This document shows positions 1-37,062 of a stretch of 37,062 bases of DNA, piece by piece. Position 1 is the stretch's first letter. Each line of letters opens with the position of its first letter. The DNA comes from a virus, in IMG/VR virus record IMGVR_UViG_3300032265_000829, positions 1 to 37,062 of that record; one strand, written 5' to 3'. The translations under genes and the position numbers were made by a program. The notes under the pieces are model-generated. The model ran no database searches and was not told the origin of the DNA. It worked only from the letters and a program-made list of their open reading frames with translations.

Positions 1-99
1 GCATTTGATAGCACATACATTTACTACTGCACAGCAAATTATGTAAACACATCAACCAATATTTGGAAACGTACTGCACACGGTGCTGGTACTTGGTAA
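1..99 (+). CDS. C-terminal fragment of a virion structural protein
   Basis: An open frame runs in from the left edge and stops at TAA 97-99, leaving the last 32 residues. The fragment is rich in Tyr, Thr and Asn, with a Tyr-Ile-Tyr-Tyr-Cys stretch followed by an Asn-Ile-Trp-Lys-Arg segment. Such endings are common in tail-fibre, whisker and baseplate-associated proteins of T4-like phages, where a short beta-rich module closes the protein. The next gene follows after 30 bases and is also structural in character. The beginning of the gene lies outside the window, so no family assignment is possible. The call as structural is inference from composition and neighbours. Confidence 0.5.
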   Translation, partial: AFDSTYIYYCTANYVNTSTNIWKRTAHGAGTW

Positions 100-102
100 T
101 AC

Positions 103-129
103 GGTAAATATACTAAACGGAGCGTAAAT
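103..129 (+). promoter_or_regulatory. Possible late promoter and RBS
   Basis: TAAATA at 105-110 lies 20-25 bases before the start at 130, at a spacing like four other ATAAATA-type motifs in this window that precede late genes. GGAG at 119-122 is a good Shine-Dalgarno site, 7 bases before the ATG. T4 late promoters are known to centre on TATAAATA; the match here is partial. Confidence 0.35.
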
Positions 130-702
130 ATGCCAACACTACAAACAATTAACTTAGGGTCATATGCAAATGACGGAACAGGTGACGATTTACGCACAGC
201 CTTTGAAAAAGTAAACATTAATTTTGGATTGCTTTTTGCCGAAGCATCAGTTAATACTGCCATTAATTTAGGCGGCGGTGCGGGTATTTTTGCACAGAAG
301 AATCCAGGCACAGTTAATTTAGAGTTTAAAACACTAACCAGCACAAACGCTAGTGTTAACATTAATCAACTAACTACCACTATTGATTTAAATGCTAATA
401 CTAAACTTTTAAACGATCCGTTGCCTAAACTAGGTGCTACACTAAATTTAAACGGATTTAATATTGCAGGCAACGGTGATATTCAAGCAACTGTACAAGG
501 TTACGATTTAAAATTATTAAACAACACACTACAATTAATCTTAGAATCGGGTGCTGTCAGTGTGGACCTTGGAACATTCATCAATCCTACAGGAAATGAC
601 ACAGATAAGTATGGATCGGGCGGATACGCATTAGATATGGGTTTGTGGACCTTTGGAGATCCAAAGCCTAATAATCAACTTAATTTTGGAAAGTTTGTTT
701 AA
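130..702 (+). CDS. Putative tail/baseplate-associated structural protein
   Basis: A 190-residue protein that I do not recognise by name. Its N-terminal 40 residues (glycine-aspartate rich, then Leu-Arg-Thr-Ala-Phe-Glu-Lys-Val-Asn) resemble the start of the protein at 3273-3866, where a Gly-x-Asp-Asn-Asp segment precedes Phe-Arg-Asp-Asn-Phe-Ala-Ala. This suggests a shared assembly or attachment module. The remainder is beta-rich with many Asn, Thr and Leu, and no cysteine, signal peptide or membrane segment is visible. ATG 130 is supported by GGAG at 119-122. The gene is followed 3 bases later by a large Ig-like structural gene, so it is most likely a tail-fibre or baseplate accessory protein. 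The function is inferred. Confidence 0.6.
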   Translation: MPTLQTINLGSYANDGTGDDLRTAFEKVNINFGLLFAEASVNTAINLGGGAGIFAQKNPGTVNLEFKTLTSTNASVNINQLTTTIDLNANTKLLNDPLPKLGATLNLNGFNIAGNGDIQATVQGYDLKLLNNTLQLILESGAVSVDLGTFINPTGNDTDKYGSGGYALDMGLWTFGDPKPNNQLNFGKFV

Positions 703-705
703 TAT

Positions 706-3276
706 ATGTCTTTAAATGTGTGGACACAACCAAGCGGATATAGTTTTGGAACTTTCTATGGGGAAGTTTCAATTGACTTGCCGCTACCGGTTAATCAAAA
801 TGTTAATAATACTACGTTTAAGTTAATTTCAGGAAGTTTGCCAAGTGGGGTATTTTTACAAGACAAAAAACTTGTTGGATCTCCGTTTGTTAAAAAAAAT
901 AAATTAAATTATAGTTTTTGTATTAGGGCCACCCAAGGTACACAAATTAGCGATAGAACATTTTATTTAAATCTAATTGAAAGAAATCTTCCTACATTTA
1001 TTACGCCAAACGGTGACTTAGCTGCCGGGATTCATCATCAATTTTATGTATTAGATTCAACTTATGTAAATTATCAATTAGAAGCAGTTGATTTAAATCC
1101 GTCTGCCGAGAGTTTAAAATTCTTTATTGCCAGTAACGACGGACAGTTACCGCCCGGATTAACATTAAGCGAGTCTGGATTAATTGAAGGGTTTGTTGAA
1201 CCTTTAATAAGCATTAGACCAGAAGACGGTACTGGTAATTATGATAAAAGTATTTTTGATCATGTTGCTTACGATTTTGGAATCTTACCAACTAACGGAT
1301 TTGATGATTATCAGTACGACCTTGTAGATTTTGATTTTAATTTACCAACGCAAAATATTATTACTTTAAATGCTAACTATCAATTTAGAGTAACTATAAG
1401 CGACGGTATCAATACTACCCAACGAATTTTTAGAATATTTGTAGTAGGTAACGATGCATTTAGGGCAGACTCGACAGAGCGTAATGGACTTGCAGGACAA
1501 TTTACAGCCGATGCAACTTATATAAGACAACCATTTTGGATCACTAATCCTAATTTAGGAACATTCAGGGCTAATAATTATATAACACTTCCTTTAGTAT
1601 TATACGACACTAAACTAGTAATTTTTAGGTTAGAAACTACTAACCAAGAAGTATACGCAACTACTATACAAGTAACACAATCTGATAACGTTATTGGAAG
1701 TAATACTGTAACTATTGCAAAAATAACAGGTACTCCAATTGTTGGTCAATATTTTAGCTTTGAATATTATCTAGAAGGAGCGACTGAAGAGTTATATCAA
1801 ATCAGTCAAGTAACTAATTTAGGTAATGGAAGATATCGCTTACAACTTTCAAGCAGTTTGTTAATATCTATTCCTAATTCTACAGAATTCTACATAGGAA
1901 CATTGACCAAACTACCGCCAGGTATGAGATTTGATGTGCAAACTGGAAACGCTGTAGGAGTTGTTCCGTATCAACCTAGTGTTACTCAGTCTTATCGATT
2001 TACAATAACTGCTACACGATTAGGAGAAAAAACCGACCTAGTCTCAACTAGTAGAACATTTAACTTGGCCATTATCGGCGATATTAATAGTGAGATACTA
2101 TGGAACAGTTCTACAAATTTAGGTTACATTCCTGCTAACTATACATGTACATTAGCTGTTAGTGCATCGAGCAATATACCAAATGCTACAATAATATATC
2201 AATTAGTCGGTGGATCATTGCCTAATGGATTAATATTAAATCCAGATGGTGAAATCATTGGAATTCCAAATCAATTTTTTAAACCTGCATCAAATACATT
2301 AGGATTAATTATATTCGACGGTGGTAATACTACATTTGATGAAAATACAACAACTGTAGACAGGACATATAAATTTGTTGTTAAAGCTAGTGATCAATAC
2401 GGTTATAGTGCAATAGTTAAAGAGTTTGAAATAACACTTACTACACCTAACGAATTTAATTATAGTAATATAACTACTAAACCATTTTTAAATAATACGC
2501 AACGAACTGCGTGGAAAAATTTCATTAACGATACTAATATTTTTACTCCAAGCAGTATATATAGACCAAACGATCCAACATTTGGATTACAGTCTACTTT
2601 AAAAATGTTAGTATATGCTGGTATTGAAACTAAACTTGCAGGTGCGTATGTTGGTGCAATAGGTTTGAACCATAAAAGAAAACGTTTTCAATTTGGTAGC
2701 GTTAAAAAAGCAACTGCTATCGATAGAGAAAGTGGTGATGAAATTTACGAAATAGTTTATGTACAAATGTTAGACCCGTTAGAACCAAACGGAAAACACT
2801 TACCATTAAAATTAATTAGTTCAAAAGAAAACAATAATATCACGGTTGATAATAATCCAAGATCATTATCAAATTTAACAATTGATTCTCATATTAACAT
2901 TGGTAATAACGATCCAATTACTGTAGATAGCACAGGTTACGAAATTAGCGATCCTAAATCAAATAACTACTACCCAAATAGTATCACAAACTGGAGAAAT
3001 CGTCTTAAACAAGTAGGAGCCAGAGAAAGAAACTACTTACCTTTATGGATGCGCAGTATTCCTGCTGGAGAAAAAGAAGAAATCGATTATGTATTAGCAA
3101 TCCCGTTGTGCTATTGCCATGTAGGAACCGCAGATAAGATACTGTTAAACATAAAATTTAGCGAGTTTGACTTCAAAAACATCGATTATACAGTAGATAG
3201 ATACATAATAGATTCTGTTACCGGTCAAGATAGTGATAAATACCTTATATTTAGAAACGATAGGATAACAATATGA
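706..3276 (+). CDS. Large virion protein with putative Ig-like repeats
   Basis: An 856-residue protein with four copies of a motif typical of putative-Ig (He_PIG/cadherin-like) domains. The motif is Leu-Pro-x-Gly followed by a short strand, a small turn and a Gly-x-Pro/Val. The copies fall near residues 44, 147, 402 and 504, each followed by aromatic-rich strands such as Tyr-x-Phe-x-Ile-x-Ala. Such tandem beta-sandwich domains are known in phage tail-fibre and adhesin proteins that contact host surface sugars. The last 260 residues lack these repeats, are more charged (a Lys-Arg-Lys-Arg run near residue 655) and may anchor the protein to the virion. No signal peptide is visible. Its stop overlaps the next start as ATGA (3273-3276), implying coupled translation. 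Precise location in the virion cannot be read from the sequence. Confidence 0.65.
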   Translation: MSLNVWTQPSGYSFGTFYGEVSIDLPLPVNQNVNNTTFKLISGSLPSGVFLQDKKLVGSPFVKKNKLNYSFCIRATQGTQISDRTFYLNLIERNLPTFITPNGDLAAGIHHQFYVLDSTYVNYQLEAVDLNPSAESLKFFIASNDGQLPPGLTLSESGLIEGFVEPLISIRPEDGTGNYDKSIFDHVAYDFGILPTNGFDDYQYDLVDFDFNLPTQNIITLNANYQFRVTISDGINTTQRIFRIFVVGNDAFRADSTERNGLAGQFTADATYIRQPFWITNPNLGTFRANNYITLPLVLYDTKLVIFRLETTNQEVYATTIQVTQSDNVIGSNTVTIAKITGTPIVGQYFSFEYYLEGATEELYQISQVTNLGNGRYRLQLSSSLLISIPNSTEFYIGTLTKLPPGMRFDVQTGNAVGVVPYQPSVTQSYRFTITATRLGEKTDLVSTSRTFNLAIIGDINSEILWNSSTNLGYIPANYTCTLAVSASSNIPNATIIYQLVGGSLPNGLILNPDGEIIGIPNQFFKPASNTLGLIIFDGGNTTFDENTTTVDRTYKFVVKASDQYGYSAIVKEFEITLTTPNEFNYSNITTKPFLNNTQRTAWKNFINDTNIFTPSSIYRPNDPTFGLQSTLKMLVYAGIETKLAGAYVGAIGLNHKRKRFQFGSVKKATAIDRESGDEIYEIVYVQMLDPLEPNGKHLPLKLISSKENNNITVDNNPRSLSNLTIDSHINIGNNDPITVDSTGYEISDPKSNNYYPNSITNWRNRLKQVGARERNYLPLWMRSIPAGEKEEIDYVLAIPLCYCHVGTADKILLNIKFSEFDFKNIDYTVDRYIIDSVTGQDSDKYLIFRNDRITI

Positions 3277-3866
3277 CCAGCGCAATTGATTCACAAGCAA
3301 TTATAGATACTTTTCCAGTAGCAGGAAAAGATAACGATAGTCAGGGTTTTCGAGATAACTTTGCGGCAATGCGCCTTGGATTGTCTGTTGCCTCAACTGA
3401 AATTAGTAGATTACAAGAACGTACATTAAAAGCTGCCGATCTTACCAGTGCAAACGGAACACCAGTAGTTAACGATTTACTGGGTAGCACTATCAGTAAC
3501 GGATTGTATAAACAGTTTAATGGTGTTTATTATAATGCTGGAACAATCAGCGGAACACAAAATGTAAACCTTAACAACGGCCCAATTCAGCGTATTACTA
3601 TTTCTGGAAATAGTATTCTTAATTTTATTAACTGGCCAAGTTCTGGTCAACATTCTACTGTGCGTTTGATGATCATTGGAAATCAACAAGGATCGTTTAC
3701 TGTTAATTTTACTAGCGAAAACTCAGGTATTGTCTGGAAGGCTACTACTTTTTCAACTCCTATTACCGTAACTTCAAATAACAACTATCAGTTAATCGAA
3801 GCGTTTACTTACGATGACGGTACTAACGTGTTCATCAATAAACTTGCTGAATACTCAAACGACTAA
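3273..3866 (+). CDS. Putative tail-fibre or baseplate-associated protein
   Basis: A 197-residue protein. The N-terminus (residues 10-45) carries a Gly-Lys-Asp-Asn-Asp-Ser-Gln-Gly-Phe-Arg-Asp-Asn-Phe segment that looks like a diverged copy of the N-terminus of the protein at 130-702. The remainder is a beta-rich Asn/Thr/Ile domain with alternating hydrophobic residues, as in phage receptor-binding or decoration domains. The start overlaps the stop of the Ig-like protein by four bases, so the two are translationally coupled and probably made in fixed ratio. I do not recognise a named family. A structural role is inferred from context and composition. Confidence 0.6.
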   Translation: MTSAIDSQAIIDTFPVAGKDNDSQGFRDNFAAMRLGLSVASTEISRLQERTLKAADLTSANGTPVVNDLLGSTISNGLYKQFNGVYYNAGTISGTQNVNLNNGPIQRITISGNSILNFINWPSSGQHSTVRLMIIGNQQGSFTVNFTSENSGIVWKATTFSTPITVTSNNNYQLIEAFTYDDGTNVFINKLAEYSND

Positions 3867-3877
3867 TAGGTTAACTA

Positions 3878-4108
3878 ATGCATCCATTATCAGGAACTCT
3901 CGACGAATTCAAAGATAGTGAACTTGAGAGTAAAATTGGCGATTTAACTAAAAAATATTTTATGACTCATAACACCGAAGTTAAAAGTCAAATTGCTATG
4001 TTATTGGGAACATACAATGAAGAAATGAGCAAACGACGTCAACGTGCTCTTAAACAAATGATGGATTCGAGAGATAAAAAACTTGACAAGCTGATCAACG
4101 TCAGTTAA
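3878..4108 (+). CDS. Small conserved hypothetical protein, helical
   Basis: A 76-residue, highly charged and probably all-helical protein, ending in a Lys/Arg-rich segment (Ser-Lys-Arg-Arg-Gln-Arg near residue 50, then Arg-Asp-Lys-Lys). No membrane segment, cysteine pair or known motif is visible. It follows the structural genes by 11 bases and precedes a DnaE-like gene. The Shine-Dalgarno signal is weak (TAGG upstream). A TTGACA hexamer lies inside its last codons and may belong to a promoter for the next gene. It could be a small scaffold, neck or DNA-associated protein, but nothing decides this. Confidence 0.55.
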   Translation: MHPLSGTLDEFKDSELESKIGDLTKKYFMTHNTEVKSQIAMLLGTYNEEMSKRRQRALKQMMDSRDKKLDKLINVS

Positions 4109-4111
4109 AAT
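4083..4111 (+). promoter_or_regulatory. Candidate sigma70-like promoter for the DnaE-like gene
   Basis: TTGACA at 4083-4088 and TAAAAT at 4106-4111 are separated by 17 bases, matching the spacing of other promoters in this window. The -35 box lies inside the preceding gene. With normal spacing, transcription would begin at about 4118-4119, on or next to the ATG at 4119, so the message would be leaderless or nearly so. No good Shine-Dalgarno precedes that ATG, which fits. The -10 is imperfect. Confidence 0.4.
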
Positions 4112-4118
4112 ATAGGCT

Positions 4119-4628
4119 ATGCGCCTAGATCAATTCGGTAATCCTATTTTTAATTCATTAGATATATTTCAAGCCCTTTATCGGGGCAAGTTAACTAACC
4201 TCAAAGATTTAACTGTTGATTACACAGACGACATTGGGCAATTAGAACAAACTGCCGGATTTACATTTCAACGATTTAACGATCAATTGGATCAAATTAG
4301 TGTTGCAGATTTTGACCAAGCACTACAAAGCGATTGGTTTATGCCCTCAGCATACAGGGACTTTGATGTTGAAAAATGGTGTTTAGGTAGATGTACAACT
4401 CCTGAACAAATTTCCCGTGTAACTGCTGAAATAGATGCATACAAAGATCGCGGTATGATTCCATTACTACAATGGACCAAACATTTTGTAGATACGTGCA
4501 ATGAAAACGGTATTGTTTGGGGAGTAGGACGAGGAAGTAGCGTGGCTAGTTTTGTACTCTACTTACTGGGCGTACACCAAATAGATTCAGTCAAATATAA
4601 TTTAGACTGGCAGGAATTCCTGAGATAA
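4119..4628 (+). CDS. Truncated DNA polymerase III alpha (DnaE)-like protein
   Basis: A 169-residue protein whose last 45 residues match the start of the DnaE palm. A helix ending in a Phe-Val-Asp-Thr segment is followed by Gly-Val-Gly-Arg-Gly-Ser-Ser-Val-Ala-Ser-Phe, then Ile-Asp-Ser-Val-Lys-Tyr-Asn-Leu and Glu-Phe-Leu. Bacterial DnaE has GPGRGSxxGSLVAY, then DPLxYxLLFERFLNPER, and next the catalytic Asp pair of PDFDxDF. Here the protein stops right after Phe-Leu-Arg, so the catalytic aspartates are absent and DNA synthesis is not expected. The first 120 residues do not resemble the PHP domain clearly. The phage has its own family B polymerase at 26198-28864. It may be a DNA- or clamp-binding relic repurposed as a regulator or inhibitor of the host polymerase. 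The homology call is fairly sure; the role is unknown. Confidence 0.7.
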   Translation: MRLDQFGNPIFNSLDIFQALYRGKLTNLKDLTVDYTDDIGQLEQTAGFTFQRFNDQLDQISVADFDQALQSDWFMPSAYRDFDVEKWCLGRCTTPEQISRVTAEIDAYKDRGMIPLLQWTKHFVDTCNENGIVWGVGRGSSVASFVLYLLGVHQIDSVKYNLDWQEFLR

Positions 4629-4630
4629 GT

Positions 4631-4654
4631 AATAGTATAATCGAGGAGATTTAT
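4631..4654 (+). promoter_or_regulatory. Extended -10 element and RBS before the gene at 4655
   Basis: TATAAT at 4636-4641 is preceded by TAG (weak extended -10) and followed by GAGGAG at 4643-4648, a strong Shine-Dalgarno site 6 bases before ATG 4655. The hexamer 17 bases upstream of the -10 (GGAATT at 4613-4618) is a poor -35, so promoter activity is uncertain. A 12-base palindrome CAGGAATTCCTG lies at 4611-4622. Confidence 0.3.
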
Positions 4655-4981
4655 ATGGCAATGAAAGAACAACAAAGATCAGTATATCGCACCGCAAGAG
4701 GGCGAGAGCTTGATATGAATAAACTTGTTAATCAAAATGAATTAACTATTGCAGTAGGCAATGCTAAAGTTAATGCACGAGGTGATAAATTAGGTCCAAA
4801 CGGACAGATTATTCAACGTAGGGAAGACATTCAAACTTTAACCGATACTGTAGTAATCCCTGAGCAAATTAGTGTTCGTGAAGCTCCAGTTGTGGGAAAA
4901 CCAGTTGCAGAAAAATCTAAAATTACACCTGTAAAAACTGTTAAAAATATAGTAGACATGGATCCTGAAGGCAACGAATGA
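4655..4981 (+). CDS. Small hypothetical protein upstream of co-chaperonin
   Basis: A 108-residue protein, basic in its first half (Arg-Thr-Ala-Arg-Gly-Arg near residues 12-17), with a Gly-Asn-Ala-Lys-Val-Asn-Ala-Arg-Gly-Asp segment, and acidic and low in complexity at the end. No membrane segment or catalytic motif is visible. A strong GAGGAG RBS precedes the ATG. Its stop overlaps the GroES-like start as ATGA (4978-4981), so the two are likely co-translated. I recall proteins of this general appearance in marine T4-like phages, but I cannot name a function. Confidence 0.55.
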   Translation: MAMKEQQRSVYRTARGRELDMNKLVNQNELTIAVGNAKVNARGDKLGPNGQIIQRREDIQTLTDTVVIPEQISVREAPVVGKPVAEKSKITPVKTVKNIVDMDPEGNE

Positions 4982-5376
4982 AAGTAACAGGCAAACTCAT
5001 ACCAATACGTGACAATGTTTTAGTCACTGATATGAACTTTGATGCCCGTGTAACTAAAGGTGGCATTGTACTTCCTAGTGATGACGGCAAAAGTGAAGGT
5101 GTTAGACATAGATGGGCTCGTGTTTGGGCAGTCGGGCCTGAACAAAAAGATGTCAAAGTGGGTGAATGGATTTTGCTAGAACACGGGCGATGGACTCGTG
5201 GAGTAACAGTTGAACTAGAAGATGGCACTGATATTATAATTAGACGTGCAGACATTAATGCTATTTTAATGGTCACCGAAGAGAAACCAGCTGACGATAT
5301 TTTTGGTGCTCATTCTAAAGTAACACATCAAACTTTTGATCCTACTACGTTTTCAAGACCTAGCTTCGAGCAATAA
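4978..5376 (+). CDS. GroES/Cpn10-like co-chaperonin (gp31 role)
   Basis: A 132-residue protein with the Cpn10 fold signature. It starts with a Leu-Ile-Pro-Ile-Arg-Asp-Asn-Val-Leu-Val strand (residues 7-16). The mobile loop ends in Thr-Lys-Gly-Gly-Ile-Val-Leu-Pro (26-33). A Val-Trp-Ala-Val-Gly-Pro strand (49-54) and a Val-Lys-Val-Gly-Glu-Trp-Ile-Leu turn follow (59-66). In bacterial GroES the Gly-Gly-Ile-Val-Leu tip of the mobile loop docks on GroEL, and it is intact here. T4 replaces host GroES with gp31 to fold its major capsid protein, and cyanophages carry similar proteins. The last 35 residues extend past the usual Cpn10 end and have no recognised motif. It probably caps host GroEL for capsid protein folding. 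Translation is coupled to the upstream gene, and a terminator follows directly. Confidence 0.85.
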   Translation: MKVTGKLIPIRDNVLVTDMNFDARVTKGGIVLPSDDGKSEGVRHRWARVWAVGPEQKDVKVGEWILLEHGRWTRGVTVELEDGTDIIIRRADINAILMVTEEKPADDIFGAHSKVTHQTFDPTTFSRPSFEQ

Positions 5377-5381
5377 AGAAC

Positions 5382-5406
5382 AACAGGACTATTGACTAGT
5401 CCTGTT
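5382..5406 (+). terminator. Hairpin overlapping a promoter, end of co-chaperonin unit
   Basis: A perfect 10-bp stem (AACAGGACTA at 5382-5391 with TAGTCCTGTT at 5397-5406) and a 5-base loop TTGAC lie 6 bases after the co-chaperonin stop. The T tract after it is short, so termination may be weak or need a factor. The loop contributes to the -35 box of the next promoter. Confidence 0.55.
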
Positions 5407-5420
5407 TCCACCTGTATAAT
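5392..5420 (+). promoter_or_regulatory. Sigma70-like promoter for clamp loader operon
   Basis: TTGACT at 5392-5397 and TATAAT at 5415-5420 have a 17-base spacer. Transcription would begin near 5427 and reach the ATG at 5447 after the Shine-Dalgarno AAGGA at 5436-5440. The -35 box occupies the loop of the preceding hairpin. It most likely drives the clamp loader, ferredoxin and deaminase genes as one early or middle transcript. Confidence 0.75.
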
Positions 5421-5446
5421 AAACAAATATATCATAAGGAACTACG

Positions 5447-6364
5447 ATGAAAGAATTGTGGGTAGAAAAGTATCGGCCTAAGACTATTGACGGTTACGTA
5501 TTTAGAGATAGCCATCAGAGAGAACAAATTCAAAGCTGGATTCAGCAGAAATCGATTCCACATCTGTTGTTTAGTGGAGCGGCTGGTATTGGCAAAACAA
5601 CTCTAGCTAAAATATTGTTTAATGAACTGGATGTTAACGATTTAGATGTACTAGAGATTAATGCAAGTCGTACAAACTCAGTAGACGATGTACGCGATAA
5701 AATTATTAACTTTGTCCAAATGATTCCGTTTGGAGACTTTAAGGTGGTACTGCTAGATGAAGCAGATTATTTGTCGCCTAACGCTCAAGCGGCACTTCGC
5801 GGTGTTATGGAGGAGTATCATACAACCGCTCGCTTTATTCTTACTTGTAACTATCCTAATAAAATTATTCCGGCCCTACATAGTCGTTGTCAAGGATTTC
5901 ATATCGAGCGTGTAGATGTTACTGAATTTACTGCTCGCATAGCTACCATCCTTATGGAAGAAAATGTAGAGTTTGACCTGGACACACTTGATACTTTTGT
6001 CAAAGCAACTTATCCAGATTTGCGTAAGTGCATTAATACCGTTCAGATGAATAGTATGGACGGAAAACTACATACTCCTGAAAAGGGAGACAGCGGGCAA
6101 GCAGATTACAAACTAGAAATGGTTAGTTTGTTTAAAGCGGGCAAGATTACAGAAGCACGTAAGTTAGTCTGCGGACAAGTTCGACCAGAAGAGATTGAAG
6201 AAATTTATCGCTGGCTGTACGATAATGTTGCAATTTTTGGTGAAGATGCAACACAGGACAAAGCCATACTTATTATTAAACAAGGCCTAGTGGATCACAC
6301 ATTAGTAAGTGATCCTGAAATTAACCTAGCGGCTACACTAATTAGACTGAGTCATTTACAATGA
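5447..6364 (+). CDS. 44: Sliding clamp loader ATPase, gp44-like
   Basis: A 305-residue AAA+ protein of the RFC/gp44 clamp-loader family, which opens and loads the sliding clamp at primer-template junctions. It begins with the classic Trp-Val-Glu-Lys-Tyr-Arg-Pro-Lys box (residues 5-12). Walker A is Gly-Ala-Ala-Gly-Ile-Gly-Lys-Thr (44-51), Walker B Val-Leu-Leu-Asp-Glu-Ala-Asp (101-107), sensor 1 around Thr-Cys-Asn (133-135), and the Ser-Arg-Cys arginine-finger motif is at 146-148. Length is near T4 gp44 (319). In T4 and cyanophages the small subunit gene 62 follows 44. Here the next genes are a ferredoxin and dCMP deaminase, and no gp62 homologue was recognised in the window. Its stop overlaps the ferredoxin start as ATGA. 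Confidence 0.93.
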
Positions 6365-6684
6365 CATACCTAGTTACAGAAAATTGTATCAAATGTAAGC
6401 ATACCGATTGCGTTGAAGTTTGTCCAGTTGACTGTTTTCATGAAGGCCCTAATTTTTTATCTATAGATCCTGACGAATGTATTGACTGCGGTGTATGTGT
6501 TATCGAATGCCCGGTAAATGCTATTGTTGCAGATAATGATAAAAATACAGATATAAAACTGTGGTTAGATATTAACACTCGTTTAAGTAAAAAATGGCCT
6601 GTTATTTCAAAAATGAAACCTGCATTGCCTGATGCAGAGCTTTGGAAGGACAAGCCTAATAAATTAGACTTGCTAGAAGAATGA
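6361..6684 (+). CDS. fdxA: 7Fe (FdxA-type) ferredoxin
   Basis: A 107-residue electron carrier of the Azotobacter ferredoxin I/FdxA class, which holds one [3Fe-4S] and one [4Fe-4S] cluster. All nine cysteines of that class are in register: C9, C12, C17, C21, C25, C40, C43, C46 and C50. Known ligands are C9/C17/C50 for the 3Fe and C21/C40/C43/C46 for the 4Fe cluster. The C-terminal half also matches the family: a Trp-Pro-x-Ile segment near 79-82, then Leu-Pro-Asp-Ala-x-x-Trp and a Lys-Leu ending. It overlaps both neighbours by four bases (ATGA at each end), so it is translated within the clamp loader-deaminase operon. FdxA is typical of proteobacterial hosts. Its partner in the phage is unknown; a host or phage reductase is one possibility. 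Confidence 0.92.
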
Positions 6685-7133
6685 AAGAAAAGTTTGTAAA
6701 TGCCTACATGGATGTGGCTGAACGATTTGCTGAATTAAGTTCAGCACGTAGGCTTCATGTAGGTGCTATTGTAGTTAAAGATGATAGAATTATCTCTATT
6801 GGCTATAACGGTATGCCCGCAGGTTGGGATAACGATTGCGAACTTGAAATCTACGAAGACAACGGCGATGACGAACCAATTACCATATTAAAATCCAAAC
6901 CGGAGGTATTACATGCTGAAACAAATGCGATTGCCAAGCTGGCTAAATCTAACGAATCTGGTATGGGTGCTACTATGTTTATTACCCATGCTCCATGTTT
7001 GGACTGTGCCAAACTTATCTTCCAAAGTGGTATTGGCCATGTTCTATATAGGAACTCTTATAGGGATACTAGTGGTGTCACATTTCTTGAAAAATCAGGG
7101 ATAGAAGTTAAGCAGGTGAAAAAGGGCCAATAA
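6681..7133 (+). CDS. cd: dCMP deaminase
   Basis: A 150-residue zinc deaminase that converts dCMP to dUMP and feeds dTMP synthesis for phage DNA. The zinc and catalytic motifs are complete: His-Ala-Glu at 78-80 (H78 ligand, E80 proton shuttle) and Pro-Cys-Leu-Asp-Cys at 105-109 (C106 and C109 ligands). The N-terminal Ala-Arg-Arg-Leu-His-Val-Gly-Ala-Ile and Gly-Tyr-Asn-Gly-Met-Pro segments are typical of the dCMP deaminase subfamily. A 30-residue insert before His-Ala-Glu is acidic and lacks the extra zinc ligands sometimes found in T4 Cd. The start overlaps the ferredoxin stop (ATGA), and the stop codon lies in the loop of the two-way terminator. Confidence 0.92.
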
Positions 7134-7144
7134 GGCCCTTTTTT
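7119..7144. terminator. Bidirectional intrinsic terminator
   Basis: AAAAAGGGCC at 7119-7128 pairs with GGCCCTTTTT at 7134-7143 around the loop AATAA, with T runs on both strands. It sits between two convergent units, the + strand clamp loader operon and minus-strand phoH, and it contains the deaminase stop codon. Confidence 0.85.
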
Positions 7145-7152
7145 ACATCCCT

Positions 7153-7872
7153 TTATTCTCCATAAACCGCTAACACCTCCTTCACGGCATTATGGCGTTC
7201 GATGTCTTTGTTGTCAAATCGAATAATATCGATATGCTCCAAATATTCCTTTTGTTCGAGTAGATTGCAAAAATCAATCAGACCATTATCGCTCAATCGG
7301 TCTGCCTGTGCTAGATCGCCTGTCACCACCATTTTAGACCCTTCTCCTAGTCGGGTCAGTAGCATTTTCATTTGATTAACTGTGGCGTTTTGCATTTCAT
7401 CTGCAACAATGTATGCATTTTTAAATGTGCGACCACGCATATAAGCCAGTGGGCTTATTTCGATGGTACCTTCTTCCAGCATACTTGCTATTTCTTTCTT
7501 TTGATAATATTCGCCCAAGACATCAAATATGGGTCTGGTCCATGGAGCCATTTTTTCATTCAAGTCTCCTGGCAAAAATCCCAAATCTTCATCTACGGAC
7601 ACGGCGGGTCTTGTCACAACGATTCTGTCAACTTTCCCTTCCTGAAACAATTTAATACCAAACTGTACGGCTAACATGGTTTTACCCGTGCCGGCAGGAC
7701 CGATAGCTAACACTATGCTAGTGGCTTCTTCGTATAATTTGCTGAGATAAAGTTTCTGATTGGCATTACGTGCTTGTATGTTCACACGTTGCTTTTTTGC
7801 CGGAAGATATGGCTGGAAATCAATTATGTTAACTTCTGATGTAAAACGCTTTTTCACTCGTTGTTTACTCAT
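7153..7872 (-). CDS. phoH: PhoH-like P-loop ATPase
   Basis: A 239-residue protein of the PhoH family, P-loop NTPases related to the helicase core; phage PhoH proteins are common and their role is debated. Walker A is Gly-Pro-Ala-Gly-Thr-Gly-Lys-Thr (58-65). Other family blocks are Arg-Pro-Ala-Val-Ser-Val-Asp-Glu-Asp-Leu-Gly-Phe-Leu-Pro-Gly, a Walker B-like Val-Ala-Asp-Glu-Met-Gln-Asn, Leu-Thr-Arg-Leu-Gly and Gly-Asp-Leu-Ala-Gln. It is the only clear minus-strand gene here and so must have its own promoter, which I could not place confidently in 7873-8029. Its leader can form two competing hairpins, one covering the Shine-Dalgarno (see 7881-7940). ATG 7872 is preceded on its strand by AGGAG 7 bases upstream. 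Confidence 0.93.
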   Translation of the reverse strand: MSKQRVKKRFTSEVNIIDFQPYLPAKKQRVNIQARNANQKLYLSKLYEEATSIVLAIGPAGTGKTMLAVQFGIKLFQEGKVDRIVVTRPAVSVDEDLGFLPGDLNEKMAPWTRPIFDVLGEYYQKKEIASMLEEGTIEISPLAYMRGRTFKNAYIVADEMQNATVNQMKMLLTRLGEGSKMVVTGDLAQADRLSDNGLIDFCNLLEQKEYLEHIDIIRFDNKDIERHNAVKEVLAVYGE

Positions 7873-7880
7873 CTAGTTGC

Positions 7881-7940
7881 TCCTACTCTTGTAAAAGTAG
7901 GACTTGTAGTGACCGCCCTTGATAACTACAGAGGTCCTAC
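7881..7940 (-). promoter_or_regulatory. Alternative hairpins in the phoH leader (possible RNA switch)
   Basis: Read on the minus strand, the segment complementary to 7897-7902 (TCCTAC) can pair with GTAGGA on either side. Upstream (complement of 7935-7940) it forms a long hairpin, 7897-7940, with a second stem (complement of 7905-7910 with 7925-7930) and a 14-base loop, followed by TTTT. Downstream (complement of 7881-7886, seven pairs including 7887/7896) it forms a small hairpin with an 8-base loop that buries the AGGAG Shine-Dalgarno of phoH. The two structures cannot coexist. This is visible in sequence; regulation is inferred. Confidence 0.55.
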
Positions 7941-7998
7941 ACTATTATTTACTCGATACTAAGAATAATAAACTAATACGTTATGATTTTAAACCAGC

Positions 7999-8029
7999 TA
8001 AATAAGTATAGAATAATCTGGAAGCCAAT
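7999..8029 (+). promoter_or_regulatory. Candidate late promoter (TAAATA) and RBS before 8030
   Basis: TAAATA at 7999-8004 lies 26 bases before the ATG. GGAAG near 8020-8024 serves as the Shine-Dalgarno. The region also has TATAGAATAAT (8007-8017), which could be a -10-like element, but no convincing -35 is found. The remaining intergenic DNA from 7941 to 7998 is AT-rich and shows nothing else clear. Confidence 0.4.
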
Positions 8030-8587
8030 ATGCACGATATTTTAGATGTTATAAGAAACATACAAGATCTGTACGAAAATAACTCAAGCCTTGCTGTTTT
8101 AAAGGACTTTGAGCGTGTTTTAGACGAGATGGATATGTATGCCTACGAAAACTGGGAAAATGGCGAGTTAGCCTACGGTCCTAAAGTAGATCGTCATTGG
8201 ATCACTGCTGGATTTATGTGGCCAAAGGATAAGATGCCTAATCCTATAGCAGGCAAGCGACTAACAGAATTAGGGTGTAAAGTTACATATCAAAAAAGCC
8301 ACCTGCTAGAACCACGCAAAATACGTACACAAGAAGACATTCGTCCAGGAACTAAAAAAGGGCATCTTGATCGTAACCCTATTTGGATTGTTGAAATTAC
8401 AATGCCAAAGAAAATAGCGTTTGATATTTACAAAGGCTACATGGATAAGATGAAAAACGAAGATAAGCAAGAAGAAGGTGCACCAACTCAAGGCACTCCT
8501 ATTCCAGGTGGTGCGGCGCCACAGGCTCCGGCAGCTCCCCCGGCAGGTAGTGCTCCGGCAGCTCCTCCAGGCGGAGCACCAGCATGA
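8030..8587 (+). CDS. Conserved hypothetical late protein with Pro/Ala/Gly tail
   Basis: A 185-residue protein. The first 145 residues are charged and folded in appearance, with a helix at the start, Trp/Tyr-rich loops (Tyr-Glu-Asn-Trp-Glu-Asn-Gly-Glu) and a repeated Trp-Ile pattern. The last 35 residues are a low-complexity Pro-Ala-Gly tail, probably disordered. No membrane segment or enzyme motif is visible. It is coupled to the next gene by an ATGA overlap (8584-8587) and preceded by a late-type motif, so a virion or assembly role is likely. I cannot name the family. Confidence 0.55.
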   Translation: MHDILDVIRNIQDLYENNSSLAVLKDFERVLDEMDMYAYENWENGELAYGPKVDRHWITAGFMWPKDKMPNPIAGKRLTELGCKVTYQKSHLLEPRKIRTQEDIRPGTKKGHLDRNPIWIVEITMPKKIAFDIYKGYMDKMKNEDKQEEGAPTQGTPIPGGAAPQAPAAPPAGSAPAAPPGGAPA

Positions 8588-9315
8588 ATTTAAATGAAAG
8601 TTTACGTGCTGGAGATCTTAGAGACTTAGTCAAAAAAGTTTTTGAAATTGATAGTTATAAAAGCAAAATAGGCAAGGACGAAGATGTCGTTGTTTTAAGT
8701 TTTACTGTAGATCAAGAAGAGGCTGCTAAAGATCTTGAAAATTTCTTTGAAATGGGGTATAGTTTTATACTTGATGCAGATGTTAGTCCTGGTGAAACTG
8801 ACGATGGAACATACAAAGTATATGTTGAATTAGAGCGCACACGTCATGCCGCTGATCAAATTTTTGAATTAATTGAAGGCGTTGAAAAATTAACTGACCT
8901 AAGTGACATGCGTTTTAGATATTTTAAAAGTTTTAAAAGTCAAGATGCTACATTAGAAAATTTAAAAACTGCTGTTCCTACAGATAAAGAGACGTATAAT
9001 GTTGCTACCGAACGTAATGTTTTAGAAAATTTTACTAACTTCTTTAGTAATAGCTACGTAGACGAAATACAATTGCTTGATGAAAGCATTACATTTAAAA
9101 GAGTTTATAGCGGTCCTGTAAGTTTTAATATTTTAACAAGCGGTCCTAAACAAGAAGTATATGAATCAATTAAAGGTCCTATCGTATTAGAAGGTAAAGA
9201 TATGGCTGAGGTAATGTTTTTAACCAAAGTTATTGGTAATTACAATATTACCAAAATTAAAGATACATTTATATTTGAAAACAGCGGCTGGGCCGTTGCA
9301 CTAAAGAGGAAATAA
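8584..9315 (+). CDS. Conserved hypothetical, probable virion-related protein
   Basis: A 243-residue acidic protein with a mixed alpha/beta pattern and no cysteines. It has an Asp-Glu-Asp-Val-Val-Val-Leu-Ser-Phe strand near residues 32-40, a Tyr-Ser-Phe-Ile-Leu-Asp-Ala-Asp segment, and a C-terminal Gly-Trp-Ala-Val-Ala-Leu-Lys-Arg-Lys. The N-terminus Met-Asn-Leu-Asn-Glu-Ser contains a Leu-x-Glu that could be a prohead-protease site, but this is weak. The start overlaps the previous stop (ATGA) and the endolysin gene begins 3 bases after its end. Function is unknown; a structural or assembly role is inferred from the late-gene context. Confidence 0.55.
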   Translation: MNLNESLRAGDLRDLVKKVFEIDSYKSKIGKDEDVVVLSFTVDQEEAAKDLENFFEMGYSFILDADVSPGETDDGTYKVYVELERTRHAADQIFELIEGVEKLTDLSDMRFRYFKSFKSQDATLENLKTAVPTDKETYNVATERNVLENFTNFFSNSYVDEIQLLDESITFKRVYSGPVSFNILTSGPKQEVYESIKGPIVLEGKDMAEVMFLTKVIGNYNITKIKDTFIFENSGWAVALKRK

Positions 9316-9317
9316 CA

Positions 9318-9947
9318 ATGAGCGGATTTGAATTTGATTTTACACAAGAGAAGTTTGAAACAATTATTGGAAAGAATCCTTACGCGGATCACTGGTTTGA
9401 AGCATTATGCGAAATCCTTCCAGACTATGACATTAATACAGTACCACGTGTTGCGGCTTTCTTAGCACAAACTGCACACGAGTCAGGCGGTTATCGTGCT
9501 ATTAAAGAAAATTTAAACTACAAGGCAGAAAGTCTTTGTAAAGTTTGGCCAAGGCTATTTCCTAATATAGATATTGCACGTCAATATGCACAGCAACCTG
9601 AAAAGATTGCCAATCGTGCATACAGCAGTCGCATGGGCAACGGTCCGGAAGAGTCAGGCGATGGTTGGAAATTTTGTGGTCGTGGACTTATTCAGTTGAC
9701 TGGCAAGGATAATTACTCACGCTACGCCGAAAGCACAGGACAAACCCTAGACGAAGCAAGTGAACATTTAGCAACTTTTGAAGGTTGCGTACAAAGTGCC
9801 GCATGGTTTTGGGAAGCTAATAGCCTTAACAAATGGGCGGATGCCGGCGACATGTTAACATTAACCAAACGAATTAACGGTGGCACACTAGGCTTAGAAG
9901 ATCGTATCAAGCATTACACTCATGCTTTACACGTTCTCCAAGGATAA
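9318..9947 (+). CDS. GH19-family endolysin
   Basis: A 209-residue glycoside hydrolase family 19 (chitinase-like lysozyme) domain that cuts peptidoglycan glycan strands at lysis. The signature is clear: an Ala-Phe-Leu-Ala-Gln-Thr-Ala-His-Glu-Ser-Gly-Gly-Tyr block holds the catalytic Glu (E55), followed by Glu-Asn-Leu-Asn-Tyr (E64). Later come Arg-Met-Gly-Asn-Gly and Gly-Arg-Gly-Leu-Ile-Gln-Leu-Thr-Gly-Lys-x-Asn-Tyr. No signal peptide or membrane anchor is visible, so it should need the holin for export. It starts the lysis cassette, with spanin-like genes directly behind it. RBS GAGGAAATAAC precedes the ATG. Confidence 0.92.
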   Translation: MSGFEFDFTQEKFETIIGKNPYADHWFEALCEILPDYDINTVPRVAAFLAQTAHESGGYRAIKENLNYKAESLCKVWPRLFPNIDIARQYAQQPEKIANRAYSSRMGNGPEESGDGWKFCGRGLIQLTGKDNYSRYAESTGQTLDEASEHLATFEGCVQSAAWFWEANSLNKWADAGDMLTLTKRINGGTLGLEDRIKHYTHALHVLQG

Positions 9948-9950
9948 ACA

Positions 9951-10439
9951 GTGGATCAGATTCAGTGGATCTTTAGTCTAGTACCGGACGCAATACTTAA
10001 CTGGGTTTACTGGTTAATTATTGCGCTAGGTGTTACTGGCGTTTTTGCAGGATGGTTTGGTAAGTTTATTCCTGTGTACGGGCGTTATGTTGAATATCTA
10101 AAACCCATTGGTATTGTACTACTTGTATTGGGTGTATGGTTGCGTGGCGGGTATGATGTTGAAATGGCATGGCGATCTAAAGTAGAAGAGGCTCAAGCTA
10201 AAGTGGCTAAAGCAGAAGCTGAAAGTCAAGAAGTTAATACTAAGTTAGAAACTGAGCGTAAGAAAAAAGCCAAAGTTCGTACAGAATACATTACCACTGT
10301 TAAAGAACGCATTGTTAAAGAAACACAGATTATCGATGCAGAATGTAAAGTTGCTCCTGAGGTAATCAACATCTTAAACGATGCCGCTAAGAATTCTGTT
10401 AAAAAAGGAACTGTTATTATCGAAGAGGTGAAAAAATGA
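9951..10439 (+). CDS. Probable inner-membrane spanin (Rz-like)
   Basis: A 162-residue protein starting with GTG. Two hydrophobic segments (about residues 18-36 and 50-66) are followed by a long Ala/Lys/Glu coiled coil (about 75-135), as in inner-membrane spanins, although those normally have a single membrane span. The stop overlaps the start of a small lipoprotein gene (ATGA, 10436-10439), the arrangement expected of Rz/Rz1-type pairs. Alternatively it could be a holin-like membrane protein with a coiled-coil tail. GTG 9951 follows the endolysin stop by three bases and has AAGGA upstream at 9940-9944. Confidence 0.6.
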   Translation: MDQIQWIFSLVPDAILNWVYWLIIALGVTGVFAGWFGKFIPVYGRYVEYLKPIGIVLLVLGVWLRGGYDVEMAWRSKVEEAQAKVAKAEAESQEVNTKLETERKKKAKVRTEYITTVKERIVKETQIIDAECKVAPEVINILNDAAKNSVKKGTVIIEEVKK

Positions 10440-10696
10440 AACATCTTATCATAGTAGCAGTATTAGTAATTACAGGATGTTCTTCAGTACCTGTAGCTGT
10501 AAAATTTCCGGATGTTCCTAAAGACATGATGGAAACTTGTCCGGATTTGAAATTAGCACCAGAAACAACCAAGTTGAGCGAAGTATTACCTGTTATTGTA
10601 GACAACTACGGGCAATACTATACTTGTAAAGATACTGTAGATAACTGGATCGAGTGGTACAAGAGTCAAAAGAAAATATTTGATAATATCAAATAA
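10436..10696 (+). CDS. Probable outer-membrane lipoprotein spanin (Rz1-like)
   Basis: An 86-residue protein with a short signal sequence and a lipobox Ile-Thr-Gly-Cys, with the lipid-modified Cys at residue 15. The mature part has two more Cys (Cys-Pro-Asp-Leu near 35 and Thr-Cys-Lys near 62) and ends in an amphipathic helix rich in Trp and Lys. Phage lysis lipoproteins of this kind bridge the outer membrane to an inner-membrane coiled-coil partner, here the gene directly upstream with an ATGA overlap. The lipobox implies a Gram-negative host. The pairing is inferred from gene order. Confidence 0.65.
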   Translation: MKHLIIVAVLVITGCSSVPVAVKFPDVPKDMMETCPDLKLAPETTKLSEVLPVIVDNYGQYYTCKDTVDNWIEWYKSQKKIFDNIK

Positions 10697-10725
10697 ATAC
10701 TACTATTAAGCCAAAGGAGCGAGAT
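10693..10725 (+). promoter_or_regulatory. Late promoter motif before holin gene
   Basis: ATAAATAC at 10693-10700, followed by TACTATT, is very close to the T4 late consensus (TATAAATACTATT). It overlaps the stop of the lipoprotein gene. AAAGGAG at 10713-10719 is a strong Shine-Dalgarno for the ATG at 10726. Confidence 0.6.
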
Positions 10726-11274
10726 ATGGCAGACGAAGTTAAAAGTGCGAGCGAAACAAAAAAAGAAGATTGGATGAACTCCAAGTGGCGTCCAATGATG
10801 GGTTGGATGTACATGTTAGTATGTACTATGGACATGATTGTATTCCCAATTCTGTGGAGTCTGTTGCAGACATTTACCCATACACAAATTACACAATGGA
10901 ATCCATTGACCTTACAGGGTGCTGGACTATTCCATATCGCAATGGGTGCTGTTCTAGGTATTGCGGCATTTGGTCGTACACAAGAAAAATTAAACGGAGC
11001 AAACAATGGCGGAGCACAATTACCATCAAGCGGGTTTACAGCACCTAGCGCACCTCAGGCAGGAGGCTTCGGCGCTCCCAGCAGTGGTTTCGGTTCAGCA
11101 CCACTTGGCGGGAACACAGCAAGTAGCTTTGGCGGAGGCGGGTTTGGAAGCGTACCTGCAACGCCAGCGGCAAGCACAAGTTTTACACCACCAGCAAGCT
11201 GGGGTACAACACCAATAGCAACAACAGCTAGCGGTAAGAAACTTGTACCAGACGAGCCACAACCAGCAATTTAA
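10726..11274 (+). CDS. Probable holin (3TM type) with Gly/Ser-rich tail
   Basis: A 182-residue protein. Residues 15-90 hold a Lys-Trp-Arg-Pro-Met-Met-Gly-Trp block and hydrophobic segments near 26-45 and 66-82, which match the layout of the 3TM holin family known from phages and gene transfer agents. The motif Gly-Ile-Ala-Ala-Phe-Gly-Arg-Thr-Gln-Glu-Lys closes the domain. The last 90 residues are a low-complexity Gly-Phe-Gly-Ala-Pro-Ser tail ending in a charged stretch, unusual for holins. It follows the endolysin and spanins, supporting a lysis role. The next two small membrane or secreted genes may modulate it. Confidence 0.7.
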   Translation: MADEVKSASETKKEDWMNSKWRPMMGWMYMLVCTMDMIVFPILWSLLQTFTHTQITQWNPLTLQGAGLFHIAMGAVLGIAAFGRTQEKLNGANNGGAQLPSSGFTAPSAPQAGGFGAPSSGFGSAPLGGNTASSFGGGGFGSVPATPAASTSFTPPASWGTTPIATTASGKKLVPDEPQPAI

Positions 11275-11286
11275 AAGGAATAAGAT

Positions 11287-11409
11287 ATGTTAGATACACT
11301 ATTTTGGGTAGCATTAGGAGCATTTGTAGGATGGAATTTTCCTCAGCCGTTTTGGGCAAAGATTATTCAAGAAAAAGTTCAAGCTATGTTAGCTAAGAAA
11401 GGAGCATAA
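11287..11409 (+). CDS. 40-residue membrane peptide
   Basis: A short open frame with a good RBS (AAAGGAAT, 11273-11280) encodes 40 residues. A hydrophobic segment (Leu-Phe-Trp-Val-Ala-Leu-Gly-Ala-Phe-Val-Gly-Trp) is followed by a Pro-Gln-Pro turn and a basic amphipathic helix. It fills the space between the holin and the secreted peptide, with 12 bases before it and one base after. Small single-span proteins in lysis cassettes can act as holin partners or antiholins, but no homology decides this. Confidence 0.6.
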   Translation: MLDTLFWVALGAFVGWNFPQPFWAKIIQEKVQAMLAKKGA

Positions 11410-11410
11410 T

Positions 11411-11623
11411 ATGAAATTATTAGTAGCACTATTGACCAGTTTAGCATTAGTTGGCACAGCTTATGCTGGTGGTGAAAAGAAAGAAGTTTGCACAGATGTT
11501 AAAGGCAAAGATGGCAAAGTTGTCAACGATACAAAAACAGGCAAACCAAAACAAACTTGCAAAACTATAACAGTTCACAAAAAAGTCGAAGGCGATAAAG
11601 TCCCAGACGGCAAGAAAAAGTAA
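11411..11623 (+). CDS. Small secreted periplasmic protein
   Basis: A 70-residue protein with a clear Sec signal peptide: Met-Lys, a hydrophobic core, then Ala-Tyr-Ala before Gly-Gly (cleavage after about residue 19). The mature part of about 50 residues is very Lys-rich, with two Cys that could form one disulfide and a Lys-Thr-Gly-Lys-Pro-Lys segment. It was not recognised as a family. It ends the lysis region and is followed by a strong terminator. It may act in the periplasm during lysis or superinfection control. RBS AAAGGAG at 11398-11404 is strong. Confidence 0.55.
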   Translation: MKLLVALLTSLALVGTAYAGGEKKEVCTDVKGKDGKVVNDTKTGKPKQTCKTITVHKKVEGDKVPDGKKK

Positions 11624-11632
11624 ACCAAACTC

Positions 11633-11661
11633 TTGACAGGCTCCATTTAAAATAGTATAAT
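11633..11661 (+). promoter_or_regulatory. Consensus sigma70-like promoter for the chaperone operon
   Basis: TTGACA at 11633-11638 and TATAAT at 11656-11661 with a 17-base spacer form a full-consensus promoter. The -10 lies inside the upstream arm of the terminator hairpin 11639-11680. Transcription would start near 11668 and give a leader of about 25 bases before DnaJ. GGAG at 11675-11678 is a distant Shine-Dalgarno. Confidence 0.85.
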
Positions 11662-11686
11662 TAATACTATTAATGGAGCCTTTTTT
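11639..11686 (+). terminator. Intrinsic terminator containing a promoter -10 box
   Basis: GGCTCCATT (11639-11647) and AATAGTAT (11651-11658) pair with ATACTATTAATGGAGCC (11664-11680), with a 3-base bulge and a 5-base loop, followed by TTTTTT (11681-11686). It ends the late/lysis unit. RNA made from the internal promoter lacks the upstream arm, so it would not fold the terminator. Confidence 0.85.
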
Positions 11687-11692
11687 ACGACT

Positions 11693-12544
11693 ATGACTGA
11701 TTATTACCAAACACTAGGTGTTAGCGAAGGTGCTAGCCCAGATGAAATTAAAAAAGCATACCGAAGCTTGGCTAATAAACACCACCCAGATAAAGGTGGG
11801 GATCAAGCCCGATTCAAAGATATCAGTGTTGCTTACGAAAACTTGAGCGACCCGCAAAAGAAAGCCGAATACGATCAACAACGTAAATACGGTGGCATGC
11901 CTGGAGGCGGATTTAACTTCAATGCAGGGCCAGGGTTTGATCCGTTTGGAGGAATGTTTGGAGGACAGCACCCGTTTGGTGAATTTTTTGGTAAGCATCC
12001 TAATTTAAGGAGAAACAAAGACCTTAATATACAATGTCAAATAACATTACTCGATTCGTATCTAGGAAAACAATTAGAAGCAAACTATACGCTACCTAGC
12101 GGCCGTAATCAAAATGTTGTAATCAATGTGCCTCCTGGAATTACGCACGGCGACACTATTAGATATACAGGACTAGGTGATGATAGTAATCGACAAGTTC
12201 CTAGAGGAAATCTAAATGTCACTATTGTAGTAATGCCCGATGCAAAATTTAGTCGCAGTGGCGATGATTTATACACTACCATAAACATTACACCAATCGA
12301 AGCAATGATAGGATGCAGAAAGACTATTAAGACCATCACAGGCTCGACTATTGATTTGGAAGTAAGAGCTGGAGTCGAATCCGGAGTTGAATTTGCCAGT
12401 CACGGAAATGGCTTTCCAAATGTAAATACTGGGGTAAAAGGAAGATTTGTTAGTGTAGTTAATATCAGAACTCCATTAGTTACAAATCCAATTCTAATAG
12501 AAGAACTTAAACGACTTAACGATGCAATTAATCAAACATCCTGA
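11693..12544 (+). CDS. dnaJ: DnaJ-family co-chaperone (class B)
   Basis: A 283-residue Hsp40. The J domain (1-65) includes the Tyr-Tyr start, Leu-Gly-Val and the His-Pro-Asp motif at 31-33 that stimulates DnaK. A Gly/Phe-rich linker follows (about 71-105), then two beta-sandwich substrate-binding domains with Val-Pro-Pro-Gly-Ile and Gly-Asp-Asp-Leu-Tyr motifs. There is no CxxCxGxG zinc region, so it is of the CbpA/DnaJ-B type. It is shorter than CbpA (306). Driven by a consensus promoter, it overlaps the deformylase gene by 23 bases and leads an operon with ClpA. It probably steers host DnaK to phage proteins or works with ClpA. Confidence 0.93.
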   Translation: MTDYYQTLGVSEGASPDEIKKAYRSLANKHHPDKGGDQARFKDISVAYENLSDPQKKAEYDQQRKYGGMPGGGFNFNAGPGFDPFGGMFGGQHPFGEFFGKHPNLRRNKDLNIQCQITLLDSYLGKQLEANYTLPSGRNQNVVINVPPGITHGDTIRYTGLGDDSNRQVPRGNLNVTIVVMPDAKFSRSGDDLYTTINITPIEAMIGCRKTIKTITGSTIDLEVRAGVESGVEFASHGNGFPNVNTGVKGRFVSVVNIRTPLVTNPILIEELKRLNDAINQTS

Positions 12545-13010
12545 TCCAATATTAAAATTACAAGCATTACACTGGAATTTTGAAAAAGATACTGGTGCAG
12601 AAGAACTAGAAGTTAGCATGGTTCAGCTTATGGTTGAAAGCGGCGGCATTGGGCTAGCTGCCAATCAGGTCGGTCTTCTTAAACGAGTTTTTGCAATACA
12701 TCTTAAAGACCAAGTACCATTTTGTATGTTTAATCCATATATATTGTACGGAGACAACGATATGGTACACGAAGATGAAGGATGTTTAAGTTTTCCTGAG
12801 TTATTTTTAAAAATACCGCGTCATAAAAATATTACAGCCGCTTATGTTGACAGACAAGGTAATAAGCGTATAATAGAACTAACTGGAATAGATTCGAGAT
12901 GTTTCCAACATGAACTGGACCATTTAGACGGCGTATGTTTTATTGAACATATTAGTCCACTAAAATTGGCATTGGCTAAAAAGAAATTACTTAAAAAGAG
13001 GAAGAAATAA
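12522..13010 (+). CDS. def: Peptide deformylase
   Basis: A 162-residue metal hydrolase that removes the formyl group from new N-termini. All three family motifs are present: Gly-Ile-Gly-Leu-Ala-Ala-Asn-Gln (42-49), Glu-Gly-Cys-Leu-Ser (86-90; metal ligand C88) and His-Glu-Leu-Asp-His (130-134; ligands H130 and H134, catalytic E131). The C-terminal tail is very basic (a Lys/Leu-rich stretch ending in Lys-Lys-Arg-Lys-Lys). It starts inside the end of dnaJ and shares one base with the clpA start, so all three are translationally coupled. Cyanophages are known to carry deformylases; here it sits within a chaperone operon. Confidence 0.94.
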   Translation: MQLIKHPDPILKLQALHWNFEKDTGAEELEVSMVQLMVESGGIGLAANQVGLLKRVFAIHLKDQVPFCMFNPYILYGDNDMVHEDEGCLSFPELFLKIPRHKNITAAYVDRQGNKRIIELTGIDSRCFQHELDHLDGVCFIEHISPLKLALAKKKLLKKRKK

Positions 13011-15295
13011 TGGTTGAACCTAGTGATAATCTACAAGCAGTGTTTGAAAAAGCAATTGATACTGCCAAAAAACTACATCACGAATATCTAACCATAGAGC
13101 ATTTGCTATTTGCTATGCTTTTGGAAGAAAGTTTTAGCAATAGTATTAATGGATTCGGAAAAGATGCCGATGCCCTTAAACAAGAATTAGCAGACTATCT
13201 CCAGCACAAGTGTGACGAAATTAAAGTAGAAGATGTTGTTGTAAAACCTAAAAAGACACAAAGTGTTGAGCGTGTGCTTAATCGTGCATTTACACAAGTG
13301 TTATTCAATGGACGTCAACGGATTGAACCTACTGATGTGTTCCTTGCTATGATGGGTGAAAAACGTAGTTGGGTGCATTATTTTGTCCAGAAAATGGAAA
13401 TCGATAAAGACAAATTTAACGACTACTTAAATAATGTTTCTGAAGTTGGTGAGGAAGAAGAAGGACCAAGTCATAATCAAGCTGACAAAGCCCTGGCGGC
13501 ATTTACTACAAACTTGAATGATCAAGTTATTAAAAATAAAATTGATCCAGTTATTGGTCGTATTGACGAATTAGAAAATATTGCATTAAGTCTGGGTCGA
13601 CGTAGTAAAAATAACGTGATCTTGGTTGGCGATCCAGGTGTTGGTAAAACTGCTATTGCAGAAGGTCTTGCTTACAACATTGTTAAAGGTGCAGTTCCAG
13701 ACTTCTTAAAAGAATATAAAGTTTATAGTTTAGATATCTCAGCAATGCTGGCTGGTTCTAAATACCGCGGTGACTTCGAAGAACGATTCAAAATGGTTCT
13801 AAAAGGTCTTGCAAAGAAAGGTAAGACTGTGCTGTTCATCGACGAGGCACATATGATCTCTGGCGCAGGATCTGCTAGCAACTCTGCTAACGATCTCGCT
13901 AACATGATGAAACCGGCTCTAAGCAAAGGCAACATTAAAGTTGTGGCCAGTACTACCTGGGAAGAATATCGCAAGCACTTTGAAAAGGATCGTGCGCTCA
14001 TGCGCCGTTTCCAACGCATTACTATTGACGAACCAACTATTGAAGTTACTAAGCAAATCCTCAAGGGTATTAAAAAATACTACGAAGGATTTCACAATGT
14101 TAAAATCCGTGACGATGCTATTGACTCGGCTATTAAGTTATCAGTTAAGTATCAAACAGATAAGAAGTTGCCCGATAAGGCAATTGACCTTATTGACTTG
14201 GCATGTTCGCGTTTTAATTTAAAACTATCAGACGAACGTATCATCGGCGAACGCGAGATCCAGTTTGAACTTGCTAAGATGGTCCAAATGCCTGAAGAAA
14301 AGATCATGGAAACTGAATCTAGCAATCTTGCTTCTCTACAAGATAACTTGCAAAAAGAAGTGTATGGTCAAGACCTTGCATTAACTGAAGTTGTTGATAA
14401 GATTATGGTTGCACAGGCCGGGCTGAAATCCGAGAACAAGCCCATTGGATCATTTGTATTCATGGGGCCAACTGGTTGCGGTAAGACCGAAACAGCCAAG
14501 GCGCTGAGTAAGCACTTGGGTGTCAAGCTACTACGCTTCGACATGTCAGAATACCAAGAGAAGCATAGCATCTCTAAGTTAATCGGTAGTCCTCCAGGCT
14601 ATGTTGGATTTGAAGAGAACGCAGGTTTGTTGATTACACAAGTTCAAGAAAACCCAAATGCCGTTCTATTATTTGACGAAGTGGAAAAATCACACCCCGA
14701 TGTAACAACTGTGTTGTTACAAATGATGGATAACGGATTTGTCACCGGATCAAACGGAAAACAAGCAGATTGTCGCAATTTAATTCTCATTCTTACTACT
14801 AACGCTGGCGCCCAAGATGCTGAGAAGAATGTTATTGGCTTTGGTACACAAGAAAAAGACTATAGTGACAAAGATTTGAAAAAGTTCTTTACGCCGGAGT
14901 TCCGTAATCGTTTAGACGGCATTATGACATTTAACAAATTAGGCAAAGAGTCTATGGTTAAAGTTGTTAACAAGTTTATTGATGAACTTAAAGCACAGGT
15001 TAAAGATAAAGGTGTTAAGATTAAAATTAACAAAGAAGCTATTGAATGGCTAATTGCTAAGGGATTTGATCCTAAGATGGGTGCTCGGCCACTACAACGT
15101 GTTATTGACAAAGAAATCAAACGCAATCTTGCTAAGATGATGTTGTTTGGAGCATTAAAGAACGGTGGCGGTGCAAGCATTACAGTCGACGGAGATCAAC
15201 TAATGATTGTTGCTACGCCTAAAGAAGTTAAAGTTCCATTGCTAACAGTTGACACAACAGAAAATATTGTGGATAGTCCAATTGATTCAATTTAA
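13010..15295 (+). CDS. clpA: ClpA-type AAA+ unfoldase
   Basis: A 761-residue double-ring AAA+ unfoldase, almost the length of bacterial ClpA (758). It has an N-domain (1-145), D1 with Walker A 207-214, Walker B Phe-Ile-Asp-Glu-Ala (276-280) and pore loop Lys-Tyr-Arg-Gly (251-254), and D2 with Walker A 486-493, Walker B Leu-Phe-Asp-Glu (554-557) and pore loop Gly-Tyr-Val-Gly (530-533). There is no coiled-coil M domain, so it is not ClpB. D2 carries Ile-Gly-Phe at 609-611, in the position of the loop that docks ClpA/ClpX on ClpP. No ClpP is seen nearby, so host ClpP is the probable partner. It may redirect proteolysis to host or phage substrates. Confidence 0.93.
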   Translation: MVEPSDNLQAVFEKAIDTAKKLHHEYLTIEHLLFAMLLEESFSNSINGFGKDADALKQELADYLQHKCDEIKVEDVVVKPKKTQSVERVLNRAFTQVLFNGRQRIEPTDVFLAMMGEKRSWVHYFVQKMEIDKDKFNDYLNNVSEVGEEEEGPSHNQADKALAAFTTNLNDQVIKNKIDPVIGRIDELENIALSLGRRSKNNVILVGDPGVGKTAIAEGLAYNIVKGAVPDFLKEYKVYSLDISAMLAGSKYRGDFEERFKMVLKGLAKKGKTVLFIDEAHMISGAGSASNSANDLANMMKPALSKGNIKVVASTTWEEYRKHFEKDRALMRRFQRITIDEPTIEVTKQILKGIKKYYEGFHNVKIRDDAIDSAIKLSVKYQTDKKLPDKAIDLIDLACSRFNLKLSDERIIGEREIQFELAKMVQMPEEKIMETESSNLASLQDNLQKEVYGQDLALTEVVDKIMVAQAGLKSENKPIGSFVFMGPTGCGKTETAKALSKHLGVKLLRFDMSEYQEKHSISKLIGSPPGYVGFEENAGLLITQVQENPNAVLLFDEVEKSHPDVTTVLLQMMDNGFVTGSNGKQADCRNLILILTTNAGAQDAEKNVIGFGTQEKDYSDKDLKKFFTPEFRNRLDGIMTFNKLGKESMVKVVNKFIDELKAQVKDKGVKIKINKEAIEWLIAKGFDPKMGARPLQRVIDKEIKRNLAKMMLFGALKNGGGASITVDGDQLMIVATPKEVKVPLLTVDTTENIVDSPIDSI

Positions 15296-15911
15296 AACTA
15301 CTACACAGTTGTTTAGGGGAAAATACCAATACAAAATAGTATTGGTATGCCCTGGCGCTCATCTGTTTCGTACCGGATTAGACGACGCCCTAGAACAATT
15401 GAAACAAGTTAATCTGGGAAAAACAGATACTAAATGGCGAACTACCTATATTAAAACTCAAGAAGATTTAGATTATGCTTTCAAACTGCATCATCAGTTA
15501 GCTAGCATGACTGACTTTGATGTTAGAGTAGAAAGTCCGTGGATTAGTATCTATGCAAATGATAAGAAAAAAATAGATAAAATAGCAAATACAGATACTA
15601 ACAGGGTAAAATATATATGTATACCGCCAGCTAATATTACATTAGATAGCAATACAGTAATAATGCCCAAGATAAATTTTGAATATCGTGTTACTTTAGG
15701 AAAAACAACACAAGAACATCACGCATTTATCGACTGGGCTGAAGCAAATAAGAAGTTAAAATTAACAAAGAGTTGCAAAAAAGAACTTGGCAAACCGCGT
15801 AGTTGGGGCGGTACTCATTTTTATATCACCGGCGATAACAACTTATTGATGACTAAGATGCACTTGGGCGGCAGTATATCTAAGGTAGAACGCATAATTA
15901 AGCAAGGCTAG
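15282..15911 (+). CDS. Conserved hypothetical protein downstream of clpA
   Basis: About 209 residues, probably starting at TTG 15282, where the sequence becomes Ile-Gln-Phe-Lys-Thr-Thr-Thr; another TTG in frame lies at 15249, and no ATG is available. The start overlaps clpA by 14 bases. The protein is basic, with alternating strands and helices, a Cys-Pro-Gly-Ala segment, a Cys-Ile-Pro-Pro segment and a C-terminal Trp-Gly-Gly-Thr-His-Phe-Tyr. It looks like a conserved T4-like-phage protein of unknown role. It was not recognised as a ClpA adaptor, though that position would suit one. RNA-processing or replication roles cannot be excluded. Confidence 0.6.
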   Translation: MIQFKTTTQLFRGKYQYKIVLVCPGAHLFRTGLDDALEQLKQVNLGKTDTKWRTTYIKTQEDLDYAFKLHHQLASMTDFDVRVESPWISIYANDKKKIDKIANTDTNRVKYICIPPANITLDSNTVIMPKINFEYRVTLGKTTQEHHAFIDWAEANKKLKLTKSCKKELGKPRSWGGTHFYITGDNNLLMTKMHLGGSISKVERIIKQG

Positions 15912-15925
15912 TTGATTGTAAAAGC

Positions 15926-15979
15926 GATAAATACTCTAACCGCAGAGTTCTCTGCTGATTTACTAAAACGGGCTTAAAA
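15926..15979 (+). promoter_or_regulatory. Late promoter motif and leader hairpin before 15980
   Basis: ATAAATAC at 15927-15934 matches the T4 late consensus, with CTCTAA following. Downstream, GCAGAG (15942-15947) pairs with CTCTGC (15950-15955) around TT, a short hairpin in the expected leader. It opens the late cassette of likely capsid-internal proteins. Confidence 0.6.
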
Positions 15980-16351
15980 ATGCGTATACAGGAATTATTA
16001 GAAGGTAAAAAGTTTGATGATTTGGATTTTGTCACCAAAGAAAACGGCAAGCGTTCAATTAACTTTGATTTAGTTGAAGATCTAATCCATTTCATGAACC
16101 AAGATGACGATGTATATCGCCGTCACACTTATCCGGCTATCGCAAACTGCTTGGATAAAATGTCTGGGAAAAGCAAACCCAACACAACAGTATTTGAGCC
16201 AGCTGTCAAAGAAAGCTACAAACTATATACCCGTAAATATCCAATCCGTGAATTACCGGATGAGATCGATAGCAAGATGTGTGAACAAGTATGCAGTAAG
16301 ATACACGAAGAAGTTCTAAAACATATCAGTGACGGAAAGTATAAGGAATAA
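15980..16351 (+). CDS. Small late protein with capsid-targeting-like leader
   Basis: A 123-residue protein whose start, Met-Arg-Ile-Gln-Glu-Leu-Leu-Glu-Gly-Lys, resembles the short leaders that T4 gp21 removes after Leu-x-Glu (here Leu-Leu-Glu, then Gly). The remainder is charged, probably helical, with two Cys near residue 95 and a Tyr-Arg-Arg-His-Thr-Tyr-Pro block. It was not recognised as a family. It is the first gene of the cassette, after a T4-like late promoter motif. RBS is weak (ACGGGC). It may be a small protein packaged in the head; this is inferred from leader and context only. Confidence 0.55.
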   Translation: MRIQELLEGKKFDDLDFVTKENGKRSINFDLVEDLIHFMNQDDDVYRRHTYPAIANCLDKMSGKSKPNTTVFEPAVKESYKLYTRKYPIRELPDEIDSKMCEQVCSKIHEEVLKHISDGKYKE

Positions 16352-16353
16352 TA

Positions 16354-18207
16354 ATGCTACTACGCGAATTATTCTACAATGTCAAACCTCCACTAATGGA
16401 AGGCGGCAATATATGGCCAGAATCAGAACACTTTGATCAGGCTATTGCAAGTCATCTAGCACACGAAACTAACAAATATCTAAAAGGTGTACAAACTGGT
16501 GTACATTTAATCGGCAGTGCCGCAACTCCTACTCCTGGTAAAATGAGTGGAGACTTGGATGTAATGGTCGACCTTAACCAACTAATGCAACAGTTTGGCA
16601 CTAAAGACGGTAAAACTACAAGAGCTGAATTAGAAAAATACTTGCAATCCAAAGGATTACAAACTAAAAAAACTGGAGTGACTGTACATATATTATTACC
16701 GTACAAGGGCAAGTTTTATCAAGTAGATATTAAAGCAGTAGGTAATGCAGAGAAGGTACATAAATTCCATCATCATAGTATACCTGCTGGCAGTCCTTAT
16801 AAAGGTGTCCACAAACAAATGATGATGAACGCACTAGCAAGTAGTCAGGGTATGCTTTGGAGTCCAGACGAAGGTCTTTATGCAAGAGACGAACTAGGCA
16901 AGAAATCAAATTTTATTAGCGATGACTTAGATGTTATTGCACATCACTTACTTGGTAAACATGCTAAAGGTTCTGACTTAGGTAGCGTAGAAAGTATCCT
17001 AGCCGCTATACCAGACGAAGCTCGCCGTAATGATATATTCCAAAAAGCAAGTACTGGTGCAAGTTGGTTAGCAGTTAGTCCACAACAAGTCAATGAAGCG
17101 GCAGCTCCAGCAGTTGGTCGCAAGTACCAGCACATCGAAGATTTAGTTTTTACAAATGGGAGTAACGGCGGCTTACATGCTGTCGAGCGTTTACGTCACA
17201 TGGGTTCTGAAGGCGGCGGCATTGAACTAAAGTGGGACGGTAGCCCAGTTGTATATTGGGGTCGTGATGAGCAAGGTGTATTTCACTTAATTCCTAAAAA
17301 TGCTTGGGAATATTTAAAGCGTGGAGCACAGCAAACAAAAAGCGGTGTTCCTACTATGATGAATAGCGCCGACGATATTGAAAATTTTATTCTTAATACA
17401 GGTAACCCAGTTGCTGGAGATAAGAAAAGAATGGCATTTGCAAAAAGCATGGGTAGCTTATGGCCTTACTTTGAAAAGATTAGTCCTGAGAGCGGATTTA
17501 TTGAAGGCGGTATATTGTTTAGCCCATTGCAACCACCTAAACTTAATAAACAAACCGGAGATTACGATTTTACTCCTAACATTACCAGTTTCCACATTCC
17601 AGCAAAAAGCGAACTAGGACAACGTATTAAAGGCGCTAAAGTAATGGTAGCCGCTACAGGTTGGTATGACCGCATCGGTGGTGAAGAGCAACGTTATCCA
17701 GATGCAGAACAATTAAGCACTCCTGATGTTATTGTACAAGGTACAACTTATGTACAAGAAGCGCCAGGCATTGACGAGCGTGGATTAGACCATGTACAAG
17801 GTTATATAGAACAAAATGCCGCTAATATCGATAGTTTTATCGCAGGACAACCCGGTTTGAGCAAACCCGGAGATGTGTTGTATAAATTCTTCAATCAAAA
17901 TTTACGAGTAGCAGGTGTTAAATCTAATTTTGCTGAATGGGTTAAGAATAATGTTAGTGCAGGTCAAGCACAAAAAGTATTAAGTCATCCGGGGTTAAAT
18001 AGTATATTGACCGCTGTAGAGTTAATAACTAATGAAAAGATGAAACTAATACAACAACTTAGCCGTGGAACACATGGCGGCATTAGACAAACAAAACCAG
18101 AAGGATATGTTCAGGCACATCCTGGTACACCATTTAAAAATGATTTGCCAGGACAATTTGTTAAAACAATCGATCAGGCAAACTGGGCACCAAGGAAAGA
18201 AGCATGA
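16354..18207 (+). CDS. Fused Pol-beta-type nucleotidyltransferase and ligase-like protein
   Basis: A 617-residue two-domain protein. Residues 1-17 look like a capsid-targeting leader (Leu-Met-Glu, then Gly). Domain 1 (about 25-215) has a Pol-beta superfamily pattern: Gly-Ser at 54-55, Asp-x-Asp at 67-69 and a third Asp at 125 in Gln-Val-Asp-Ile-Lys. Domain 2 (about 255-610) has the covalent nucleotidyltransferase (DNA/RNA ligase) motif Lys-Trp-Asp-Gly at 293-296, then Phe-Ile-Glu-Gly-Gly-Ile-Leu-Phe (382-389, motif III-like), Glu-Gly-Tyr-Val (583-586, motif IV-like) and Phe-Val-Lys (602-604, motif V-like). A polymerase/tailing domain plus ligase in one chain recalls end-joining or RNA-repair enzymes. 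Activity is inferred from motifs only. RBS AAGGAA precedes ATG; the stop overlaps the next start (ATGA). Confidence 0.65.
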   Translation: MLLRELFYNVKPPLMEGGNIWPESEHFDQAIASHLAHETNKYLKGVQTGVHLIGSAATPTPGKMSGDLDVMVDLNQLMQQFGTKDGKTTRAELEKYLQSKGLQTKKTGVTVHILLPYKGKFYQVDIKAVGNAEKVHKFHHHSIPAGSPYKGVHKQMMMNALASSQGMLWSPDEGLYARDELGKKSNFISDDLDVIAHHLLGKHAKGSDLGSVESILAAIPDEARRNDIFQKASTGASWLAVSPQQVNEAAAPAVGRKYQHIEDLVFTNGSNGGLHAVERLRHMGSEGGGIELKWDGSPVVYWGRDEQGVFHLIPKNAWEYLKRGAQQTKSGVPTMMNSADDIENFILNTGNPVAGDKKRMAFAKSMGSLWPYFEKISPESGFIEGGILFSPLQPPKLNKQTGDYDFTPNITSFHIPAKSELGQRIKGAKVMVAATGWYDRIGGEEQRYPDAEQLSTPDVIVQGTTYVQEAPGIDERGLDHVQGYIEQNAANIDSFIAGQPGLSKPGDVLYKFFNQNLRVAGVKSNFAEWVKNNVSAGQAQKVLSHPGLNSILTAVELITNEKMKLIQQLSRGTHGGIRQTKPEGYVQAHPGTPFKNDLPGQFVKTIDQANWAPRKEA

Positions 18208-19511
18208 GATTACTGCAACTTATTGAAAATTTAAATCGCACAGGGCAGGGCAAGGCTGCGGTAGTAGGTTGGGGACGTGGTATGGGTCACAAAGGTCACA
18301 TGTATTTGGCTAGCAGTGTTATTACACAAGCAAACGAATCCGATGCAGATCCGTATTTTGTTGTTAGTCGTACAGTAGGTAAAGACGATCCAATTACACC
18401 AGAAGAAAAAATGCAGATTTATAAAAAAGTATTTCCAAAGCATGGACATATTTTTCATACTGCTACTGACGAAATGCCCGATTTAACTCGTGTATTGTCA
18501 CAACTAGATCATCACGGATATACAGATGTAACTGTTGTTGTTGGTGCAGACCAAGTTAAAGCATTAAGCTATGTTAAACATTATAATGGAACTCCTGATA
18601 AAGCAGGGAAAATCCCGTATTCATTTAACACTTTAAATGTTATTAGCCGTCAAGAAACTAACGATCCAAGTCGTGAAGAAGAAGGGCCACGTGCTACACC
18701 AATGCGATCTGTACTCACAGATCCCAATGCGAGCGATGAACAAAAGTTTCAAACTTGGCGTGATGCAATGAGCCCAGAAATTAGCGATGATGAAGTTCGA
18801 GACTTGATGCACAAAGCACAAGCACGTATGCAAGACTTTACTAAGCCTAAAGTTCGAGCAAAGAAAGAAAAGGCGGTGGTAGAGATGGACAAATCGCAAA
18901 CTCCACCAGGACGCGACGGGCACGTAAGTCATAGCACATATGGTTCTAGAGACAAGAAAGATCCAGATGCTGGCAAGAAAGAGTATACTGCTAAAGCAAT
19001 TACAGCCAAACAAACAACTGATTCTGCTACAGGTATCCTTAGCAAAGCATTTACTGACTCACAAAGAGTAGATCCGCGCACTGGCAAGAAGATGGTTCAG
19101 AAAGGAGTGGCGGAAGGTTTAAAAGAGGCAAACGCTGTTGCAAGATCCTTACGAGAAGGTCACGGCGGTATGCAGAAAATACATCCGCATCAAAAAGCCG
19201 CAATTAGAAATGCCACTACCTATCCACAACAAAACATGAGTACGGGTAGTTCATATTTAAATTATAGAATGGGAATCGCTCTGGCAGGTGCTCCTGATTA
19301 TCCTACAAAGATAGAAGCAGATAACTGGATTGGCGGAGATCCTTTATTTGCGCCATACACCGAAGAAGAAAATGACATGCTTGATGCCGCCGCTAAACAA
19401 GTCGGTGGTGGTAAACGTCAAACTTGGAGTAACGACCGCAGTTTAGAAACAGCTGATACTAATAAGACTAGTGCAGTAGCAAAGATTAAAAAGAACAAAT
19501 ACGGAATTTAA
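18204..19511 (+). CDS. HxGH-type nucleotidyltransferase with extended C-terminus
   Basis: A 435-residue protein. The N-terminal 165 residues fit the class I adenylyl/cytidylyltransferase fold: a Gly-Trp-Gly-Arg-Gly start, then the nucleotide-binding His-Lys-Gly-His (29-32), and later an Ala-Thr-Pro-Met-Arg-Ser stretch in place of the usual Ser-x-x-x-Arg motif. Phage versions are often called cytidylyltransferases. Residues 170-320 are Lys-rich and low in complexity. The last 115 (Gly-His-Gly-Gly-Met, many Asn/Tyr) form a separate domain I do not recognise. The leader Met-Arg-Leu-Leu-Gln-Leu-Ile-Glu resembles a capsid-targeting peptide. It is coupled to the ligase-like gene by ATGA, so the two may act together. 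The substrate is unknown. Confidence 0.7.
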   Translation: MRLLQLIENLNRTGQGKAAVVGWGRGMGHKGHMYLASSVITQANESDADPYFVVSRTVGKDDPITPEEKMQIYKKVFPKHGHIFHTATDEMPDLTRVLSQLDHHGYTDVTVVVGADQVKALSYVKHYNGTPDKAGKIPYSFNTLNVISRQETNDPSREEEGPRATPMRSVLTDPNASDEQKFQTWRDAMSPEISDDEVRDLMHKAQARMQDFTKPKVRAKKEKAVVEMDKSQTPPGRDGHVSHSTYGSRDKKDPDAGKKEYTAKAITAKQTTDSATGILSKAFTDSQRVDPRTGKKMVQKGVAEGLKEANAVARSLREGHGGMQKIHPHQKAAIRNATTYPQQNMSTGSSYLNYRMGIALAGAPDYPTKIEADNWIGGDPLFAPYTEEENDMLDAAAKQVGGGKRQTWSNDRSLETADTNKTSAVAKIKKNKYGI

Positions 19512-19512
19512 T

Positions 19513-19950
19513 ATGGACGAGAAATATCATTTAGCATTACAAACTGCATTTGCCAGCGAATATGCATTTGCACTTAAGGCACAAAACTTCCACTGGAATG
19601 TAGAAGGGCCATTATTTTATCAAAATCATTTGTTATTTGAAACAATATACGACGAAGTATACGGAGTAGTTGATAAGTTTGCAGAAGAATTACGTGCTTT
19701 ACAAATATATACTCCAGCTAGTCTAGCAAAATTTAGTATGCTTACCCGTGTACAAGATGAAAACGAAGTTCCTGATTTTCAAGGAATGTTGCGTGAACTA
19801 TTAGCTGACAGCGAAAAAATGTCTCAAATGTTTAAAATTGTATTTGCCATGGCTGAAAATAATGGCGATCACGGGTTGAGTAACTTTTTTGCAGATCGAC
19901 AAGATGCACATAAGAAACATAGTTGGTTTTTAAGATCAAGTTTAAAATGA
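19513..19950 (+). CDS. dps: Dps-family ferritin-like DNA-protection protein
   Basis: A 145-residue four-helix Dps protein. The ferroxidase pattern is complete: H27 in Asn-Phe-His-Trp-Asn-Val-Glu-Gly, then H39, E43, D54 and E58. These match the spacing of H31, H43, D47, D58 and E62 in Listeria-type Dps. Dps 12-mers bind DNA, oxidise Fe(II) with peroxide and store iron. The protein has no Lys-rich N-terminal tail, so DNA binding is not certain. It lies among probable packaged or late virion proteins, coupled to the next gene by ATGA. It could protect incoming or packaged DNA or detoxify iron and peroxide in the host; this is inference. Confidence 0.9.
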   Translation: MDEKYHLALQTAFASEYAFALKAQNFHWNVEGPLFYQNHLLFETIYDEVYGVVDKFAEELRALQIYTPASLAKFSMLTRVQDENEVPDFQGMLRELLADSEKMSQMFKIVFAMAENNGDHGLSNFFADRQDAHKKHSWFLRSSLK

Positions 19951-20234
19951 AACAATACAGGATTACATCACAGGAGTTAAATCAAGATAGTCCAGACGAC
20001 TGCTATCTTGCTCCAAACGATCCTATTCAAGAAATAAAAATTTTATCAGGCATGGGTGGCTTAGGTGGAGAGGCTAGATTACACGAATACCGTGCTAATC
20101 AAGGTAGCAATATTAGTGTTACTGGCAGTGAAAATGGCCGTATACAAAGAGAACAAAATATTAAACCAGGAACTCCAGAGTGGTTTAAACTGTGGTTTAG
20201 CTTACCATATATGACCGGGGAGAAAAAATTATGA
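19947..20234 (+). CDS. Small hypothetical protein after Dps
   Basis: About 95 residues from ATG 19947, which overlaps the Dps stop (ATGA); an in-frame TTG at 19923 is less likely. The protein has an Asp-Asp-Cys-Tyr segment, a Gly-rich Gly-Met-Gly-Gly-Leu-Gly-Gly turn and a C-terminal Trp-Phe-Lys-Leu-Trp-Phe block. No membrane segment or known motif is visible. Its stop overlaps the next start (ATGA at 20231). The tight coupling suggests a role with its neighbours in the late cassette, but no function can be given. Confidence 0.55.
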   Translation: MKQYRITSQELNQDSPDDCYLAPNDPIQEIKILSGMGGLGGEARLHEYRANQGSNISVTGSENGRIQREQNIKPGTPEWFKLWFSLPYMTGEKKL

Positions 20235-20719
20235 GAATCAGCGAATTAGAAGAAAACTTTCGTGGCCGTAGAAGTTATAACGATTACGATAATAACCGTA
20301 CAGGTTTTAGCAACCGTCGTAGGGAGATTGACGACGAAGCTAATTTAATGTACATATACAAAGACGGGCGTGTTAAACAGCGAATGATTTCAAATCACGA
20401 AGAGCGTAGTGCTCATCAAGAAGGATTTAGACAAACTCCCGAAGAAGCATTAAAAATGCACAGCATTATTCGTAGCAAATTTAAACCAGGCAAATGGGTT
20501 CAAAAACAAGGTACACAGTGGGTTGAAGTACATCCGTTCGGTAATTCAGAGGATGTAGCTGAATCAGCTACAGCAGGTGCAACTAGTGCCGCTAATGTTG
20601 CAGTAGGACCAGTATACAAAAATAAACCAGCTAAAGCCGCTAAAAACAAAGACGGTACAGTTAAAAACGCATTAGATATGAATGCGAATTTACTGACGGG
20701 CGGAAGCATCAAACGATAA
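20231..20719 (+). CDS. Late protein with capsid-targeting-like leader, Ala/Lys-rich tail
   Basis: A 162-residue protein. Its start, Met-Arg-Ile-Ser-Glu-Leu-Glu-Glu-Asn, resembles other leaders in this cassette with an (Ile/Leu)-x-Glu site. A very basic, Tyr/Arg/Asn-rich segment follows (10-35), then a folded middle with Trp-Val-x-x-x-Gly-Thr-Gln-Trp, and a low-complexity end with Ala-Thr-Ala-Gly-Ala-Thr-Ser-Ala-Ala-Asn. The high positive charge would suit DNA contact inside the head. No enzyme motif is visible. It was not recognised as a named family. Confidence 0.55.
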   Translation: MRISELEENFRGRRSYNDYDNNRTGFSNRRREIDDEANLMYIYKDGRVKQRMISNHEERSAHQEGFRQTPEEALKMHSIIRSKFKPGKWVQKQGTQWVEVHPFGNSEDVAESATAGATSAANVAVGPVYKNKPAKAAKNKDGTVKNALDMNANLLTGGSIKR

Positions 20720-20746
20720 ATATATAAAGATAACGGAGTTATAAAC
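20716..20746 (+). promoter_or_regulatory. Late promoter motif before 20747
   Basis: ATAAATAT at 20716-20723 overlaps the previous stop codon and lies about 24 bases before the ATG at 20747, a spacing like the other late-type motifs in this window. ACGGAG at 20733-20738 is the Shine-Dalgarno. Confidence 0.5.
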
Positions 20747-22330
20747 ATGCCACCAGAATTAGATCAATTAGACCCAATGGGTCAATCAGCAGGTCCAGAG
20801 ATGGACAGTCCAGCATTACCTAACGGTGAAACAGACCGAGAAGGCGCTATGGCTAAGGCTGATTTATACAAATTAGCCAACTATTCGCACAAGTTGTTCC
20901 AACAAATCAATGATGAAGATCAGTTAGAAGGTTGGGTACAAGCTAAAATTACCAAAGCCGCTGACTATATTGCCAGTGTATATCACTACTTAGAATACGA
21001 AATGAAATTTAGTGAGTACGGTAAAGCATTGGATAACAGCGATGTATTAAGCGAAGGACAGAAACGTGTTCTTAAGAATCGCTTGATGGAAGCTAAATCT
21101 AAAATGAAAGAGCTTAAGAAAGCTCAAGCTGAAAAAGCCAAAGAAAAGAAAGTTGACGAAGGAATTCTAAGTGGCGGTGAACAACCTTGTACTGAGTGTG
21201 GCGGTACTGGTATGATTTACAGAGAAGCAATGCCAGTTCCAGATCACGTAAAAAACAAAGTTGAAAAATACAAACGTCTAACAAAGGCAACACATGCCGC
21301 TCACAAGCGTATGGATGCTAACAACAACGGTGTTCCAGATGACGAAGAATTAGATGAGTTAACCGCAGAGTATCCTGGTGGTAGTACAAATTTTAGCACA
21401 GGCGAAGTTAAAGGTTCATACACTCCAGCTCCAACTGCACCAGCAACGGGACAAGATAAGCCCACTAAAGAAGGGTTTGATGACAAGTCAAAAGAAGGCG
21501 ATTCATTTAAAACTAAAACTGGCGTAGCTACTAAAACTTCTACAGGTGTTAAGCATACTAACACTAGCTACAAAGATGAAGGCGATGAAATTGCTTCAAA
21601 CGCCAAGTCAGGCAAGGGTGTTAAAAGCCATGCCAAAGCACAAAGTGCCGCTGAAAAGAAAGAAAAAGCTCCAGCATTGAAAAAGTCTAAGACTGGTACA
21701 TGGGGTATGGAAAACAGTGAAAAGTTTGACAACCGCAAGAAAGACGAGTCCGTTGCTGAAGGTAAAAAGAAAGGCGACGGCAACTTAGCTAATAATGCTA
21801 AACCATACGACAAGATCACACGCGGTGATGTTATTGCCGGACGTCTTGGTAAAGATGAAAAAGGCGGAAAAGATGTTAAAGAAGCTGCCAAGCCAAGTGC
21901 AGGTCTAAGCAAGGCTAAAAAATCTGAAGTAGTTAAAGATGCCAAAGCAGGTAAAGACATTGGTAAGCCAGGTAAAGGCTTTGACAAACTAGCCAAGAAA
22001 GCTGGTGGTGGTGAGAAAGGTGAAAAAATTGCCGCTGCCGCAATGTGGAAAAACATGAAAGAAACCACTGCTTACATGGCTGAAAAGAAAGCTGTAACAA
22101 AAGATTTGCCAGGTAATCAAGAAAAGATTGATGTTGCAGAGCCAAAAGGCAAGATTGACGGCAAGGACATGGCAGCACTACGTGCTAAAAAAGAAACTGT
22201 TAAAGAAAGTTCTGACTTATCACGTATGCGTGAATTGACAGGTCGTTTGAATCTAAACGAAAACATTATTGTTAAGAAATCAAGCGAAGTTGATCAGTTA
22301 AAATCATTGACTAATTTGTTCAAGGGTTAA
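20747..22330 (+). CDS. Lysine-rich late/virion protein with Zn-like and Ca-like motifs
   Basis: A 527-residue protein. Residues 35-95 form a helical domain (Lys-Ala-Asp-Leu-Tyr-Lys-Leu, then Glu-Gly-Trp-Val-Gln-Ala-Lys-Ile and Ala-Ala-Asp-Tyr-Ile) that I recall as widespread in T4-like marine phage proteins. A single Cys-x-x-Cys-Gly-Gly-Thr-Gly at 148-155 resembles one DnaJ zinc repeat. Asp-Ala-Asn-Asn-Asn-Gly-Val-Pro-Asp-Asp-Glu-Glu near 190-201 matches a calcium-binding EF-hand/dockerin loop. Residues 215-490 are Lys/Gly/Asp-rich and probably disordered, and may bind DNA. It has no enzyme motif. A late promoter motif precedes it. An internal head or core role is plausible, not shown. Confidence 0.6.
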   Translation: MPPELDQLDPMGQSAGPEMDSPALPNGETDREGAMAKADLYKLANYSHKLFQQINDEDQLEGWVQAKITKAADYIASVYHYLEYEMKFSEYGKALDNSDVLSEGQKRVLKNRLMEAKSKMKELKKAQAEKAKEKKVDEGILSGGEQPCTECGGTGMIYREAMPVPDHVKNKVEKYKRLTKATHAAHKRMDANNNGVPDDEELDELTAEYPGGSTNFSTGEVKGSYTPAPTAPATGQDKPTKEGFDDKSKEGDSFKTKTGVATKTSTGVKHTNTSYKDEGDEIASNAKSGKGVKSHAKAQSAAEKKEKAPALKKSKTGTWGMENSEKFDNRKKDESVAEGKKKGDGNLANNAKPYDKITRGDVIAGRLGKDEKGGKDVKEAAKPSAGLSKAKKSEVVKDAKAGKDIGKPGKGFDKLAKKAGGGEKGEKIAAAAMWKNMKETTAYMAEKKAVTKDLPGNQEKIDVAEPKGKIDGKDMAALRAKKETVKESSDLSRMRELTGRLNLNENIIVKKSSEVDQLKSLTNLFKG

Positions 22331-22333
22331 ACC

Positions 22334-23308
22334 ATGGACATGAAGCGCATACTACAGGCGATGGATGGAGTTGCTACTAAACCTGTAGTAGGCGCTAATA
22401 GCATGGCTCGATTTTTATCTATTGTAGATATCAACACAAATTCACAGGTATTAACTGAAAGTAAAACTCCTCACAAGGTTGCATTACCTGTACAAATGGC
22501 CATGCAACACTATCAAAAAACAGAAACTGCTCCCGTTAAACAATCACTGGGCGTAAGCAAGTACTTTCACAAAGTCGAAGAAGAGCTTGCTGAACAACAA
22601 GCACACAAACGTCAACTAATAAATCAATATGCCAGCACTATTGCTGAACGTGTATTAATGAAAGAAGGCAAGTCTGTTAAACAACGCCTAGATCCCAAGT
22701 GCTGGACAGGCAAACACAAAGAAGGCACCAAGATCAAAGGTGGTGTACGTGTCAACAACTGTGTACCTAACGAGAGTATTAACGAACATGAAGCTGGTTG
22801 GGATCGACACGGGCAAGGGCCTGGCATGCAAAACTATGTAGTTGACGAAGCACCATTGGATTTTGACAAAGATGTCCCAATGTCTAGCACTATATATGGC
22901 CACAAAGGTGTTAACCCTGCTAGTATAGAATATCGTATGACTCGAGCACGTGGTCAGTTACAAGAATTAGCTAAAATGGCAGAACGTGACGATCCCTTGA
23001 CATGGCAACATATTGCTAGACTGTTTCCAGAACTAGCAATGAACATAGAACAAATCGATCACGGTCTAAGACAACTAGGAAGCATCCGTCGTAAAGGCGG
23101 ACGCAATAGTAAAAATATTCCGCAACATTTAGATCCAGATGTTAACGAAACAGTACTAAATACAATCAAACCAAAAACAGCAATGCCCAAGGCCATTAAG
23201 CCTAAGATAAAAACCAGTACATGTCGTGCAGGTCAGACTCAAACAGGTATGCAAATTAAGGACGGTAAATCAGTACCCAAGTGCTCAATGACAGGAATAA
23301 AGAAATGA
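22334..23308 (+). CDS. Late/virion-associated hypothetical protein
   Basis: A 324-residue basic protein. The N-terminus (Met-Asp-Met-Lys-Arg-Ile-Leu-Gln-Ala-Met-Asp-Gly) and a Phe-Leu-Ser-Ile-Val-Asp segment near residue 28 recall T4-like internal proteins. Residues 118-148 hold Arg-Leu-Asp-Pro-Lys-Cys-Trp-Thr-Gly, Gly-Gly-Val-Arg-Val-Asn-Asn-Cys-Val-Pro, a cysteine-bearing block that seems conserved in marine T4-like phage late proteins. The C-terminus is Lys-rich with two Cys. It overlaps the next start by ATGA (23305-23308). The function is not known. Confidence 0.6.
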   Translation: MDMKRILQAMDGVATKPVVGANSMARFLSIVDINTNSQVLTESKTPHKVALPVQMAMQHYQKTETAPVKQSLGVSKYFHKVEEELAEQQAHKRQLINQYASTIAERVLMKEGKSVKQRLDPKCWTGKHKEGTKIKGGVRVNNCVPNESINEHEAGWDRHGQGPGMQNYVVDEAPLDFDKDVPMSSTIYGHKGVNPASIEYRMTRARGQLQELAKMAERDDPLTWQHIARLFPELAMNIEQIDHGLRQLGSIRRKGGRNSKNIPQHLDPDVNETVLNTIKPKTAMPKAIKPKIKTSTCRAGQTQTGMQIKDGKSVPKCSMTGIKK

Positions 23309-25761
23309 ACATACGCGACCTATTAGATAAAATCGATACACTGTCGGAAGCTGGAGAAACAGCTCCAACTAGTATCACACCAACACATTTCCATAAAAGT
23401 AATTTGGGAACTACACTTCCATTAATGATGACACAACCAGGAATATTTTGGTGGGAAGGAAGTAATAACGATAGCGAAGGCGGCCGTGGGGGCGGACGTT
23501 CTATCCAACGTTGGCAAGGTAATACTGAGAACCGTTCCAAATGGAATCCGGCCAGTGTTGATGGGATCTATGTAAACGGAAAGCCTGTTGAGTTTCCAGA
23601 AGGTGTAACTTGGCGTACTTATAAACCCGAAGGAGTTAAACCACCTGTAGCAGAACCAGGAAAAAAACCCGAAGAGCAAAGCACAAAACCTCCTGTCAGA
23701 ACCCCAGTGGATGACGGTCATACTGCAAAACTAAATGCATTGGCATTACAACTTCAAGACAAACTAAATTCTAAAAAGACTGATAAACAAGACGTTAAGC
23801 CTACACCAGATAACAGCACTGTTAAATGGCCTACTACTCCAGACGAAATCAAAGCGTTCCAAACTGGCAGAAAAGATCCAAGACAAGACTCTAAGACTCA
23901 AGCTGATGGTAATTTAGCAGTTGACGGGATTATAGGAAGTCACACATATCAAGCATTAATACAAGCAGGCGCTAAACCTCCTGCTGATTTTAGAGTAACC
24001 TCGTATAAAGAAGGACTCGAAAATATTGCAAATAATCTAATGGAAAGTTTTGGATACGATGTCGAACTAGACGAATATAGCTTAAATCAATTTGGTACAG
24101 ATGTTGGTGCCGGTGCTAGAGGCATTGGCAACGGTTTGACCTTTGGTTACGGAGATAACTTGGTTGCAGGAGCCAAAGCTGGATTAGGACTTGAAAAAGA
24201 TTACAAAACAGCATTGGGCAAAGAAATGGCCAATACTGCTAGAGCACAAGCAAATTCAAGTTCAGCAGAATTTAACAACCCGTTATATAATACATGGGTC
24301 GGTGATAAACTTGGTGCTAAAAAAACATTCAAAGTTAATCCGTATGATGTAGGCGACATTGTAGGAACAGTTGCCGCACCTATTCCAGGTAGTATTGCAT
24401 TAAAAGGTGCAAGCAAAGCAGGTCAGCTTGCATTAGGAGCAGGGCTTAATGTTGGTACTGCTGCCGCTGCCGGAATAGCAAAAAATTGGCATGATGAGAA
24501 ATCAACAGGATTAACTCAAGAACTAGTTGATCGTATTGCTAAAATGCCGCCTGAGTTACTCAAAAACGTTCAAAAGTCTTACGGGTTACCTGAAACAGGA
24601 AGACTAGATCCTGCTACATTAGATGCTATCGGAAAAGAAACCCAGAGAGCAAAGCAAGAAAAAGAGAAAAAAGAATCTACAATAAATCAAAATAACATAT
24701 TGTCAGAATCTGAAAGAATGTCTGCATTAAAGAATCGTCTTGCAAGAATAGACGAAGGCGAACCTGGTGCAAATTTACTAGCGAGACCTATAGAACGATT
24801 ATTAGGTATTGGTGGCAGAGATTTAGCTAAAATGACCGATAAAGAAATTGCTAACATGATTGGACACGGCGGTTCACTTGAAAGAGTCGGCCCGCAAGGC
24901 ATAATCATGCCCAAGGTAGAACCCAAAGTAACTCCTAAAGTAGAACCCACCGTAAAAACAGAGCCAGGCGGCAACGTTAAGAATACAAATACAAACACTG
25001 CAACAGGTGGAACTTCTAGTAGTACATCTGCCGGTGGTAACGCAGGTGTAAAAGGTTCAGGTAATTCAACAAACACCATAACCAATAACCCTGTGATTAA
25101 TATCAACATCGGAGCAAAAGAACTTGCAACAGCCGCACGAGCTGTTGAACACGATGCAGGACCTCTAGTTGCTAAAGAATTTGAAGCAGTTGTTAAAACT
25201 GGCGATAAAGCAAAGATCGGTAGCTGGTGGGAACGTAACAAAGGCAAGGTAAAGTGGACTAGCGGCACTTTGGCTGTGTTAAGTGCTGTTGGATTGGGAG
25301 GTTTATTATTTGGTGGGAAAGATGATGCACAAGATACAAAACCAGATCCAGATACACCAGTAACTCCTGGTACAGATACACCAGTGACTCCAGTAACTCC
25401 TGGTACAGATACACCAGTGACTCCAGACGAAAAACAAGATACAAAACCAGATCCTGAAGTAGAAGCACTGATTCAACAAATGCAAGAACTAATGATGGGA
25501 TACGAAACTGACGAAAGTCCAGAATGGTCGCAAGCTACATCAAATGCTCAGTCGTTAATTGACCAAGCTAAAGGAAATAAAAATACTAGTCAAATAGATT
25601 CTGATAAAAAAGCCGCTAGAAGAATTCCAACTACCGGATCACAAAGCACTAAACCAACATCAAATACAAGTTCATCAAACTTGCCAGATGAGTTGGAAAT
25701 AAGTCCTAACAAAAAAGATCCAATTAAAGTTGCAAAAGGCACAGTAATAGGTCCTCGTTAA
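23305..25761 (+). CDS. Large virion-type protein with peptidoglycan-binding-like motifs
   Basis: About 818 residues from ATG 23305, which overlaps the prior stop (ATGA); GTG 23281 is an unlikely alternative. The leader ends in Leu-Ser-Glu then Ala (16-19), like a prohead-protease site. Two stretches resemble PG_binding_1 repeats: Ala-Val-Asp-Gly-Ile-Ile-Gly-Ser-His-Thr near 210-220, and Tyr-Gly-Leu-Pro-Glu-Thr-Gly-Arg-Leu-Asp-Pro-Ala-Thr near 425-437. Gly/Ala-rich hydrophobic segments (265-290 and 355-395) and a probable transmembrane helix (Thr-Ser-Gly-Thr-Leu-Ala-Val-Leu) near 655-670 could insert in membrane. A Pro-Val-Thr-Pro repeat follows, then a Ser/Thr-rich tail. It resembles ejection-type internal proteins; this is inference. 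Confidence 0.6.
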   Translation: MNIRDLLDKIDTLSEAGETAPTSITPTHFHKSNLGTTLPLMMTQPGIFWWEGSNNDSEGGRGGGRSIQRWQGNTENRSKWNPASVDGIYVNGKPVEFPEGVTWRTYKPEGVKPPVAEPGKKPEEQSTKPPVRTPVDDGHTAKLNALALQLQDKLNSKKTDKQDVKPTPDNSTVKWPTTPDEIKAFQTGRKDPRQDSKTQADGNLAVDGIIGSHTYQALIQAGAKPPADFRVTSYKEGLENIANNLMESFGYDVELDEYSLNQFGTDVGAGARGIGNGLTFGYGDNLVAGAKAGLGLEKDYKTALGKEMANTARAQANSSSAEFNNPLYNTWVGDKLGAKKTFKVNPYDVGDIVGTVAAPIPGSIALKGASKAGQLALGAGLNVGTAAAAGIAKNWHDEKSTGLTQELVDRIAKMPPELLKNVQKSYGLPETGRLDPATLDAIGKETQRAKQEKEKKESTINQNNILSESERMSALKNRLARIDEGEPGANLLARPIERLLGIGGRDLAKMTDKEIANMIGHGGSLERVGPQGIIMPKVEPKVTPKVEPTVKTEPGGNVKNTNTNTATGGTSSSTSAGGNAGVKGSGNSTNTITNNPVININIGAKELATAARAVEHDAGPLVAKEFEAVVKTGDKAKIGSWWERNKGKVKWTSGTLAVLSAVGLGGLLFGGKDDAQDTKPDPDTPVTPGTDTPVTPVTPGTDTPVTPDEKQDTKPDPEVEALIQQMQELMMGYETDESPEWSQATSNAQSLIDQAKGNKNTSQIDSDKKAARRIPTTGSQSTKPTSNTSSSNLPDELEISPNKKDPIKVAKGTVIGPR
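25357..25422 (+). repeat. Two perfect 33-base tandem repeats
   Basis: Copies at 25357-25389 and 25390-25422 are identical and in frame, encoding 11 residues each of Pro-Val-Thr-Pro-Gly-Thr-Asp-Thr-Pro-Val-Thr. A 20-base direct repeat, CAAGATACAAAACCAGATCC, flanks them at 25330-25349 and 25435-25454. This is a linker-type expansion within the virion protein. Confidence 0.9.
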
Positions 25762-25766
25762 TATTT

Positions 25767-25793
25767 AAAACGGCAGACTAGATCTGCCGTTTT
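25767..25793 (+). terminator. Intrinsic terminator after the late cassette
   Basis: AAAACGGCAGA (25767-25777) pairs with TCTGCCGTTTT (25783-25793) around the loop CTAGA. It lies 5 bases after the stop of the large virion gene and ends the late cassette on the + strand. A promoter begins 12 bases after it. Confidence 0.85.
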
Positions 25794-25805
25794 CACCTCT
25801 AAAGG

Positions 25806-25834
25806 TTGCATTTACAAGATAAGTAGTATATAAT
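25806..25834 (+). promoter_or_regulatory. Sigma70-like promoter for replication genes
   Basis: TTGCAT at 25806-25811 and TATAAT at 25829-25834 have a 17-base spacer. It lies just after the terminator. Transcription would start near 25841, before a GGAG RBS at 25850-25853 and the ATG at 25859. It probably drives the DsbA-like gene and DNA polymerase. Confidence 0.7.
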
Positions 25835-25858
25835 AGGCATATAACACTAGGAGATAAC

Positions 25859-26116
25859 ATGTCAGGTCGTTCATACGGTGCAGAAGAAAAGGCAAAATTA
25901 GAAAGATTAATCAACGAAGGCTCGACAGTACTTCGTGAAGTTGAAGATTTAACAGAAGGTTTAAAAGAGACAGTTAAGGCAGTAGCAGAAGAATTGCAAA
26001 TCAAACCAAGCATTATTAACCGTGCAATTAAGATCGCACACAAAGGTGATTGGTCGGCTCACAATGAAGATTGGGCTGAGATTGAAGCTATTTTAGATAT
26101 CACCAAAAAGATTTAA
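25859..26116 (+). CDS. dsbA: DsbA-like small DNA-binding protein
   Basis: An 85-residue charged helical protein resembling T4 DsbA, a double-strand DNA-binding protein (89 residues) linked to late transcription. The second half (Ile-Lys-Pro-Ser-Ile-Ile-Asn-Arg-Ala-Ile-Lys-Ile-Ala-His-Lys-Gly-Asp) matches the T4 helix-turn layout, and an Asp-Ile-Thr ending recalls its C-terminus. No cysteine is present, as expected, since it is not the oxidoreductase of that name. It sits directly before the DNA polymerase gene and behind a strong promoter. Similarity is at the level of length, charge and a helical block, so moderate confidence. Confidence 0.6.
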   Translation: MSGRSYGAEEKAKLERLINEGSTVLREVEDLTEGLKETVKAVAEELQIKPSIINRAIKIAHKGDWSAHNEDWAEIEAILDITKKI

Positions 26117-26139
26117 TAAGTAGTATAAGAGAAAGGTCA

Positions 26140-26192
26140 GCGGGCCATAAACCGCACAGCAGGTATTTGCAAGCCAAAAATTGCATATGGAG
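26140..26192 (+). promoter_or_regulatory. Two hairpins with near-identical 8-base loops before gene 43
   Basis: The leader holds GCGG (26140-26143), loop GCCATAAA, CCGC (26152-26155), then TGCAA (26168-26172), loop GCCAAAAA, TTGCA (26181-26185). The loops differ at one base. The second hairpin sits 2 bases before the Shine-Dalgarno TGGAG (26188-26192) of the polymerase gene. In T4 and RB69, gp43 represses its own translation by binding a hairpin with an 8-base loop just upstream of its RBS. The loop sequences here are different, so a similar operator is an inference. Confidence 0.45.
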
Positions 26193-26197
26193 AATAA

Positions 26198-28864
26198 ATG
26201 AGCTATGTAGACGCATGGTTTGACCGCGAGAATGACATCATTAAAGTGGTTGAACGTAATAAGAAAGGCGAGCGTGAGTTCCGTGACATACCTGTCAAGC
26301 ACACGTTCTATGTAAAAGACCCACGCGGCAAATTTCAATCAATTTATGGAGATGCGTTAACACGTATTGTCTGTAAGAACACAAAAGAACTACGCAAAGA
26401 ACAAGCTATTAATAGTGGCAAGACTTTATACGAGTCTGATATCAATCCAATCTTTGTAACACTAAGCGAACATTATTTAAATCAAGACCCTCCTAAACTT
26501 AATGTAGCATTTTTTGATATTGAGGTAGACTTTGATCCAGAGCGCGGCTATGCAAGTCCAGACGATGCGTTTATGCCAATTACTGCGATTGCTGTCTACC
26601 TGCAATGGATGGAAACTATGGTATGTTTAGCAGTACCTCCTAAGAAACTTCCAATGGCAGAGGCTAAGGAAATGGTCAAAGACTTTCCTAACACTATGCT
26701 ATATGAAACAGAAGCAGAGATGCTGGATGTATTTCTAGATCTAATCAAAGATGCAGATGTACTAAGCGGCTGGAACAGTGAAGGCTTTGATATTCCGTAT
26801 ACTGTTAATCGTGTTATCAAAGCCTTAAGCAAAGAAGATACAAGACGTTTTTGTTTGTTTGATCAACTGCCAAAGAAACGCGAATACGAAAAATTTGGAC
26901 GTACTAGTACAACTTATGACTTTGTGGGTCGTGTACACTTGGATAGTCTTGAACTATATCGCAAGTATACATATGAAGAACGTCACACATACAGACTAGA
27001 CGCTATCGCAGAATACGAACTAGGTAAACGTAAAACACAATATGAAGGCACATTGGATCAACTGTACAACAATGACTTCAAAACATTCATTGAATACAAC
27101 ATTAACGACTGTAAGCTATTAGATGACTTAGATAAGAAACTAAAATTCATGGATCTTGCCAATACACTGGCACACGAATGTACTGTGTTGCTACAGACCA
27201 CAATGGGTGCTGTTGCAGTAACTGAACAAGCCATTATTAACGAATGTCATCGACGTGGATTCCAAGTGCCTAATCGTACTAAAATGGACGAACGCGAAGA
27301 TAGCCAAGCGGCAGGTGCTTATGTTGCATATCCTAAAGAAGGCATTCATGACTGGATCGGGTCTCTAGACATTAACTCACTTTATCCCAGTGCAATTCGT
27401 GCATTGAATATGGGTCCGGAAACTATTATCGGTCAATTACGTCAAACAATGACTGACGAATTTATCGAAACTAAGATGGCAAAAGGATCTAGTTTTGCGG
27501 CAAGCTGGGAAGGAATGTTTGGTAGTTTAGAATTTACTGCTGTAATGGAACAAGAAATTGGAACAGATATTACCATTGACTGGGAAAATGGTGAGACAGA
27601 TGCTCTTAGTGCCGCAGAAGTTTATCGTTTGATTTACGAAAGCAATCAACCGTGGATGCTTAGTGCTAATGGCACTATCTTTACTTATGAAAAAGAAGGT
27701 ATCATCCCCGGCTTGTTAAAGCGTTGGTATGCCGAACGTAAAGAGATGCAGGCTAAATTAAAAGATGCTATTAAAGCAGGAAATAAAGTTGAAGAAGAAT
27801 ACTGGGATAAAAGACAGCTCGTTAAAAAGATTAACCTTAATAGTTTGTATGGTGCCATTCTTAACAGCGGTTGCAGGTTTTTTGATAAGCGTATTGGACA
27901 GAGTACTACGCTAACTGGTAGACAAATTGTTCGTCATATGGCAGGTAAAGTAAATGAAATTATTGCCGGCGAATACGATTACAGAGGAAAGGCTATTATA
28001 TATGGTGACACTGATAGTTGTTATTTTAGTGCTCATCGCACTTTACAGAAGGACATCGAAGCGGGACTAATTCCGTGGACTAGAGAAAGTGTAGTACAAC
28101 TCTACGACCAAATTGGTGAAGAAGTTAATAATACATTTCCACAATTTATGTTAGACACGTTCCACTGTCCAAAGAGTCGCGGAGAAGTTATTAAAGCAGG
28201 TCGTGAGATTGTTGGAAGTAAGAGCTTGTTCATTACCAAGAAACGTTATGCTGTTCTTTACTATGATAAAGAAGGTAAACGAACAGATGTAGACGGAAAG
28301 CCTGGCAAAATCAAGGCCATGGGTTTGGACTTGAAGCGCAGTGACACTCCGGAATTTATTCAAAACTTTTTAAGTGATGTATTAGAAATGGTACTAATGG
28401 GTAAAACTGAACAAGACGTTCTTGACCATATTAGCGAATTCCGTATTAGGTTTAAAGCTCGTCCAGGTTGGGAGAAAGGTAGTCCCAAACGTGCTAACAA
28501 GATTACCGAATACCAAGGCAAAGAAGCTAAAGCAGGCAAGGCTAATATGCCCGGACATGTTCGTGCCAGCATCAATTGGAATACATTAAAACGTATGTAT
28601 AACGACAAATATTCAATGGCTATTACAGACGGTGCTAAAGTTATTGTGTGTAAACTTAAACCTAGTCCTATTGGTTTTACCAGTGTTGCATATCCAGTTG
28701 ACGAATTGCGTCTTCCGCAATGGTTCAAAGATCTTCCGTTTGATCATGCAGAAATGGAGCAAACAATTATTGATAATAAACTATCTAATTTAATTGGTGT
28801 TCTTAACTGGGATATTAATAGCACAGAAGAAAAAAACACATTTAATTCACTATTCGAGTTTTAA
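26198..28864 (+). CDS. 43: Family B replicative DNA polymerase, gp43-like
   Basis: An 888-residue T4-type DNA polymerase with proofreading. Exonuclease motifs: Exo I Phe-Phe-Asp-Ile-Glu-Val (D107, E109), Exo II Gly-Trp-Asn-Ser-Glu-Gly-Phe-Asp (D198) and Exo III Tyr-Asn-Ile-Asn-Asp (300-304, D304). Polymerase motifs: A Asp-Ile-Asn-Ser-Leu-Tyr-Pro-Ser (391-398), B Lys-Lys-Ile-Asn-Leu-Asn-Ser-Leu-Tyr-Gly (543-552) and C Tyr-Gly-Asp-Thr-Asp-Ser (602-607). Length matches T4 gp43 (898). The C-terminal part ends in a Phe-Asn-Ser-Leu-Phe-Glu-Phe that resembles the clamp-binding tail of the T4 enzyme. It lies after the DsbA-like gene and is probably co-transcribed. Confidence 0.97.
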   Translation: MSYVDAWFDRENDIIKVVERNKKGEREFRDIPVKHTFYVKDPRGKFQSIYGDALTRIVCKNTKELRKEQAINSGKTLYESDINPIFVTLSEHYLNQDPPKLNVAFFDIEVDFDPERGYASPDDAFMPITAIAVYLQWMETMVCLAVPPKKLPMAEAKEMVKDFPNTMLYETEAEMLDVFLDLIKDADVLSGWNSEGFDIPYTVNRVIKALSKEDTRRFCLFDQLPKKREYEKFGRTSTTYDFVGRVHLDSLELYRKYTYEERHTYRLDAIAEYELGKRKTQYEGTLDQLYNNDFKTFIEYNINDCKLLDDLDKKLKFMDLANTLAHECTVLLQTTMGAVAVTEQAIINECHRRGFQVPNRTKMDEREDSQAAGAYVAYPKEGIHDWIGSLDINSLYPSAIRALNMGPETIIGQLRQTMTDEFIETKMAKGSSFAASWEGMFGSLEFTAVMEQEIGTDITIDWENGETDALSAAEVYRLIYESNQPWMLSANGTIFTYEKEGIIPGLLKRWYAERKEMQAKLKDAIKAGNKVEEEYWDKRQLVKKINLNSLYGAILNSGCRFFDKRIGQSTTLTGRQIVRHMAGKVNEIIAGEYDYRGKAIIYGDTDSCYFSAHRTLQKDIEAGLIPWTRESVVQLYDQIGEEVNNTFPQFMLDTFHCPKSRGEVIKAGREIVGSKSLFITKKRYAVLYYDKEGKRTDVDGKPGKIKAMGLDLKRSDTPEFIQNFLSDVLEMVLMGKTEQDVLDHISEFRIRFKARPGWEKGSPKRANKITEYQGKEAKAGKANMPGHVRASINWNTLKRMYNDKYSMAITDGAKVIVCKLKPSPIGFTSVAYPVDELRLPQWFKDLPFDHAEMEQTIIDNKLSNLIGVLNWDINSTEEKNTFNSLFEF

Positions 28865-28865
28865 T

Positions 28866-29645
28866 ATGAAAATAATAATTGCAGGATATGGATTTGTAGG
28901 CAAAGCTGTTGGTGCTACTGTCAGCACTAAACACCGTGTCTTAATTGTTGATCCAAAAATAACAACAAATAAAATAACAGATTTTATAGATGCAGAAGGA
29001 ATTATTATATGTGTTCCTACTCCACCAACTAGCGACGGTCAATGTGATATTAGTATTGTAAAATCAGTAATAGAGCAAGTACCTATCTACATGCCCATAT
29101 TAATTAAATCTACAATCACTCCTGACAAACTAGATGAAATTGTTAATGAATTTCCAGACTATAGTATTTGTTACAGTCCAGAATTCCTTACAGCAAACAA
29201 TGCTGATAAAGATTTTGCCACACAAAAATTTATGATTATCGGTGGTGAGGATCCTGAATATTTTTGGAAAACTTTATTCCAAAGTGTACTTGAGCATTGT
29301 TCTTTGTATTTTGATTGTAGCATTACAGAAGCAAGTATGACCAAATATACTGTCAACAGTTTCTTAAGTACTAAAGTTTCGTTCTTTAATCAAATATACG
29401 ATATGTGCAAAGAAAATGGTGCAGACTTTGAACGTGTAAGACAAATGGTCGGACATGATCGAAGAATTGGGGCAGGGCATACACTAGTTCCAGGACCCGA
29501 TGGACAAGCAGGATGGGGAGGTGCTTGCTTTCCTAAAGACACAAAAGCATTTAGAAAATATGCCTACGGCCTAAATAAACCTATTACAGTTTTAGATTCA
29601 GCAATAGACTATAATAAAACGGTAAGAAAAGACGTTGACCTTTAA
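28866..29645 (+). CDS. UDP-glucose/GDP-mannose dehydrogenase family protein, short form
   Basis: About 259 residues from ATG 28866 (an earlier in-frame start would overlap the polymerase and is unlikely). An N-terminal NAD-binding Gly-Tyr-Gly-Phe-Val-Gly (7-12) and Cys-Val-Pro-Thr-Pro-Pro segment are followed by a Ser-Pro-Glu-Phe block and the catalytic Gly-Gly-Ala-Cys-Phe-Pro-Lys-Asp loop. These enzymes oxidise a nucleotide-sugar to the uronate. Bacterial members are about 400-450 residues; the C-terminal UDP-binding domain is missing here, and the frame ends after the catalytic region. It may be active as a short form or serve a different substrate. A promoter for the next gene overlaps its end. 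Confidence 0.85.
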   Translation: MKIIIAGYGFVGKAVGATVSTKHRVLIVDPKITTNKITDFIDAEGIIICVPTPPTSDGQCDISIVKSVIEQVPIYMPILIKSTITPDKLDEIVNEFPDYSICYSPEFLTANNADKDFATQKFMIIGGEDPEYFWKTLFQSVLEHCSLYFDCSITEASMTKYTVNSFLSTKVSFFNQIYDMCKENGADFERVRQMVGHDRRIGAGHTLVPGPDGQAGWGGACFPKDTKAFRKYAYGLNKPITVLDSAIDYNKTVRKDVDL

Positions 29646-29663
29646 CGCAAACCTAAGTATAAT
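29635..29663 (+). promoter_or_regulatory. Sigma70-like promoter for gp45-like clamp
   Basis: TTGACC at 29635-29640 overlaps the end of the dehydrogenase gene; TATAAT at 29658-29663 follows after 17 bases. TGGAG at 29673-29677 is the Shine-Dalgarno for ATG 29686. Confidence 0.75.
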
Positions 29664-29685
29664 CATAACATATGGAGAATCATAA

Positions 29686-30417
29686 ATGAAAGACTTTTTA
29701 CAAGACCTAGTAGCACATACACACAGTTTGGGCTTTTTACCTTTGGTCAAGGTAAGTGCATCTAACTCAGAAACTGGCATCGAATCTATGGCAGAAGATC
29801 GCAGTGTAATTGTTAACGCAAAAACACATACACCGGTAGAGTCGTTGGAAGGTGTGTTTGGCATGCCTAATCTAAATAAACTAGACATTCATTTGAAATG
29901 TCCAGAGTATAAAGAAAACTTTAGTATTGATATCGTTACACAAGAACGCAATGGTGAAACGATCCCAACAGGCTTACATTTTAGAAACGGTGCAGGCGAC
30001 TTTCAGAACGACTATCGTTTTATGAATAGCGATATTATTAACGAAAAACTTAAAACTGTTAAGTTTAAAGGTGCGGCTTGGGCTATTGAATTTGTTCCTA
30101 CTATGGCTAGTATTCAAAAACTTAAATTCCAAGCAACTGCACATACAGAAGAAACGACTTTCCAAGTAAGCACAGACAACAATAATCTAGTGTTTAGCTT
30201 TGGTGATGCAAGTACACACGCAGGTTCTTTTGTATTCCAAGCAGGTGTAGAAGGTAAACTACGTCAAACATGGTCATGGCCCGTTAATCAAGTTATGAGT
30301 ATTCTTAACTTAACTGGTGACAAGACTATGCGTATTAGCGATGTAGGCGCAATGAAAATTACGGTAGATAGCGGAATTGCAGAGTACGATTATATTTTAC
30401 CAGCACAATCTAAATAA
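29686..30417 (+). CDS. 45: Probable sliding clamp, gp45-like
   Basis: A 243-residue protein likely to be the DNA polymerase clamp, which also recruits late RNA polymerase in T4. The match is at the level of length (T4: 228) and pattern: a Leu-Glu-Gly-Val-Phe-Gly-Met-Pro-Asn-Leu-Asn-Lys-Leu segment near 59-71 that aligns with the first clamp repeat, and a C-terminal Val-Gly-Ala-Met-Lys-Ile-Thr-Val-Asp-Ser-Gly-Ile-Ala-Glu-Tyr block typical of PCNA-like clamps. No catalytic motif is present, as expected. It has its own promoter and lies next to the polymerase region, 23 kb from gp44. A beta-clamp-type reading is less likely. Confidence 0.75.
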   Translation: MKDFLQDLVAHTHSLGFLPLVKVSASNSETGIESMAEDRSVIVNAKTHTPVESLEGVFGMPNLNKLDIHLKCPEYKENFSIDIVTQERNGETIPTGLHFRNGAGDFQNDYRFMNSDIINEKLKTVKFKGAAWAIEFVPTMASIQKLKFQATAHTEETTFQVSTDNNNLVFSFGDASTHAGSFVFQAGVEGKLRQTWSWPVNQVMSILNLTGDKTMRISDVGAMKITVDSGIAEYDYILPAQSK

Positions 30418-30770
30418 TGAATAGTGTACAGATATTAACTGCTTGTTTGGCATTCTTTATTCTTTGTGGTACTGTATATCGCCACATAGGATTTGGCAAA
30501 ATGAAAGAATGTTATAGCATGTGGTTTACAAAGGAATATTGGACCGACTATAATACTGTAGAGTTTTTAAGTTGGACGGCAAAAGCCTGTATCATTATTC
30601 CTGGCTTAATATTTGGTATACAAATTTGGTGGTTATATTTCTTTACTCTAGCAACAAGCCTGACACTTATATGGGCTAGCGAAAAGAAATTACTGCCAAC
30701 ACTAGTAGGATTTAATACTATATGGGTATGGATTAGCTGTATGGTGTTAGCACAACATTTGATAGGATAA
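30417..30770 (+). CDS. Small multi-span membrane protein
   Basis: A 117-residue hydrophobic protein with about four membrane segments (near residues 5-25, 52-70, 72-88 and 93-112). It has several Trp and Tyr and two or three positively charged loops. No signal or enzyme motif is visible. It starts at the last base of the gp45-like stop codon (TAATG), so it is coupled to the clamp gene. Possible roles are membrane-associated replication or superinfection exclusion; nothing decides between them. Confidence 0.6.
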   Translation: MNSVQILTACLAFFILCGTVYRHIGFGKMKECYSMWFTKEYWTDYNTVEFLSWTAKACIIIPGLIFGIQIWWLYFFTLATSLTLIWASEKKLLPTLVGFNTIWVWISCMVLAQHLIG

Positions 30771-30773
30771 TAC

Positions 30774-31250
30774 ATGAGTGCCGCAAGAGAAAAGGACCAA
30801 GCTGACTTTGACTTGGAAACATTTGTAGATTTATTTGATACTGCTATCAGTTCAGATAATCCTGCTGTACAACGAGCATTAAAAAACTTGTTAATGATTG
30901 CGGCAATTGTTAATGCTGAAGATAAAGAAGCAGGTATGCGTCAAGGACCGTTAAAAAGAGTATTAGAAGATCAACGGAATATTATCCGTAGACTCGATCG
31001 TATTGAAAGTGATAGGATTTATCCACAACAACCTACACCCTATACGCCAGGCACACCAATGGGGCCGGTACCGTTAGGTCCATACATTGGATCACCACTT
31101 ACTTGGCCGACTACTGGCCCAGGCAGTCCTCCTCATACTATTTGGTGTGCTACTAATGCTAGCAGTACAGCATTTGATGACCAATTTACTAGCGATCCAG
31201 CCGCAAAGTATGCTACACTACTAGATAAACTGGAAACAAAGAATTCATGA
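30774..31250 (+). CDS. Hypothetical protein with Pro-rich tail
   Basis: A 158-residue protein. The first 85 residues are charged and helical, with Asp-Leu-Glu-Thr-Phe-Val-Asp-Leu-Phe and an Arg-Arg-Leu-Asp-Arg-Ile-Glu segment that could be a coiled coil. The middle is a Pro/Gly/Thr-rich linker (about 90-125), then a short folded end with Trp-Cys. It overlaps DpdA by four bases (ATGA), so it may assist that enzyme, for example as a recruiting subunit. There is no direct evidence for this. It was not recognised as a family. Confidence 0.55.
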   Translation: MSAAREKDQADFDLETFVDLFDTAISSDNPAVQRALKNLLMIAAIVNAEDKEAGMRQGPLKRVLEDQRNIIRRLDRIESDRIYPQQPTPYTPGTPMGPVPLGPYIGSPLTWPTTGPGSPPHTIWCATNASSTAFDDQFTSDPAAKYATLLDKLETKNS

Positions 31251-32980
31251 ATAAGAACTTAACAGCGGCGCAAAGCGATTACGCATATTTCTTGCCGGCA
31301 ACGTCGGGATTTTATAGTACGTATATTGGAAAACAACGCTACAGTAACTATGTAGATCCTGCTCGGATACCTAAGAGCTTTGGACCTATGGGTATCGAAG
31401 CAATGAACTACTTGAATCCCAATGCGGCATTTTACTTTGACCACTGCTTGTATTCAGCTGGTCATGCAAACTTGGATTTGACCAAACCCGACCCAAGCGA
31501 AGATATGTTTCGTAATAGAGATCGTACCACCAGTTGGGTGTTGGGTGATTCTGGTGGATTCCAGATTGGTAAAGGTGTATGGGAAGGTGAATGGAACGAT
31601 CCTAACGGACCTGTAGTTGCACAACGCATGGCTGAAGCAGTTGCTCGAGGAGTTGAGCTAGTTCCACAACTACATCCAACAGGACATGCTAAGACAGATA
31701 AGAATGGTAATCCCAAGTATACTAAGATCGATCATATTAAACTTTATCAGGCTAAACTAGATGCGGCACAAAAGAAGCGTGAACAAGTATTAACTTGGAT
31801 GGATGCACTTATGGATTATGGAATGGTACTTGATATTCCAGCATGGGTTGGGCGTAGTCCCGTGGGTGCTAAAAATAGTGGTATTGCTAGTTACCCGCAA
31901 GCAGTAGCGGCAACCAAGTATAATAATGAATATTTTATTAAACATCGTACAGGTTCTTGTAAATTCTTAAATGTATTACAAGGCGAAAATCACGGTCAAG
32001 CAGAAGATTGGTATCAGCAAATGAAAGATTTTTGCGATCCTACAAAATATGATCGACCATTTAATGGTTGGGCTATGGGCGGACAGAATATGTGCGACGT
32101 AGATCTTGTATTACGTAGATTAGTGGCATTGAAGTTTGATGGGCTCCTTGAAAAGGGCCATCAGGACTGGATGCACTTCCTGGGCACCTCTAAGTTAGAG
32201 TGGGCATTGTTATTAACTGACATACAACGAGCTATAAGGAAATATCATAATGAAAACTTTACCATCTCTTTTGATTGCGCCTCACCGTTCCTTGCAACAG
32301 CCAACGGTCAAATCTATGTCCAAACAGAAATTGAAGACAGAGAAAAATGGCTCTACAGAATGTTGCCGTCTCTTGATGACAAAAAGTATGCAAAAGATAC
32401 AAGACTCTTTCAAGACGTTGTAGTACAAGATAAACACTTTACCAGTTTTACTACAAGTCCGTTAATGAGCGGTGTAGAAGTTAAAGACATTTGTATTTAC
32501 GGCCCTGGTGACCTAAATAAGATAGGTAAAGAAGGCAAAACATCATGGGATAGTTTCACTTACGCAATCATGATGGGTCATAACGTTTGGTTACATTTGA
32601 ACAGCGTACAAGAAGCTAATCGCCAATACGATGCCGGCTTGTGTCCTGCTATGTTAGATGTTACTACAGCTATACCAAAGCCATTTACAGACTACTCTCC
32701 ATTACCAAATAAATTTAGAGATGTTGTAGACGCTATCTTTAGTGCGCCCGATCGAGATTCGGCAATAGCAATTATCGATTTTTATGATAAATTTTGGCAA
32801 GCTATTCCTGGTACACGAGGTGCTACAGGTAAAAAGACTGTTAATGCAAGCGGTATGTTCTCCGTTTTGTTTGACGAAGTTGGTGAAGATACTGTACAAT
32901 CAGAAGACGAAGTAGATTTTGACGAATCTGCAATTGATAAACTAGACGATTTAGAAACCAGCGCCCATGACATTACCTGA
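31247..32980 (+). CDS. dpdA: DpdA-like transglycosylase (7-deazaguanine DNA modification)
   Basis: A 577-residue member of the tRNA-guanine transglycosylase superfamily, best matching DpdA, which swaps guanine in DNA for 7-deazaguanine bases. The base-binding Asp-Ser-Gly-Gly-Phe-Gln is at 101-106, and an Ala-Met-Gly-Gly-Gln-Asn block near 276-281 fits the conserved Gly-Gly region. Candidate catalytic Asp residues are D196 (Leu-Asp-Ile-Pro-Ala-Trp) and D343 (Ser-Phe-Asp-Cys-Ala-Ser-Pro). The zinc site of tRNA TGT (CxCxxC) was not found, consistent with a non-tRNA enzyme. No preQ0 synthesis genes (folE, queD/E/C) are visible in the window, so precursor may come from the host or other phage regions. 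Overlaps its neighbours by ATGA and 14 bases. Confidence 0.85.
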   Translation: MNKNLTAAQSDYAYFLPATSGFYSTYIGKQRYSNYVDPARIPKSFGPMGIEAMNYLNPNAAFYFDHCLYSAGHANLDLTKPDPSEDMFRNRDRTTSWVLGDSGGFQIGKGVWEGEWNDPNGPVVAQRMAEAVARGVELVPQLHPTGHAKTDKNGNPKYTKIDHIKLYQAKLDAAQKKREQVLTWMDALMDYGMVLDIPAWVGRSPVGAKNSGIASYPQAVAATKYNNEYFIKHRTGSCKFLNVLQGENHGQAEDWYQQMKDFCDPTKYDRPFNGWAMGGQNMCDVDLVLRRLVALKFDGLLEKGHQDWMHFLGTSKLEWALLLTDIQRAIRKYHNENFTISFDCASPFLATANGQIYVQTEIEDREKWLYRMLPSLDDKKYAKDTRLFQDVVVQDKHFTSFTTSPLMSGVEVKDICIYGPGDLNKIGKEGKTSWDSFTYAIMMGHNVWLHLNSVQEANRQYDAGLCPAMLDVTTAIPKPFTDYSPLPNKFRDVVDAIFSAPDRDSAIAIIDFYDKFWQAIPGTRGATGKKTVNASGMFSVLFDEVGEDTVQSEDEVDFDESAIDKLDDLETSAHDIT

Positions 32981-33212
32981 TGAAAGATATCGAGCAGTAG
33001 TACAGACTCAAAAGTTTTTACTTGAGATCTTGTCTACTCCTCGAGTTCCAAAAACAATTAAAGACGGTGCAAGATATTGTTTACGCCACTATCCTAGTGA
33101 ATCCGACATGATTCGTGCGTCCGAAGATTCTCCGCATATATTCCAGCAACGTATGGAAGATGTAACTCGTATGTTTAAACTTTACGAGGAAAAGAAAAAT
33201 GAGCAAGCGTAG
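32967..33212 (+). CDS. BPSL0761-like small protein
   Basis: An 81-residue protein that opens with Pro-Asp-Glu-Arg-Tyr-Arg-Ala-Val-Val-Gln-Thr and has a Cys-Leu-Arg-His-Tyr-Pro-Ser block near residue 48-54. This layout fits the BPSL0761 family of unknown function, common in proteobacteria and phages. It overlaps the end of dpdA by 14 bases and the next gene by 14, so it is translationally coupled to both. Its function is unknown. Confidence 0.65.
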   Translation: MTLPDERYRAVVQTQKFLLEILSTPRVPKTIKDGARYCLRHYPSESDMIRASEDSPHIFQQRMEDVTRMFKLYEEKKNEQA

Positions 33213-34083
33213 TCTCGTTATTGGCATGGGCATTGGACAGTTATACAAAACTGTTCTAGAAAAACTTGGCCATGAAGTTGTTACAGTTGATCTAGATACT
33301 AGCAAAGGTGCAGATTATGATTCAGTCGACAAAGCATTGTTGGTGCACGGATTGTTCGATACTGCGCATATTTGTACCCCCAATTTTACACACTTTGAGC
33401 TTGCGGCCAAAGTTGCTCCAGTTAGTAAGATTGTGTTTATTGAAAAACCCGGAGTTGCTACCAGTGCCACATGGACCAAACTAGTTACTGAATTTAAACA
33501 GACACGCTTCATTATGGTTAAGAATAACATGTGGCGCAGTAATATCGATGAGTTAAAGAAACTAGCAGAGCAGGCTGAGACTGTAAAGATTAAATGGATA
33601 CGTAAGAACTGTATTCCCAGTCCTGGTAGTTGGTTTACTACTAAGAAACTAGCGTTTGGCGGAGTCAGCAGAGACTTGATGCCACACTTGTTAAGTTTAT
33701 ACGTTGCTATGAACCCGCAATGGCGGGCAGATAAAGTTGATGGACAAACTATGCTGGCGGCATGGAAGCTAGAGGACATAGATAGCACCGATTACGGCAC
33801 TGTTAATCATAAAGGCATATATGATGTCGATGATGTTTGCGTCATTAACTTTGGCAACAAATGGACTTGTGCGGCTAATTGGCGTAGCATGGATAAGGAA
33901 GATAGTTCTATCGAATTTACTATGCAAGATAATAGTGTAGAACGATTTGATCTAGGTTGGTGCCCAGAAGAAGCATATCATAATATGATTGTCGATGCTA
34001 TCACTAGAATGGACGACCATGAATTTTGGTTAAAACAATACGATATCGATACTTGGATACACGAAAGAATAGAAAATCTATGA
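33199..34083 (+). CDS. Gfo/Idh/MocA-type oxidoreductase
   Basis: A 294-residue NAD(P)-dependent oxidoreductase. The N-terminal Rossmann unit has Gly-Met-Gly-Ile-Gly (9-13) and a Thr-Pro-Asn-Phe-Thr-His-Phe-Glu-Leu-Ala-Ala segment; the family signature Ile-Glu-Lys-Pro-Gly (78-82) follows. The C-terminal domain shows a Gly-Gly-Val-Ser-Arg-Asp-Leu-Met-Pro-His-Leu segment like the usual dimer and substrate region. Substrate is unknown; sugar or cyclitol derivatives are typical. It is coupled by ATGA to a zinc-type dehydrogenase, so the two may act in one pathway. Confidence 0.8.
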   Translation: MSKRSLVIGMGIGQLYKTVLEKLGHEVVTVDLDTSKGADYDSVDKALLVHGLFDTAHICTPNFTHFELAAKVAPVSKIVFIEKPGVATSATWTKLVTEFKQTRFIMVKNNMWRSNIDELKKLAEQAETVKIKWIRKNCIPSPGSWFTTKKLAFGGVSRDLMPHLLSLYVAMNPQWRADKVDGQTMLAAWKLEDIDSTDYGTVNHKGIYDVDDVCVINFGNKWTCAANWRSMDKEDSSIEFTMQDNSVERFDLGWCPEEAYHNMIVDAITRMDDHEFWLKQYDIDTWIHERIENL

Positions 34084-34958
34084 CACGCTGTTTACAAACT
34101 ACTGGACAAGGCTTCTTTGAAGAAGTAGAATACACCAAACCAGAGATTGGTACCGATGAAATCGAAGTACGAGCAATCATGACAGGTGTTTGTCGTAGCG
34201 ATATTGACATGATGAATGGAGATTTTGGTCCGTTGCCTCTACACATGCAAGGGCATGAAGGACTTGGACAAGTAACTCGTATTGGCCTCGATATTAGAGG
34301 AATCGCCAAGGGCGATTATGTTGCTACTAGAGGCGAGCCAGCATATGCAGACTATTATAATGTACGTGAAAACGAATATGTATGGGTACCGGAAGCTCAT
34401 CCTCGTTACATTATTGAACCAGTAGCATGTGGTATCAATACTGTAGATGTTGCTGATGTAGATAGACAAGACAAAATACTTGTTATTGGTAGTGGATTCC
34501 TTGCATGGGTTGCTTATCACACACTAACCAAATTTAAACATTGTGAAAATGTTGACGTCATAGGATCCAGTAACATTGACTTATGGGGCGATACACTGTT
34601 GATTGGCACAACTGAAAGTTATGACGTGGTAATTGACTTGAGTGGCAAATATGCGTTAGGTATAGACATAAACCTAAATAATAATGCCTTGATTGTCGAT
34701 GCAGTTGGAAAAGCAGTGAGTCGAGAAGAAGCACAGCAACAACTTTGGAAAGCTGTTACCACTATCAAACCAAGCCCACGCAATCCAAACTTTCATCAAT
34801 GCATGAAAGATGCAGTATGGATGATTGAAAACGGTTATCTTGAGGTTGATAGTTTTTGGACACAGTGTTATAATCGTAACACTGAATGGGAACAAGCGTT
34901 TGCGGATGGTGCGGATCGTCCAAACGGATACAGTAGAGGTTATATAAAATGGGACTAG
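34080..34958 (+). CDS. Zinc-type alcohol/sugar dehydrogenase (MDR family)
   Basis: About 292 residues from ATG 34080, overlapping the previous stop (ATGA); an in-frame upstream start at 34026 is less likely. It begins like MDR dehydrogenases with a GroES-like fold: Gly-Val-Cys-Arg-Ser-Asp (zinc/proton relay) then Gly-His-Glu-Gly-Leu-Gly (about 59-64), and Asp-Tyr-Val-Ala near 86. A nucleotide-binding segment (Val-Ile-Gly-Ser-Gly-Phe-Leu-Ala) follows near 137-144. It is shorter than usual MDR (about 340), with a reduced Rossmann domain. Its substrate is unknown. It overlaps the next gene by 10 bases. Confidence 0.8.
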   Translation: MTRCLQTTGQGFFEEVEYTKPEIGTDEIEVRAIMTGVCRSDIDMMNGDFGPLPLHMQGHEGLGQVTRIGLDIRGIAKGDYVATRGEPAYADYYNVRENEYVWVPEAHPRYIIEPVACGINTVDVADVDRQDKILVIGSGFLAWVAYHTLTKFKHCENVDVIGSSNIDLWGDTLLIGTTESYDVVIDLSGKYALGIDINLNNNALIVDAVGKAVSREEAQQQLWKAVTTIKPSPRNPNFHQCMKDAVWMIENGYLEVDSFWTQCYNRNTEWEQAFADGADRPNGYSRGYIKWD

Positions 34959-35467
34959 ATACCCAACAAAGGCAAGCAGTTAAGTTTTTTACAGGCTATG
35001 AAGTCGAACATACTGTATGCTATGATATGTTTACACTATTTGTCGTAGGTGTTCAACCTATAGATCAAATACTATTACTAGCAGAAGAACACAAAGTAAA
35101 ACACATTTACTTTGGAACTAGTCAAAGTTTTCCTAATATTGGCATTAATAATGGAGATCAATGGCGTCCGTGGGAACTTATGATTAAATCATGTCTAGAT
35201 GCTGACTACTGGTGTACATTAGACTTAGATGTAGCACAGGCCGAAGGTCTACTTGAAAGCGGCCTTACCGAAAACAATAGATTTGTTCCAATGATTAGTG
35301 TAAAATTACCTTATATTAATCAATTCAATTATAACACAACTATTAAACTAGACGACCGTACTTGGGGTGCTACAAATCCTGGTGTATGGACTCATCAACT
35401 GCATGACCTAATGACTATGAAAAATTATACTCATTGGGATCAATACACACAAGATACGCCAACATGA
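34949..35467 (+). CDS. Conserved hypothetical protein between dehydrogenase and nuclease
   Basis: A 172-residue protein I do not recognise. It has a Val-Glu-His-Thr-Val-Cys-Tyr-Asp segment (residues 19-26), Ile-Tyr-Phe-Gly-Thr-Ser-Gln-Ser-Phe (53-61), an acidic Leu-Asp-Leu-Asp-Val (91-95) and a C-terminal Gly-Ala-Thr-Asn-Pro-Gly-Val-Trp block. The alternation of strands and helices suggests a compact alpha/beta domain. I recall similar proteins in phages, but cannot confirm a function. Its stop overlaps the next start (ATGA), so it is coupled to the MutH-like candidate. It could belong to the DNA modification group. Confidence 0.55.
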   Translation: MGLDTQQRQAVKFFTGYEVEHTVCYDMFTLFVVGVQPIDQILLLAEEHKVKHIYFGTSQSFPNIGINNGDQWRPWELMIKSCLDADYWCTLDLDVAQAEGLLESGLTENNRFVPMISVKLPYINQFNYNTTIKLDDRTWGATNPGVWTHQLHDLMTMKNYTHWDQYTQDTPT

Positions 35468-36051
35468 AACCTAAAATTAAAACATTAAAAATTACCGAGC
35501 AGTTGATTGGTAAAACTCTCCCACCTACATTTGGTGGAGCAAGTGGTAGAGGGTTAGAGGCTTTAATGATTTCTTTAGGAATTCCATTGCAAAATGGAGT
35601 CGGAGCAGACTGGAAACTATTTGGACTAGAAGTTAAATCTCGAGACTTAGAAGCTACTAGTCCGCAGACTATCGGAACTATACTTCCAGAAAATATGGTG
35701 GTAACCGATTGGCCAAATAGTTTGGTAGCTGAAAAATTCCAACAACAGTTTAGAGTTCATACAAGAGATAATGTAATTGTATCGGCTAAAGTATACGATT
35801 TTTCACCAAATTTTATACAAGAAAAAGTCAGCAAGGCATGGGATATTCTTAGAGATTGTGTAGAGTTAGAACTTAGAGCCCAGGCAACCGACCCAACTCA
35901 CGAATTACCATTGTATATTCCTGGCACAAGATACGGTTATTTAGAAAGGAAAGAAAACATTCGATCGTATCATTTTAGAATGTCATCTGCCGCAATGGAA
36001 GAACTAGAAGGCATGGCATTATCCACTCTTAACTCACTTTTTATATTTTAA
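35464..36051 (+). CDS. MutH-like PD-(D/E)xK endonuclease candidate
   Basis: A 195-residue protein from ATG 35464, which overlaps the upstream stop (ATGA); the in-frame start at 35434 is less likely. Residues 24-60 carry Gly-Arg-Gly-Leu-Glu-Ala-Leu, then Asp-Trp-Lys-Leu-Phe-Gly-Leu-Glu-Val-Lys. The spacing D49, E56, K58 is exactly that of the D70-E77-K79 catalytic triad of MutH, and an upstream Glu (E32) is also present. MutH/Sau3AI-type enzymes cut DNA depending on modification state. It lies 2.5 kb from dpdA. Assignment rests on the motif spacing and surrounding Gly/Leu pattern, so it is plausible but not certain. Confidence 0.55.
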   Translation: MKPKIKTLKITEQLIGKTLPPTFGGASGRGLEALMISLGIPLQNGVGADWKLFGLEVKSRDLEATSPQTIGTILPENMVVTDWPNSLVAEKFQQQFRVHTRDNVIVSAKVYDFSPNFIQEKVSKAWDILRDCVELELRAQATDPTHELPLYIPGTRYGYLERKENIRSYHFRMSSAAMEELEGMALSTLNSLFIF

Positions 36052-36053
36052 TT

Positions 36054-36449
36054 ATGATTATTAGACAAGACATTAGACCACTTAAAATGATCTGGGTTAC
36101 ATTCCAGAAAGAAGGCATTCATTGCTATCCAGCAGCCGCAACAGATCCTAACCTAGCAACAGGAGATTATTATGATGTATCGTTTCTTAGCACTCCTCAC
36201 CGCCATATCTTTCACTTTAGGGTTTGGCTTGGTGTTACCCACAATGACCGAGATGTGGAGTTTATTCAATTCAAGCGATGGCTTGAAAAATTGTATTCTA
36301 GCAACGAAGGTGTATTGTCGCTAGATTATAAAAGTTGCGAGATGATGAGCGATGATTTATATGCTCAAATCTCACAAAAGTATCCAGATCGTGAGGTTTG
36401 GATTGAGGTCTCCGAAGACGGAGAAAATGGTTCATTTATTAAGTATTAA
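36054..36449 (+). CDS. Conserved hypothetical phage protein
   Basis: A 131-residue protein. Its N-terminal Arg-Pro-Leu-Lys-Met-Ile-Trp-Val-Thr-Phe-Gln-Lys-Glu and Pro-His-Arg-His-Ile-Phe-His-Phe, then Phe-Ile-Gln-Phe-Lys-Arg-Trp-Leu and the C-terminal Val-Ser-Glu-Asp-Gly-Glu-Asn-Gly, look like a compact family widespread in T4-like phages that I recall but cannot name. A His-x-His pattern (His-Arg-His) near 49-51 could bind metal. It follows the nuclease candidate by 2 bases. Function is unknown. Confidence 0.6.
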   Translation: MIIRQDIRPLKMIWVTFQKEGIHCYPAAATDPNLATGDYYDVSFLSTPHRHIFHFRVWLGVTHNDRDVEFIQFKRWLEKLYSSNEGVLSLDYKSCEMMSDDLYAQISQKYPDREVWIEVSEDGENGSFIKY

Positions 36450-36465
36450 AACAAGGAAAGCTATT

Positions 36466-36726
36466 ATGGCTAAGAATTACAAAGATTTTGCGTATTTTGA
36501 AAATCGTCCGGACATTGTTAAGATTTTTGACGACTTAGAAGCGTATTTGGATTGGTGTCGTCTAGAGATGGCTCCGTACAACGAAGCAGATCTTTATAAC
36601 AGAGAAAGTTGGGCGTGGAGAAACTTTGAAAAGAGTAAGCGACCAAAAAAAGCATTTACAGGCGAACGTAAACCATATCTAGGTAACAAGCCAAGGTTCA
36701 ACAATAATGAACGTTTTTCTAATTGA
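36466..36726 (+). CDS. Small hypothetical protein with basic tail
   Basis: An 86-residue protein from ATG 36466, chosen because of the AAGGAAAG Shine-Dalgarno at 36453-36460; in-frame starts further upstream would overlap the previous gene. It has an aromatic/acidic first half (Trp-Cys-Arg-Leu-Glu-Met, Trp-Ala-Trp-Arg-Asn-Phe) and a Lys/Arg/Asn-rich tail that could touch nucleic acid. It was not recognised. It overlaps the start of the next gene by 20 bases. Confidence 0.6.
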   Translation: MAKNYKDFAYFENRPDIVKIFDDLEAYLDWCRLEMAPYNEADLYNRESWAWRNFEKSKRPKKAFTGERKPYLGNKPRFNNNERFSN

Positions 36727-37062
36727 TTTAGAAGCCGTCGAGACAAGGTACACAGGTCAATGGAAGACTCATGTGCCTAATCTCTTACGAAAGGCAGGTC
36801 ACAATGTCACGATCATATCTGGTCCTAGCGATATTCCTAGCGCCACTACTCCTGGTGCATTTCTTAATTTTGGGGGTACTAATATCTATAAGGCAGACCA
36901 AGTTGCACAGCTTGGAAGACTTTTTTGTGCAGGATCCATCAAGGCCGGCGATCATTTTATTTTTACTGACGCTTGGCATCCGGGCATCATTAATCTAAAG
37001 TACATGAGTGAACTACTGGACATTCCAGTAACTACACACGGCTTATGGCATGCCGGATCATA
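36707..37062 (+). CDS. Glycosyltransferase-like protein, N-terminal part (cut by window)
   Basis: An open frame from ATG 36707 runs off the right edge, with 118 residues visible. The start is a Rossmann-like Val-Phe-Leu-Ile-Asp-Leu strand and a Gly-His-Asn-Val-Thr-Ile-Ile-Ser-Gly turn, followed by a Phe-Leu-Asn-Phe-Gly-Gly segment and an Asp-Ala-Trp-His-Pro-Gly block, then Trp-His-Ala-Gly. This suggests a GT-B-type glycosyltransferase, which phages use to decorate DNA, virion or host envelope sugars. It overlaps the previous gene by 20 bases. The acceptor is unknown and the C-terminal donor-binding domain is outside the window. Confidence 0.55.
   Translation, partial: MNVFLIDLEAVETRYTGQWKTHVPNLLRKAGHNVTIISGPSDIPSATTPGAFLNFGGTNIYKADQVAQLGRLFCAGSIKAGDHFIFTDAWHPGIINLKYMSELLDIPVTTHGLWHAGS

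Follow-up and report, generated by a model that had tools for sequence, protein, structure and literature searches.

RlaP nucleotidyltransferases of the Pol-beta superfamily work beside phage RNA ligases (PMC7824862), and a role in protein modification has been proposed for the Pol-beta nucleotidyltransferases of the polyvalent proteins that phages deliver (PMC5512222). Capsid maturation offers a further precedent, as the T4 protease gp21 cleaves after [LI]-x-E (PMC9026906). The component types of the locus considered here are already known. In a 37-kb (37,062 nucleotides) fragment of a T4-like contig from an aquatic phage (IMG/VR record IMGVR_UViG_3300032265_000829, hereafter the window), a Pol X-like nucleotidyltransferase (NTase) and a ligase-like domain of the DUF6267 family are predicted to share one reading frame behind a leader of the capsid-targeting type (Table 1).

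The NTase–ligase gene and its homologues

The window codes for T4-type DNA polymerase, clamp loader, baseplate and PhoH proteins, while head genes are absent from it. The bounds of the NTase–ligase frame given by an earlier reading of the sequence alone (the sequence-only reading) were exact. A search of IMG/VR with the encoded protein returned 282 related stretches. The best 80 of these 282 loci were kept; nearly all encode a full-length protein with 60–95% identity to that of the window, and together with the window protein they form the 81-sequence comparison used below. The frame is real and is conserved in hundreds of uncultured T4-like phages. A cellular origin was rejected, the matches in genome collections having the appearance of phage contigs in MAGs or assemblies; one such locus (L324) is a T4-like replication cluster within a Nonlabens assembly. 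A defence-system reading gave no match in PADLOC.

The sequence-only reading had singled out G54, S55, D67, D69, D125, K293, D295, G296, E384, E583 and K604 as motif residues, and each was found at the position assigned to it. All were invariant with the exception of D125 (76/81): G54, S55, D67, D69, K293, D295, G296 and E384 were present in 81/81 sequences, such that no homologue compared lacked K293 or the D67/D69 pair, whilst E583 and K604 were present in 80/80 and 79/79 of the non-truncated sequences, respectively. Judged from the aligned sequences, the conservation of these residues and of the leader site is far beyond chance.

Table 1 Features of the NTase–ligase precursor and of leader-bearing neighbours. 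Positions are those of the window; a slash marks the predicted cleavage position.
Feature	Position	Strand	Basis
NTase–ligase precursor ORF	16354..18207	+	617 aa
Capsid-targeting-type leader, residues 1–16, ending L-M-E/G	16354..16401	+	site in 81/81
Pol X-like NTase domain (predicted), about residues 25–234	16426..17055	+	AF2 pLDDT mostly 80–95; Foldseek
GS…DxD motif (G54, S55, D67, D69)	16513..16560	+	invariant 81/81
Third carboxylate D125	16726..16728	+	Asp 76/81, Gly 5/81
Disordered linker, residues 235–258	17056..17127	+	pLDDT <50
Predicted internal prohead-protease site V246-N-E248/A249	17089..17100	+	70/81 homologues
DUF6267 ligase-like domain, about residues 255–611	17116..18186	+	PF19782; AF2; PDB fold matches
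Ligase motif I, K293-W-D295-G296-S-P298	17230..17247	+	K, D, G, P invariant, n=49
K315, equivalent of T4 Rnl1 motif Ia lysines K117/K119	17296..17298	+	invariant, n=49
Motif III-like strand E384-G-G-I-L388	17503..17517	+	G385 invariant; cyanophages QGDLL
Ligase motif IV, E583-G-Y-V586	18100..18111	+	E, G, V invariant; hhalign pairs with T4 Rnl1 motif IV
Motif V lysine K604	18163..18165	+	invariant; hhalign pairs with Rnl1 K240
HIGH-type cytidylyltransferase/NMNAT-like partner, short leader MRLLQLIE/N	18204..19511	+	phrog_3041, E 3.6e-22
Small gene upstream of precursor, leader MRIQELLE/G	15980..16351	+	
826-aa gene of the same leader-bearing cluster, leader TLSE/A	23281..25761	+	peptidoglycan-binding domain

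Two predicted enzymatic domains

An AlphaFold2 model of the full protein, built on a 25-sequence alignment, revealed two domains (mean pLDDT 78). Foldseek comparison of the N-terminal half with the PDB returned Pol lambda (E 9e-6) followed by Pol beta, Pol mu and ASFV PolX, the last giving the highest target-normalised TM (0.53); with the full model, 50/50 of the matches listed were Pol X. The Pol-beta-type half proposed from sequence is thus supported by a predicted fold like that of polymerase lambda/beta and ASFV PolX and by the invariance of the GS…DxD residues, whilst the comparison with CCA-type enzymes suggested at the same time is not favoured. The profile searches also suggested then gave no match, whether of the N-half to the Pol X and RlaP profiles tested or of the C-half to those of ligases. 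For the N-half, the Pol X palm and thumb profiles (PF14792 and PF14791) and the RlaP profile (PF10127) gave no match, and no close match to it was found in prokaryotic genomes. We describe this half as Pol X-like on the basis of its predicted structure, and as a candidate member of family X.

Glycine at position 125, which occurs in five of the 81 sequences (a direct reading for L052; apparently the L052–L056 subclade), suggests an NTase that is altered or inactive. Separately, gp156 of cyanophage S-CREM2 (L248:4513-5226) is a small NTP_transf_2, Pol-beta-like NTase that appears in the published virion proteome and is encoded near the virion cytidylyltransferase; possible homology to the N-half was considered but dismissed, there being no detectable relationship.

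The C-terminal half, from residue 259 on, scored 52.8 bits against the Pfam family PF19782 (DUF6267; cut-off 27), a family likewise matched by 25/25 homologues checked. DUF6267 was present in 471 GenBank phage records, almost all of them Synechococcus or Prochlorococcus myoviruses, and among the matches listed its proteins are annotated as 'hypothetical'. Pfam gives the function as 'unknown' and no mention of the family was found in the literature searched. The ligase half, put forward earlier as part of an undescribed system, is therefore a known Pfam family of some 470 phage records and is not unique to this locus.

Alignment of 49 diverse DUF6267 members, with identities down to approximately 20%, identified K293, D295, G296, P298, K315, G385, N409, E583, G584, V586 and K604 among the invariant residues. 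We take the signature of covalent nucleotidyltransferases to be K-x-D-G, a lysine some 20 positions downstream, a G/D strand, E-G-h-V and h-K-h, and presume the counterparts in T4 Rnl1, by assignment of roles, to be K99-x-D-G, K117/K119, E159, E227-G and K240/K242. The putative motif Ia lysine K315 lies at +22 from the motif I lysine, compared with +18/+20 in Rnl1. Motif III reads EGG in the clade of the window and QGD in cyanophages; E384, proposed as a motif residue, is accordingly kept throughout the close homologues (81/81) but is Gln in cyanophages, with Asp two residues on. The second lysine of the motif V KxK is absent in DUF6267, and a helical insertion of approximately 100 residues precedes motif IV. 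The DUF6267 proteins of a Xanthomonas jumbo phage and of a straboviral vibriophage keep the ligase motifs, as does a cyanophage version of 298 aa.

Modelled alone, the C-half attained a pLDDT of 87 and a pTM of 0.82. Its best PDB match was the Trl1 tRNA ligase, with a Palaeococcus RNA ligase and the ASFV, T4 and human DNA ligases also among the best; nearly all top ranks were occupied by ligases, none of them individually significant (best E 0.06). In a BFVD fold search, annotated viral RNA ligases ranked after the DUF6267 kin. When the family was aligned with T4 Rnl1 using hhalign, motifs IV–V were paired exactly, with a score of 26.7 that 0/60 column-shuffled profiles reached, albeit by a narrow margin (shuffled maximum 26.2); hhalign comparisons with T4 Rnl2 and T4 DNA ligase were no better than those with shuffled profiles. 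Searches of Pfam and NCBIfam, and of the PDB by phmmer/hmmsearch, gave no profile link from DUF6267 to any ligase family and none to Pol X. PDB hits to malate dehydrogenase, a decarboxylase and coiled-coil structures were dismissed as chance. The RNA ligase 1 profile PF09511 had no match in the window protein or in eight sister records, and the DNA ligase profiles PF01068 and PF01653 gave no match. The two halves thus model as a Pol X-like fold and as a fold whose best matches are mostly ligases. The ligase-like half anticipated from sequence is supported by the invariant motif set together with these fold matches, and DUF6267 is very probably a divergent polynucleotide ligase.

In S-PM2 (L090, AJ630128) DUF6267 and the cytidylyltransferase appear split, whereas in BFVD a 591-aa cytidyltransferase-like protein of S-PM2 matches the C-half; the discrepancy may reflect a sequence difference between records.

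Leader, linker site and neighbouring genes

Residues 1–18 of the precursor were modelled with a pLDDT below 50. The leader end (L14-M15-E16-G17) fits [LIV]xE/[GAS] in 81/81 sequences, with E16 invariant, and a site of the same type is found on the major capsid protein Gp23 of a 161-kb sister genome (G001), whose leader ends ALLE/G; the capsid-targeting-type leader recognised by the sequence-only reading thus stands. Among the leader-bearing genes of G001 are the head genes as well as a series at 101–115 kb to which the NTase–ligase gene belongs, and motif-bearing N-termini occur in 19/123 of its ORFs as against 6.6% of interior windows. By itself the protease-site motif is weak-to-modest evidence for any single gene; its conservation is stronger. 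The S77 prohead protease (PF03420) and Gp23 were detected in 3/8 sister records, the other records being fragments. Within the window, protease-type sites are clear in the genes at 15980, 16354, 23281 and 25859 and weaker (E/N) at 18204 and 20231. T4-style leaders were found on 40/193 sampled DUF6267 proteins, a sample biased towards leaderless cyanophages, and the proteins that bear them are diverse members outside the leaderless cyanophage group. The DUF6267 protein of an isolate, Methylophilales phage Melnitz-3, also has a leader.

A second candidate site, VNE/A at residues 246–249 of the linker, had escaped the sequence-only reading. A linker site of the form [LIVFM]xE/[AG] is present in 70/81 homologues and in 42/49 distinct linkers, compared with 1.6% of windows of 14 residues taken from other parts of these proteins; in 11/81 homologues it is off consensus. 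Four sister loci (L366–L369) carry the NTase and the ligase as separate genes with a four-base overlap. There the NTase starts M-[KNI]-L-L-E/GGNIW and the ligase has a leader of its own, for example MKFSDILFE/AAAP, before GRKYQ. L315 exhibits the same split, the start of its NTase lying off the contig. The fused linker, NE/AAAP-x-x-GRKYQ, lines up with the point at which the leaders of the stand-alone ligases end (LFE/AAAP; L315 and L366–L369). From these sequences, the simplest account would be that gene fusion kept the protease site, through which the two parts of the precursor come apart within the prohead. The fusion noted earlier is indeed a single ORF, but in view of the second protease-type site in the linker and the separate leader-bearing genes of sister phages, its product is probably a precursor cut into two enzymes rather than one working enzyme.

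Six other loci (L014, L019, L055, L056, L070 and L071) further join the ligase and the cytidylyltransferase in one frame, and each of the junctions read (L014, L019, L055 and L070) keeps [IL]QE/[ND]. The single 1569-aa frame of L070 (5986-10692) encompasses NTase, ligase, cytidylyltransferase and a weak SprT-like zinc peptidase match, together with a ParB/sulfiredoxin-like segment recognised by eye.

In essentially all homologous loci of sufficient length the gene next after the ligase is that of the cytidylyltransferase, which also follows DUF6267 in most cyanophages examined. This partner has been detected in virions of S-SM1 (PMC3037559), S-SZBM1 (PMC9146016), S-SCSM1 (PMC9602691) and S-CREM2 (PMC10665884), the authors of the last two studies cautioning that co-purification is possible. 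In S-SZBM1 the leader-bearing cytidylyltransferase was in the virion proteome and the DUF6267 protein, which in that phage has no leader, was not, a pattern that the leader hypothesis predicts. Variants of the partner were also observed. In L367 (6152-8548) it is fused to an HD_4 (RelA/SpoT-like) hydrolase domain, and in L365 (6173-11140) a 1656-aa frame with the leader MKIANLLE/A contains cytidylyltransferase, DUF5661, DUF6934 and amidoligase domains.

Immediately beyond the cytidylyltransferase of the window lies a Dps/ferritin-like gene (19513-19950) that recurs in many, not all, sister loci, and a ClpA/ClpC-type AAA+ unfoldase (13010-15295) upstream of the cluster is found in 82/82 sister loci compared. 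In cyanophages the DUF6267 gene sits in the replication cluster, after gp43, UvsX, gp41 and MazG. By eye, a PD-(D/E)XK-like motif is recognisable in genes upstream of DUF6267 in cyanophages and a vibriophage (L324:7151-7930, L375:5033-5932 and L376:2656-3924); the upstream gene of L324 and three other upstream genes gave no informative Pfam match. A nuclease–ligase–cytidylyltransferase module may represent the ancestral state.

Proposed role and comparison with known systems

From the computed conservation, motifs, N-half fold, sites, operon and split genes we infer a course of packaging, cleavage and catalysis, and a substrate. The reading that we favour, with a probability of roughly 0.55, is that the gene specifies two nucleic-acid end-processing enzymes in the form of one precursor, which is packaged in the head, and that both are delivered with the DNA. 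For these enzymes RNA would be the likeliest substrate and DNA the second. The 16-residue leader would direct the precursor into the prohead, where a gp21-type protease would remove it at LME/G and probably cut the linker too, at VNE/A, yielding a Pol X-like NTase (residues 17–248) and a DUF6267 ligase (residues 249–617). Both enzymes would then enter the host with the phage DNA; the NTase would add missing nucleotides at a cut end and the ligase, after self-adenylation on K293, would reseal the strand. The adjacent leader-bearing cytidylyltransferase would be part of the same delivered set. The likeliest target is RNA (tRNA) cut by host defence nucleases, followed by nicks, gaps and ends in DNA. 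The slight preference for RNA comes from the likeness of the ligase to Rnl1 and Trl1 and from the occurrence of RlaP-type phage NTases beside RNA ligases. No tRNA genes were found in the window or in the sister genome, a weak hint that host tRNAs would be those saved. Weighing against the favoured reading are the missing profile links to ligases, Pol X and RlaP, the lack of an individually significant fold match for the C-half, the deviations in motifs III and V, the glycine at position 125 in 5/81 homologues, the absence of the (leaderless) DUF6267 protein of S-SZBM1 from its virion proteome, the frequency of motif-bearing N-termini in G001 and the off-consensus linker sites in 11/81.

DUF6267 could instead be the DNA ligase that these phages otherwise miss, filling and sealing gaps or ends of phage DNA with the Pol X-like half, at entry or during replication, in the manner of ASFV PolX plus ligase. 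In keeping with this, a recognised ATP- or NAD-dependent DNA ligase was found in 0/10 DUF6267-bearing phage records, T4 presents the reverse in having gp30 without DUF6267, the cyanophage gene lies in a replication cluster, and the N-half resembles a DNA polymerase X, with ASFV PolX foremost by target-normalised TM. In fold and motifs, however, the nearest counterparts of the ligase lean to the RNA ligases Trl1 and Rnl1, and DUF6267 is also carried by a straboviral vibriophage, a member of a group expected to have gp30. Furthermore, many phages use the host ligase, and replication needs no head-delivered copy; we consider this account a serious rival, though the less likely one. Less probable again is that both domains are active on something other than a polynucleotide, for example a host protein or small molecule that they would nucleotidylate, the cytidylyltransferase supplying or using a nucleotide product. 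Protein modification has been proposed for the Pol-beta NTases of polyvalent proteins (PMC5512222), motifs III and V depart from those of ligases, and the partner is NMNAT/cytidylyltransferase-like. The N-half fold, conversely, is of Pol X rather than MNT type and the ligase-type lysine set is complete, including motif Ia, making such a target improbable.

Two further possibilities concern the protein itself. The linker could be a flexible hinge only, within an enzyme that remains single and bifunctional in the virion or the cell, and its glutamate a relic of the former leader of the ligase. The degenerate linker sites (11/81) and the in-frame fusion of more modules in several lineages are compatible with a hinge. 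Against this, the site is kept in 70/81 amid variable flanking residues and over a background of 1.6%, and the ligase–cytidylyltransferase fusion junctions retain a comparable site, rendering the hinge unlikely, if worthy of consideration. It is very improbable that the protein is a decayed or structural internal head protein that has kept its enzyme folds and lost activity: the loss of the third carboxylate in 5/81 sequences and the unusual motif III would fit, but even at very deep divergence the catalytic-type residues rank with the best-conserved positions.

Should the preferred reading of a packaged pair of end-processing enzymes be right, an anonymous gene in approximately 470 phage records, mostly of cyanophages, would be assigned the function of a divergent polynucleotide ligase. 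Repair enzymes that arrive together with the genome could already be at work ahead of transcription, at the time of the first strike by host nucleases, and by cleaving fused enzymes inside the head a phage could simply load several activities with a single leader. As a tentative generalisation, T4-like phages may package a modular polyprotein toolkit (Pol X-like NTase, new ligase family and cytidylyltransferase) whose fusions the capsid protease splits inside the prohead and which is injected to undo the attack of host nucleases ahead of any phage gene expression, DUF6267 being a new ligase family in most cyanomyoviruses.

The literature searched contained no description of DUF6267 as a ligase, of a Pol X-like domain paired with it or of a packaged precursor open to cleavage, and none of an internal processing site separating two enzymes. 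Among the systems most like this one are the cyanophage members of DUF6267 (PF19782; phrog_455; cyanophage cluster T4-GC 71), which share the invariant motif residues and the downstream cytidylyltransferase. These members, however, are approximately 300–400 aa in length, have no NTase half and in many cases no leader, and their loci have a different upstream gene, that with the PD-(D/E)XK-like motif. The phage pair of RlaP and ATP-dependent RNA ligase (PMC7824862) is alike in placing a Pol-beta-superfamily NTase beside an RNA-type ligase; the N-half described here differs in being Pol X-like with no RlaP profile match, and the pair in being made as a single precursor that carries sites for capsid targeting and processing.

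T4 RNA ligase 1 and the ligase domain of fungal Trl1 present KxDG, the motif Ia lysine, EGhV and the motif V lysine in the same order as DUF6267, which is set apart by its helical insertion, altered motif III, missing second motif V lysine and want of a profile match. With DNA polymerase X (Pol lambda/beta and ASFV PolX) the N-half has in common a predicted fold over some 200 residues and the S-G-D-x-D and V-D-I motifs, but it has neither a profile match nor the 8-kDa lyase domain and is fused to a ligase-like domain. Finally, the short leader ending [LI]xE/, the multidomain character and the predicted delivery with DNA recall the T4 internal head proteins (IPI–III and Alt) and phage polyvalent proteins, from which the window protein differs in its enzymatic content. 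Polyvalent proteins carry several effector domains; the window protein, whose delivery is predicted, has two, and that of L070 more.
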